A DNA stretch of 64,000 nucleotides, taken from positions 57,296-121,295 of the forward strand of contig JASANE010028061.1 in assembly GCA_030248225.1 (NCBI GenBank). The letters run 5' to 3'. Below, piece by piece: positions 1 through 64,000 of this stretch (positions are counted from its first letter, which is position 1; the number at the start of each line of letters is the position of its first letter). The stretch is from Trileptium ribeirensis. Its lineage: Eukaryota; Nematoda; Enoplea; Enoplida; Thoracostomopsidae. The translations under genes and the position numbers were made by a program. The notes below the pieces were generated by a model, which saw nothing but the letters and a program-made list of their open reading frames with translations, was not told the DNA's origin and ran no database searches.

Positions 1-795
1 CGTCATGGTTCCTCTACCCAAAATTAGAAACTTTGTTCTGACGTTCTGGACTTCTGAAAAGTTTCACTTGGGGGTTTTCGGGCATGTTAAACTCATAGCT
101 GGGGTTGATTTTACTCTACTATCAATGGCTCCATGTTTACGAGGGTATGGCGTCCACCTTGGTTGGGGCCAGAAGTCAAAATGGGGGTTTTTCACCCCAT
201 TTTAGTACCCTTAACGAAACCAGATTATATTTATCTTAACTTTCGAATTTTTTTCTCTGGTTTGTTTTATATCATAGTGAAATGATAAATGCTGATTTTT
301 GTTTTTCGATTAAGACTCCGGTTCTGGAGTTATGGGGTTTGAGGTATGGCACCCTCGCGGTTCATCTACCCAAAATTCGAAAATTCGTTTTGCCGTCCTG
401 AGCGGCTGAAAAGTTTCACTTAGGGTTTTCGGGCATGGTAAACTCATTGCAGGTGTTGGTTTAGTCTGCGAACCATGGTTCCATGGGTACGATACGAGGG
501 TATGGCGCCCCCTTGGTTCGGGGTCAGAAGTCAAAAACAGGGTATTTTACCCATTTTAGTACCCTTCACGGAAGCAAGGTTATTTTATCTTAACTTTCGA
601 ATTTTCTCTGGTTGGTTTTATTTCTCATTGCCGCTGTTGATTTTGTTCTGTGAATCATGGGTACGGGGGTATGGCACCCTCATGGTTCATCGATCCACAA
701 TTCCTAATTTTACTGTGACGTCCTGGGAGGCTGATAGCTTGGACTTGGGGGTTTTTGGGATGCGAAACTTATTGCCGGTGTTAGTTTTGTTCTAA
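1..795. repeat. Degenerate tandem repeat, about 325-355 bp period, 2.3 copies
   Basis: Blocks starting near 4, 360 and 683 share the order 'CATGGTTC.TCTACCC', 'AGTTTCACTT.GGG.TTTTCGGGCATG' split by small changes, and 'TTTAGTACCCTT'. The short open frames across it follow the repeat and show no protein family. The array runs off the left edge, so the copy number is a minimum. Confidence 0.7.
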
Positions 796-927
796 CTTAT
801 GCGGTATTGTGTGATATCCACATATAGCGTATCGACGTATGCTATCGAGAGCTGATTGGCTGTGCATACAGAAGGCGTAAGTGTACCTATGCTTCACTAC
901 CTTCTGCAATCTCGGTAGAGATACTAG

Positions 928-1402
928 TATAATAGTAATCGTAGATCATCAAAATTGCCATTTTAGCTCCCAAAAGGCTTAGTTTAGGCCATTTTGGTGT
1001 TATGAGACCATACTTTTGAATCCATGTCACGTAAAGTGATATAAATAGCTGAAAATGGTTGCTGTGTGAGGAAATAGTGATTTTAGCTGTCGACATAGCA
1101 ATCATAGATCATCATAATTGCTATTTTTGGTCCCAAAAGTCAAAATTGCCATTTTGGGTCCCAAAAGTGTCAGTTTGAGCCGTTTTGGTGGTATGAGCAC
1201 ATAATTATTTATCCTATGTCATGTAATGTGATATATACAGAATATACGATAGTTGAAAATGGTTGTTGTTGGTGATGGGAAGATTGACTTTGGCTGCGAA
1301 TATAGTAATCATAGATTATCTGAATTGCCATTTTGGGCCGTTTTGGTGATATGAGACCATATTATTTATCCTATGTCATGTAAAGTCATACAGATAGCAG
1401 AA
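928..1402. repeat. Degenerate tandem repeat, about 165-207 bp period, three copies
   Basis: The phrases 'ATAGTAATC.TAGAT.ATC', 'TTGCCATTTTGGG', 'CCGTTTTGGTG.TATGAG' and 'CCTATGTCATGTAA' recur near 933, 1095 and 1302. No coding signal is seen. Confidence 0.7.
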
Positions 1403-2150
1403 AAATGCTTGAAAAGAATTGAAGACATGTATACTTGCCGCTGGCACAAAAATGAGTTTGAATGCAGGAAACAATGCCCTTAGCGGGCAAGGAAAAGAAA
1501 CCCCTGGGTGGAAAAAATTCTTCTTATACCGCTGTATTGGAAAAATGTTATTTTTATAGTTTTATTATTATAGTAGTGATCAATCTGAATTTATTGCGAC
1601 AGCCAGTGTATTGGAAACATGGTTTGATTCATAGTAAATGTTTTAATCGTCCATTCAGTCGCTAACGTCATCCCTGAACTAGGCTAGGAAAATCTAACCC
1701 CTGCTGTTTTCCTTTTGTTGTATCATTAGTTTTTTTTTCAAATAAGTAAATAAATATTTTTAAGTACATTGAGTCAGTAGAATGACCCTGTTCTAGGTTA
1801 AACGAAACCCCTGAAAGTGTTTAATAGTGTTTTTGTTACATTGAGAATATATTAAACATAGGTTATAACCCAGAAGTTAATGCTAATGTTTAGTATTGTA
1901 TTGTACAACGGAAAAACATGGGTTTGGCGTTGATTTTGTATAACAGGGTTTAATGAAGATAAAAATGTGTGAATGAATGCAATTATTCATTTCCGTTAAA
2001 GTGACCAGGCAAAACAAAGACGGGTTGTACTTAGACCATTTGCCTATCAAATTAAGTATGGATATTTTGTGTGAGAACATTTATTTATTGACAATGTGAG
2101 ATGATCCCCGTAGACATGCAGATTCAATAAAATTGTTTCGATGTTTCTAG
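1403..2150. other. AT-rich non-coding stretch
   Basis: I see no gene, RNA or clear repeat here. Its end has a pyrimidine-rich run and TTTCTAG that could be the splice acceptor for the next entry. Confidence 0.5.
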
Positions 2151-2256
2151 GCACAAACCAGCACAGAAATGGCTCAAGACCTACCTCACCGCCTTAGGCG
2201 TGGATGTCCAATACATGGCTTTAAAAAACCACATGTTCCAACGAAACCACTATTAA
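2151..2256 (+). CDS. Possible terminal exon of an unidentified upstream gene
   Basis: A TTTCTAG acceptor at 2144-2150 is followed by one base completing a codon and then an open frame reading HKPAQKWLKTYLTALG..., ending FQRNHY and a TAA at 2254-2256. An AATAAA polyadenylation hexamer follows at 2342-2347, which is the layout expected of a last coding exon plus 3'UTR. I do not recognise the protein. It does not match the expected La motif or RRM of the LARP4-like gene downstream, and its stop codon excludes a simple read-through into it. The evidence is only about 35 residues plus splice and poly(A) context, so this may be chance. Confidence 0.3.
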
Positions 2257-3077
2257 GGTTTTGACTCCATCCAATCGCCATTTTTATTTTTCGTGCGCTT
2301 CGCCGTTTTGAAATAATGTGAGTTCTGTTTTTGATGCAAATAATAAATTTTAGTAATTTACATTCGTGGTATATCTTACGGCAAAAAATATTAGAAGCAT
2401 ATTACAAGCATACCGTGCGACATGTTCCAATAATGCTAATCTTATTTTTAAGCAACGGATCTGTGCAATAGCTGTTTTATGTAATTAGTACTTTTAGGTT
2501 AACTCATTTATCGCTCCGAACGTTATCAGTCCAAACTGGCCGAACAATGCTACAGCTATGTTCAATTTGGGCGAAGTAAGTTGAAGCTTTGTAACGTGAT
2601 GTATGTAAGTGTGACGCGATATTGACGTTTCACAAACATTGTGTTTTTAACAGTGGAATATAAGTAAAATTCGGTGTTTTTGTATTTATCGATTGCGTGT
2701 TTTAATGACTTAGGTTGAATTTTCAAACCAGTATAATAAATACATAAAATAATTTGCAGACACATACTGAAGTACTTTTTGGATTAACGCGATGTAAAAT
2801 GCAGGTTTCTATTTTCTATTAAAATTCAATAATGCTAAAAAATTGACTTAGGTGCATTTGGGTTTAAGATATTGATTTGTACTGTAACCTGGTGTAGATA
2901 ATATTAAGCTTTATGTTTGTTAGAATGGAGCATAACATGTCCACCTAACTTTTTAGAAGTTTGCTTTTAATGTAAAATGTTCCATCGATTTTCGGGTAGA
3001 GAGGACAGTTTTGTCTAACCTAATAGTGTTCAATTCAATACCTTTACCTGATGATGACATGCGCCTTATATCTCGGC
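2257..3077. other. AT-rich non-coding stretch
   Basis: Apart from the AATAAA at 2342 nothing is recognisable. Reading frames are short and without family resemblance. Confidence 0.5.
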
Positions 3078-3385
3078 GTAGTGGCGGATTCAGGGTCTCA
3101 CGGTGAGGATGCACAATGGACTTATGTCAAACGGGCAGTTATGTTAAGAAGATACCGCCGATGCAATGCTTCCTCATAATTATTATTCTAAATTTGCCTT
3201 AAAATGTTTGTAATAGCGCTAAAAATTTTCGTGCACTTTAGGATGGAGTTTCGGTTACCCCTTGGCCTAACCTCCACCCAGACAATCTACCTACCTAAGT
3301 CGGCGGATGTATGTTCCGGCGAGAGGGGGGTCCGACCAATTCCACCTCCGGAGCTGCTGTTGTCTCGGCGGTTCAATTCTTATTC
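3078..3385 (+). mobile_element. Remnant of a dispersed hAT-like repeat, copy 1
   Basis: It starts TAGTGGCGGATTCAGGG, a terminal sequence of the CAGTGGCGGATCCAGG type seen on many hAT-related short elements. It shares scattered blocks with 41487-41845, in the same order: TGTCAAA.GGGCAG, GGTTA.CCC, and near the end GAG.GGGG.TCCGACC. No transposase is present. Its right boundary is uncertain. Confidence 0.45.
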
Positions 3386-4459
3386 GCAAATGATTCGCGA
3401 GAAATTAGCTTTTACGCTGTGTCCAGACTTACAATTGTTGGCTTGAGAATTTCACGAAATTTTACACAATAAAGAAACATAATTGCAAAACATAATTTGA
3501 CATTATTACATAATTACAAATATATAAATTATTCTCTGCTCTGCCTGGTGTCCTAAGCCAGGATATACTATGAGAGCCATCCGTGAAACCAACAGCAAGC
3601 AATATGTACACATCTAAGCACAAAAGGCTGAAAGCCTGCACTTTGTAACAGAATTTATTAGCAGACTCTATGTCTCCGAAACGGAAACTGGCCTGAGTCC
3701 AGCGTGGGTACAGCAAAAATTTTTTGGTTTCACGTAAAAATATTTCGGTCCAGACCCACCTGTGGACCCAATAAATCCTTGATTATAATACACGAGGTTT
3801 GATTTAGATGAAAAGGAACATAACGTTGTTTGAAATGGAAAAATGTAACATTATAGGTTTTGTGTGGTGGAAATTTTTTGCTCTCATGGACTTAGTATAT
3901 ACAAGACAAAATTTTCGTTCTTGTGCTTCGAAAGTTACCGTCAAGTTATACTGTTGCTGATGAGTCGAATAAATTTGCAAAGATGGTACTGGTAGGCTTT
4001 GAAGCGCCGTTTAGCCATGTGCATATAGCATGCAGCCTTGTGTGGTGGACGTCGATTCCCATGAGAGGAGCATGATATCAAGAAAGCTAATGAGTGCAGC
4101 GGCAGCAGAAAGTGCTATAATTGTTTTGTTTTATGTGCAAAGTTATGAATGCTTTATATTTTGCAACTCAGATACTAGCAATCAATGGTTATCAAGTCCA
4201 AAGCACATATCGTCCTGTTCCGATATCGTCTCAGCGTCGGAGCAGCGGCCGTAGCTCAAGATTTGCAGCGGGTCGCTCCGGGTAAGCGATGTTTTTAGTG
4301 TGTTTCTGGGCCAAATCGGCCAGATGTTCGGGTGCAGAATATTGTATTAAGTAAACATAACTAGTAACTCGCAAGCGAGGGTAAAACTAAGTGAACTTGG
4401 TTTCACCAAGTTGTAATTTTTTGAAATCACCTTGTAACAGGCTTTCTATTAGATGTGTA
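3386..4459. other. Non-coding stretch
   Basis: Short frames on both strands show no known domain. Nothing else is recognisable. Confidence 0.5.
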
Positions 4460-5640
4460 TACTACGCTAAGACATGTGTAACCATGAACTCATTGAAAAA
4501 CCTAAAACCTCGTCAACCCTAAACCCGTCGAAACCAACTGAAAACGCACGAAGTATTCGTGTTAATCTTTAGATACCCAAACCACCGTATCCAGTGTAGT
4601 GAGCAACCTATGCACACAGTACTCTCGAGAAATGAGTGTCTCCATTCGAACGGACAAATATCCATCATAAATCTAAATTAATTTATTCTCGAACTCTTTT
4701 CGAACAAACATCTAAAGGCTCTCGAACAAATTTAAATAAGCGCTCCAAAATTTGGAACACAATTTTGAATTTATCGACCGAACATAGAACGAACTTCGAG
4801 CGAACATCAAACGATCAGCACTCATTTCTGGCGAGCACTGTAGAATCTTCTTCATACCGTTTACGCAATATATAACAAAGGTACTGAAGACACATTATAT
4901 TCTAGCAATCCGGTTCGTTGACACTAAACCCGTTGAAAACATCTGAAAAGGTATAAAATATTCGTGTTGGACTCTAGATAACCAAACCATAATATTCAGC
5001 GTACCGAAAAACCTATATATATGGGCCACTCTTGATACCCTGTAAGCAATTAATAACGAAACAAATGAACACTCACCACATTTTGGAAATCGTGTTTGTC
5101 GACAGTATATGTAACTCTAGATAGCAAAACCGCCGTATTCAGCGTGATTGATAACGTAATAGACATTCGTTGTAAGGTAACCCACGCCACAACATGCCGA
5201 AATTTTAAAAATATCAATTTCTGGCAAAGCGTCGACGAATGATATTCATGCCGCAGCGGCCCAGGGAGTGGTCCCACAAAACTCTTTGTCAGGAAATTTA
5301 TAGATCTCGATGCGCTGATTCTGATGGTCTTGGTTTTGATACGAACGCGCAAGATATTGGCTGCGAAAGACTGGTATCCATATAGTCAAATTTGGCAAAG
5401 AACCCTTAGAAACCTGTTTTCGCCATTTTGATCCTAAAGATGGGGTCGGATCTGTTCGCTTTAAACTAAACGGCACATTCTCATCAGTTTTGCTATCGAG
5501 CAAAAAATTTATCGAATCCATCCATCCGACGATGACTTACTAATGACAGAACCAGGCAAAAACCAAAATTTTCACGATTTTCCCCCAGCACCCTCAGTGG
5601 AAACTCAGCTCGCTTTGTTCGCTCCGTTTCTGTGACACAA
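4460..5640 (+). repeat. Dispersed repeat B, copy 1
   Basis: The stretch aligns in order with 29490-32835. Shared landmarks are AACTCATTGAA.AAC.TAAAAC, AACAAATGAA.AC with CATTTTGGAAATC, CAGCGGCCCAGG.AGTGGTCCC (5255-5275), AA.GAACCCTTA.AAACCTGTTTT (near 5400), and CACGATTT.CCCCC.A.C (near 5575). It encodes nothing recognisable and is probably a non-autonomous or decayed transposon. Copy 1 lacks the two insertions that interrupt copy 2, but carries the MITE at 4617-4840. Confidence 0.65.
4617..4840. mobile_element. MITE of the CAGTACTC family
   Basis: Terminal inverted repeats are CAGTACTCTCGAGAAATGAG on the left and its near complement ending TTCTGGCGAGCACTG on the right. It is followed by TA. 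Ends resembling CAGTRCTCGCCAGAAAT recur at 8231-8403 and 40776-41032. TA flanks suggest mobilisation by a Tc1/mariner-type transposase. It sits inside dispersed repeat B. Confidence 0.65.
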
Positions 5641-8230
5641 TACTGCTTTGTGGCGTACGTCTGGGTAGCTTCAGACGTAATGTGAAAAATATATACATTA
5701 TTTTATTTTAACTTGGTTACTACGAGCATTTATTGGTAACGAGTCGCGTATTCACAATAAAATGAATGCTATTCGTTCAATGCTCGCTTGACGTTTGAAT
5801 TTTGTTATTTTGCTGTTTGAAACATGTTATTTCACTGCTCGCCAGATACTTGCTCACTGGAAACGCGACACTTATTTTTGGCGTGTACTGTATTTACAGC
5901 CGAGCCTGTTAAAACTATTGTGAACAAAAAACCATCTTAACAATACAATACCTACCGGAAGCGACTGTTGAGCTTTGAGCCAACAAATTTTGTGCGAACA
6001 TCGAACACTAGAAACAAAATTCTTGAAAATGACTACAGCATTTTTCTTGCGTTCTGTTTGAACAGTACTTGGATATTATTGAAAACAAATTCGTTATTAT
6101 TTCACACCTCCACTTTCGTAACCCTGTTTTAGGCATTATGTACATTATAAAAATAGCATTGAACCAGGAAGAGATCAAAATATTACAACATTGGTCGGGG
6201 TATCCGTTTTTGCTTCGGAGAGTTCCTCAAATGCGTTTTGTCTGTCTGTATCATCAAGATTTTATTTATTATAAATTTTGCTAAACAGCAAGGATAAGGG
6301 AAATTAAATGAGGATAATGATGCGGCAGAACTTATTAGCTACAATAAATTCTGGGCGGGGTAGTCGAACTTATGCATGAGTAAACTTAACTTGCGCCCAT
6401 CGACTATCCTATTTTGTAATAGCCGATAGCGAATCGCAAATCGCTGTTACGAAACAAATGCGGAAATTTCAACGGTTTTTGATAACAGAAAGTGATCAAA
6501 ATCAGAAACAAGTACCCAAAATTACACCTTATGTTCTAACAGATTTTGACGATTTTGAATTTGCAGTAAAAACTGTTATGTAATGCCTATCAGCTTTTGA
6601 TTTGTATGATTTGTATTTGTCGCTGTTTGCTAACAAATTCATCGTAATAGTGAAGTCACAAATTAATCGGTTCCTTCATTTAGCTTGTGTGTTCGCGAAC
6701 GAATCCAATCCGGTAGATTTTCTTCGCAAAAAATTCAAATTTGCCGGATTACTATCGCAGAGCTGTGTGTTAGCGAACAGTTTTGCGCCGGATTACGGTT
6801 TATGAAAAACGTTCGGTAACAGAGTTTTACCGAAATAGCAAAATAAGATTGTTGATGGGCGTGGGTTAAGTTTACTGTCGCATTACCCTGAGCATGGGTT
6901 ACCGTCAAGCTTTCTTGGGTGGTACAAACTATCAGGTCACCAAGAAGAAATAACATTAGCAGACGTAGCAACCACGGTGGCTCCGGGCATACATTTTTGT
7001 CTGAGTAGCCCTTTGCGAGATATGAACTAAAATTAAAAAATGCTCTCAAAAAGTGAAATTTTCAAAATAAATTGTGACAGAGCAAGTTTCTCTATTATGG
7101 GTGAATATAAGGCTATTTAATACGAGGGCCACGCATTTCGTGATGTTGGTGGCAAACAATGGTTTGCAAAATTTTTGGCACCTCCTGGTTGAGGCACCGG
7201 ACACATTTTTTTGCATTCCCCGTTAAAAACACTAGCTGTTGACATAAAAAGATGAATTAACGTCTCTGGTGTTTTTTGTTTATCATTTTGTTAACTGCTG
7301 TATCAATTTATTATTTCAATATACATCACTAAATGATTATAGAACGCATTACGTATACATAATTTGTTTAGTGTGAATTTAGCATACCATTCGACCAAGT
7401 ATCGGACACATTCGATCACATAACAAAACTTACAAACGTTCCATCTAGTGATCAATGTAACGTTTAGGGGCTTAAGTGAAACGTATGTCATGCCTTTCTC
7501 GATATGCTAAGTCTAAGATTTATGCACATCATATAAGATTCATACTAAGCTAAGCGGATCGCTGCTGCCCCTGCCTTGTCCCCACCCCCGAACTTCCTGC
7601 ACCAAGCTGTTGTTTTTCTGTTGTTGTTGCTGTTGTGTAACCGTATAACGTACCTGAAAGTGACATGGCCATATAGGTTATCAAACAAATTAGCATTAGC
7701 TTCTGGAAGGAACTATTATATCTTTACACTGGAATTAATATGCTGTGGGTTGTTTAAGTATATCTCAGCTTTCAAGTTTCAAGATTTTTTCACGTGTCTA
7801 TTACTTTTCTTATACAGTTACAGCGAAAATCTCTCAGTCTTCTATTTTATTTGATACCGATGTATTACTAATACACTATTGCCTCCATTTGTATTAAGAC
7901 ATGAGAGTATGCTTCAAAGTGTCGTTAAATATTATGACTTATATACAATGTTAAAATATTAATGTCACACCCATGGATTGTCGTCGGCATACAGGTACGC
8001 GTAGTAAAATACTCAAGTAGAGGTCTACAAACGTTTGTCACACGGCATTAATAGCGGCTAATGTATGACTCATGTAAAGGAGCTGCGGGTTCAGTATAAA
8101 TTACAATATTGAAGATAGTGTGCTACTTTCTAATCATTCAACCAAGCAAACGGTAAAGTTTAGAAATATAAATTTTTGTGGTAACGTTCTAAACGTTCCT
8201 TGAAAGTTCCTTCTTTTCCTGTTATGCTTT
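5641..8230. other. Long stretch without recognisable gene
   Basis: This 2.6 kb was searched for upstream LARP4 exons (La motif, RRM) and none was seen. Several short AT-rich frames exist without family resemblance. A possible degenerate relative of the CAGTACTC MITE ends near 5892 (GGCGTGTACTGTA) but its left end is unclear. Confidence 0.5.
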
Positions 8231-8403
8231 CAGTACTCGTCAGAAATAATTGTCACTGCCTGGAAACTCGTTTGAAATAAATTTGTTCTAAAATAGAATT
8301 TGTTAATTTTCAAATATAGTTTCGAAATCTCGAGCTGACCACTCGCTCGCGCCTCGCTGACACTCGGTTCTGGAAATGCACAACTCATTTCTGGAGCCTA
8401 CTG
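8231..8403. mobile_element. MITE of the CAGTACTC family
   Basis: The left end is CAGTACTCGTCAGAAATAAT. The right end is the near complement AACTCATTTCTGGAGCCTACTG, broken here as AACTCATTTCTGG plus AGCCTACTG, followed by TA. It is 173 bp with no coding capacity. The interior contains repeated CGCTCGC/CTCGCTGAC motifs. Confidence 0.6.
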
Positions 8404-8768
8404 TAGCTTTCGTAACTGCAATCCTGGGCAGAAATAAGTCAAAATAATCGATCGAAGTTTCGATCGACTTCGATTAAACCAAATTTCGTTCCATTTCCAT
8501 TTTAGCGCAAATAAATCCTTCCCTCCCCGCTCTGGCCTACCATCCCTCTGAGGGTACCACCCTACCCCCCCCTCCCGAGCTCCACACCCCTTTTCCAGAA
8601 TTGAGTGGAATTATCAAAAATGTGGTCGCGACGGGTGATCGTCACATTTTTGTCATCACCCCTTGACGACCTCCCATCTCCCTGTGATGTCGGAGCGTCA
8701 GTATTTTTGTCACGCTTATCATGCATATTATTGTTTTTTGGTAACTGCTTTGCAAAACCATGTTTTAG

Positions 8769-9272
8769 GCGAGGTGGATCGAGCACACATTACTCTCGGG
8801 GCAGTCAGTACGATCAGCATCAAAATGCAACAGGAGCTCCAGGCTGTTACAGCTCGGGTGTGGTGGACTCTGTAACGTACAGTAAGACTGTATCATCGAA
8901 GTCGAGCAAAAGTCCCGGTGGGCTCGGAGCCGAATCTCGGGGTGGTTCTCATCGAACACGAACCACGTCTGCTACAACACTCTCAGCAAGTGCATCTCCG
9001 TATAACACTTCAACTAGTCCGACAACAACGGTTTGCATTACTTCAACCGGAAGCAATGACGCTGTCAAAGCAGGGTCCAGCCAGCGCAACAGCGTGATGA
9101 CTCATTATCAACATTCATCGTCTCCCTCGTTTAATTCTCTGTCAAATTCGCCAGTGGCCGGAAGTGCCGGTTTGCTTCCAGCTGGCAGCAGTGCGGCAAC
9201 ACCGGGTGCTTTTCAATCGGGGCCATTTAGCGTTACCAACCGGGCGAATCGTCGTTTCAGTCCTCCTCATGG
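8769..9272 (+). CDS. LARP4-like protein, first exon in window (Ser/Thr/Gly-rich)
   Basis: The exon is bounded by TTTTAG at 8763-8768 and the donor GTAAAT at 9273. It carries one base of a split codon, 167 codons and two further bases (GG). It begins RGGSSTHYSRG and ends NRANRRFSPPHG, and is a low-complexity Ser/Thr/Gly/Asn region like the disordered segment after the RRM in LARP4-family proteins. The open frame continues 164 bp upstream of the acceptor to an ATG at 8605. I treat that part as intron because its composition changes abruptly to hydrophobic residues; an alternative start there cannot be excluded. The missing La motif and RRM must be encoded upstream of the window. Gene identity rests on motifs in later exons. 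Confidence 0.7.
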
Positions 9273-11698
9273 GTAAATTAATTATTCTTAACTAAATTAG
9301 TTGTGCATTTATTTACAGTACGACCAGAAATGAAGCGAGCAGTGTTTTACTTTTCTTAGGCCGTGTGATGGAACGTCGATGGACCATTGGATACTTCTGG
9401 CGGCTACTATACTTCACTAAATAATATTTAGCTATTATAGCTGTTTAAATATTTAGCTACTAAATAACATTTAGCTATAAATATAATATTTTGAATATTG
9501 TTAGGCAGAATTTTTATAGTTGCGAAAAGAAGGTTAGGTACTTTATATCACGTTAGTAACCTGTATAACTATTACACATGCTTGTCACAGCGCGATTTAA
9601 TCTTTTGGGCTTTTTTGTTCTCTGTTTTAAACTTACAATAATTTATTGGTATTCCTGTGGTTGCCCCTCCATAACATAGCTTGAGGCTTAAAATCAATAA
9701 TCAATTTTGACATTAATTTTTTAGTATTGTCGGTGTAATATAGAATAGAAGACTAGAATATGTCTATATAGATTGTTGAGTTGTTACAGGCGATGGAGCA
9801 TTTATATGACAAGCAGTGTGGTTTTGGTTGTGAAAATTGACTCTTATGTGACGTAACATAATGCCTCTTGAAATTCTATGATGTTCAAACTTTTGTAATT
9901 TGTATATTTTGACACATTTTGCGTGTTTATTTTCTTTGCTGAAAGAAACGAAGGGTTCTGAGTTTTAAAAATACTCTTAAAATCTCATTCACGTTTGTTT
10001 AGTATTGGGTTTAGTATAATTGTCGTTCTGAACTTCCAAGGGGCCTATGGAAGTTCCGTGCTGGACCCTCATAGTCATTGAACGTGGACTGGCCATGACA
10101 GCACTCTGTTCGTTTTGTTCCTTTTCGATTACAATATAGTATAGCTATACAGCACAGAATAGCCACTCGAGAGTTAACGTCATATGGTTGTCTTTAGCGT
10201 AGTTTAATTCATCGCTTTCTCGGTATTTTTCAGATTAATTAATACTTTTAACACAGCATGAAATTTTAGCACTTGCCGGGAATGACTCGTATTTCGAGCG
10301 AGCAAGTGGCTAATAGCTCCAGGCAATATTAAAAATTTACTAATAAAAGTGTAATTCAAAACGATTTGCTTACGAGCGATCTGCGACCAAGTGTTAAGCT
10401 ATCAACATACGTTTTTTCTTGAATACTGTACTTACGTTGTAAGGGTGACGTGTTATTGCGTTAGAGCTGGTGCTACCTTGCACTAATATGTAACATTTCG
10501 ATTTCCGCATATTAGCAGATGTTCTATAATCGTTGAAGTTCACCGAATTCTTCAGTAATGAAAGTGGAACGACGATTTTAGTACATATAACGTGGAAACA
10601 TTTTTAGGTTTAAATTGTAAAATGTTTTGAGTTCTACTTGGTGGTTGCGAACATTGGACAGTGTTTATAATAAGTATTTTAAAACCGAGTACTTTTGCAG
10701 AAAGAGTATAGGAATATTATGTGTGGATGAACAGAGACTGCCACCTAAAGCATTCTTTACGCATTCCCCAAATAACTTGGAATAGCCGCAGTTGAAGAAA
10801 GTAAGGTGATACGTTTTCAATGCTTGTAATTCGGTGTGGTTGCGCTGCATTATTTCACTATTTCAGGGCTCGTGGACTTCCTGATTCGTCGTTTTACTTC
10901 GGCAGAGCCAGATTCAGCGATCAAAATTTTCATTACCAAAAGTTAGTCGCGTCTAATACAACATTTAATGCAGTTTAATTATTTTACGTAACATTGTTAA
11001 ATTTGTGTAACCTTCTAGTTTATGTATCATCACGGACAAAATTAAGGGCACAAAACGAACGTAGACGGGCGAAATTTCATCTGTCCTTGTCCAGTCGAAA
11101 CTGCACCCTTTCTAGCGTTTAGTTGCAACGTCATCCATTCACGTTTAAACGAACAGACGAAATCGCGAAATTTCGTCTGTTCTTGTTTAGTCGAAACTAC
11201 GCCCGTCCTCGTGTTTAGTTGCAACATCATCCATTCAGGCTTAAAAGAACAGGCGAAATCGCGAAATTGCGTCCGTCCGTGTCTGCGCCAAATTTTATCC
11301 ATGACTGCATATGTAAACTTAGACGAATCATTCCTAATCGTTTTTGCTATCATTGAGATTTACGGCAATGTTAAATCATACACGTAATATTGCCGTAACC
11401 ATTTTGTTGCAATCGGTGTAACATTGTTTTTTTAATATTACGTGTGCTAATTCCTTCGTTCTTAAATTATATGCTCTTAAGAGTTTTTATTATCATTGAG
11501 ATTCACAGTAATGGCTAAAAAATCATAGTAACCGACGTAATATTGTCGTAACCATATTGTAACAATTGAGTAACATTGTTCGTTTTTAAAAAATGCTGTT
11601 CGGCCTTAATGCTATTAGTCGTTAAGTTTTTATTATTTGTATGAATGCTAAATAATGTACATAATATAATGTAACACACGATAATTTTTTTATTTTAG
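9273..11698 (+). other. Intron 1 (in window)
   Basis: It starts GTAAAT and ends ATTTTAG. It contains one MITE (11028-11307) and otherwise AT-rich sequence. The repeated phrase CATTGAGATT.AC.G.AATG near 11353 and 11496 suggests a small duplication. No gene is seen. Confidence 0.65.
11028..11307. mobile_element. MITE of the CAGTCACGGACAAAAAT family
   Basis: It runs from CATCACGGACAAAATTAAG to ATTTTATCCATGACTG, imperfect inverted ends of a family also seen at 17049, 22644, 33009 and 37657. The interior contains a direct repeat of about 95 bp (AGTTGCAAC.TCATCCATTCA twice, at about 11122 and 11217). Confidence 0.5.
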
Positions 11699-11801
11699 CA
11701 TAAGGCCAAGAGGTTATAGCAGACCGTACTCGCGCGGTGGAGGTCGCTATCGTGGAGGTGGCCTCGAAAGAGATGCAGCTAACAGTTTTGTTTGGAATTC
11801 T
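11699..11801 (+). CDS. LARP4-like protein, RGG-box exon
   Basis: Acceptor TATTTTAG ends at 11698 and donor GTAAGT starts at 11802. The incoming base C completes a Gly codon with GG from the previous exon, and 34 codons follow, ending in phase 0. The peptide reads RPRGYSRPYSRGGGRYRGGG and then LERDAANSFVWNS. The RGG/GRG cluster is a classic RNA-binding low-complexity motif, and LARP4 and LARP4B have an Arg/Gly-rich stretch in the corresponding place between the RNA-recognition module and the FPPLP block. The perfect phase match at both junctions supports the exon strongly. Confidence 0.8.
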
Positions 11802-12231
11802 GTAAGTTAATACCACATTAGCCCAGACATTCGCGATATACGCTAACATTCAGCTTCTTTCAGTCTTTCATAAAATATTGTTCATAGCTTTTTGCTCATA
11901 ATAGTGATTTACGCATTTCTAGTAATTTAATCATTCAATTAAGGTTCGATCACGCGTTCAAATTTTTCTCTTATTGTTTCAGTAATGATAGAAACTCAAA
12001 CGTACAATATTCGTCAGATGAGATTGTCACGTTTCAAACAAATGCACATCGAACAAGTCTCGAAGAAAATTTGGAAGTCAGCGACGATATACATAAATAT
12101 ACGCTCACATTCAGAAGACATACACAGAAACATGTACAATACACACAGATTTTACCGTAACGAAATATACGCAAACATACACACAGCTGTATGTACAACT
12201 AAGGGAGATATACACCACGTGAAATATATAT

Positions 12232-12599
12232 CTGGACTGTCCACAGCCCTCCGAAAAGTGCATGGGGGAACTTCGGCGGGGCCCATGTTCATTCTCGGGG
12301 GAAAATTAAAAGTGGAGGGATAAATTTTGCGCAAAAATACTAAATATTTCCATATTTTCATGTATTTTTGCTACCGTGTAGGTATTTTCAAGCTAAAAAC
12401 GATATTTTAGCATTATAAATATTGGTAATTAATGTTTAAAAACAATTTGCAAACAAAAAACATAAGTTTTTAGACAAAAAATTTTTGGAATTAGTTGAAT
12501 ATGAGAAGTTTCGGCCGAGTGGGGGGCCGACATGGGTGAAAATCTCACGAACATGGGGGATGTGGAAAGTGGGGAGTCCCCCCACTGTGGACTGGCCAG
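12232..12599. mobile_element. Foldback element with CTGG ends
   Basis: The left end CTGGACTGTCCACAG pairs with the right end CTGTGGACTGGCCAG. Flanks are alternating AT on both sides, so the target duplication cannot be resolved. The interior is G-rich in short runs. Related ends occur at 14633-14976, 15421-15772 and 34836-35255. Confidence 0.55.
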
Positions 12600-12648
12600 T
12601 ATATATATGTACATATATGCACAGAGAGACATGGACACGTGTAGACAG

Positions 12649-13843
12649 CAGGGAGTAACCGGAATTCCGGTTCCGGTTCCGGCGAAAATCGTGTTCCGGT
12701 TCCGGTTCCGGCAAAGGGCAAAAACCATACCGGAACCGGAATTCCGGTTTAAAAATTTTGTTTGAAATTTTCCACGTTTTTTGCTTTATCCTGCAATCCA
12801 AACATATGTAATATATATTATACAATGATCAAGCTAAAATACAACCAAGCAAAAGAAAAGATTAACTAACCAATTTGCCGTGTAAAACGTAAGTAGGGCA
12901 CATAATTTGAGCAGGAATTTTTCATAATAACCTGCAGGAGTTTGTTAAATCAAAGCCAAGTCAATGCTTGTAGCAGCTATTTTACACATCCAGAAGTCTG
13001 TTGGATACGTTTTAATTAAACCGGTCCAACTCGGTAACAGAGTATGGCTTACGCAGAAGTACTTAGAGTATGCTTGGCTAACATAAATTGCGTCAGGCAC
13101 CCGCCAGTGCGCTCGTAAACTTGATAAATCAGTATAAATTGAAGTAAACTAACGTTATCTGCAACGCAGCTAGAAACTGCTTTCTTGGCAATGAACTGTA
13201 TTTATTGAAACTGTGCGAGCAGCATCACAGTGTGTCTCATTTATAGCATTCTGATTAGAAAGTTATCATCATTATGATCTAACTGACGGGCACTGTTTGT
13301 TCAACGCTAGCCTAAACAGTGTCTCTGACCACTGATCAGAAAATTACCTTCTATCTATTATTTTCTCTTAGAATCATATAAACCAATAATTTTAAGTTTC
13401 CTACAGAAGAACATACAACAAACGTTTGTGTAGTAAAGGGAGGCGACTGGAGACAGAGCGAAAGTGTGTATTCTATGCTCCAAGCTTTGTAAGCATATTT
13501 GATTTGACGCAGTATATGCAATGGTGTATAGTGGAAGGCATTTTTGCTCTGGGTGTCCAAAAATCGACATATTTGATCAATAAATATACATTATTAGCTT
13601 CATCAGTCTCTTTAAAGTTTCAAAAAGGCAATAATACCATCGCAAAACAATAAGTTTAATGTAAAAGTTATTTTTAATGCATTTTAAATCCACTATACCT
13701 TCATTTCTTCCATCATCTGTTTTACTATATATAAATTTCGAAGACCAGGTTCCGGTTCCGGTTCCGGTTCCGGATCCGGTTTAAATGGACGGTTCCGGTT
13801 GCTGGTTCCGGTTCTGGTAAATTTTGGTTCCGGTTATTCCCTG
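12649..13843 (+). mobile_element. hAT-like non-autonomous transposon, copy 1
   Basis: Terminal inverted repeats are CAGGGAGTAACCGGAA on the left and, read inward from the right, CAGGGAATAACCGGAACC. The element is flanked by a perfect 8-bp duplication GTAGACAG (12641-12648 and 13844-13851). Length is 1195 bp. Subterminal regions carry many GGTTCC/GGAACC hexamers at 12660-12750 and 13745-13835. Eight-base duplications and CAGGG ends fit hAT; P-type elements also make 8-bp duplications. No transposase frame is visible, so it would depend on a partner in trans. A second copy lies in opposite orientation at 39620-40766. Confidence 0.85.
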
Positions 13844-13868
13844 GTAGACAGATACACCGAGTCACATA

Positions 13869-14376
13869 CAGGGTGTCCCACCAAATAACCCCGATTTGTT
13901 TTGCCAATAACAGAACCAATTCCAAATGGAATTAACTGATTTTTACAGGTCCTTCAGATTACTATTTGGTTTTGGTTTGTATGAATTTCATTAAATCATT
14001 ATTTGCGTAAATAATATAATGTTTGCGTAACATTTGTGCTTTGCACCCAACAAAAATAAGAACAATGTCAAAGTACACCATATTCAGTAAATAATATCCT
14101 ACCGTGTAAGTTGGCTCTATTGCTCGCTTCTATCTTGCAGTTCAACGTGACCATAAGCGGACGTTTAAATGGTGTGTAATCCCGGTAAACAACGTGAAAA
14201 TTAGGGGCGGTGACTCTGGGCTACTGTAGCAGCGGATTCGGTGAAGTTTTTGCCAACTTCTGGCAAACCAAATCTTAGTACTTGTGCTTGTTGTGACTAG
14301 TATTTGGTTAAAATCCGTTGCATTAAAAGGAAAGTTATTCAAAAACAGCATCAAGCCTCTTGGCTGGGACACCCTG
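13869..14376. mobile_element. TA-flanked MITE with CAGGGTGTCCCA ends
   Basis: The left end is CAGGGTGTCCCACC and the right end GGCTGGGACACCCTG. TA flanks both sides (13867-13868 and 14377-14378), as for Tc1/mariner-type insertion. It is 508 bp. A 190-codon reverse-strand frame (14142-14714) crosses its right border into the CA repeat and is not a gene. It starts 18 bp after the target duplication of the preceding hAT-like copy. Confidence 0.65.
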
Positions 14377-14632
14377 TACATAGACAGTAGACCACACAGA
14401 GACACACAGACAGGTAATAGGCAAAGAATCATACGCATTGTGATGTACACGCCTAGAGATATACACACAAACAGATAAGAGGAACGTAAATTTACTACTA
14501 GGTAACACACACAAAAACGTACAGCACATAGATCAAAAAAGACACACAATGTTTGCATAAAACAATATAAACGTACAGAGACATACACCGAGACATACAC
14601 AAACACGCGTAACATAGACACACATAGGTATA

Positions 14633-14976
14633 CTGGCTTCTCCCTAAGCTCCAAAATCAAGGGGGTATGAGCTGGGGGGAACGGTCGACAAGGGGGATTT
14701 TCGAATTTATACATACATATATATAATTATATATATTAAAGTGTATATAATTATATATTTTATATACACTTTTCGGTGTACTTAGGTACGTAGTAGTAGT
14801 AGTAGGTAGCCAAAACGGTAGCCAAAATTGAAAAATTTCTTGTTCAGGAAAAAATTTAAGGGGGGATGAGCTGTGGGGAGCCGAAATTTAAGGTGGAGTG
14901 AGCTATGGGGAAGTCGGTCCGAAGGGGGAGGTCAAAGAAGGGGTTGGCGCCCCCTCCCTCTTTAGGGAGAAGCCAG
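14633..14976. mobile_element. Foldback element with CTGG ends
   Basis: The ends are CTGGCTTCTCCCTAA and its complement TTTAGGGAGAAGCCAG. GTATA precedes and follows the element. The interior has G-runs (GGGGGGATGAGCTGTGGGG) and an AT palindrome at 14710-14770. Confidence 0.6.
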
Positions 14977-15420
14977 GTATACACACGCGGAGATGTACAT
15001 ACAGGGTGTTGCACATACATAATTATACACATACACCAATACACTCATAGGCAGACCCACAAACAGAGGTAATACACATCAATATATTCATATAGGCAGA
15101 GACACATAGCCAAACTCAATGAAATACGCACGCATAGAAACACGACCAGAAAGAAATTGGAACAAGCATACACAGAGAAATATTGACACACAGACACATC
15201 AGGGTCGCCACGCCGCTTGACAAATCTGGAAGACCTGGAAATCCTGTAAAATTACTATTTGTGTCTTTAAAACCTGGAATACCTAGAAAACGATCTATAC
15301 CGCCTGGAAAAATAACATTCTATGCAGCTTTAAATTTTTTCGAGATTCGTCTTGAACTGAGCTTATTCGGTGCATTTCATGCTATTCCAATTATGTCAGG
15401 GTTGATTTCTATCTGTGCAT

Positions 15421-15772
15421 CTGGCCTGTCCACAGCCTTTTGAAAAGAGAGGAGCAACTTCATAGGGCTTGATGTTCTTTCTCGAGGTGGGGGTAGTCAA
15501 ACGGAAAGGGAAAATTTGTGTACTATATGCTATATGTTTTTAGGTACATACTTTGAATTGCCTTATAGTTTCAGGCTATACAACAGCTTTTTAGTATTAT
15601 AAATAGTAACAAACATTAAAAATATTTTGTAGACATTAATTTAGGGACATTATTGTACGAAATCTTGGGTTTAGTTCAAGATGGGGTGTCCCGTCTGTAA
15701 TTCGGGCAAGCGGTGGCGCGAACATTTGGTTTGGGATGTGGGTGCCCCCTCACCACACTGTAAACAGGCCAA
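15421..15772. mobile_element. Foldback element with CTGG ends, related to 12232-12599
   Basis: It begins CTGGCCTGTCCACAGCC, like 12232, followed by the related phrase GAAAAG. The right end ACTGTAAACAGGCCA is a degenerate complement. No coding capacity is seen. Confidence 0.5.
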
Positions 15773-17048
15773 TGTATTGCTAAGTGAATATTAATGCAAA
15801 TATGAAAATCCAGAAAGTGTGCAATGTCAAGGTTTTCTTTGTTTAAAGCGTTGTTTGTAATCCAAGATGAAAGATTGACTAGTTTATTAACCCACGTGGT
15901 CATAACGCAGTGTCTGCGTTTGATTTTAAATATCAAACTGGTCATATTTTGGTCAAAATCCAACATGTGTAGCGGTGTCTGTACATTCTTCTGAATGTTG
16001 TTTTTTTGCTTAGTAAACATGGTAATGAAAGAAATTGATTGTTGCGTGACTTAGAATGAAGTTGACAGTCCCTATTATTTTAAACCGAGTGAACAGATGC
16101 ATTTAGGCTTCATGTGCCATAAGAGAAATCATGTCAATCATCATACCATTAGAGAAATATGTCGTTTTACTTCAATATTGTCGTATCTTTGATCTTGCCT
16201 GTTTTTTTTTTGGTTGAGGTGCATAGAAAATGATTTTAAAAATTCTGCGGGGACGCTGTACATTGAATTCACAAATATGCATACAGCCTTACTACTAATA
16301 GACATACTACACACATGAACACAATATAGAACGCTAACTAACCGACACATCAATAATACGAATAAATTTGTATGCATACACAGAAACATATACACGCAAC
16401 TTAAGTTACGCATAAAGATATGAGCGACACGAGCCAGGTGAAGGCCCGTTATAGCGCGAACCTAACCGGCCGTAGATCGGCTTTCGCGATAGTTCATATT
16501 AAATCCACGGATTTTACAATAAAAATTGTGTCAATTAATATAATTTTGTGTGCTTATGTATGTATTTGCTTTGTAAACAATTAGTATTATAGTCAAGCAA
16601 AAAAAGAATTACTGCAGCTGTCTCTCGATATTCGCGAATTTGACAAGTTGTTTGTGTACTTTAAACGGTTTATAAATTTTTTAACGAATAGTCTGCTCGT
16701 TGTATCATTACTACTATTTACAAATTTAACGTTTTTATTTTCGGTGAATATTGTACATAGTGTGCGACGGATTATCATAGGAGTGTTTGCAAAAATATTA
16801 ACAATCGTGGTATATAATTGACTAACAAAATTAGTGCACATCTTGGTTCACAAAACGGAGTTATTCGTTGTTCATCCATGTGATCAGTGGGGGTATTTTT
16901 CTAGGAGTCTCAACATTGATTTATTGTATTGCCGCTTATATGTGTTGTGTCGTCTTAAAGGACATACCAGCGTTGAATATTGTTATCGTTCTGGGGCACT
17001 TGGGTAATACAAATTAAGACTTACTACTGCTTTAACTGTGTTCATTGA

Positions 17049-17185
17049 CAGTCACGGTCAAAAGTACGCACAGATGCAACGCAGACGCAAGAACACGCCG
17101 GCGAGTGCAATTTCACTCAGACGTGCTCAATTTCGTCTATTCGTCTGCGTCCCTCTTCAGCGCACTTCATTTTTGTCCGTGACTG
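17049..17185. mobile_element. MITE of the CAGTCACGGACAAAAAT family
   Basis: It runs from CAGTCACGGTCAAAAGTACG to CATTTTTGTCCGTGACTG and is followed by TA. It is 137 bp and ends 97 bp before the acceptor of the next exon. The interior is partly palindromic around CAGACGCAAG/CGTCTGCG. Confidence 0.65.
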
Positions 17186-17282
17186 TACTTGATATAAATA
17201 CGGTTTCTCTTTATTATTTGTTATACAATCATACAGATTATAAATGATTGACATGTAGCTAAAAATATTTTGTCTATTTCAG

Positions 17283-18527
17283 GGAAAGGAACGCATTGGC
17301 CTTCCAGGTAATTACGGGTCCTTCATGGCCACGTCGCCGCGTGACAACGCGATGAACAACAACCCAATGATAATGGTTTCGCCCGGAGGCCATGTGGCAC
17401 CTGGCGGCTATTATTCAACGTGTACAAGTGTGGCAGGTTATAGCTGTGGAAGTGGCGGCATGTTTTGTACAAACAATCACAACAGCTTTCACGGAAGCCT
17501 GAGTAGCAGCCCGAGCAATTTTATGTCATCTCCAGGTGCGTCAGGTAGTAATTCCTGGCACCATCACGGTTATAGTAACAACACTCCTGTCAGTTCTTTT
17601 CGGGGTGTAAGTAACAGTGGTTATGATCAACAACGAAACCAACTTGCAAGTAATGTTGCAGTCGCCGATGAGACTGCTTCTGCGGCCGTAGTAACCGCCT
17701 CCTCAGCTGCAACCGCCTCCTCTGTAGCAACAACAATGGTGCAAATTGGAGATAGTAAACGCGAGGATCGTCATGGCAAGTCACTGGACCATAGTCTATC
17801 GACAGCTACAGCAGGCGCTGCGCATGATAATGCAACCAATTTGGTTACTACTGACTTGGCACCGAAGAAGATTGGCACAAACCAAAAAAATAGCACCACA
17901 GAAGCTACGGAGTATACAGGTACCGATAAAGGCGTATTAAATATCTCATCCACACCGCCAAACTCGTCTGCTCTAGCTGAATCGAGAAATGTAGGATATC
18001 AGAAGGGCGGCAATCTCGCAGAATCGGCGAAAGTGGACTTTAGTAAACTTGATCTAGGGGCCAAAGAATCTAGTTCTATTTGTGGAACCAATAATTCTGC
18101 ACCGATAAAGCGCGATCTAGAGATATTAAACATCAAAGCTAAAGACAGAACAAGTCTTGTTGGCAGTAACCAAGGTCATCAGCATGATAGTGGCACATCT
18201 GCCGTTGCCGGAACTAGTAGTAATAATAGTAATAGTAGCTTCATTCAGCGACGCCAGCCCAGCAGGAGCAACATAGTACCGCGACACAGCAATCAAACCG
18301 TCTACGATAGCAACTTCGGCATAGACAACATAGACGACGCTTTAGAACGCGCTGACGATGATTATGACTGTGATAGGCATTATGGTAACAGCACAAAAGC
18401 GACTGCAGTAGCGAGCACTTATTCACACAAGGCGCCATCATTCGAACTAGAACCAATGTCGTTTCCGCCGCTGCCACAAAGCACAGCATCCTCGATACCC
18501 GTAGTAACGGTTGACGGTGCAAAATTG
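17283..18527 (+). CDS. LARP4-like protein, largest exon with FPPLP block
   Basis: Acceptor TATTTCAG ends at 17282 and donor GTATGT starts at 18528. It has 415 codons, phase 0 at both sides. It begins GKERIGLPGNYGSF and is dominated by Ser, Asn, Gly, Ala and Thr, as expected of a disordered region. Near its C-terminal end (18441-18476) is FELEPMSFPPLP. In vertebrate LARP4/LARP4B an Arg-rich segment is followed by a comparable block in which F-x-L precedes NFPPLPG; this is a main reason for the family call. An acidic patch (NIDDALERADDDYDCD) precedes it. LARP4 proteins bind poly(A) and poly(A)-binding protein in the cytoplasm and stabilise mRNA. That role is inferred for this gene. Confidence 0.85.
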
Positions 18528-20703
18528 GTATGTGAAAATTACTGTTACTTATTATTGGTCGCCTTATAGTGGCAATGAAACCGAACACCAATATTTTCCG
18601 AAATAATATTTGATCCACCCGCAGCAACATAGGGTGTTTGAATTTGCTGGTCTAGAGCCTGGTGGAGTGGTCTGAAATTTAGAGGACAAGAACCTGGGAA
18701 GTTCTGAATTTGGTGGTGAAGAACCTGTGGGTTGGGGTCTAAGTTTCATAGTCAAGAACCTGATACGCCTGCGTTTGTGGGTCCAACAAGCTGGTGGAGG
18801 CCGAATTAAGTCGTCCGAGTACATGAATAGTGTGTAGGTGTGATGGTCCTTGATGGAGGGGTGGGTCGTGTTTAGAACTCACTACTTGGGACATGAATGG
18901 GGGTGGCAGGTGAGGTAAGGCCGTAAACGACCGCGACGTACCCCAGACGAAAACAGTAAAAAGCTGACGGAAAGTGTCACACCCTTTAGCACAGTCGACA
19001 ATAATTGGCTCTTGGTATCATTATATTACTGTGTTATTCATTGTAATGATTTATGATTGTCGTGTAATTTTTGATTACACTTTTAAATGACTCATACAGT
19101 AATCGCAAGGTTTACTGTTAGCATTAAAAGTTATAGACTTTCGTGGTGTACTTTCACTTATGCGTGACCCAAATTAGGTGTGTACACTTGGGTAGTTCTT
19201 TTGTTCAGGATCGTAAACGCGATGAATGTATGCGAACAAAATCTTTTCCTTATGAAAGGCACAAAGATTTGTGGTAAGGGAACCGCATAGTAAAGTATTA
19301 AGTCTTATAGATGATTATTTGCTGTACATTTTGAGCTCACTTTGACTCAGATATACACCGGTTGTGGAAGTTAACTAAAGGCGTGTTGACACGCTCAAAC
19401 TTTTTGCTCAAATTTTGATCAAAATTTGAATGCATATTTTTTGCATTTTTGGCAAGTTTGAACGTGTGGACACTGTTCAAACTTTTCAAGAATATTTCTC
19501 TAGCCAATCATGAACGAGATGTTTTACCTGAAAAAGTTTGAGCTCAAATTTTGAAATATCGCAATTTTCCTTTAAAAATCACCGTCAAAGTTTGATCAAT
19601 TTTGAGCTCAAACTTTAAGCAAAAAGTTTGATTGTGTGAATACGCATGTAGTGAACTCCACAACCGATGTATATCTTAGTCAAAGTGGGCTCAAATTGTA
19701 GAGCACATAATCGTCTATAAGACTTAATACTTTACTATGCGGTTCTCTTACCACAAATCTTTGTGGCTTTCATAACGAAAAAATTTTGTTCGCATACATT
19801 CGTCGCGTTTACGAACCTGAACAGTAACGTGAGTTTTGGATTCCTTCGGTACCCGGCCCAAGCCATCTAGGCACACTGTTTCGGTGAGTATTTTGGGATC
19901 GGGCTTCGCGCCTAACTGAAGGGCACAGAAATATGCATTTCAAGCTTCCAAATGAGCGCTATGCACTTAAGTCTTGCTGACTGTATTAAAACTAAAATTT
20001 CGATTATTTTCGATTAAACGAAATTCTGATCGATTGAGATTTTATACGAAATTTGGATGGATTGCGATTTCAATAGATCTCGCTTTCGATTGCACCAATT
20101 TTTGGCCGGAACTGTACGATAAAATATTCCTACAAATGGTCGTCTACGTAATCAGCAAATTGGCGGCGTCTGTACACAGCTCGTGAAGCGCTTGCTGCGA
20201 CTTAGCAAGCTATGTAGTGTCTTGGGCTTGACCTAAAAATTTAGCAGCAAAAATTAATGTACATAGCAGCCGCACCCTTATTACATACGTATAATATGTA
20301 GAATGATACCTAATAAATAATTTCTCATAACATTAGTGTAATCAGTGTTGTCTACACGTTACAGTTGTTATTACTGACTACAAAACGATATAAAACCTGG
20401 GTTCGGTACCGAAATCTGTAGTTATTTTCGTCCTTCATTTACTTACGGTACAAAAATGATAAAGTTAAGAAAAAACATAGTAACATTTAATAGTAAAACG
20501 CGTTATAGCAGACAATTTTCTACGTTTTGAAATACTTTCTTGTCCTATGAATGCATTACTCGGTTAGCCAAATGCACTTTTCGTATTTGTCAGGCTTAAA
20601 AAACTTTGCATTGTTCAGTTGTACTTTTATAGTTTTATAAAATAAGGTATCGGTTAAAATTTTAAGACGTTATAGTGATTCTTTGTGCATTGTTCTACTT
20701 TAG
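18528..20703 (+). other. Intron 3
   Basis: It starts GTATGT and ends TTTAG. It contains short direct repeats just after the donor (18640-18790; AAGAACCTG and GGTGG-type phrases, period near 45 bp) and the long hairpin at 19203-19822. The rest is AT-rich without recognisable features. Confidence 0.65.
19203..19822. repeat. Long inverted repeat (foldback), arms about 290 bp
   Basis: The left arm begins GTTCAGGATCGTAAACGCGA and the right arm ends with its near complement, TCGCGTTTACGAACCTGAAC. Further matching blocks are CCGCATAGTAAAGTATTAAG against CTTAATACTTTACTATGCGG, a perfect match, and GTGGTAAGGGAACC against the ACCACAAATC side. The centre is near 19515. It is probably a foldback transposon. 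A transcript of the intron could form long double-stranded RNA. A diverged relative is at 25298-25790. Confidence 0.8.
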
Positions 20704-20883
20704 GGAAGTGCAACCACTGGCTGCAAGGAAGTTGGATCGAAAGCCACTTCTGATAAAAGCTTTACTGATGCAAACCAATCTGAACATTCCATCATGCCGA
20801 AAGACCAACGCCAACCGCAAACGTCCGAAAAAATAAACCACTCGAAGATAACTGCGGGGCAAAAAACGAAGCGTTGGACTGCC
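20704..20883 (+). CDS. LARP4-like protein, 60-codon exon
   Basis: Acceptor CTTTAG ends at 20703 and donor GTGAGT starts at 20884. Exactly 60 codons are open, phase 0 at both ends. The peptide starts GSATTGCKEVGSK and ends KTKRWTA. It is highly polar, Lys/Gln/Ser-rich, consistent with the disordered C-terminal half. No motif beyond that is recognised; the call rests on phase, splice sites and composition. Confidence 0.75.
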
Positions 20884-22152
20884 GTGAGTAACATTATTAC
20901 ATATATGTACAGGGCATAGGTGTTGAAGGTCCGTCGACTCAGGGAGGAGGTAAATTTCTGAAAATTTTACGAAGTAAAAATTTATCTCCGATTTTTACCA
21001 AATTGCGATAAATTTTTTCTAATTAGCACTATTTTTAACAATTTTACCGTAATTTCCACTTTTCGCATTATATTTACCAATTTCTGCTCTTTCGGCGCGC
21101 AGCGAGTATGGAGGTTGCCTCGGAAACTGGGGGTAATTTGGCTTGACGGCGGCCCAATCATTAAAGGTCGCCAATGCCTCTTCGACACCTACCCTGCAAA
21201 GGTCGCATTTTAGGCGGACGAGATCGCAGATAGGAGTTGTACCTATTTCTCTCCATTCCGTCAGTGTACATACATGTGGCGCGGTGGCTCGACTGGCATA
21301 GTGTCGGATCGAGTACTCGATGCCTGACCTGGATGCTCAGTTTTTCAAATTCCGTGTTGTTGTGGCGGACCATTCGGGGAAGTGATTGGCTTTAGGGGGG
21401 ACCCGACCCTTCAAGGGGGTAACGCACCTACCCCCCTCATAGACATCTATGGTACAATTTTCGCATTTTAGGCGGAGAGGTCTGCGATAGTGGTGATGTT
21501 CAGGCATTGTCTCTATTCCGGCAGCACAGTGTACATGTGATCCGGCTGCTGGACTGGAGCAATGTCGGACTATCAACTGTAGTATAGAGTGCTCAATTCC
21601 TGGCCAGGATGCTTATCATTCTATTTCTATGGAGCCGGTAGCATTCATGCGAAAATGACCGATTGCAGGGATGCAATTTCTGACTATCTGACCTCGTACC
21701 GGTCAAAAATTTGGTAAAATGGGGATCGGGAATGCTCCAGTATAGCATACAGCAGGCATTTTTATTTTTTTTTCATTTTCAGCGGATTTACATATATCCA
21801 TATAGACATATTATGCAGAATTTTGTCTGGTACTATTATATGTGTGTTTGAATCTCGGCTGGGGTGACTCAGCGCTTCATCTCTCCGGTTTGTAAATTGG
21901 GTAGAGCAGACGTAAGAAAATGAGCCGTTACGGGACCCCACATCTTGGGCCAAGTACCGCTCTGTATCTTATACGAGTCCGAGATTTGGGGAATTGAAGA
22001 ACGACGTCGGCTCTCTGTATACCGCGGACGTGCTGCGTGAATAGGTTATGCAATTTAGGTGTATGCATATATTTTTCGTGGCTTGCAAATTTTTATTACT
22101 CAGCAAAGTGTATACTCTTAGTTTTCGATATACAAGTAAATGCGTGTTTCAG
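20884..22152 (+). other. Intron 4
   Basis: It starts GTGAGT and ends GTGTTTCAG. It holds the duplicated block at 21190-21625. Nothing else is recognisable. Confidence 0.65.
21190..21625. repeat. Tandem duplication, about 258-bp period, two copies
   Basis: CGCATTTTAGGCGGA occurs at 21204 and 21462. It is followed in both copies by GATCGCAGATAGG/GGTCTGCGATAGTGG, TCTCT.TTCCG.CAG..GTACA, and near the end GAGT.CTC.AT.CCTG.CC and GGATGCT. Copies are clearly diverged. No tRNA fold or protein domain could be supported. Confidence 0.6.
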
Positions 22153-22228
22153 GTATCCTCGTCTGACAATTATTCGCTTCAGGATCGGTCTTATTGTGCA
22201 CAGAAAGATTTATCTGGCGACCAAATAA
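22153..22228 (+). CDS. LARP4-like protein, 76-bp exon
   Basis: Acceptor GTGTTTCAG ends at 22152 and donor GTAAGG starts at 22229. It has 25 codons plus one base. The peptide is VSSSDNYSLQDRSYCAQKDL followed by SGDQI. It enters in phase 0 and leaves in phase 1, matching the two-base start of the next exon. It is a small exon supported mainly by phase consistency. Confidence 0.65.
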
Positions 22229-24171
22229 GTAAGGACTTTTCTGTTATTGTTCGTTTTGTTATACTACATAGATCACGCCTGGAATGAAGCCATCCCACAT
22301 AATATTAGCCACAGGTGTGCCTTCTCATTGCTAACTAACACCAAGGCAAAACGGTATACATATTGCTAAATAGATATTATTAATCGCTTATCTCGACTGT
22401 GGTTTTAATTTAATGGTCAGTCTTTCTTCACATTTACCCATGTTTCGATAGTGCCGAAATAATATATAGACTGTATGAAAGTTTCGTCATGAGAAGTTTT
22501 TGTTGTTGTACAAGAAATTGTTCTGGGCTAAAGATTGATGTTCCTAAATGGTACCAGACTTGTGTCGTCAAACTGTTGGTGTTGTGTTGCGGAGTTTGTC
22601 AAAGAGCGGCACTGAAGGCTTCACTAAAGAACTGACATTATTACATTCACAGACAAGAATAAGGGGCTAAAAACGAACGTGACACGCGAACGAACATAAA
22701 TGCAAACGAACATTAACGCAAATGAAATTTGTCGCATTTTTGAACGAAAATTTTTACGTTCGTTTATGAACGAACGCAAACGTACGTTGTAACGTTCGTT
22801 TAAACTACCATTACAACGTTCGTTTTGTCTGCAATTATTTTTGTCCGTAACTGTACCAACATCGCTGATAAAGGTATGTTAGCCCTTTAGTAATGCATGG
22901 ATATTGGGCGAATTAATGCCGCTTTTATAGATTAATTATGTTATTAGCAGTGGAAAATATTCATTATGTTTCTGTAATGTAATGATTGTTGAACGATTCG
23001 CTTTCTGGAGGAGAGGGATATTCAAATAATTGTACATAAGAAATAAAACTCTCTTTTATTTCGGGGATTTAAAGTTGTTACTAAAACTGTTTCTGTACAT
23101 TATTGTCTGTTCAACCATCAAATTAAGCGCAAGCTTTGCTGTCGTTATTATATTATATCACAGTCTTCCTATTATTGTAAAAGTATTCATTCAGCGAAAA
23201 CCAAGAAACTTCTTTCGGCTTGAGTCCGGCAGTGATAGAAATTATATTTGAACAATTAAATTCAGGATAAATCAACGGTAGCCACGTCTCCTGGCCAACA
23301 CAACCTTCTTTGACACATAAATAGGCGAAAACAAAGCGTGTTTTATAATCAGTGAGAGTGTAGCTTTTTTACATTGTTGTCATGAAATCTGAAATCAGGG
23401 TTTGACTGCCATTTTTCATAGCACCTTCCTCGTCTGGTGTATAAATTAGTAGTTTTTCCTGTGTTTTCCTTTAGCCTTTCCAGCCCGAAATTTGATCGAT
23501 TTTGCTCGAGGAGCTGGTTCAAAAATATCAATTTCGGCAACATACCCTTGGTATCCAGAATTTTTAAAAAATATTCGCCTAACCGTATTAGCGAGCTGAG
23601 TAGAATGGTGTGACCATCAGCTGAATGGGTTCGCTAATGCTTAGGCTATCACATGAGTAACAGTAGCTGCTTATCGTACAAACCGATTCAGCTCATTTTA
23701 GGCCATTCGACTGAGTTCATCAATGCACTTCGAATATATAAAATTATATATTTATCAAGAAAAGTTTTTTCACAAATGTTTGTACCGTTGGTAACCAAAA
23801 AAATACAAAAATGTCATAATGGCGCTGAAAAGGATATCCAAATGACGTGGTCGAGCTGAATTGAATCGCAAATATAAACTATCGCTGTATCTTCCACAAT
23901 TGAGCAATTTCAGCAGCTGTGTTAGATGAAAAACCGTTTTTCTTTCGATACCGCAATTATAATTGTGTATTTTTATATTTCATAATTTTATAATCGAGAG
24001 GAATGAAATGAATGAATTTTTAATGATAAATGGTGTGACCATGATTTTTATTACAAAGCGTTGTATTTGTACATTTTGAACAATATTTTTCTTCAGAATC
24101 TTTTTGCGTAAAAACTCTATTTTATCAAGTCTTTTCGGGCTATTTTAATACTCTTAATAATATTGTTTCAG
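22229..24171 (+). other. Intron 5
   Basis: It contains one MITE (22644-22853). The rest, including 22854-24171, is AT-rich without a supported feature. Confidence 0.6.
22644..22853. mobile_element. MITE of the CAGTCACGGACAAAAAT family
   Basis: The right end TTATTTTTGTCCGTAACTG is followed by TA. The left end, CATTCACAGACAAGAATAAG preceded by TA, is its degenerate complement. The interior is full of ACGTTCGTTT/AAACGAACGT in both orientations and can fold extensively. Confidence 0.65.
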
Positions 24172-24274
24172 CTCAGTACACAGATGACCACAGTGGCTCC
24201 GGTTCAACTTCACAAGTTGGTGGTGCATCAACAAAGAATCTGAGCACTTCGCAACCATCTCCGTCAAAAAATAG
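24172..24274 (+). CDS. LARP4-like protein, 103-bp exon
   Basis: Acceptor TGTTTCAG ends at 24171 and donor GTGTGT starts at 24275. The first two bases complete the split codon; the peptide then reads QYTDDHSGSGSTSQVGG and so on to SPSKN, leaving AG for the next exon (phase 2). It is polar and Ser-rich. GTGTGT is a weaker donor than the others in this gene. Confidence 0.65.
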
Positions 24275-24390
24275 GTGTGTTGTTTTAATTTGCAAATATA
24301 ATAATTTGTAATATCAATTATAGTGTATTAAGGAAGAGTATGACACTTCCCTGCACTCTAATGTAAGCCCGTGTTGGACGACACGGTGAC

Positions 24391-24628
24391 TCCCCCTTAT
24401 TTCTTGGGCGGATCGTCATGCACAGACCCCCACGCGTTTTGTTGCGCTAGCTCGGACCCCTCTCATTTTGGGGGGTAGGTCGAACTCCGACCTTAGTTAT
24501 GAGGGGGGTCGGTTTATAAGCAGCAACCTGTTCAACCTACACCCCTCAAAACCCACAAAATGAGGGGGGTCCGAGCTAGCCTCCACGAAACAGGGGGTCT
24601 GTGCATAGCGACCTCCCAGAAATGAGGG
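24391..24628. repeat. Inverted repeat (foldback), arms about 105 bp
   Basis: The left arm carries GCACAGACCCCC, GCTAGCTCGGACCCC and CTCATTTTG. The right arm carries their complements CAAAATGAGG, GGGGTCCGAGCTAGC and GGGGGTCTGTGC in reverse order, around a centre near 24510. It is G/C-run-rich compared with its surroundings and is probably a short transposon in intron 6. Confidence 0.75.
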
Positions 24629-25297
24629 TGTTTGGGCCGTAAACGCCCATATCATCCAATACGGGGTGAAATTAAAGTACAGGCACTCTTTGTAATACCA
24701 AGGGTTTATGATTTTTTGCTGAAGAGTGCAGTCCACAAATAAGCGCGTCGATCGAAATTTGTGTTCGACTAAATTTTATTTAATCACAATCTTTCGAAAT
24801 TTCATTTTATTGCAATCGATCGAAATTTCATTTCATTGCAATCGATCGAAATTTCGTGTAATCGAATCTTAATCGAATTTTCTTGACTTATTTTTGTATA
24901 ATTGTATGACACTCTTCATTTTAAGGACAACCAGCACAAAAGATCGCGCTTCCTCCACCGCTGCATTATCTTATGGGAGGGATGTGGCGTGTTGTCTATC
25001 TATATTTCACTGCAGGGTGGGGGCATTTTGTTCAACAATACGTTAAGGACGTCCGAAAACGCATCATGACATACTTTTATTATGAATATGCTTAACTGTA
25101 GAGTAAATTCATACTCTGAAGACAGCTACATACATATTTTTTGAATTTTTTGGTTCCTTTCGGTTAAACACGGATGTTCCAGTTGTTGTTGAAATATGGA
25201 TTGAAATTTTTACCAAATTTCGATTAATAGAAATTTCAAGCGATTTTGACTTTGGGTCTAGTACCATAAAATTGAAGCTTATAAAATATTGTTCAGT
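24629..25297. other. Intron 6 segment, no gene
   Basis: TTTCGAT/ATCGAAA motifs recur between about 24750 and 24870 (AATCGATCGAAATTTC repeated). Nothing else was recognised. Confidence 0.5.
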
Positions 25298-25790
25298 TTC
25301 GCTTATGCATGAGTCCACTTTAAGTTTGTACACCTGGGTTGTTCTTTTGTCAACTCAGTTCACGATCGTAAAAGCGATGAACGCCAACAAATCATCAAGA
25401 TTTTCCCTTATATTTGCGTACACGATTTGGGATGCAGCAACGCGTAGGCGCTGTTCGCGGTCACTATTTTGCGATTTAGGTTCGCATTTGGCTGACCGCG
25501 TACAAGAGAAAATGGGATTACCAATCGCGTTTTTTCTCGTATGATATAACACACAAATAGACCGCGAACATAGCTGTCTGATTCAGAATGTCATTTGATG
25601 AACGCGGACAAACATGCCATATAAGCAAATCTGCGCGAACGCAAATTCCATTCGTACATCACGGAGCCCATGTTCGCGTTCACAAAATTGTGAACACCAA
25701 TAGGTAAAATGTGAACTCGAATTTCTGCTCTATCTGTTTGTGATTTTGACAAAAGAACAACCGTGGTGCACGCACATAAAGTGGATACAC
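25298..25790. repeat. Inverted repeat related to the 19203 hairpin
   Basis: The left side TTCGCTTATGCATGAGTCCA, then GTTGTTCTTTTGTCAA, resembles the flank of the 19203 element (TTCACTTATGCGTGACCC, then TAGTTCTTTTGTTCAGGA). The right side TTGACAAAAGAACAACC with TAAAGTGGATAC is the complement of the left arm. A 'GATCGTAAAAGCGATGAACG' phrase matches the 19203 arm. It is more decayed than that copy. Confidence 0.6.
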
Positions 25791-26474
25791 ACAATAAACA
25801 AATTTCGAATTGATTAAACCACGTTTCGATCGACAGCGATTGCACTTATTTCTAGCTGTTAGTGTATAATTGCATAGAACTATGTTATTCATCGCATTAC
25901 TTGTTTGTATTTTGTCACGTAGATGTTGATTAGCTTAGCGAATACTCTTAGCAAAACAATTTGAAAATGATTATTATCACATTATTTGTGGACAGAATTA
26001 AAGTGTCAAGTGCAATGTTGCTGACTTTCCCAAACTGCATCAGATGTATCGGGGGACCAGAACTGGTAGGCGATATTATGTTCGGTTTCCCAGCTGAACT
26101 TTGGGACTGAAAAACGCTAAAATCGTATAAATGGTCGATTTACAGTAAATATACAATAATAACAAACATACATTATATAGTGAAACCCTATAAATTAAGG
26201 ACAATTATACAGGTTTTTTAACCCCGCAGGACAGAAATTTTGTTTATATATAGATTGTTTAGTTTTATAAGGAAAAATTGGCAAATTTTTTGCTTCGCAG
26301 AGAAACATTGGCCTATGTTTCAGTCGCAGAAAAATACCTTGGGGGAAGGTGGCTAAACTGGGTGAAGCCAGAAATACCTGGGGAGGCCTAAATACCTAGG
26401 TTCCCCTCCGTGGGAAAGCCAGCACTGTGTCTTATGTCTAGACTATAATATTAGCATGACTTTGTGTAATACTA
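25791..26474. other. Intron 6 segment, no gene
   Basis: It is AT-rich. A short G-rich patch at about 26340-26420 (ACCTGGGGAGGCC, then TCCGTGGGAAAGCCAG) resembles the ends of the CTGG foldback family, but its partner end is not clear. Confidence 0.45.
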
Positions 26475-26620
26475 CAGTGCTCGCCACAATTGACTGTCGC
26501 CTTCCGAGTGAGCAAGCAACGATCGAACAAAAAACAAAGTAACAAATTTCATAATATTTATTTTCCGACGAGCAAGCGAGCGAACAACGAGCGAGCAGCT
26601 GTCAACTGTGACAAGTACTG
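26475..26620. mobile_element. 146-bp MITE ending 14 bp before an exon
   Basis: The left end CAGTGCTCGCCACAATTGAC pairs with the right end GTCAACTGTGACAAGTACTG. TA flanks both sides (26473-26474 and 26621-26622). The 3' splice site of the next exon is at 26634, so the insertion brought foreign sequence to within 14 bp of the acceptor AG. Confidence 0.75.
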
Positions 26621-26634
26621 TAAAATCTTTTAAG

Positions 26635-26746
26635 GCAAACTGGCGCAACGAAAGGCATTACGGACACCGTAAAGGCCAGCACATGGGCAGCTAAAGCCGG
26701 AGAATGCAAAACATCAGTTGCAACACAAACGTCAAGCTCTGCCGAG
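26635..26746 (+). CDS. LARP4-like protein, 112-bp exon
   Basis: The acceptor CTTTTAAG ends at 26634 and donor GTAGGT starts at 26747. The first base completes an Arg codon from the AG left by the previous exon. The peptide QTGATKGITDTVKASTWAAK continues to TSSSAE and leaves in phase 0. The pyrimidine tract is short because a MITE lies directly upstream. Splice-site strength is therefore modest, but the frame is consistent at both ends. Confidence 0.65.
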
Positions 26747-27522
26747 GTAGGTATTACCTGCATACTGGTTTTGTATGAACAGGTGGTAACAAATGCGCAT
26801 AACTTTGTAGTGACAAAAATTATGGTCATACATGTAAGTTATATTTTTCTTAACAAATGCGACAACTCATGGGTTCAATAGTGTTTTTCAAAGAACTAAT
26901 GTCTAGCAGTTAATTTATAATTTCTTATAACTTGATGGTAACAAATGATATAAATTAATCTGACCTCTCCACGGAGGACGAGTGCTCCAGAATATTCGAG
27001 CAGCGGCAACCTCAGGTCATGACCCGTTAAATTTTGGCTTCCCGCAGGCTGGACACAGTGTCACGTATTTTATCATGACATAAAAAATAATCGCTTTAAA
27101 CAAAAAGGTTATACCAAAGTTTAATATTGCTGCTTCGACTTTCTTTTATTCATGATACTTTATTGAAGCGGTGTCTGCTAAAATACGCAAATACTATTAT
27201 GGGGAAATTTGGTGAGTTGGGATATTTCTGAATTTCATGGTTTGAAATACAAATTAAAAATATTGTTGGGACAATGAAAAGTGCTTTTCGTTAATTTTAC
27301 CCTTTAGGTATGAAAGACTTACATCACAGTACACTGTATGAGACTGAATTACACAAAGTATGCGTGTTCTGATCTTATGGAGTAATGTGTCATCTTAGAT
27401 CTATTTTCTATTAGTACTTTTGGTTATCATGAAAAATGCTTAAGCTTAATATTTTTGTCTTTTTAACTTTTCTATGTACTACATTTCAGCCACATCATTA
27501 TGTAGATTTGTCCTGTTGTATT

Positions 27523-27832
27523 CCAACCAATTCAGGCATACTCTCAGCCTTAATTATTGGTAAACACTGGGAGCAAAAAACAAAGCAGTGGCTGTCAAAC
27601 AGTTAACAGTGCTGTCGCCAACATAAAAGCATCTGCTCTAACGGCTAATAATAAAGAACCTGTGTCGGATTCAACTGCACCCCTATCGGAGTTAAAAGTT
27701 CAAACAACGATACCTACCACTTGTACAGCTAATGATTCTGGATGTAAGAAAGTCGGTCTTAGGAGCAGTGTTCCTTGTTCTGATACCAACCAATTCAGGC
27801 ATACTCTCAGCCTTAATTATTGGTAAACACTG
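27523..27832 (+). pseudogene. Intronic copy of part of the next exon, flanked by 47-bp direct repeats
   Basis: About 223 bp (roughly 27565-27788) match 28546-28768 of the downstream exon with two substitutions that I can see (G/A in CATCTGCTC and in AGGAGCAGTG). The insert is bounded on both sides by the same 47-bp intron sequence (27523-27569 and 27786-27832), beginning CCAACCAATTCAGGC and ending GGTAAACACTG. The edges show short shared sequence with the exon: CACTGGGAGC on the left and GATACC on the right. The copy keeps the exon's reading frame but has no clear acceptor of its own and probably is not an exon. Confidence 0.85.
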
Positions 27833-28483
27833 CTCCAGAGTGTGCAAAAATGGTACCATGGATTAATGCGGTCTGGTTTTTGAAATAGGCTTTTGTGTGC
27901 TACGACTCTCTTAAAAATAAATTAATCTTTTTAATTATATTTTATGCATTGTTTTCAGAACAAGCAAAACAAACTGCTTCGTACGTATAAATAAGTCATT
28001 ACTTTTATTTTTACCACGATCACTTCCTGATGGGATATTTACAAATTTTCAGAAATCAGATAATATATATCATTTTCCAATTCGATCCTCGTTCTTTATA
28101 AGCCTTTGATCACATATCTCAATTGCCTTGTTGCCAGAAAAAATTGTCTTCCATTTCGCACTTATTGCATCATAACATTATAGTCGTTTATCAAATGGGT
28201 GTGCGTGCCTTTGATTGCCACTGTCGTGACTTTCATAGTATTTGCGGCTTGAAAACTGTATCATTTTATTGGAAGCGCTGGACGTTTTCATGCAGCACGC
28301 TAACATTAAAGTAAATGATGTCTTAACGGTATTGATTTTGTGGGCAATTTGTGATGAATTTTTTCAATAATTATCATAATGTTGGTACGCAAACTGACAT
28401 TTCCGTGTAAAAATTTTCGGCTCAACATGTTTTATTATAACGAAACCATAATTAAAGTTCTGCTTATTTTACCAGTTTTTTAG
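27833..28483 (+). other. Remainder of intron 7
   Basis: It is AT-rich and ends TTTTTTAG before the exon. No other feature was recognised. Confidence 0.55.
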
Positions 28484-29346
28484 ATATCCGAAGGGTCCAG
28501 CAAGTCTACAAGAAGTCATAATCACAACCAGGTTCTAGGAAGTAGCACTGGGAGCAAAAAACAAAGCAGTGGCTGTCAAACAGTTAACAGTGCTGTCGCC
28601 AACATAAAAGCATCTACTCTAACGGCTAATAATAAAGAACCTGTGTCGGATTCAACTGCACCCCTATCGGAGTTAAAAGTTCAAACAACGATACCTACCA
28701 CTTGTACAGCTAATGATTCTGGATGTAAGAAAGTCGGTCTTAGGAACAGTGTTCCTTGTTCTGATACCGCTGTAATTGACGCTGAAAGCGATGTTCAAGG
28801 TAGCAGTCAATTGAACACGGCGAGTAAACGTCTGAGCTACGCCGAAATGGCGCAGCGTAATAAGGATCGTCTACTGCTACAACAACAACGAGGTGGCAGT
28901 ATGAATGGACAGACAGCGCACGGTCAGCAAACACAGCTTCATCAATTGTCAGCCAAAAAATCTGAAGTTGATGACTATTCACCAGCACAGGCGGATGTGA
29001 ATAACAATAACACTGCAGCAGTTAAGCACAAGGACAACACTGCAGCTGTTGTTGATCGAAACGCCCACATTTCGTCCAGTAGCAACGAAGCAAGCGCTCG
29101 TGACATGTCACAAACAAAAGATGGATCCTCGATAATAGGATCACCAAGGAACGACAAATTTAACCAGCACAAAGTTAGTGAAGGTTCAGTTGCAGCTACT
29201 CAGCGAGTTGGTAACGGAGCAATTTATGGGACATCGCCAGGGAATAGCAAAAATATTCAGCTTAGGGCAACAGCTGCTGGAGGGCGGAGCGCAAAGATTC
29301 CACCAAGGGATATCCCTCCACCGTCAACACCGTCGTCGGCAAATTG
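28484..29346 (+). CDS. LARP4-like protein, exon with LSYAEMAQ block
   Basis: The acceptor TTTTTTAG ends at 28483 and the donor GTAAGA starts at 29347. It has 287 codons plus two bases. It starts ISEGSSKSTRSHNHN. At 28829-28855 it encodes KRLSYAEMAQRNKDRLL. Vertebrate LARP4 proteins carry a near-identical RKLSYAEVCQK block in the C-terminal region, which with the FPPLP block places this gene in the LARP4/LARP4B family. A Gln-rich and Asn-rich stretch follows, and the exon ends near GGRSAKIPPRDIPPPSTPSS. If the intron is not removed, the frame stops at TAA two codons later. Part of this exon is duplicated in the preceding intron. Confidence 0.85.
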
Positions 29347-29742
29347 GTAAGATTTATAGTAGCATTGTTAGCAAACAGCAGTACACTGCATCTAATCCTA
29401 TTATTAGTATCTCGCTTGCCAAGAAGAAACGGAGCGAGCATCATTTATAAGTAATCATTTTGTATAATTATTTGTAACAGGCTGCGTTTGATAGATATAA
29501 AACCCTAAAATATGTAGAACCCTTAACTCATTGAAGAACTTAAAACTTCGTCGACTCTAAACCCTGGAAAACAACTTACAACTTATGAAGTGTATGTGCT
29601 GGTCTCTATATAGCCAAACCATCGCATTGCGCTTACAGAAAAACCGATCTAATAGACCAATCTTGATGCCTTGCACGCAATACATAACCGAACAAATGAA
29701 AACACACATTTTGGAAATCAGGTCCGCATATCTAGTAAACCC

Positions 29743-30338
29743 GGTTCTTTTCATTATCCCCAGCCCGCATTTGCCCCAAAATTTTCAGATTCTGGGAATT
29801 TTTTGTATTTTTGTGATCCTCGAGACCTCCCCTGATCGTTTTGGCCAAAAATTCGAATTTTTAAAATTTTAGATTTTTTTCGGGTCCCAAGAGTCCCCCT
29901 AGTGAACCCAAAAATTTTTTTCTTAAAAATTGGATTTTTACCCATCTTTCGACGCGGCTTGACTAGCGGTTATTTATAACGGCATCCGATAAAAGTATCC
30001 TAAGTTATGGCCAAAAACTGTTCAATTGCTGAGCCTGTCAGCCGTTGATATTTTTGGCCATAATTTAGGATCCAGGTACTGGATCCCGTTAAAAATATCA
30101 CCTTTCGATTTAGCTCGTCAGGCCGTATCGAATAGTGGGTAACATCTAATTTTTAAGAAATTTTTTTTCGGTTTCAAGGGGGGGGACCCTTGGGACCCAA
30201 AAAAATCTAAAATTTTAAAAAATCCATTTTTTGATCGAAATGATCAGGGGTGGCCTCGAGGATCACAAAAATACCAAAATTTCCAGAATCTGACCATTTT
30301 TGGACAAACGCGGGCTGGGGGGATAATGGAAAAGAACC
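29743..30338. mobile_element. Foldback transposon (GGTTCTTTTC ends), copy 1
   Basis: It starts GGTTCTTTTCATTATCCCC and ends GGATAATGGAAAAGAACC, and is flanked by a perfect 8-bp duplication GTAAACCC (29735-29742 and 30339-30346). Almost the whole 596 bp is self-complementary; for example CCTCGAGACCTCCCCTGATC against GATCAGGGGTGGCCTCGAGG. No protein is encoded. A second copy is at 50768-51352. The 8-bp duplication fits hAT or P-type integration. Confidence 0.9.
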
Positions 30339-31350
30339 GTAAACCCATCAATCCCCGTGAAAAGATATGACATAGCCAAGTTGGCCTCTGGATAAGAAAA
30401 CCATTGGATTTGATAACGTAACAGACACTCATTTTAAGCTAAAAAGGCGCAATCACATGCCGAAATGTGAAAAATCAGTTCTGACGACGAACCATATTGG
30501 GGTCCACAGCGGCCCAGGTAGTGGTCCCACAAAAAAGTGTTGTCAGCAAAGTTGTAGAATTCAATAAACTTATTCTGAGCGGTGGTGTCCGTTTTCGACG
30601 CGAAGCCTGTGTCGTGAGACGTGGGCTGCGAAACAGTAACCGCATGGCTAGATTTGACAAGGAACCCTTAAAAACCTGTTTTTGCCATTTTGGCCGCGAT
30701 GATGGAGTTGGAGCTGTTCAAAGCCGATCAAATACTTATTTAATACCACTATGTTTCACTGTTACGTTGTTCGATTCTTTATAGCTCCAAAATCTGAAAA
30801 AAAAACTATGCTGGGAAAATCAAATCATTCTTAGCGGGTCATTTCATGAAACCGTGTACTTTTGAAACACCATTTTTTGAAGCCAAAATGAAACGTTTTC
30901 GTACGTACATTGTCTAGACCTCTTCCGACATAAAAACCCTGAATTTTTCAAATATCGATGTCTCTATGCAAAACGAGCTACCTGAAGCCTGCTACAGGGG
31001 TCGCAAAGGTACCCTGGAGGTCAAATTTTAATCCGAAATAAGTCATTATTCTGTAGGTAACGCCATGACATGTGAACCGTGGTCTGTTTGAATGCAAGTC
31101 GGACCAAAATGGTCACGGTCAAGTCATTTGGAGGACTTGCGACCTAAAATTGGTGCAGCTAGGGCCCTTTTATGGTTAAAAATCGACCAATCTAGAACAA
31201 GCCTGTCGCAGAAGTTTTTCTAGCGCAACGGAAACAGCACCTACAGATACCATTTTATGCTCGCAAGCCAACCATGAGCTGGGGATGTCCGACAAAAAAT
31301 TTCAGGCAGATCCTTAGGCCTTGTAAAAATTGGCACCCCGATATGTGTTA

Positions 31351-31434
31351 GTCGGGGGGCTACACCTGAGGTCGGGGGGGGGGCTACACCTCAGGTCGGG
31401 GGGGGCTACACCTCAGGTCGGGGGGGGCTACACC
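31351..31434 (+). repeat. G-rich minisatellite, about 24-bp unit
   Basis: Four units of GTCGGGGGG...CTACACCTCAG occur in tandem with G-runs of 6 to 11. Further isolated units lie near 31735 and 31895. G-quadruplex formation on the + strand is plausible. The 72-codon frame across it is a repeat artefact. Confidence 0.75.
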
Positions 31435-32835
31435 TTCCTACAACATACATTGCGTGAAACATTGGCTACTTCTAGAGATTCTAGATTTATTTTAACACGG
31501 TGTTGCTGTAAAACAAACACAATTGATGTATGGTTAGCTTACATTTAGGTGATGATACCAAGGACGATGCGAAGAATAGATGTGCGGGCAGGCAGAAGGG
31601 TTCCCCAGCTACCCAGCACGGCCCCATATCATGGTGCAATGATGATGAACTTATATACTAATTGTATAATATATGTATAATAACTTCTTGCCACATTCGG
31701 TTTCTCTTCAATTTCTGACGGTGGGGGGGAGGCTACCGGTCGGGGCTACACGTCAGGTCGGGTGGAGGGTGCTACATTTTCATTAAAAAATTTTAATACA
31801 TGGGTCGATTCTAGTGGGGCGTTACTATGTTTCTATATCCGGCCTATTGTAAAACTGTATGTGAAATTTGGCTTTTTTAAATTTAATTTTCGGTAGGTCG
31901 GGGGGGCACATTTTGCATACCCCATTTTTGGCACCTTATGACCTTCGACCTCATAATCAAACAACCCATTCACAGACGCTGATATTCTTTTTTCAATAAC
32001 ACCTGTACTGATTACGATTACCGTTATATAGCATTTTTGGCGCTAGTGCACTTTGACTTTATTTACCAGCGTATGCAAGCTGCCAGATTTCACCTTGGTC
32101 AGGGCTCTACATGTCACGAAAAATTTTTTTGGAAGCTTGACGTCAGCTTCAGTGTCGATGCTTACTCCCACGTTTTTCCGGAAAAATTAGCAAATACCAA
32201 AGGATCACAGTGAAATGAAATACACACATATGTATCACGTGCTGGCAATACGGCGAACGTTTATAGTGGGACATGTGTTTTTGGCTTCATTTGGCCAACC
32301 CGGGTTGAAGGCCTCTGGCACCTGCCATATTAGGGGTACAGAGGTCCACCATACCTCATTATGACCGTCGGACATGCTATTACTACATCGCACAGAGACA
32401 TTAAATTTCCTTCCAAAATAACGGTGCAATGGGCCAAAACGTGCTGATGTAGCCCCCCATTAATGACATGGTTTCGTGAAATTACCCTAGCTCAAAACCA
32501 GAAAACAACGTCTTTATACCAATTAAAAATTCTTGCTTATTGGACAATAATACTCCGATGATTACGGCTGCAGCTTGCCTCAGTATACCATATCACAAAA
32601 AATTACGACTAAAATTATTAAATTAACAAAATGACTTCGTTAATCTACGTAACAAAACCTGCTGGAGCTCACAGACTAAAGGGCACATCGTTATTACTTT
32701 TGCTATCAAACAAAAAATTTAATCGTCCATTCACCTCAAGATAAGTTATGTACTATGACAGCCACAGACAAAAAAAAGACATTTCCCACGATTTCCCCCT
32801 AACGCCCCCAGTAGAAACTCCCCAACTTAATGAAT

Positions 32836-34242
32836 AATGTGATAAGAAACGGCAGATTGTCTACATAACAGAATGCTTATTAATGATACATAACAAAACG
32901 CTTATTAATAAATATATGAATAAATCTGTAATATTTATTTTTTTATACTTAGTTGCACAGCATTTATGACTTATAATATTTTGAAATAGTGTGTGTGTTG
33001 GAAAGCTACCGTCGCGGACAAAAATAAGAGGATATAAATAAGGAACGTTAGAACATTCATTGAGAATCGAACTTAAACATAAACAAAATTTAATCGTATT
33101 TTATAGCGAATATTTTGCGTTTGTTTATAAAGGAACGTAAACGCACACTAACGTTGTAACGCTCGTTTATAAACGAACGTTGTTGCGTTGGTTTTTTGTG
33201 CAATTGGCCATGACTGTCCATTTTAATTGGAAATTTAAAATGGTATGGTGTAGCCGTTTTGCCAACGCTAACAATCATGAATCGTTGTTTCCGGGATTTT
33301 TATGGGAGAAGGATGATTTACTCTTCGTGGCCCCTGGAGACGTAAAATTTTCGTTTTTGACGACCACAAGTTTCTTTTCCCACAATTTTTGCCAATGTTC
33401 CTTCAATAAATATAACCAATTTTTGCCTTTTTGCCACATTTTTGCCAAAATTTTTTAATATTTGCAAAAGTCATGGCTTTGACCCTTAGTTACGGCTTCC
33501 CCACTCCCTTATTAGGGATCAGAGCTGACCCATGGTCTCCGAGCGCTCAAAGGCCCAAAACCCTGGTTTTGTATTCAGATAGGCTGTGTGCGACTATTTG
33601 CATATGTATATTATATAAAATTTTAAAAATTTACCGTTTGTGCCAAGCGAGTATATAAGGATTAGTATAAAAGGACACGTCGTTACACTCTAATGTTCGC
33701 CAGTGTCACAGTACTCGCACAATTTTTATTGACCGCTCCTTCCTTGTTGTTTGCACCTTGCTCGTGGCAAAAAAAATTATTTTGAATTTTTACAATTGAT
33801 GGTTGCCTGTTCGCTGTAACGCCACCGTCGCAGTCATATTATATGGTGAGTACTAACTGCAGAAGCTACCGGTGTTTTCAGAACTACCCTTGTTTGTGGT
33901 GATGCTGGCAGACCTTCAGTTTTAAGGGAGGCCGTTGTGCAATTACCACACTCAAAACTGGAGATTTAACTTACTCAACCTTAAAACTGCGGTTAGTGTA
34001 CTTTAACATCGTTGGAAAGCCTTGAGCTAAAGCCGACACCTAACGCCAGTTAACAAAATAGAGTGCAGGAAGGTGTCACTATTGTGTTCTTTAACATCAT
34101 TATAGGAACGCATGGAGGTAACGCCGACACCTAACGCAAGTTAACATTAAAGTGCAGGAAAGTGTTATACTGTTCCGCTATAAACTCTTGGCTGCGTTAG
34201 TAAATTAAGACTAGACGTCTTATTCTAAATTATTATTAACAG
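32836..34242 (+). other. Part of intron 8
   Basis: It contains the MITE at 33009-33216. Two related blocks near 34000-34160 (GCCGACACCTAACGC.AGTTAACA) form a short direct duplication. A CACAGTACTCGCACAA sequence at 33709 may be a solitary MITE end. Confidence 0.5.
33009..33216. mobile_element. MITE of the CAGTCACGGACAAAAAT family
   Basis: The left end CCGTCGCGGACAAAAATAAG follows a TA. The right end is GGCCATGACTG. The interior holds the same GTTCGTTTATAAACGAACGT palindrome type as 22644-22853, so the two are copies of one subfamily. Confidence 0.6.
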
Positions 34243-34341
34243 GCCGAGTCATCGAGCTTCAGCTTGTTTAATGCATCGTGGCGCTCATCCACCACCACCT
34301 CCGCCACTGTCGTCCCATCCGAAATCATATCAATCTAAGAG
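34243..34341 (+). CDS. LARP4-like protein, His/Pro-rich penultimate exon
   Basis: Acceptor TATTAACAG ends at 34242 and donor GTAATC starts at 34342. The first base completes a Trp codon. The peptide reads PSHRASACLMHRGAHPPPPP and continues to SHPKSYQSK, with AG left over (phase 2). If unspliced, the frame stops at TAA (34342-34344), so this could also be a terminal exon. I recognise no family motif; support comes from the splice sites, phase and Pro-rich composition that continue from the previous exon. Confidence 0.65.
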
Positions 34342-34835
34342 GTAATCTATTATCATTGGCAGTGTGCCTAACTTACTTTAATAAATTGTTTTTAGCTAAT
34401 GGAATTGAAGTTGCGGCAATTTTTTGACATTATTTTGAGTCTATGCAAAATTAGAAAATATCTATCATCGATGTTCACTCAACAGTCATTTTTGTCCAAA
34501 CTGTTTATAATTGTTATACTAAGAGTTCTACACTGGCGCATCGTAAATTTACACGGCTTGACTACATTCCGCAGCTTACGCTGCGCATAGATGAATTATG
34601 ATTCATGTTTTTTTCAAGTGTACTATGCAATAAATAATTGAAGTTGATGTAACTGTACCGTACCTGTACATAATACATTATTTGCATACATAGGCATGTA
34701 CGCTTCTCGGGTAGATCGCAAAGTACGCGCCTGAAAGGACTGATGCTCCATCAATATTCGCTCGAAAGACGGCAGTCTGTACTGTATGTCATTTGTAGAG
34801 GCGTTTTGAGAGATATATACATATATCATTGTGTG

Positions 34836-35255
34836 CTGGCCTTTCTGCAGGACCAAAATTTTGCATGTGGAGCTCTGAGCGGGGGGTGCAGCTTCAACCT
34901 CGGAGGAATTAAACATACATGGGGGAATTCTTCCCAGTTTAGCTGGGGGGAACGGTGCCCCCAGGTAAACAGCTGGTTTAATAAATTGCACTTTTTCGTT
35001 TTGTCAAGCATTTACAATATTGTAATCGCTGTTTTTGTTGCATATTTATTATTACTTAAGCACTAAAAAGCGCATTTCTGCAGGCTTCATTTTTCCTGGG
35101 ATTTTGTCATAAGTAGGCAAAAAGGACGATCATTTTTGGGGTGACCTGAAAATACCAAGGGTGCTGCATCAACGCAAAATTTACCTGGTGGACCAGCCGA
35201 AATCCCTGGGAGCTCGAAAATTCTAAGGCCCCCTCTTCGTTCTTGGAGAGACCAG
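34836..35255. mobile_element. Foldback element with CTGG ends
   Basis: It begins CTGGCCTTTCTGCAGGACC and ends GTTCTTGGAGAGACCAG. It has G-rich interior phrases (GGGGGGTGCAGC, CTGGGGGGAACGG) shared with the 14633 element (GCTGGGGGGAACGGT). Internal frames are not genes. Confidence 0.5.
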
Positions 35256-35439
35256 TGTATGTATGCATTTGTAGCAAAATGTCAGCACGGCTCTACAAAT
35301 ACTAGAACGTGGGTAAACCCACGATTGCGCAGCGATGGGTATCACTGTTAGCAAGGGACGTTTATAGTCACAGATGTGTTCGAACGAATCGCATCATCAT
35401 TTTGTCCTGCCTCGAAAACCTTTGTATTCGCAGATTTAA

Positions 35440-36240
35440 CAAAGTACACCATTAGATTGAAGCTCACAAAATTATGCATAAATCAAAGTGTCAGGACATT
35501 CAGTATTATGCGAAAAAGGGTATGTTGGTCACTTATTTTATTCAAATGAAGTATCGAGTTATTTTCAGCAACCTAGAAAATCTTTATATCTAAAAATAGA
35601 AATTGTACCATTACGTTGAAAATCAAGAATCATACATTGCTCAAGGGTAGAGGATGTCCAATGGAATACAGTATCATTCCAAAATCTATATAGGTAACAA
35701 ATATACTTAAATGAATCAATCCATCGTTTTCAACATTCTCAAAAGCTTTTACAACTACAAATGAGCCAAATTATAACATTACGTTGAAAATCACGAGACC
35801 TGTATGAATGAAGGAGGGGGTCCCATAGAATACAGTACGATCTCTGAAATATCGGTCACATCTACAGTCAAATAAATCACTTCATCGTTTTTAGCATCGC
35901 CGGAAAACTCTATACGCACAAATGCAAGAAATTACAACGTTAGCTTGAGGATCACGGAATCTTGTATGGCTCAATGATTGGTTTACCATTGGATACAATT
36001 CCCTTACAAAAAGAGTATATCGGTCATATATATAGCCAAATACATCACTCTATCGTATACAGCATCCCCGAAAACCTTTCTAATAGCATATGCAATAAGA
36101 TATGCCATTACATTGAAAATCACGAAATCTTGCAGTTTTTGGTAGGGACTTTTTGGATTCGGTTCCATGCCGGAAAGGGTACATCGGTCACAGATACGTG
36201 CAAAAAACGAATTGTTTTCAGCATCTTCGAAAATGTTTAT
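35440..36240 (+). repeat. Degenerate tandem repeat, about 158-172 bp, four to five copies
   Basis: 'CATTACGTTGAAAATCA.GA' and variants recur at about 35609, 35779, 35937 and 36106. 'AATACAGTA' with 'TCGGTCACAT' and 'CATCGTTTT.AGCAT' recur between them. Copies are well diverged, indicating an old array. Confidence 0.7.
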
Positions 36241-36255
36241 TGAATTCAGCTCATT

Positions 36256-36283
36256 CCACTCGCTCGCTTCGCTCGCGAGTGGA
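36256..36283. repeat. Short palindrome
   Basis: CCACTCGC, TCGCTTCGCTCG and GCGAGTGG form a near-perfect hairpin. A relative, GGCTCGCAAGCGAGCTTCAC, lies at 37026. Confidence 0.55.
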
Positions 36284-36687
36284 ACGAGGGTTTTCCATTT
36301 GGCTCTGGAGGGGCGGTTGAGGAGGTCCTGTCTGTGTGTGTGTTTATGTGTGTGTGTCTGTCGCACCTGGATCTCTGTTGGGCCGATTTTGATTTAGCTC
36401 ATTCGAACCGCAATGGTCGATTTAGGTGTAGTGACGGAGCCCGATTCTTGAATTTTTTCCCGTTGGAAAAGTTATGGGGCCAAATGACGTCATTTTGCCC
36501 ATTTTTCGGGCACCCCCTCCAGTTTTTGCGACTTTTCACGATAAGTAAAAGAGGTATCCGCAAACTAATAGGCCTGTTCCATGTAGCTTTACCAGGGCTT
36601 TCCAATGATATATACCAAGTTTTTCAACTACTTCCCAATCTGGAGTCTGTAAGCTTATAGTTGGCGCCAAATTTCATATTTGGTGAA

Positions 36688-37000
36688 AAGTCGTGGGAAA
36701 TCCACCTAAATGTGTGTTTTTTGTTGCTTTTAGTGTCTTATATGGGGTTTTCTGGGCAGATAAAGTCATTGCAAATGTTAAAAATATTGTTGGGCAAATA
36801 TTTTTTACACTTCTGGTTCATAAAAAATTGTCATTAAAAATGACGTTTTCTAAATTTTTGGGAGAAGTCGTGGGAAAAGCACCTGAATGTGTCTTTATTG
36901 TTGGTTTTAGTGTCGGATATGGGATTTTCTGGGCCGACAAGCACATTACGAGTGTCAAAAATATTGTGTGGCAAGTATTTTTCAGACTTCTGCTTCGGGG
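36688..37000 (+). repeat. Tandem duplication, about 178 bp, two copies
   Basis: AAAGTCGTGGGAAATCCACC and AGAAGTCGTGGGAAAAGCACC begin two copies. Both continue with TTTTAGTGTC..ATATGGG, TTTTCTGGGC.GA and AAAAATATTGT. The open frame across both is a repeat frame without known domains. Confidence 0.7.
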
Positions 37001-37656
37001 GATTGTTCTCACCACTCGAATTCTGGCTCGCAAGCGAGCTTCACTAGTAATAACAAATGCTACAAAATATGACACATTCAAAATAACAACGAAATCATGC
37101 ATGGTTTAATAAACGGTTCGAGCGGATGTGGAGATGTTGCTGGTTTCGTGTATTTTGGGTTCTGTGGGCCATTCAAAAACCCGTTTTGAGCAAACCCTGC
37201 TGCGTATTAATTTAATGAAAATATGAGCACACCATGTTGAGATATATAGGCGATGATTTGTCCACAGCAGGAAATTATCAATAACGCCTATATGTAGCTC
37301 GAGCTGTTACGAACATGTTTTTGCGTTTATTTCAGGTCCCTTGTGCCCACCATAAACCCATTTTTACCCAACCCTCCAATGTAAATAACTACAATAGTAG
37401 CAAACCATTTGCAGCTACGTAAAAATGAATTGCTTTCCAACATGAGATCAAAAATACACATAGCTTGAGAGGTTGCGGAGAGATATTGCCGTTTTCGTGT
37501 ATTTAAAGCCTCATGGGCCCATTTACAGCATTTTTGAGCCATGTCCTACATCATAAAAAAATCGCGTAGCAAATCATTGTAACATTTTATTGAAGTTCAT
37601 TTGCCGTTCATAATGAACCCGGTTTGACTCAAATATCTTCACCGATTGTCAAAATA

Positions 37657-37795
37657 CAGTCACGCTCAGAAATAATAAAAGTGAATTTTTGGTTCGTAAT
37701 CAAAGCAAATGAACAGTTTGCAAACAATTCGCAAAATATTAACAGCTGTTCCCATTGTTATTCGCGAACGATTCGTTTATTTCTGAACGGGACTG
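37657..37795. mobile_element. MITE of the CAGTCACG family
   Basis: It runs from CAGTCACGCTCAGAAATAAT, preceded by TA, to TTTATTTCTGAACGGGACTG, followed by CA. It is 139 bp. AATCGTTCGC/GCGAACGATT-type internal symmetry is present. Confidence 0.65.
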
Positions 37796-38102
37796 CACAA
37801 TGAATAAATACTTTTTGTCACCCCCCTAGGCCCGAGCTCCTTCGACCGGGTGATTTTCTGGGAAGAAGTTAACGTGCGAATCAACCTGCTGGGTCAATGT
37901 TGAGCTATGCTTGTCATTAAAAATACAATAGCGGGCATTGTCAGATTTCACCTCGACAAGGCTAGACATAATTCTTCGATTCTTTCGTTTCACTGACTAC
38001 ACGCAGAATTTAGTTAATTTCATACAATAATTATTGAGAGCGAGCCTGGTTAAACGAACACCTCCTTAGCACGTTATGTTATCTGTAAGTTTATTGTTTT
38101 AG

Positions 38103-38166
38103 CTCGACTGGTACACGAATTGTATCTGACAGTACCGAATCGTCATCTGCTACAACACCTCATTGA
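38103..38166 (+). CDS. LARP4-like protein, probable last exon
   Basis: The acceptor TTATTGTTTTAG ends at 38102. The first base C completes a Ser codon with AG from the previous exon; the peptide then reads STGTRIVSDSTESSSATTPH and stops at TGA (38164-38166). The Ser/Thr-rich tail agrees with the rest of the protein. I see no AATAAA close downstream; GGAATAATATATA near 38245 is the closest AT-rich candidate. An alternative last exon could start after AACAG at about 42392, adding five residues before TAA. Confidence 0.6.
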
Positions 38167-39619
38167 CGAAAACGCGATATTAACGACGTTGGACAAACTT
38201 ACTATTTTTTCGCATTACAGAGTGCAATTCTATTTTTGTGTTATGGAATAATATATATTTTTAGTTCAGACCGGTGATATTAATTTTTCTAGTTAGTAGC
38301 TATTGGTTATGTTGGGGTTTGTGATAGACAGCATCCGTTGAAAAATTCAGCCCGGCTCGACCTGATAGTAACGCCATACTTGGCTTTTCAAAAAAACTGA
38401 ATTACTCGTAACTAGGCTGTTTTCAAGTTTTCAACCAGTGGTTTGTGGAACATTGCCTAGCCTGCGCGACCAGGAATCATTTGCTGCTTCAAATATATAC
38501 CCTTTCAACGTAGTTGCCACAGTATCATTATTCCGTGCAGTTAACCTAAATTAAAGAGCCTTACCTCACCCCAAACCCGATGAATTTCAACACGATCCGA
38601 TCCGATTGCTGTCTATAGCTCCTAAAATAAGTTACTGTTACTAGTTGTTTTGACGCTTTGACAGTACCGTTGGGTTTAACTGGTTGGTTGTCAGAACGTA
38701 GTGAAACGTAGTGGAGATTGTGTGTTGCAGGGGGAAATCTTATATTCCGTCTGTGTGTGTGATCAGCCATAACTCGGGAACGACTTAACCGATTTTCATG
38801 ATGTTGGGCTCATGCGAACCGGCATAGTCTATTTACCGTGTTAGAGTTTTAGACTTAATGTTCTATCTTGCCCAAATGTATTTTATTTCAACTTGCCCCT
38901 CCCCTGGTATGTTCTGTCATAGCTTGTCCCCCCAGACTCAGAATCGTTCCTGGGTACCTGTTTTTGCCCAACGATATCTCCGAAGGACTTTGACTTTCCA
39001 AAAACACTTATACAAATATATCGAAGCACTTCATATTTCCAATAAAAATTGTACGAAAATATAGGACTTCGACTTTTTGAAAAGAACCATTTGTATCATA
39101 TTAACTAAGCCATTTTTATGCTACTAAATTTATGTGCATAATAGCAAATAAACATTGTACCCGCATTGATTCAGTGTTGTACTGCGCATAACTGCCGCCG
39201 TCATTACATCTGATTTTTGTGTGAACGCACGTGAAACCAAAAGCTTTCCAGCGCATCAATTGAAAAATGTTTACCGTTTTGGTTTCCACGATCTTGCTGC
39301 ACAGCATCATGCAGCATTGTGGCAAAATTACAGTTGCATTACGAACGAGCATGAAAAGCGTATAATTTTACTATTTGTTATGCAAAGTGCTGCATAAGTG
39401 AGCATTCCGCTATAAAACTTAGTGTACTAGCGGAGGCTGCTAAGGCATTTCCACCATATTATGCACCTTCCTTTAAGAATCGTAACGAACGCAAAGTGAG
39501 CGGTAGATACATAACTCTTGCACAACGTACAGTAGTATACTACAAAGTGAATACAATGTTTCGGTCGGACCAATTGTGCGTCAATGGGTTGAACCTCTAC
39601 TATATATATACGTATATAT
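38167..39619. other. 3' flank of the LARP4-like gene
   Basis: Probable 3'UTR and intergenic DNA. A phrase with TCTGTGTGTGTGATC, CATAACTCGGGAACG and ACTTAACCGATTTTCATGATG (38750-38800) is of a type common in non-autonomous animal transposons. No gene was recognised. Confidence 0.45.
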
Positions 39620-40766
39620 CAGGGAATAACCGGAACCGAAATTTACCGGAACCAGCAACGGGAACCGTTCATTTAAACCGGAACCGGAACGTGGTTTTCA
39701 AAACTTATATCTAGTAAATCAGATGAAGGAAGAAATGACGGTATAGTGGATTTAAAATGTATAAAAATAACTTTTACGTTAAACTTAATATATTGCGATA
39801 GCATAATTGCCGTTCTGAAACTTTAAAGATGCCGAGGAACCTAATAATGTTTATTTATCGATCAATATGTAGGTTTTTGGACACCAGAGCAAAAAATATC
39901 TTCCACTATACGACCTTGCGTATAATGCGTCAAATTCAATGTGCTTACAACGCATGGAGCATAGAATAAACACTGTCGGCCTATCTCCAGCGCTTCCCTT
40001 TACTACACATTCGTTTGTTACATGTTGTTTTGTAGGAAACTTGAAATTATTGGTTTATATGGTTCTAAGAGAAAATAATAGAATGTAATTTTTTGATCAG
40101 TGGTCAGAGACATTGTTTAGGCTAGTGTTGGGCAAACAGTGCCCGTCACTTAGATCATAATGATATCTAATCAGAATCCTATAAATGAGACAAACTGTGA
40201 TACTGCTCGCATAGTTTCAATAAATATAGTTCACTGTCAAGAATGCAGTTTCAAGCTGCGTTACAGATGTTACTTTACTTCAATGTAGACTGATTTACGA
40301 AGTTTAGAGGCGCACTAGCCGGTGCTTGGCGCAATTTATGTTAGCCAAGCTTACGCTAAGTACTTCTACGTAATACATACTTTGTTACCGAGTTGGACCA
40401 GTTTAATTCGCCCGCAGACTTCTGAATGTGTAAAATAGCTGCTACAATCATCGACCTGGCTTTGTTTTGTTAACAAACTCCAGCAGGTTAAGATGAAAAA
40501 TTCCTACTGAAATTATGCGCCCTACTTACGTTTGACACGGCAAATTGCTGAATTAATCTTTTCTTTTGCTTAGTTGTATTGGTAGTTTATCATTATATAT
40601 ATGGGCCTATGGGCCGCATATATATAATACATATGTTCGGGACGCATATAAAGCAAAATGTGGAAAATTTCAAACAAAATGTTTTAACCGGAATTCCGGT
40701 TCAGGTATGGTTTTGTCCTTTGCCGGAATCGCAACCGGAACACGATTTTCACCCGGTTGCTCCCTG
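39620..40766 (-). mobile_element. hAT-like non-autonomous transposon, copy 2
   Basis: It is the reverse complement of the 12649-13843 element. Its left end CAGGGAATAACCGGAACC corresponds to that copy's right end, and its right end GGTTGCTCCCTG to its left end. Internal blocks such as CTTACGTTT.ACACGGCAAATT and GTTAACAAACTCCAGCAGGTTA also match. Flanks are GTATATAT and ATATATAT, an 8-bp duplication with one mismatch. It is 1147 bp with no transposase. Copy 2 has fewer GGTTCC hexamers than copy 1. Confidence 0.8.
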
Positions 40767-40775
40767 ATATATATA

Positions 40776-41032
40776 CAGCACTCATCAGAAGTGAGTGCTG
40801 TGCTGTTCATTCGATGTTCCCTTGAACAATATTTCAATTTTTGTCTGGAAAGTGTTCGAGTGATGTTCGAAGTCTGTTCTAAATCATTAGCGTGCTTTTT
40901 TAATTATTGCTTTAGAGTTGCTCGAATTTCATTTTCAAGAATCGCATTAACAAATTTTGTTCCATTTCTGCTTGAATTTTCGGTCTTCCGAAATTACAGA
41001 GTTATAGTATTGTAGTTTTCTGGTGAGTACTG
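40776..41032. mobile_element. MITE of the CAGTACTC family
   Basis: The left end CAGCACTCATCAGAAGTGAG and right end TTTTCTGGTGAGTACTG are both flanked by TA. It lies nine bases from the end of the hAT-like copy. The interior contains repeated TGTTCGA(G/T)/GTTCGAGT motifs. Confidence 0.65.
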
Positions 41033-41486
41033 TAATTAGCAAAATTAAATACTAAACTAAGATAGTATTTGCAGCTGTTTAGTCGCTTGCAACCATTTTT
41101 TTCGTTGTTTTCTCGTAATGTTGAATATTTTTGTTCTGAGGCTTATATTGGCAAAACATTGATTCTAGATATATTATGTAAAAAATAAATGTCTAATAAT
41201 GATTTGTCTCAATTTACGCACTTATACCCTTGTAAATATTATTTTCAACGCATGATGGTGTTTAGTTTTGTGGTTTTGTGTTTTTGTCTTGTGTATCGCT
41301 GTATTGCTCATAAAATATACCATAAAAAATTATATCTTAATATTTTGTTGACTTTCCTTTTCTTTGGTACAGTTGGCGTAGCAGAAATATTTTAATTCAT
41401 TATTTGCATTTTGTGAAGTTTATCGCACAAGATTGCATTACGTGCTGAGGCAAGTTGGCTATTCGCTGCTAACAGTTTCTTAAGAA

Positions 41487-41845
41487 CCAGTGGCAGATCC
41501 AGGATTTCCCGGTACGGAGGAAAGATCAAATGGGGTAGAATGTCAAAAGGGCAGCCAAAAATAGTTTAACGGCTATGTTACGGGGTATCGGCCTTGTCCC
41601 CGTGCTCAAGGCGCATGCCGAATTTTAGGGAATTTATAGGCATTTTAAAGCAAAATTTAAAAAAAATTATGAGGTATTTGGCAGCAGGTGGAAAGTTCTT
41701 CGTTATCCCACACCTATCTTCGCCCAACGAGAACGACTGCTTCCTCAGTCGACGGACATTCGGCACCTACGTAGTCGTTATGTCTCGGAGGGGGATCCGA
41801 CCCAAGAAACTCACCAGATCCGTGCTTGCTGAGAGCCGGTGATCT
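41487..41845 (+). mobile_element. Remnant of a dispersed hAT-like repeat, copy 2
   Basis: It begins CCAGTGGCAGATCCAGGATT and contains GAGGGGGATCCGACCCAAG near its end, as in copy 1 at 3078-3385. No coding capacity is seen and flanking duplications were not identified. Confidence 0.45.
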
Positions 41846-42498
41846 TCGCTAGAATAGGTTTTGAAATGTCAATAAACTTAATTATCTTGCATTATCTTTG
41901 GCAGAAGGCCGATTATAGTCATTTATATGACAACCCATGTTTTTGGTTGGTTTTTTAACGTTTACATGCGTTACTACGCTAAGTACCTATGAATTTTTTT
42001 GATATTTACGTTCAAAACATTTCAGCAATGATCATTATGTATAAATGAGTGAGTAGATGTTTGTCATAGTCAAGCCAGGATTGTGTGTGTGACCGCATCG
42101 GGCGGTAGATCGAAATTAGTGTGAGATTTTGTGCCTAAATTCGCCACCACTCCTATTTAATTTTCTGAGGAGGCTTGTTTTTACCATCAGGAATTATTGA
42201 ACTCCTGTGCTGTCTTTTTACAAGATTTTAGTATTTGTTACGCTTGCTGATTTATGCAAATATTATATACTTTTTGTTGCATTGTAATTCTTGTACGGCG
42301 TTTATATAAATTGGTATATATTTTTCTTGCCATGAAAATTATTTGTTAGTTGGAATAGAATGTAAAACCCTAAAATATGCAATATTAACAGGCTCGTCTA
42401 CCATTAAACTCGTGGACTTGTAGTCCTAATTCTTGGAATTTTGGCTGGAATTCCTGGAGCCATGGTGCTTATATATCCCGCATCAAAAAGTCGAAGGT

Positions 42499-42811
42499 CT
42501 ATATGCTATACATTCAGTTTTGATCAAAAATCTCTTTCCAAAAAACTTTATTTAAGCCCCGCGCGAGTACCATACACCTTGATAACATTACATGTGGCCA
42601 CAGTGAAATCAAAGGTATACATACATTCAGTTGTTCAAAAATCATTTCCCAAAAAATTTCTTTAATTCTCGCCGAAGTACACCACACCTTGATAACATTA
42701 CAAGTGACTATAGCGAAATCAAAGATATACATACGTATATTCAGTTGTTTTTAAGCCCCGCGTGATTAGCGTACATATAATCAAAAGTATACATACATTC
42801 AGTTGTTCGAC
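42499..42811 (+). repeat. Tandem repeat, about 115 bp, roughly three copies
   Basis: 'TATACATACATTCAGTTGTT' and variants recur at about 42502, 42618, 42727 and 42788. 'CACCTTGATAACATTACA' recurs at 42576 and 42687, and 'AAGCCCCGCG' twice. Confidence 0.75.
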
Positions 42812-44759
42812 AATTAGCGCTGTAAATTGCACATAATTACAAAACAACTGTATGTAGCAAATGTATTCTTTACAAGTAGCAGTTCTGATGATACAATAGG
42901 AAATTTAACTGATTTTTAAATATAATCATGTAAATAGTCGTCAGCATATGTTTCGTAGTTTTGGATTTCAAGCCTTAATTGGTGTTCGACATCAAGCCTG
43001 TTCTGATATTGACAAGTTGCGACTGACAGGAAATGTACGTGAATAGTTCCGAGAATCGAACTTTATTACTGCTTGACTCGAATTCTATTACTGTTGAGGC
43101 TTTTTCGGTGTTAATTGCACCATTGCTGCCCATAGAAACTGAGATGCCAATTTCAACTAAAAAATTTTCAATAGTCACAAGAGATATGATGACAAAAACA
43201 CAGAAGTTCATAAAGTTTTCGGTGTACTTCGCTGATTCGTACAAAAATCCGACTATTTGTTTCGAAAGTCTGACTACATAGTATATAATTTGTTTGGACA
43301 GGTTTATTATAATGGTCATATTTTTTCGTTCTTGTATCTATACACCAAGTTGTTTCGTCGTGTTTGGTAGGTTTGTGCCTTTGATGTAATCGGTTTATTT
43401 TGATATACAACCAACTGTTGCACAGCAAAACGGTTTAAGATTTCTCTACCACTCCGTTAGCGACGAGTTGGAAAGTGCACCGTAGTGCCTAACACTCGCC
43501 TAAACGTCAGTTTATATCCACTAAGTGTAAGAAAATGAATATTTGAATAGAATGGTACAAAAATTAGCGCTGTATCTTCACAATTGGCTATTTTGGGGCT
43601 GGGGTATAGCCGAAAAGACTCTATAGTTTTCCATTTTACAAACATTTCGCTCTATTTGCTTCGTTCGCTACACGCGTCACAAGAACCGCCGTGTTCTAGC
43701 TACACCTCAGTGGCTTTATCAAAATGATGAATTGCCCTATGAAGCAGTTCAATATGCGCCATGAGTATACGGCATGGTGTTGTTTTATATTTATAATCTA
43801 TGCATACATTATAAGATTGCACAATCGATGTGGTGAAAAATGTTACCTCCAGTTTTTAAGAAATACGTTATGCTCCGATTTAACCGCTTGACGGGCCGCA
43901 GTTGTTCAACAACAAACTATTATTACGTTTAAATGCGTTGTATTAACTAAATTCGCCTTATTAACGGACCAAATTCACTGGTTAGCGGCGGCCTATAGAT
44001 GTGTGTTCACATCGTTGTATTTTTTCTCTTCCGGACTGTATTGACGTTTTTCGCAGAAGGAAGAACTATTATAAACCGAGAACTGAGACGGCGTGTGTAA
44101 ATTGAGTCTCTCGTGAGTGGAGACATCGACAGCATAAATAAACGAATGTAAACCTCCTAGTGAACTGTCTTTTTACCGCAAAGTGTTAGGAAATCACAAA
44201 ACCGAATAAGTACACAACACAGTTGGTATCTGTCAGAATCATAATCTATAGTATATATATATATAGTGATTATAACTTGTGATATATTGTTTTTAACGTA
44301 TTATTTATGTTTATTTTTCCTGACATTTGGGGCAAAACAGAACGACAAAGAGAAACAAAACTATATATTTTGGATTTACGGGTCCTGCTATAGTGACTAT
44401 AGTAATACGCTTAAAATTAAATGGTCGGATTTGAGCTAGTTGTCTACGTAAAGCTCTAAGAATCACTTACGCCTATTTTAATATATACAGAGTATCTATT
44501 TTGTATATATATCGTTTATTGTGTTTGATCATTTCATTAGATCTGTATTTTTTGCCCAAAAAGGCACAATTCGGAACGTTTGTCTCGTGTAGACCATATA
44601 AAACCATTTTAATGCCGCAAACTGATTCGCATTGACTGTACAAACATTAAAATATTACGCGTTTTATTTATTACCATAGTTTATAAAATTCTATAATACG
44701 GAAATTGAACGAATGTTACTGATTTTTTTAATGTTTATACTTTGGTACTATTTTTGGTA
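42812..44759. other. Non-coding stretch
   Basis: It is AT-rich with no recognised gene. The 43033-43319 open frames on both strands do not resemble known proteins. Confidence 0.45.
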
Positions 44760-45500
44760 ATCCGTCGAAATTTCTTATTTTTACTTATACAAAATTTTTC
44801 ACCAGAAGACGACGTTTTGGACCTTCATCGAAATATTTGTAAAAATTTTAATCTTCTGTACATTCAGAGTTTTTCACATGAAGACCATTTTTATTTCTTT
44901 TATTGAAATTAAATTTTTATTTTTTCAGTTAATACAGAATTTTTCACCTGAAGCCTATTTTTAAAAACCGATTACGATTTTTGAGCCTTGGCGATATTTG
45001 TATAAAATTTGTGATTTTGATTTATGTTTGTTTAAAATTTTTCACATGGCAACTATATTTGTTGCACTTTCAGTGAAATTTTCATAAAATTTCAAATTTT
45101 TCATATGAATATTATAAATTTAATGTTAATCATTTTTTATCTGAAAAGATTTTTGAGCCATTGAAATTTTAGTAAAACTTCTGATTTTTTCTGTTAATTT
45201 ATTAATTTTCAACTAAAGACTATTTTTGGATTTTCAGTGAAATTTTCATAAAATTTCAAATTTCTTTTTGTGTTAATAATTGTTCATCTGATTATTATAA
45301 ATTAATGTTAATAATTGTTTATCTGAAAAGATTTTTCAACGATCAAAATTGTAGTCCAATGTCTGGTTTTTTCTGTTAATTTATTAACTTTCAACTGAAG
45401 ACCATTTTTTGGACTTTCGTCGACATAGAAAGTTCAAATTTCTTTCTATAAAAGTGTTTCATATGGGGAATATTTTTTGGACCTTCATGAAAAGTTTCGC
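44760..45500 (+). repeat. AT-rich satellite, about 80-95 bp unit, eight to nine diverged copies
   Basis: 'TTTTTCAC.TGAAGAC.ATTTTT' followed by 'GGAC.TTCA.TGAAAT' and 'AAAATTTC' recurs through the stretch, for example near 44797, 44872, 44942, 45037, 45212, 45392 and 45468. It lies 300 bp left of the 231-bp array. Confidence 0.75.
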
Positions 45501-45796
45501 AAACTTTCAGGTTCTTTATGTGAATTACCACAATAGTGCTTGTCCCGAAATTGTTGAATAAATTTTGAAACATAGTTCTGTGTGCATACTGTTTGAGTAG
45601 CATCACTATTTTATATTACGTCACAAATACTTATGTAGGTTGCTATGAGTTAAAAGTTGTCATCACATTAACAACGTTATAAAGGAGAAAGCTATTGTAC
45701 CAATAGTCATTATATATAAAACACTGTTGACAATTCTATTTGTTAACAATATATTAGCTTAATAATTCATAGCTTCAGGAATAGGCGAGAATGACG

Positions 45797-46958
45797 TTCC
45801 TCAATTAAGCTACTTAGCGCTGAATGGACTTTATGATAATATCCGTGCTCAGATTAAAAAAAAAGTTATCGCCTTTTGTAAACAATATCTGATCCGACAT
45901 ACGATCAACACAAAGTTGAAATATGTCGACCGCCGTGGTCTATGGGAGTGTTATATGTTTCCGGCTTTTTGTAACGTACATATCTCTTCCATCTTGTAGT
46001 CCTTGCGCTACAAATTGCTAATTGCTGGTATTCCTCAATTAAGCTACTTAGCGCTGAATGGACTTTGTGATAATATCCGTGCTCAGATTAAAAAAAAAAG
46101 TTATCGCCTTTTGTAAACAATATCTGATCCGACATACGATCAACACAAAGTTGAAATATGTCGACCGCCGTGGTCTATGGGAGTGTTATATGTTTCCGGC
46201 TTTTTGTAACGTACATATCTCTTCCATGTAGTCCTTGCGCTACAAATTGCTAATTGCTGGTATTCCTCAATTAAGCTACTTAGCGCTGAATGGACTTTGT
46301 GATAATATCCGTGCTCAGATTAAAAAAAAAGTTATCGCCTTTTGTAAACAATATCTGATCCGACATACGATCAACACAAAGTTGAAATATGTCGACCGCC
46401 GTGGTCTATGGGAGTGTTATATGTTTCCGGCTTTTTGTAACGTACATATCTCTTCCATGTAGTCCTTGCGCTACAAATTGCTAATTGCTGGTATTCCTCA
46501 ATTAAGCTACTTAGCGCTGAATGGACTTTGTGATAATATCCGTGCTCAGATTAAAAAAAAAGTTATCGCCTTTTGTAAACAATATCTGATCCGACATACG
46601 ATCAACACAAAGTTGAAATATGTCGACCGCCGTGGTCTATGGGAGTGTTATATGTTTCCGGCTTTTTGTAACGTACATATCTCTTCCATGTAGTCCTTGC
46701 GCTACAAATTGCTAATTGCTGGTATTCCTCAATTAAGCTACTTAGCGCTGAATGGACTTTGTGATAATATCCGTGCTCAGATTAAAAAAAAAGTTATCGC
46801 CTTTTGTAAACAATATCTGATCCGACATACGATCAACACAAAGTTGAAATATGTCGACCGCCGTGGTCTATGGGAGTGTTATATGTTTCCGGCTTTTTGT
46901 AACGTACATATCTCTTCCATCTTGTAGTCCTTGCGCTACAAATTGCTAATTGCTGGTA
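45797..46958 (+). repeat. Nearly homogeneous 231-bp tandem array, five units
   Basis: Units start at 45797, 46031, 46263, 46494 and 46725, with lengths 234, 232, 231, 231 and 234. The first and last units carry CCATCTTGTAGTCC where the inner three have CCATGTAGTCC. Unit 2 has one extra A in its A-run. Unit 1 differs at one base (CTTTATGAT for CTTTGTGAT). Otherwise I see no differences. Because 231 is divisible by three, each unit keeps an open frame of about 70 codons (IPQLSYLALNGL... to FCNVHISS, then TAG); it matches nothing I know. A CTTCAG precedes the first unit, so an exon origin is possible. Confidence 0.9.
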
Positions 46959-47633
46959 TTTTATTGTGCCATTATATAAACATAATTTCTGTTTCTGATT
47001 ATATATCTACTCTTACGTACCGTTTGTTCGTTTGGTCAAATTGGTTTATTTTATAGTTTCGAGTTTGTTTTCAGCGATGTAGTTATTATTTCGTTTTTCT
47101 GAAAAGGTTTTTTCTTCTTTTGTATACTCTGCTTCACTATATATTAATAACACATACCTCTTGCATTAAGTCACTAAACATAATTATAGATAATTCATTT
47201 GAATTGCTGAAAGATCATCGTAGCTGCATATTATTAACCTTTTGCTTTGCTGCGTGACGACTTGGTCAAAACGTACCCAAACACGAAAGTGTTATTAATG
47301 TATTGGGCGTAATGATCAGTGGTTGACTCATTTTGTATATTTGGTTATTGCAAAGTAATATAGTACCAATTTCAACCTTTGCTTCTCATTAGTGCTTTTT
47401 AGCTTCATATTATCCCTATGATAGCTGGCATTATTGTTAAAATGATAATGACGACCCATTTAAGTTGAGAAACACGCTCAGTTTTCGAGATACTTGTCAT
47501 TACAAGACATTTCTAGTGATGAAGAATTGTTTAAGTAAAGTAAGATGACGTAGTTATTCTATGTTATCCTGCTTTATATGTATCACGCGGCAGTATAAGT
47601 ACATTATAGGTATATACCTATACTATACTAAGC
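46959..47633. other. Non-coding stretch
   Basis: AT-rich; nothing was recognised. Confidence 0.45.
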
Positions 47634-48013
47634 AATTCTCAACTATCGTGAAAATTCTCAACTATCGGCGGCGAATTCTCAACTATCGTGAAAATTGTTG
47701 GACTTTTAATGATAATTGAAAAAAGTGGTACAAAAACAGCAAGGAAAACAAGCAACAGAATCTTCAACCCTAGGTATCCATTGTACTAGTCACCATAAGA
47801 TTATAATGCAGAAGCGTGCAAAAATCGGTCTAGAGCGCTGGTGTCGCAAAGTTCAGCTCAGACATAGGCAAAAGTAGTAGGTTACTATATCTTTGCGGCA
47901 AAATAGCATAATAGATTATGCTTCTTTTCTATAAAGTTGTGGATTTGATGCAGAAATTGCGTATTTTTCTCGAATTTAGTGCGCTAAAGACAAAACGGTA
48001 GTTGAGGATTCTC
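47634..48013. repeat. Foldback with three 25-27 bp repeats in its left arm
   Basis: AATTCTCAACTATCG occurs three times between 47634 and 47697, with GTGAAA after the first and third. The complement CGGTAGTTGAGGATTCT lies at 47997-48013. It is probably a small decayed transposon. Confidence 0.55.
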
Positions 48014-48657
48014 TTTGGACGGATGAAAGATTTTAAATGAAAATTAGGTGCCTACTATTTGCCGTATTTGAGGCATACTTTCATCGTATTCAGCAATCCA
48101 GGAATGGGTAGACTGACATCTATGTACAACTAAATTAAAAAGTTTGGAAAATACTATCCTATTTACTAAAATTAATCAGTAGCATTACAAACATCCAAAT
48201 ATAATAGGTTTAAAACGATAAAACGTAATTAAGAGGCTAAATAGAAGTAGCTCATCATTTTCAACATTGAGAGGTAACCTTTTGTGACATGTTTAAACTG
48301 ACTTTTTGTGGTATTTTTAAACTTTGAAAAACGGCTCTTGCATCAGTGTTATCTAGTAAAGCTGCTGTAACTTATAAATAATATGTAAATGAGGCAATAA
48401 GCTAGCAAAGTTAGAACTTACGATGAGAAAATTCGGTTTTCATTTTTGGGTCTAAAGCTTGTGGATAGAATTATAAATTTCTGATATCGCTTGCCGGTGG
48501 AAATAGAATTTGACGGGGAAGCCGTGGTGGGATTGCTTCGTGGTGGTTTTAAAGACTAAGTGAGCACATTTTCAATCTAACAAAAATTAACGTATAATAG
48601 AGCTCTTTCCAAACATGGGTTAATGCATGAAACAGTTATTCTATCCTTGTTCTTAAA

Positions 48658-49480
48658 CAGTGTTGGACAACGGCCGGTTTTGAAGTGAAACGGCTGGCCA
48701 TTAAAATTTTCGGCCGACCGTCAACCGAATACAAATGGATAGCTCACTACCACATATATTCTCTTACTGCGATAAGAATTTAATATTTTTTGAGCAGCTC
48801 AAAAATTGATTAGCCAAAGTAGCCCTGAGAATCCTAAATAAAATAGGCTATGCCATTGTCTATATACTTAACCTAAGCTAATGCCTTTATATCACGCACC
48901 TAACACTAGGTCGGGGGAAGGGGGGCTGACGTAACCCGAACCCACGCCCTAAGCTGTTCCTTTTTAATGTTATAACGTAACACCGCTCAGGGTTACATGG
49001 TCCGATTTCCATATGAAGGTTTTGCACGGCGTACTTATGAATCTTACCTCTAGGCGGACTATAACAAAACTGTACTATATTCATTTTCGGGTGGCGGCCT
49101 GCTTTAAAGGCAATCATTAAATATTGACACATATTGGTGTTATAATATATATGATATATGGTTATATGACCGGAGGGTAGGTACTCGACGGTTGACAATG
49201 CTTGCATGATAGTTATAGACGATTATATTTACGTATCAAACAATTCCAGTAGTGTCGTTTAATTGACTTGCTATATAGCAGTAAAAGTATAAATCGCGGC
49301 CATCTAAGTGTCTCTCCATAACAGCTGACCAATGGCTTTCGCGATTGCCAACGGCAGAATAATGCTAACGGCCGGGCGACGGGTCCGGAAAATTGTTAAC
49401 GGTTGACCGTTGTCCTATGCCAGGGACAATCTTCGGCCGGCCGGCTAATGGGTTCCACGATAGTTGCCCAACCAACACTA
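48658..49480. mobile_element. hAT-like non-autonomous element (CAGTGTTGG ends)
   Basis: The left end CAGTGTTGGACAAC and right end GTTGCCCAACCAACACTA are inverted repeats of the hAT consensus type. The flanks TTCTTAAA and TTCCTATA match at six of eight positions. CGGCCG-containing motifs are clustered near both ends (48672-48725 and 49368-49450). No transposase is present; it is 823 bp. Confidence 0.65.
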
Positions 49481-50419
49481 TTCCTATAAGGCCCAAATCA
49501 AGCTGAATGAGGGGAATAGCGTTATATGCTTAAAAAGAACAACTTAGTGCGGGGTTTTGGGAGCGCTAAGCCTTTGACTTAGTGTTAGGTTTCGTATATA
49601 CTACTATTTGTCGTATGTATTGCTTCAGTGTGTCGCAGTCTTGTCATGCATTGTGTTACAACATTATTTCTTATATTGGCAAGGAAGGAAGATAATACTT
49701 TTGGCAACAAAAGTATTGTAATCGCCAAAACTTTTTTTTGCCTACATTTTTAAAGCAAAGGTTATCGTTTAAGTGTGTTAGTAATTGCTTCTCGTCGTAA
49801 TATTTTATACAGTAAAAGAGAATATATTTATTTTTCTAATGATTATTATACTTCGGTGATTTAATTTAAAGCTAATCTTCTACGGTTTTTTGTGTAAATA
49901 TTGTTATATAAATAATTTTTGCGTTGTGGTCACCTTTTGCGGTCTTTGCTAAACGAGTAAACGTTTGAATGATGTCATTGAATGCTAAGCTTATATTACC
50001 TACCACCATTTCGTCATTTGAAATTCTGGTTCCTGACTCCATTTAAAGTCCCGTTATAACAATTGTATATCTGACACAATACCTCAGTAGCAACGCTACA
50101 GTCATTTTAGTCCAAATCCAAAGAATTCTTTATTTCCTCTTCCAATGACCAAAAAGACGAAAACTGTTAAAAATGTAATCGGTCACAAATTCTAAAAAAA
50201 ATTATAATTTGAAGTGTACTTATTACATTGTAGTAACCAAACAGTTGTCTTTATGTGGTGCATACCACACAAATACAAGTGCGTTTATTGTAATCGGTAA
50301 CACCGAAAGCCTTTATACACATTACAATAACCTACATCATCTATATTGAAACAGTTCAATAATTTCGCTATTTTTGGTGCCAAAATTCACCAAATTTTCC
50401 TCCAGTTAACGTCGCGGCG
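49481..50419. other. Non-coding stretch
   Basis: AT-rich, no gene recognised. Confidence 0.45.
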
Positions 50420-50545
50420 GGCTAAAAACCCACCTCCATGCAGGGTTAATAACCCGCCCCCACCCCACCGATGCGGGATTAACTCACCCGATGCAGGCTT
50501 AATAACCCACCCCCGTGCAGGGTTAATACCCTACCCGATTTACGT
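50420..50545 (+). repeat. Minisatellite, about 28-32 bp unit
   Basis: Four to five units of the type CATGCAGGGTTAATAACCC followed by CCCCC occur in tandem. Each unit contains the small palindrome GGGTTAATAACCC. Confidence 0.7.
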
Positions 50546-50767
50546 GCGCTGCTTTCACTGGTGAATTCTGGGTTTAGTACTGGCACCGCCTCGAGCTTGT
50601 GCAACATTGAGCATGTGTCACCTTTAGGGAACAGATGTTATAACGTTAAAAAACCGTGTAGTGCGGCAGTGTGAGGAATCGCCAGAGCTACCCGTCGGCT
50701 TAGCATAAGACTTATAAGGACCTTAGCTTAGTTGTATATATCTAAAACGGTATAGAATGCATTTCAC

Positions 50768-51352
50768 GGTTCTATTCCATTATCCCCCAACCCGCATTTG
50801 CTTAATAATGGTCAGATGCTGGAAATTTTGGTTTTTTTATGGTCCCCGAGATCTCCCCTGACCATTTCGACCAAAAAATTGAGTTTTTAAAATTTAGATT
50901 TTTTTTGGGTCCCGAGAATCCCCCTAGGGAACCCAAAAATTTTGTCTTAAAAATTGGATTTTCACCCACCATTCGACGCGTCTTGATGGGCTGAATCGAA
51001 TGGTGTTATTTTTAATGGGTTACGGAAACCAGATCCTAAGTTATGACCAAAAATATCGGAGGCTGAGAGGCTCAGCAATTGAACAGTTTTTGGCCATAAC
51101 TTAGGATGCTTTTATCAAATGCCGTTATAAATAACACCATTACACTTAGATCGTCAAGCCGCGTCGAATGATGGGTAAAAATCTAAATTTTAAGAAAAAA
51201 TTTTGGGTTCCCAGGGGACCCGAAAAAATTTTAAAAATTCAATTTTTTGGTCGAAATGATCAGGGGAGGTCTCGACGATCACAAAAATACCAAAATTTCC
51301 AGAATACACCATTTTTAAGCAAATGCGGGTTGGGGGATAATGGAAAAGAACC
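50768..51352. mobile_element. Foldback transposon (GGTTCT ends), copy 2
   Basis: It starts GGTTCTATTCCATTATCCCC and ends GGGGGATAATGGAAAAGAACC split as GGGGGATAATGG and AAAAGAACC. It is flanked by a perfect 8-bp duplication CATTTCAC (50760-50767 and 51353-51360). It is 585 bp, self-complementary, homologous to 29743-30338. The sequence at 56050-56095 looks like an unoccupied copy of its target site. Confidence 0.9.
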
Positions 51353-51360
51353 CATTTCAC

Positions 51361-51999
51361 TTCCAATTTTAAAAGTTACAATTTCCTTTAGCAGCTTTGG
51401 CAAACTTGCTTTAACATTTCGGGTTATAAATGAAACGCTTCATTTCGAATAATCAGTTTTCTAAGCGTCCGAGGCTTTCTGGCGTATAGCTGAACGCTCC
51501 AAATTAAATAAAAACTCATGATGTTAAATCGGGCGAGCGGCCAAGCTACTCAAATGAATCCCGGCGAACAAGCCATTTGCCGAGGAAGATTTCATTTGAA
51601 AATACCAACTTTTTTGGTATATACTGTGAGGCGCAGGACCATCTTCCTGAGAAATGATGTTATCATCGGCTAGCTCCAGAAATTTTCTATCTAAACCATG
51701 ACGCCTGTCTGTTACGTGTGTTTCTGCAAGATTGTTGTCACAGAATGGTTTAGGAACGCCCAATTCGGACTGGGGCTAAGACGATTTTTTTTATTGGGAT
51801 ATAATTCTCTGATTAAAATACAACACAAAATTTCAAATATGCATTCGATTGGGTGGTAAAAATACACTAAACTTGCGAACCAGCTATGATTGAACATTAG
51901 TTCCGCGATTTGTTTACAGTAAGCTCTCAGAGACGATTATTAAGCATAACAGAGAGCACTATTATTGGATGTATCGAATGACCCTTGTAATAAAATTCT
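51361..51999. other. Non-coding stretch left of the piggyBac element
   Basis: The reverse-strand frames 51524-51897 show no recognised domain, although the text reads partly protein-like. No claim is made. Confidence 0.4.
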
Positions 52000-52003
52000 T
52001 TAA

Positions 52004-54701
52004 CACATTTATGCCCGAAGTTGGGAATTTCTTCAAAATCAAATATTGTCATTATATAGTTCAGCAAGGCCTAATTAACGTTTTTCATGCATGTATCTAA
52101 CTTATAATCTCCTTATTAGACAGGTACAAGTTGTTCCCAGAATGGAAACAGTGGGCACAAGAGGGTATAGAGTTTTTGTTGCAGAAAAAAACCAACTTGC
52201 TCATTCAAAGATACTGAAAATGAGTAACAAAAAATAGCGGACAATAAAAAGTTAGTTGAAAAGGTTAATATTTCAAATACAAATAACATAGTATGAATAA
52301 TCAAACGATAAAATTAACTTATTCCAGCAAATTTACAAAACAAGAGAATGGTCAACAAACAAATTTTTCGCATTTTAACCATAATCTAGGAATGAAATTC
52401 TTTTGCGCAGTCCTAGTGCAAGTTTAATGCGGCATTTTTCACACATTTCCCTTGCATTTTTCTTACAGACAACACATCGGTTCTACTTTTCAGCCGTAAT
52501 AATATGATGATTCGTACCGTTCAATATGACAGCCACCGGAACCCTTGTTACGAGCGCTTTTGCAAATGAAGGCTGCTTTCCTTGAGCCGTTGATGTTTTG
52601 TGCATTATTAGATAAGACTGTACAATGTTTCTTCGAAATCCAAGATAGTCCATTTTCCCAAATCCCTGTTCGGCGGCAACCTCCCGTTGAATATGCCAGG
52701 CATTCTGGTAACTGAAGTCGACCAGGAAAGCTATGAGAGGCCAATACAATTTTTTGCCCCGAACACCGATTCTGTAGCTCTGGATATTCTGGTCCATTCG
52801 ATCTACGTCTCCCATATACTTATTGTATTGTGATACAATATTAGGCTGTGGTATTTTGGTGCGACCAATACCTTTGACCTAGCGACTAGCTTCACCAATT
52901 GGATTGACTGGATCGACACTGCTCACCAAAGTAACAACAGAATTATCATTCCAAGTAGCCACAACGACATCTTTATTATTTGCAGCACAATCAAACGACC
53001 CTCTGGGTAATTGCTTCATGTTTGTAGGATTTTCAATTGGTGGTTTGTCAACACGATTGACCATGACTGTACCAGTTATCCAAACGCCACGGGTTTTCAG
53101 AGCATCTGCAAGTTTCGTTGAGGTGAAAAACCGGTCAGTGTAGACAAAATATGGGTTTGGCGGTAATTCGGCAAGTAAATCCATGACAACCTCTCCTCCA
53201 ACTCCCAAACCTGGTTTGGGATTTGGCACGCTTTGGTAAGGTTCGAACTGGTAAATATATCCCAGGCGAGAGCAACGAAACCAAAGTTTATAGACAAATC
53301 GAATAGGTTTTCAACGAATGAATTGTTTAGCTCTATGACGTCCGTAGTAAGGTGCCATACTCTCGTCGGCGGATAAGTGCTGCGTGACCAAGAAGTACAT
53401 CAAAAACCGCTCATTGAGCATTGCCATTACCGGCCGCAGTTTGGCATATAGATCAGCCTTGTCCAGTTTATCATTGTCAGCAACGAATCGCATCATATTA
53501 TATAAATCTTCAAACCATAATCTTCAAACCGGTTCCGCCGCATGGCTCCTGCGACCATTTCATTGTAGGTTTCGGTATTTTTTCCCAAAACATACGCCAG
53601 CGCGGCACCTGAACATATCCAGACAACAGCAAAATTGCAAAAAAGCACTTTAGTTCACTAACATATGTAGTAAAATCATGGGTACCTTTTGCTTGAGCGT
53701 GTTTTTGAGTCATCTCAACTATAAAAGAGAGTACTTCGTCGTCAAAAAAGAGTTCAAAAAACTGTGGAGCATTATCAACCGGAATTGTCAATTTTTTCTC
53801 TTCATATAAAAATTCCGGCCGTTGCGGGTGAATATCCTGCTTTTTCCAAGACATACCAGCTGAATTCGTGGCTGTGCGTTTTTTTTTCGACTGATCTGAC
53901 GTTGTTGCATGTCTTCGGGTAATGGAACGTAATCACTATCGTCGTGGTCTTCATCGCTGACGGGGCCAAGAACTACTTTTTGGCCATGTCGAGTGACAGT
54001 TGTTGTTGATGCTGCCTGTAACTGACGACCACTCAAATTGTTAACGTCTCTGCCTTCGTCTTCATTCCCACTGTCTTCCTCAGAATCCAAACCATCTGCT
54101 GGTGGCTCCAAGTAGAGGTACGCTCTGTCCAATTCATCGTCTTCTTCGAGCAGCTGCAGCACTTCTAAGGCGGTGAATGTCCTGAAATGGGTCAATACTG
54201 GCTGTAATTGTGTCCTGAAATGGGACAATACTGGCTAGAGTTGAATAAAGAGTCATAAAACAGCAAAGTTGTAAATAAAAAGACATATAAACATAAACCA
54301 AGTCATTAAAAACTATGCCCCGTTCATGCCCACTGTTCCCAAAATGGGAACAAATACATATTTATGTACGGCTGAACCCGGAATAAAGTATAATAGTAAG
54401 ATAGGTATTGGGCTGATCAAACACACTCTATACACTACATAGACGACCATACTTAAAAAATCGGAAATCAATAAAAACAAGCCTCATTTCTTGCGCGAGT
54501 CCAATTGAATTCTCGACGACACAATTCGGTGAGTGAGTTCGATAGAAATTCCGAATAGTAATAATCCAATTATTGCACAGTATAATACTTATACATAGAT
54601 GAACTGTATAAAATATTTATCATTTAATTCTGAGAAGAATTAAAAAAGTTATAGGTAAAAGTAGTCACGTTCCCAAAATGGGAACAGCGGGCAAATATGG
54701 G
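52004..54701 (-). mobile_element. piggyBac-family transposon with TTAA target duplication
   Basis: TTAA flanks both ends (52000-52003 and 54702-54705). The inverted ends are CACATTTATGCCCG on the left and, read inward from the right, CCCATATTTGCCCG. A subterminal palindrome GTTCCCAAAATGGGAAC occurs at 54669 and 54335, and a degenerate form near 52131. The element is 2.7 kb, close to the usual piggyBac size, and encodes a broken transposase. Its ends look preserved enough that it might still be mobilised in trans; that is inference. Confidence 0.85.
52385..54228 (-). pseudogene. Decayed piggyBac transposase (DDE_Tnp_1_7 type)
   Basis: The N-terminus is acidic (LLEEDDELDRAYLYLEPPAD). The catalytic core is recognisable from ADESMAPYYGR at about 53370 (first Asp), VYTDRFFTS near 53136 (second Asp) and GDVDRMDQN at about 52810 (third Asp). 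The C-terminal Cys-rich domain (RCVVCKKNAREMCEKC) lies at about 52425-52480. Breaks seen: a frameshift near 53855; a frameshift near 53505 caused by a short duplication around ATCTTCAAACC; in-frame stops near 53310 (between KQFIR and KPIRF), near 52879 (after EASR) and near 52482 (before the Cys-rich domain). No intact transposase can be made from this copy. The true start codon is uncertain. Confidence 0.9.
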
Positions 54702-54885
54702 TTAAAGTCAAGACAAGGTTCAGAAAATGATTACTGAATGCAATTCAGGTTTGTAATGTGTATGATAATTAATGTGCATGCATTTCTAACGGTCTTTCCG
54801 TATCGTTCTCGCTACGTGCTTTGTGGGCGCGCTGAGTGGCCAAAAGAAATTGGTTTGAATAAATATTTGTTCCTGCATCATTTAA

Positions 54886-55149
54886 CCCTTTCATGCCGGA
54901 ATTAATTTGTGTATCGTGCAATGTTTGACAAGCTCACGCCCCGCCTGGGATCGAACCCGGAACGTACGGTTGAAATTTGTGTACGCAAACCACTCAACTG
55001 ACTGGGAGCTGTTGCTCGGTTCCTTAAGGAACCTCACAACGTGAACGAATAACAACACACGTTCAAACGTACGACATACGACAAATTCAGTAAACGCAAC
55101 GAGCCGCAATGTTCGTTAGGTCCATATGGACCTGGCCGACATGAAAGGG
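54886..55149. mobile_element. piggyBac-like MITE (CCCTTTCATGCCGG ends)
   Basis: TTAA precedes it (54882-54885) and TTAG follows. The ends are CCCTTTCATGCCGG and GGCCGACATGAAAGGG, inverted repeats of the CCC...GGG type used by piggyBac elements. It is 264 bp and lies 180 bp from the larger piggyBac element, but its ends differ from that copy, so a different transposase probably moved it. Confidence 0.65.
54931..55018 (-). ncRNA. tRNA-like sequence (pol III A and B boxes) inside the MITE
   Basis: On the - strand an A-box-like CAGTTGAGTGG (54990-55002) is followed about 40 bp later by GGGTTCGATCCC (54948-54959), a good match to the B-box consensus. The spacing is tRNA-like. The acceptor stem does not pair, so this is a tRNA pseudogene or a tRNA-derived SINE head rather than a functional tRNA. 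It lies within the inverted-repeat element at 54886-55149. Confidence 0.5.
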
Positions 55150-55153
55150 TTAG

Positions 55154-57300
55154 TTATGCGGCAGGCTAATTTTTATTTAATGTGTAGAAAAACATGAGCT
55201 ACCAAAACTTTTTACTTCGCATAGACATACCGTAGGTTACTGATGTTCTGGGCAAACCGTTCGCCGCCAGTTATATATGTATTTGTTGTACTACGCAATT
55301 GTGTTAAGCTGATCAGCCGACACTTTCCTTTTCCTGCGACTCCATTTTATTGCTTTGTCGGCAGTGTGGACGGGATCGTTTCTGCTAACTACCGCCGCAA
55401 TAGCGTTATTGTTCCACATAAGAACCACGATTTTAGCTGTCACGCATATACTAGACGCTACCTCGGCACCTCTTCGCTATTGCCCTATTTTCAAAGATGG
55501 GCATATTTTGGGTGCGATTCATCACTACCGGGCCTGTATAAATAATGTCGCTCTCAAATAGATTCCTGACAACTTCGGCGATGAGAGGATCATGTCGCCG
55601 CAGACTTTGAAGGGAACAGTTTCAGGCAGTTGTGGTGCCACGAATGCCTTTATTTTGACTCATTTCTTCAGAATAATTATGATTTTTGTTGAAATACGAG
55701 AATGGTAATGGTCAAAATAAGCTGCTGTCCTCATTTGTAGGCAGCTATCCAATTTTGAATCTTCAACATATATAACTATCAATTGAATTTCAAAGACAAT
55801 CATCACCATTATTCAGCTGTATACGGCTACCATAAACTAAAACGTCTTCGAAAATCTACGGTCCACTACGCTAGACTGCCAAGCTTACATTGTTTTGTGT
55901 GGTGGAAGATTAAATTTTCGTTTATTCGTTTTTGGAATATACGACCGTTGTTACAGTATGAATTTTCACACTGTATAAATTTTCCTCCGGAAAATTAAAA
56001 CTAGCTTGGATGCCCCGTCGCGGAAGATTCACGCTAGCTTATATTTTCCAACGGCGCATAGGATGCATTTCACTTCCGCCCCTAAAAGTTACGGGATATC
56101 TATCTTGCGCGACTTATACCTCGAGGTAGAGGCTTCGCAGCGAAAATCGAACACCGGTGTCAGCTCATCAATACCTACATCTTTGCTGTATATCGCTTTT
56201 TATCAGGTTATGGTATAAGTGCTAATTAAATTAATGCACTCCGTCTTAAGGACGCTAGCATGCAAAAGATGTTGATAGGCAGACTGTAGTTGTACATGTG
56301 ATAAATCATTCTAACAACAGTGGTTTTAACGTAAAAAGCGATATAATCTAAAATGGCAATATTGTACAAATTAGGGAACACAGTAGCCATATCAAGTTAC
56401 ACAGTACCCAAGTAAGGGACGTAAAAAAATTTTCGATAATTGCACATTTAAAGGACATAACACTGGGATAATGAAATAACCGAATTAAACTTCAACTAAA
56501 TAGCGCTTCAGTTTGCTTAACCTGATATTCAAATTAAACTTCTGTAGTAATAACCACATCGTTTGGGACCAAAATAGATAAATTCAAGACAAAAAAAATT
56601 GTGCAACCTTGCATTATCAGACGTAAGACCCTAGGGGTTCGATAGGATGAAAGCCCCTTTGCCTGTCACTACCGCTTGGTACCATCGCAAAGTCAACCTG
56701 ATATCGCGACCAAAATCCCACCAAGAAAATAACTTCATACTCGTTTGGGGTACATTGTGACCCGGAAGATGTAATCGGCGGCTTTAGCGTCTAATGAAAG
56801 GACAGACTGAATTCATGATCAAATAAAAAAATTATGAAGATCCATTCATCCGGTAGAGGTTTGATCTGCACAGGACATAGAAGAAATTTTTACGATTTGT
56901 GCCGCTAACAATGCTACAGTTGATAATAGCAATTCACTGTTTCAAAGAAAACAAAATATTTTCCAGATTAAGTATAAGCAACTTGAATGACGATGTAGGG
57001 CTAATCGAAGCTAGCGAGGACTCTCCGGGAGGAATCCCAATTAGTGTGAAGTTTCCGTTGGAAAAACCCAAACTAGTGGGAACTTTCCGAGGGAAACTCA
57101 GACTGTGATACCGGAACGGATATCAGGCAGCAAAAATTGTACGATGAAAATTTCGTAGTTGCATGCTTCTGTTCAGTATCGAATTTGAAAATTTTTGAAA
57201 CGCAAACACTTTAGGCACATTATGTTGTTCAGTCCGCATGAAAATTTGGGAAGTGCCACAGTTGAGCTGGGACAACTACTATAACTGAAATGACTACTAC
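55154..57300. other. Intergenic stretch
   Basis: No gene was supported. The + frame at 55355-55561 (HILDATSAPLRYCPIFKDGH) reads protein-like but short, and matches no family I know. The sequence 56050-56095 resembles the target of the foldback copy at 50768. Confidence 0.4.
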
Positions 57301-57707
57301 ATACTACACTATGAAATATAAATAAATAAAGCACCATACAGAACACATCGTTGAGGTGCCATTATAACCGTTATCTTATGCCTGTGGAAAAAACTTCCTT
57401 GAAACCATTCTGAACTATTTATACGCAGCGATGACTATTGTGAAAGCAATCGTGCAGAAATCACTTAGTAGTAAGCTGACTGAATTTGACAAAAAACTTA
57501 TTTCTTTTCTCGGCTGTTCGTCTTACAGAATCACAAATAATTTTTATCACGTTACAAATCATACAACCGTTGCAGTTCGTCTAATTCACATTGAATCAAT
57601 CCTCAATCAATGCTGCTTTCCAGCACACTCCCAACTGAGTAGTTCGGATCTAGTTAATAAGTCTACCAGTATGATCACGCTTTACTGCAAACCTTTCCTT
57701 TGACATT
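57300..57707 (-). other. Candidate 3' LTR / 3' end of the BEL/Pao element
   Basis: Reading on the - strand, ORF2 ends at 57708. A purine-rich run AAAGGAAAGG follows at about 57695-57704, a possible polypurine tract. TATAAATA occurs at 57416-57423, and a TTTATTTATTTAT poly-T/A stretch near 57320. The other LTR is outside the window, so the boundaries cannot be fixed. Confidence 0.35.
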
Positions 57708-58803
57708 TTATAGGAAATCATTTTCACTTCTGGCAATACCTTTGAGTCCAGTCCACAGTTTCCCGAACCCCAACTGATTCAGATGAAACCTATCGTCATC
57801 AAACAAACTGCAATCAAGAGCTGTCCCATCACCAAACGGAAGTCCAGGACGTGCGAACCAATTCGAACATCGAATTTTAGTTCCTGATAACTGATGCTCG
57901 ATCCATCTAGAGTGTTCCTCCGCTCTTGGCACAATAGGATTAGGGACAGTGCAACTGACCAAAATCCTAGTATCTACGAACCTTTCTGAAGTATATATTA
58001 AAACCGAGGAAATCTGTGCCCATGAGTCTGCCCATTTGCTGCGGCTCGTTTGTGCTTCATTAACACCGCAATTCACAATAACCATAGCAAATTCATTTAA
58101 CCAAATATCCCGTATTTTCAACTCCCTTGCCAAAGTGTCAAAACGACCGCCTGAATAAGAAATTACTGTTCCTCCTTGAAGGGATTTTAAGTGACGGCAC
58201 TGACTATCTGATAACACTAGCAAAGTGTTCCGGTAAGTCGTCGGCAAATCAATGATATTACCCTGCAAGTCCTTGACGCCAAATCTAGGAACCCGATGTC
58301 CATCCAAATGCATTTCAAGAAGTCTGTCCAGTATTTCACCATAAACATTGAAACCGGGAAATTGATTTCGGCGTTCAGCTGTCTTTTTTCTGAGCCCACA
58401 AGACCAGAGAAGCTCTGACCTTGCTTGGCAGTTAAAGAACCGAATTGATCGCGAATCATCGACTGCTTTGATTGTTTCGAGAAAGACTGGTCGAAACGTG
58501 TTGTCGTTATGCTTCATCAAACGCACCATGATGTCTAAGTAAACATCCTTAGCACGAAACAACCACTCGGGAGAAAGTTGGAAACCTTTCTTCTCTAAAT
58601 GTAGCTATTTCTGCAGGATGGTTGTTGCATGATGCATCCGAAAGCATGAGGGTATTGAGTTCGGGCTGATGGCGTTGCAGGAGCATGAAATGCCAATAAG
58701 CCATTTCAATTGATGTCGTCGCCGTATCGCCAAACTGTAGTGATTGAAAGCGATAGAAGCGGGATAACGGGGACTCAGCGTTGATGAAGTGATACCGAGG
58801 CAT
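57708..58803 (-). CDS. BEL/Pao ORF2: NADAR domain plus SGNH hydrolase domain (one frameshift)
   Basis: The ORF lies after integrase, in env position. The first part (58803 to about 58300) reads FINAESPLSRFYRF, TTSIEMAYWHFMLLQ, SPEWLFRAKDVYLDIM and later LLWSCGLRKK with FPGFNVYGEIL. These match in order the landmarks of NADAR/YbiA-like domains (SPLSNFY, TSE-Y-Q--K, the W---K--VM helix, WGCGL, PGxNxxGxIL). The second part (about 58250 to 57715) has LLVLSDSQCRHL, YSGGRFDTL, VNCGVNEAQ and DDRFHLNQLG. These correspond to SGNH/GDSL blocks I, II, III and V, with Ser, Gly, Asn and His retained. A frameshift near 58585 separates the first 80 codons from the rest; otherwise it is open for 284 codons. 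NADAR enzymes of known activity remove ADP-ribose from guanine; SGNH proteins are esterases/lipases. Function here is not known. Confidence 0.8.
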
Positions 58804-58830
58804 ACTGGAAAGTTAAAACAAAAGATAAAG
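58804..58830 (-). promoter_or_regulatory. Splice-acceptor-like sequence before ORF2
   Basis: On the - strand the gap between the integrase stop (58862) and the ORF2 ATG (58803) reads TTTTGTTTTAACTTTCCAG followed by T and ATG. That is a pyrimidine-rich tract ending in CAG one base before the start codon. It suggests that ORF2 may be expressed from a spliced subgenomic RNA. No transcript evidence is available. Confidence 0.45.
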
Positions 58831-58861
58831 ACATGATTACATAAACTTTACTGATAGCATT

Positions 58862-61339
58862 TCAAAGTTCGACTGATATTTCTGACTGATTATCCGTATC
58901 GCCAATAACCTCTCCCGCCTGCTTAGATTGCTCATCATCTTGTATTTCTATAGGGTTGAGATGGCGAAGTGACCTGTTTATCACTCTACCATTAACCGTT
59001 CTAACGGCAGCTGAACGAATCTGCCCATCCCTACTAGGCAGAAGTTGCACAATTTTAGCTAATTTCCACTGTCCTCTAGGTAATCTATCCTTAACCACCA
59101 CGATAGAGCCTACTGATGGTTCTAATCGGCAAGAACCCCGAGAAGTAAACTGAAAACTGTTACGCAGACTGTTTAGGTACTGATTGCACCAAATGTTCCA
59201 GAAAGAGTTCATCCTAGCCTGCACGCGACGCAACGCACAGACTAATGACTCTTGAGTCACTAGCTTTGCTTTGTAGTCGTGTGGAATATCTGTGAATGAA
59301 ACAGTCCCCATTTTAGAACCCCTGAGGAAATGAGCTGGTGTTATCGGGAAATCTTCGGCTATTGCTCCCAAGTGCGTGATTGGGCGACTGTTAACAACTG
59401 AAGAAACTTCGGCTGCCACAGTCTGAAGCTCAATCATTGATACACATTGCTTCTCCAGCGACGATTTGAGAGCACGGTTGACAACGCCAACCATCCGCTC
59501 GTAAAATCCTCCCATCCATGGAGATAACTCTCTGATGAATTTCCAAACGATCCGTTCCGGAGCGATATAGTCTTTGACTTGTTGAGATTTTGCTACCTGA
59601 CTAAGTATTCTTTCTGCTGCCTTCAGTTGCTTTTCGTTGTCTGAAACGATGATACTTGGTTTGCCATAGATCGACGCGAATCTGCGTAAGCACATCAGAA
59701 ACTGATACGCCGAAAGATCCTCCACCACTTCCAAATGAACTGCTCTAATCGCTGCACATGTGAATAGACTGATCGAAACTTTTTGATACCCTGTTTGTGC
59801 TGCGCAAGATTTGATGAGTAACGGTCTCATGTAGTCAATACCTACACAGTCAAAGGGACGGCTGACATCAACACGGAATTCAGGTAATTGTGGGGCCATA
59901 GGATATGTGAAGGGCCCTCCTTTTGTTAACCAACATTGACGGCACTCTGCAGGCACTGACTTGACTTGATTTCTCCCATTAACAATCCAATACTGTTGCC
60001 TCGTTGCTGCTAGGGTTTGCGATACACCTGCATGATACTATCTGATGTGATAGTTCATTATTACCAACCTTGTAAATCGGCATGTTTTTGGCAACAAAAT
60101 AGGAATTTTAGCAGTTTCATATAATTGACTATGTTGTATTCGAGTCCGACACCGCAATATTCCATTTTCATCAATGAACAAATTCAGTTGACCAACAATT
60201 GGTTGTGGTTTCTCGTTGACCATAGATAATTTGACCGCTTCGAAAGCATCTTCTTGTACTGACTTTTCCCAATATATCTGCGCACCAGCCAATTCTTTTG
60301 ATACAAGACAACCTGATACGGGTGGTGAACTTTGTACTGCATTTTTCAAATTCTGGGTGTATCGAAATACCCAAGCAGTAACCCGGAGAAGTCGATCCAG
60401 TGTTGAAAATCGACTTATCTCTATGACCTTTTCTGTTTTCTGTGGAGGCTGAATTGAAACTGGCAAATATGGTGTACTGCTCTGCTTTACAACTGCCGGT
60501 TGAATGACATTTTTTGGCTATTGATTGACATCTGTAAGCCATTCTGGACCATACCGCCACAAAGAATTACATTGTAATATCTGATACGAGCATCCGCCCG
60601 TGAGCAAATCAGCTGGATTATGTTCCGTTGTGACGTACCGAAAGTTGATGTTGTCATGCGATTGTATTTCTTTCAAACGATTCTGAACGAACCTTGGCTG
60701 CACTGACTTCTTCGTCAGCCAATGCAAAACGCACTGAGAATCGGTCCAAATTATTGTATCTGCCAGGCTCAGGTTTAACTGTGTAGCAACGAAACCAACT
60801 GCTTTAACAGCAACCAAGACGCCCATTAACTCCACTCGAGGTATCGTCGATTCCTTTAAAGGAGCAACCCGAGACTTGGCGAACACTAATTTGGATTCTA
60901 TCTGTAAATCCTGTTGACGAATTAGGTACAGGCATGCACCGAATGCTTTCGCTGAGGCATCGCTGAAACAATGTATGCTGTACTGAGCGTTTTCCTTTGA
61001 GCGAGCACTGAAGTAGCGTCGTTGAAGCGAACATTGTGAAATTTGTTGTAACTCGTCAAGACAACTTTGCCATTCTTCAACAACGTTCGACGGAAGGCTT
61101 GTATCCCATTCGAACCCTTGCTTGCAAAGCTTCTGAATTAAAATTTTCCCAGTGATTGTAATTGGGGCAAAATATCCACACGGATCGTATAATTTGGCAA
61201 GTTGACTGAGTGTTTGTCGCTTGGTGACACCGTTAACCAATTTAGGTATTCCACTACCAGTTGAAACGGTATTTTCATTTGTATTTCACACAAGACCAAG
61301 AACCTTGGTTTCACATTCTTTACCCCGATCACTGTCTGC
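58862..61339 (-). pseudogene. BEL/Pao pol, RNase H and integrase part, with in-frame stops
   Basis: One frame runs from about 61339 to 58862. RNase H shows FSDASAKAFGA, VELMGVLVA, WTDSQCVLHW and the NPAD motif. The integrase zinc-binding region has NYHIR then YHAGV, and CRQCWL. The catalytic core has GIDYMRPL (first Asp), IIVSDNEKQL (second Asp) and GGFYERMVGVV (Glu), followed by a basic DUF5641-type tail (PSVGSIVVVKDRLPRGQWKL). In-frame stops lie at 60038-60040 (inside the zinc-binding region), 60518-60520, and near 61285. The element is therefore not functional as it stands, but the catalytic residues have not drifted. Confidence 0.9.
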
Positions 61340-61780
61340 AAATTGTTGACGTAGTTCTGAATTGTTTGTATACCACTCGCGAAGGTTCATGTTTGCACCA
61401 TTGAACAACCGCTTCAGCGCTGGTTGATTTTCCGGTAATCACGTTGTCAACATATATGTTGCCTTTAATATCGTTTGCAACTGGTAATTTTGACTGACTG
61501 ATATGATGCTGAATCGTTGCTGCTAGCAAAAAAGGACTTGAAACAACACCAAAAGGTGCACGACAGAAACGATACTCGACGATATTTTCTTGGCTAACAG
61601 GGTTTGCTAGGTCTTTGAGCCAAAGAAAACGCGTAACGTCACGAGACTGCTCATGCAAACCGACTTGAAGAAACGCCTTTTCAATGTCGCTCACAATGGC
61701 TATGTCGTTCAGACGAAACCGGAACAGCAATCCACACATATCGTCTAACAATATGGGTCCTTTATAAGTGACTCATTTAG
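61329..61780 (-). pseudogene. BEL/Pao reverse transcriptase, palm part
   Basis: The frame contains IVSDIEKAFLQVGLHEQSRD (first catalytic Asp), FCRAPFGVVSSPFLLAATIQ and NIYVDNVITG at 61443-61454 in the position of the YVDD box. The last Asp of the box reads Asn. It is shifted relative to the protease frame upstream (shift near 61770) and to the RNase H frame downstream (near 61330-61380). Confidence 0.9.
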
Positions 61781-62794
61781 GCTAGGCGATTCTTTGTTAA
61801 GCTTAGATGACGCATCGTACACGATTCTGACTTTGGTCGTGGCCTTATTTGGTGTTAGAACACAATGATGAGGAATGTAATGAACATTCCCCGGTTTACC
61901 ACGCGTGCTTATTTCTTCAATAATTCCCCGGTACATCTGATCCTTCAACGTCTGGTCGTACTTTTGAAGTACTTCTGGCTGCTGACTGATCCGCTTCATC
62001 AGCGATTGAAGCCTTCCCAACGCAAGTCGATAATGATCCGGTATATCGGCAACATCCTTCTTCCATGGCCAATCCACACAATATCGACCATTAATGGTTT
62101 TGACTGAACTGTTAAATGCATTGAGCGCCTCTTCGTCGGCTGTGGTTTCTTTGCATTCCTTGATACCTATGTCGTCGACACTCCAAAACAGTTCTACATA
62201 CAGGGTTGACTCTGGAACGACCGGAGTTTGCGACAAGAAAAGAACTGAGTGGGCGGAGTTCATCTTTGTTTCTGTTTGGGTTTTGCCAGTAACAATATAA
62301 CCTAAACTTGATGGCACCAAAATAACTCCACCTTGAAGACGAACATGTCCCAAACCAATGAAATTGCAGTAATAGTCCAACCCGATTAGAATATCGATTG
62401 TAACTAGTTCTTTCTTAGAACTGATAGGTTCTGCTAGAGGATAACCTGACATTGCCTCACGGATTTCTGAGTTCAGTGGCAGCTTATCGATGTCACTTGA
62501 AATCACCGGTGTGACATTTGCTGTTAAGTGATGCAACTTTCCGTTACCAGCATGGATCTGAATCTGAACTGATTTGTATTTTTTGTGCTTTCGAATTTGC
62601 TCTCCAAAGCCAGCAATTGGCAACGTTTCATCTGGTAACTTGGAACCAGATACTTTCTGACTCAGCTGAGTTGTGATGAAAGTCCGTGTGCTTGCGGTAT
62701 CGAAAAGAAGCCGCGCCTGAATCGGATATCCGTCTCTGCCTTTCAACGTTGCAACAGCTGTTTGCAAAATTGCCGCTTCCCCTTGAGCAATCAA
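61745..62794 (-). CDS. BEL/Pao protease and start of reverse transcriptase
   Basis: This 349-codon open frame carries a retroviral-type aspartic protease of the DUF1758 (Pao) group with active-site text RLLFDTASTRTFITTQLSQK and the later IDILIGLDYY. Downstream is the linker typical of Pao pol and the RT fingers (HYIPHHCVLTPNKATTKVRI, then VYDASSKLN). The frame then ends in LIKDPYC and TAG, while the RT continues in another frame. The usual DSG/DTG triad here reads DTA. It is partial only because of the frameshift. Confidence 0.85.
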   Translation of the reverse strand: MIAQGEAAILQTAVATLKGRDGYPIQARLLFDTASTRTFITTQLSQKVSGSKLPDETLPIAGFGEQIRKHKKYKSVQIQIHAGNGKLHHLTANVTPVISSDIDKLPLNSEIREAMSGYPLAEPISSKKELVTIDILIGLDYYCNFIGLGHVRLQGGVILVPSSLGYIVTGKTQTETKMNSAHSVLFLSQTPVVPESTLYVELFWSVDDIGIKECKETTADEEALNAFNSSVKTINGRYCVDWPWKKDVADIPDHYRLALGRLQSLMKRISQQPEVLQKYDQTLKDQMYRGIIEEISTRGKPGNVHYIPHHCVLTPNKATTKVRIVYDASSKLNKESPSLNESLIKDPYC

Positions 62795-62841
62795 TTCATT
62801 TGTAATAATAGCATTGTTGCTGCTACTTTGACAATCTGTTT

Positions 62842-63290
62842 TCAGGACTGATGTATCTCCACATAATTTTTACGCATAATTGGAACTGAATGTTTCAGCA
62901 CATAGACTTCGATGGTGACCCATTGTGTAACAATGAGCGCACGTGCGTGAATTTTTGCGCATTTTATCTGTATGTTTGTTACTGAGGCATCTAAAACACC
63001 GTCGAGACTTGATCGCTTGCTGCTTTCGGCTAGCTGCGTCTGGATACTTTTGACATTGATCTGCAAAGTGAGACTCACTGCAGAAACTGCAACGAGGATC
63101 TTTATTCGTGCCATTGGTTATCAAGGTTGCCGATGTGCCACGTGGTTGGATGTTGGTTTGATTTCTTTGCTTTGGCTGCTTCTTATCGTTACTGTTTTGT
63201 TCCTTTTCCTTAGATGTTGTTGTAAATTGTCGCTGACTGAAGTCACGCGCACGAATTTCCTCTTTTAACCGTTCGCGCTAGTTGGACAGT
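62842..63290 (-). pseudogene. BEL/Pao gag zinc-knuckle region
   Basis: The 62870-63124 frame contains RCSFCSESHFADQCQKY, RRCFRCLSNKHTDK and CAHCYTMGHHRSLC. The first and third are complete Cys/His knuckles, the middle one lacks part of its spacing. The stretch between this and the upstream gag frame (to about 63290) is basic and Asn/Lys/Gln-rich on the - strand, broken by stops. Confidence 0.75.
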
Positions 63291-63369
63291 TCCCACGGAT
63301 TGGAACCATTTTTTCGAAGCAACTCCACCTTGACATATGTTTTATGGCTTTGATAGAATAATTAGAGTG

Positions 63370-64000
63370 AAAATTTGACCGAATGTCTTTTCTGTAAGAC
63401 CGAGAGCAACGAGGCTTCTGATATGCTTTTCACATTCGTCATACGTTTTCTGCAACTGTTGGATATCGTGATTTGCTGTGAGAAGCGCCAGCATTGCTTC
63501 AAGATGAGCAAAAATAGCTAACTGAGGATTACCAAACCTCTCTGTGAGAGCGTCAGCTGCTTCGGCATAGTTGGCACTTGTTAGCCTATACCCGTCTATA
63601 AGGCGTCTGGCATCGCCTTCAAGACAACTCTGAAATACTTGAATTTGTCTCGTTCCGCCAGCTGTTCGTTATCGTGGATGGTTGAGCAAAACCCGTCCCA
63701 AAACTCTGCCCACTGCAACGGATTTCCCTGAAATTTTGTCATCTCTAATTTCGGTAACTTCGCATATACTATCTTCTCACTCAGTGACCACTCTGACGTT
63801 CTGCGAGCTACGGGAGGTACTCTCTGTGCTTGCTGAAGAGCATGGCCTCGGGCACTGACCTTTGCAATTGCTTCTATAATCTCGTCATCAAACGTAGCAG
63901 CTTGCACACTTTCTGCGGTCGCCTCGTCATCATCAGCGATAACAGTCAAAATTCCAACGTTTAGCTTTGATATACGTTCTCGATAATCAGTTAATTTCGT
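63370..64000 (-). pseudogene. BEL/Pao gag (DUF1759), running off the right edge
   Basis: The frame is open from the window edge to 63596 and contains LPKLEMTKFQGNPLQWAEFW, split here as LPKLEMTKFQGN and PLQWAEFWDGF, then ERDKFKYFRVVL, hallmarks of the Pao gag DUF1759 domain. Near 63620 the frame shifts. The homologous continuation (ARRLIDGYRLTSANYAEAAD and RFGNPQLAIFAHLEAM) lies in another - frame down to about 63370. The 5' LTR and gag start are outside the window. Confidence 0.85.

What the first reader, a model, noticed from the sequence alone, without database searches (positions are those of the whole stretch)
57708..58803. Retrotransposon accessory ORF fusing NADAR and SGNH hydrolase domains
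Behind integrase of a BEL/Pao element, in env position, sits an ORF with all recognisable NADAR landmarks followed by four SGNH blocks. Seen in sequence: SPLSRFY, TSIEMAYWHF, WSCGL, FPGFNVYG, then SDSQ, GGR, GVNEA and DRFHLN. From family knowledge: NADAR proteins can hydrolyse ADP-ribosyl-guanine, and esterase-like SGNH domains occur in CR1-type non-LTR ORF1 and, as I recall, in extra ORFs of some bdelloid LTR elements. Inference: the element could use NADAR to undo host ADP-ribosylation of its nucleic acid (a counter-defence), with the SGNH part acting on lipids, membranes or an acetylated substrate. I do not know of a described NADAR-SGNH fusion in BEL/Pao, but could not search.
Basis: partly seen in the sequence, partly recalled or inferred. 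Interest (0 to 1): 0.88.

Follow-up and report, generated by a model that had tools for sequence, protein, structure and literature searches.

The report
NADAR-like plus esterase gene in retrotransposon
A family of virus-like jumping elements in this animal genome carries an extra gene that joins an esterase-like enzyme to an altered relative of enzymes that act on ADP-ribose, which may be a way for such elements to deal with their host cell.

Summary
On the minus strand behind a BEL/Pao integrase, 57708-58803 encodes a NADAR-like domain and an SGNH hydrolase, with one frame break. Single-copy Pfam hits were below cut-off. The host genome holds 137 scored places (this copy included; 791 first-look candidates). 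In 39 aligned relatives the SGNH site is kept (S 37, G 39, N 39, D 35, H 38 of 39) and the N-domain matches bacterial/phage NADARs profile-to-profile (E 5.5e-7), though not the solved NADAR structures. Integrase-like sequence lies upstream in 54 of 59 fetched loci; ORF2 and integrase distances co-vary (r 0.65); in L050 ORF2 lies inside an identical 204-nt repeat pair. An acceptor-like motif precedes 21 of 45 copies. Best reading: an accessory protein, probably made from a spliced message, with a LINE-ORF1-like esterase and a NADAR-like module that binds rather than hydrolyses. New variant of a known kind; function untested.

The parts
63596..63949 (-). gag fragment of the BEL/Pao element (DUF1759)
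   Evidence: Pfam PF03564 E 5.3e-10
61745..62794 (-). pol piece with protease (DUF1758)
   Evidence: Pfam PF05585 E 2.7e-11
61329..61751 (-). reverse transcriptase piece
   Evidence: Pfam RVT_1 E 3.5e-7, 30.6 bits
60518..61240 (-). pol piece, Pao Peptidase_A17
   Evidence: Pfam PF05380 E 2.4e-52
60038..60466 (-). pol piece between Peptidase_A17 and integrase (labelled RH in my scripts; no convincing Pfam family)
   Evidence: only DUF3626 E 0.13; found in the same place in relative L050
58862..59956 (-). integrase C-terminal part with DUF5641
   Evidence: Pfam PF18701 E 8.8e-16; 133 relatives at E <= 1e-5 in the protein database
58804..58825 (-). splice-acceptor-like stretch, CAG ending one base before the ORF2 ATG
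   Evidence: sequence. TTTCCAGNATG, a pattern taken from the sequence itself, occurs once in the window; 9 of 100 shuffles have it too; a stricter acceptor pattern had no match. Its TTCCAG does not fit the YTTYAG pattern counted in relatives (21 of 45)
58549..58803 (-). ORF2 piece 1 (84 aa): N-terminal part of the NADAR-like domain
   Evidence: aligned in relatives
57708..58562 (-). ORF2 piece 2 (284 aa): C-terminal part of the NADAR-like domain and the SGNH hydrolase
   Evidence: 137 scored places in the genome, this one included
58338..58773 (-). NADAR-like landmarks SPLSRFY to FPGFNVYG
   Evidence: positions; profile match of the family to NADAR E 5.5e-7
57777..58211 (-). SGNH blocks SDSQ, SGGR, GVNEA, DRFHLN
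   Evidence: positions; PF13472 in 28 of 39 relatives; 4c1b E 2.4e-7
57692..57701 (-). polypurine-tract-like run just after the ORF2 stop
   Evidence: sequence only
57418..57423 (-). TATAAA in the presumed 3' LTR (the 5' end of the element lies outside the window; LTR pair not tested for this copy)

Best explanation
ORF2 is the third gene, in env position, of a BEL/Pao lineage with many copies in this genome; the window copy is a decayed member. SHOWN by comparison: two domains (NADAR-like, then SGNH), common history with the integrase, a place between pol and the 3' repeat in L050, a kept SGNH active site, and a NADAR-like domain with two active-site positions replaced across the aligned copies; no transmembrane-like stretch in the window pieces. 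INFERRED: it is translated from a spliced mRNA in many copies; the SGNH part is an esterase of the LINE-ORF1 type that brings the element's particle or RNA-protein complex to membranes and acts on acyl chains there; and the NADAR-like part acts as a binding module (for ADP-ribose, a nucleotide or nucleic acid) rather than as the known ADP-ribosyl-guanine hydrolase.
For: 137 scored places of 791 first-look candidates, the window's own and two pieces of one copy (C16597) among them, many with open frames of 300-470 aa. Integrase-like sequence upstream on the same strand in 54 of 59 fetched loci (L037 and L042 are overlapping stretches of one copy, so 53 of 58 distinct); without it: L036 (pol joins ORF2 directly), L045 (only 327 nt held), L038, L043, L051 (no hit in the 1.5-2.9 kb held). 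Mantel r 0.65 between ORF2 and integrase distances, 0 of 2000 permutations as high, 35 of 39 loci used. L050: 204-nt repeats, identical, 7165 nt apart, with gag, PR, RT, A17, RH, INT, ORF2 in order between them. Ka/Ks 0.11-0.13 in three diverged pairs. SGNH residues S 37/39, G 39/39, N 39/39, D 35/39, H 38/39. Best solved match of the family profile 4c1b 'ORF1-encoded protein' E 2.4e-7; that code occurs once in the ZfL2-1 esterase paper PMC3905857, whose passages report binding to charged phospholipids and liposomes. YTTYAG within 60 nt before ORF2 in 21 of 45, shuffles mean 4.8 and max 13 of 1000 rounds, 2 of 45 in a control window inside the integrase. Highest 19-residue hydropathy of the window pieces 0.82.
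Against: No enzymatic or expression data. The family profile did not find the solved NADARs 2b3w or 8bau at E <= 1. Seven close pairs give Ka/Ks 0.41-1.18; the three low values rest on saturated Ks (1.4-2.0); 5 of 15 pairs gave no ratio. The acceptor pattern was chosen after seeing the sequences, is absent in 24 of 45 copies and does not fit the window copy. In L050 ORF2 shares an open frame with pol, which needs no splicing. The 40 added loci were all chosen from places without stops, and A2 still holds close pairs (L058/L059, L046/L052), so counts are neither unbiased nor independent. The binding role of the NADAR-like part rests only on lost residues.
Confidence: 0.58

Rival explanations
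1. One reading: the NADAR part removes ADP-ribose from the element's nucleic acid (counter-defence), with the SGNH part helping.
For: The fold family is right and its Glu is kept in 29 of 36; known NADARs remove ADP-ribose from guanine (PMC11543638 passages); viral NADARs are discussed as counter-measures (PMC9503650 passages).
Against: The Lys reported as essential is replaced by M, V, I, T, L, S, Q or A in 39 of 39; the last-strand acid is never acidic (Cys 29 of 38).
Confidence: 0.12
2. The SGNH part removes O-acetyl or acyl groups from glycans or proteins (as viral haemagglutinin-esterases or depalmitoylases do) rather than acting on membranes.
For: SGNH site kept; PMC3905857 (passages) lists deacetylation and depalmitoylation as open options for the LINE esterase.
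Against: The best solved match is the LINE esterase that binds phospholipids; no transmembrane-like stretch in the window pieces.
Confidence: 0.18
3. A host gene fragment, or another element, merely sits beside a broken BEL/Pao copy.
For: The window copy alone is broken and its 5' end lies outside the window.
Against: Integrase-like sequence upstream in 54 of 59 loci, co-variation with integrase, ORF2 inside a repeat pair in L050 and L063.
Confidence: 0.02
4. The two domain names are chance resemblance.
For: Below-cut-off single-copy hits, better-scoring unrelated families on one piece, weak or null shuffle results, no solved NADAR found by the family profile.
Against: Family-level results: PF13472 3.7e-8, NADAR 1.4e-4, profile match 5.5e-7, 4c1b 2.4e-7.
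Confidence: 0.03
5. ORF2 stands in for env and serves cell-to-cell passage or egress through its lipase activity.
For: Env position and acceptor-like motif, as for spliced env genes; PMC5408684 (passages) calls this formally possible for bdelloid enzymatic ORF3s.
Against: No transmembrane-like stretch in the window pieces; the same passages take lack of TM domains as a sign against an env role.
Confidence: 0.1

Closest known systems
GDSL esterase ORF3 of bdelloid rotifer Vesta LTR retrotransposons (PMC5408684, passages)
   Same: SGNH hydrolase as third ORF after pol in an LTR element, catalytic residues intact
   Different: No NADAR-like part in the passages seen; there the partner within one ORF3 can be a DEDDy exonuclease; the passages do not place Vesta in BEL/Pao
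NADAR in Ectocarpus Gypsy Pol and in Crassostrea gigas Tx1 LINE ORF1 (PMC12477816, passages)
   Same: NADAR domain carried by retrotransposons
   Different: At the N-terminus of Pol or in LINE ORF1, no SGNH partner mentioned in the passages seen; here it is an ORF after the integrase, with altered active site
ZfL2-1 (zebrafish L2 LINE) ORF1 esterase, PDB 4c1b (PMC3905857, passages)
   Same: Best solved-structure match to the ORF2 SGNH half (E 2.4e-7); same set of catalytic residues
   Different: In LINE ORF1, upstream of pol; no NADAR in the passages seen
E. coli YbiA and BC4488-type phage NADARs
   Same: Profile match over 132-148 columns; W, G, N and G landmarks and the SxE glutamate
   Different: Lys and last-strand Glu replaced in the ORF2 family; solved NADARs not found by profile-to-sequence search

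Membership tests
BEL/Pao LTR retrotransposon | Pao-type pol (Peptidase_A17, DUF1758, RT, integrase with DUF5641) and DUF1759 gag | tested here: met
BEL/Pao LTR retrotransposon | LTR-like repeat pair around gag, pol and ORF2 | tested here: met
   L050 (204 nt, 100%) and L063 (196 nt, 98.5%), the 2 loci tested; not tested for the window copy
NADAR superfamily | Profile-level homology over the whole domain | tested here: met
   HHalign E 5.5e-7, probability 92; 5.6e-8 with three NADARs of this genome added
NADAR superfamily | Pfam PF08719 at its curated cut-off (35.1 bits) | tested here: not met
   Window fragment 14.3 bits. For relatives only E-values were shown: 6 of 39 at E <= 0.1, best 1.4e-4
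NADAR hydrolase (catalytic) | Glu of SxE (E43/E88) | tested here: met
   29 of 36
NADAR hydrolase (catalytic) | Essential Lys (K50/K95), Arg tolerated in vitro | tested here: not met
   0 of 39 Lys or Arg; essentiality from PMC11543638 passages
NADAR hydrolase (catalytic) | Glu, Asp or His in the last strand | tested here: not met
   Cys 29 of 38, none E, D or H; E/D/H rule from PMC11125620 passages
SGNH/GDSL hydrolase | Ser, Gly, Asn, Asp, His of the four blocks | tested here: met
   37, 39, 39, 35 and 38 of 39
SGNH/GDSL hydrolase | Profile match | tested here: met
   PF13472 in 28 of 39 at E <= 0.1, best 3.7e-8; 4c1b E 2.4e-7. Window copy itself below cut-off
SGNH/GDSL hydrolase | SGNH fold of the model | tested here: inconclusive
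   Single-sequence models pLDDT 31 and 34, no fold search run
Retroviral-type env glycoprotein | Transmembrane anchor | tested here: not met
   Highest 19-residue hydropathy 0.82, window pieces only; signal peptide not tested
Bdelloid Vesta GDSL ORF3 | Same clade of SGNH sequences | not tested
   Their sequences were not at hand

The most novel reading that the evidence does not exclude
A BEL/Pao lineage replaced env by a spliced two-domain protein in which the NADAR fold was rebuilt into a new enzyme or reader (Lys lost, last-strand acid changed to Cys, W/G/N/G frame kept), working together with a membrane esterase, while DNA-virus-like elements in the same genome carry NADARs close to the canonical type: several kinds of genome parasite would then be engaged with host NAD/ADP-ribose chemistry in one host.
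Probability: 0.25. Interest if true: 0.85.

Novelty: new variant of a known kind. Interest (0 to 1): 0.72.

Why it matters
Accessory genes of LTR retrotransposons are rarely explained. Here is a two-domain one with many copies and a long common history with its element. It links two separate leads, esterases in LINE ORF1 and LTR ORF3, and NADAR domains in retroelements, in one protein. Because the SGNH site is kept and the NADAR site is changed in a consistent way, clear biochemical tests are possible of what these domains do for a retrotransposon, and of whether ADP-ribose chemistry is a battleground between elements and animal hosts.

Tried and rejected
Single-copy searches with ORF2 gave no relative: protein database (none of 326 candidates at E <= 1), viral contigs, genome contigs, phages by tblastn, PDB by sequence (only a chance hit), NCBIfam and PHROGs (one PHROG of unknown function at E 0.31). 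Viral-contig scans with the integrase and Peptidase_A17 pieces found none. The integrase search (133 proteins) showed that the protein database does hold animal BEL/Pao proteins, so one search suggests that ORF2 evolves fast or is lineage-bound. My first NADAR alignment test let ends overlap freely and showed nothing; other single-copy tests were weak. Scans with the ORF2 alignment were turned back, no stretch being conserved enough. Codon usage gave r 0.62 with pol but also 0.59 with piggyBac, so it is no evidence. Host species was not determined.

Full report
What is there. The window lies in a 687-Mb assembly (contig C18458). On the minus strand, 63949 to 58862 is a decayed BEL/Pao retrotransposon: DUF1759 gag, DUF1758 protease, RT, Peptidase_A17, integrase with DUF5641. 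Fifty-eight bases after the integrase frame ends comes ORF2, in two pieces, 58549-58803 and 57708-58562, with one frame break between.

Strength in this copy alone. Weak. Pfam found no NADAR in the whole pieces; fragments gave NADAR E 0.05-0.2 and GDSL_2 E 0.17-0.25, while unrelated FIST_C and BP28CT scored better on one piece and 4 of 10 unrelated window ORFs gave a hit below 0.3. Shuffle tests ranged from mildly supportive to null. The motif order was rare in shuffles (15, 33 and 0 of 200000), but those patterns were written after seeing the sequence.

Relatives. The own-genome search gave 137 scored places of 791 first-look candidates, the window's own included, identity of the others 27-92%, many with one open frame over both domains. 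Forty-five of the 60 passed my filter for a full-length reading, that is, most of the 284-aa piece and at least 60 residues before it in the same frame; in a few the script's choice of Met cut off the start of the NADAR-like part. I aligned 39, leaving out six near-duplicates (L034, L047, L048, L076, L078, L085); the close pairs L058/L059 and L046/L052 stayed in.

Domains. Scanned one by one at E <= 0.1, 28 of 39 hit PF13472 (best 3.7e-8) and 6 of 39 hit NADAR (best 1.4e-4); nine other families hit, each in one or two members, one of them the GDSL family PF00657. The family profile's best solved structure is 4c1b, 'ORF1-encoded protein', E 2.4e-7, then a GDSL lipolytic protein, 7ddy, 0.0013; the solved NADARs 2b3w and 8bau (seen) did not appear at E <= 1. 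The code 4C1B occurs once in PMC3905857, the LINE ZfL2-1 esterase paper (count and passages). The N-half profile (members with more than 100 residues there) matches my set of 33 bacterial and phage NADARs with E 5.5e-7, score 47, against a maximum of 16.7 in 60 column shuffles; with eight phage-type NADARs alone E 6.7e-7, score 46.9 against 22.8.

Active sites. SGNH: Ser 37/39, Gly 39/39, Asn 39/39, Asp 35/39, His 38/39. NADAR-like: SxE Glu 29/36, W 31/39, G 39/39, N 39/39, G 38/39. The position of the Lys that PMC11543638 finds essential is M, V, I, T, L, S, Q or A in 39 of 39, and the last-strand acid is Cys in 29 of 38 (the rest S, T, A, G). By counting seven residues from the Glu, the three NADARs read from DNA-virus-like loci of the same genome do carry Lys (sequences); the column count shows Y, H, F there, which I take for an alignment shift; one of the three (L087) lacks the last-strand Glu. 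So the ORF2 domain is a NADAR relative with a rebuilt site, not a demonstrated hydrolase.

Belonging to the element. An integrase-like sequence lies upstream on the same strand in 54 of 59 fetched loci, the window copy left out; L037 and L042 overlap, so 53 of 58 distinct. Of the other five, pol joins ORF2 directly in L036, only 327 nt are held in L045, and L038, L043 and L051 showed no hit. Integrase and ORF2 distances co-vary (Mantel r 0.65, 0 of 2000 permutations, 35 of 39 loci). L050 has identical 204-nt repeats with gag, PR, RT, A17, RH, INT and ORF2 in order between them; L063 has a 98.5% pair and ORF2, without an integrase match. In L050 ORF2 lies in the same open frame as upstream pol (2232 aa), so expression may differ between sublineages.

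Selection and expression. Three diverged pairs have Ka/Ks 0.11-0.13 (Ks saturated; both halves low in the two pairs where both gave a value); seven close pairs 0.41-1.18; five of 15 gave no ratio. A YTTYAG acceptor-like motif lies within 60 nt before ORF2 in 21 of 45 (shuffles mean 4.8, max 13 of 1000 rounds; control window 2 of 45); the pattern was chosen after looking at the sequences, and the window copy has TTCCAG instead. A spliced message is likely but unproven; cis- and trans-splicing cannot be told apart.

Mechanism. Shown: architecture, common history, kept SGNH site, altered NADAR site. Inferred: the SGNH half is an esterase acting at membranes, by analogy with ZfL2-1, which binds charged phospholipids and liposomes (PMC3905857 passages); the NADAR-like half binds its ligand without the known hydrolysis.

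Known and new. NADAR in retroelements: PMC12477816 (passages). GDSL third ORF in LTR elements: PMC5408684 (passages). The pairing, its place in BEL/Pao and the altered NADAR site I did not find in print in the open-access library searched ('NADAR domain' with 'SGNH' gave 0 papers). Most subscription journals are not held there. PMC7853720 (one passage) names NADAR genes of C. elegans; their link to elements was not tested.

Limits. One genome; host unnamed; no structure; no integrase-side survey; loci biased towards open frames.

Noticed in passing
Host genome G000; L086 (C12913), L087 (C16926), L088 (C10291): A second NADAR expansion close to the canonical type: 150 scored of 2317 first-look candidates, all 150 over the Pfam cut-off, best E 2.3e-38; 3 of 14 control genomes match. 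The three loci read look like DNA-virus-like elements: Pox_A32-like packaging ATPase in L087 (E 7.2e-5); similar frames in L086 and L088 by eye only (the L086 one gave no ATPase family); TATA-binding-protein-like frames next to NADAR in L086 and L088 (E 1.1e-28, 2.1e-25).
   Followed up: partly
L050: In this copy ORF2 lies in one 2232-aa open frame with upstream pol, so ORF2 may be made as part of a polyprotein there.
   Followed up: no
L063 and L036: Copies without an integrase match that kept ORF2; L063 still has a 98.5% repeat pair.
   Followed up: no
window 52483-54228, minus strand: Broken piggyBac-type transposase (DDE_Tnp_1_7, E 3e-15 and 1.7e-13).
   Followed up: no
window 46000-47083: Tandem array of a 231-base unit, about four copies, identical over most of the array.
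   Followed up: no
window 50768-51352: Inverted repeats of 70-80 nt, 80-89% complementary, 330-445 nt apart.
   Followed up: no
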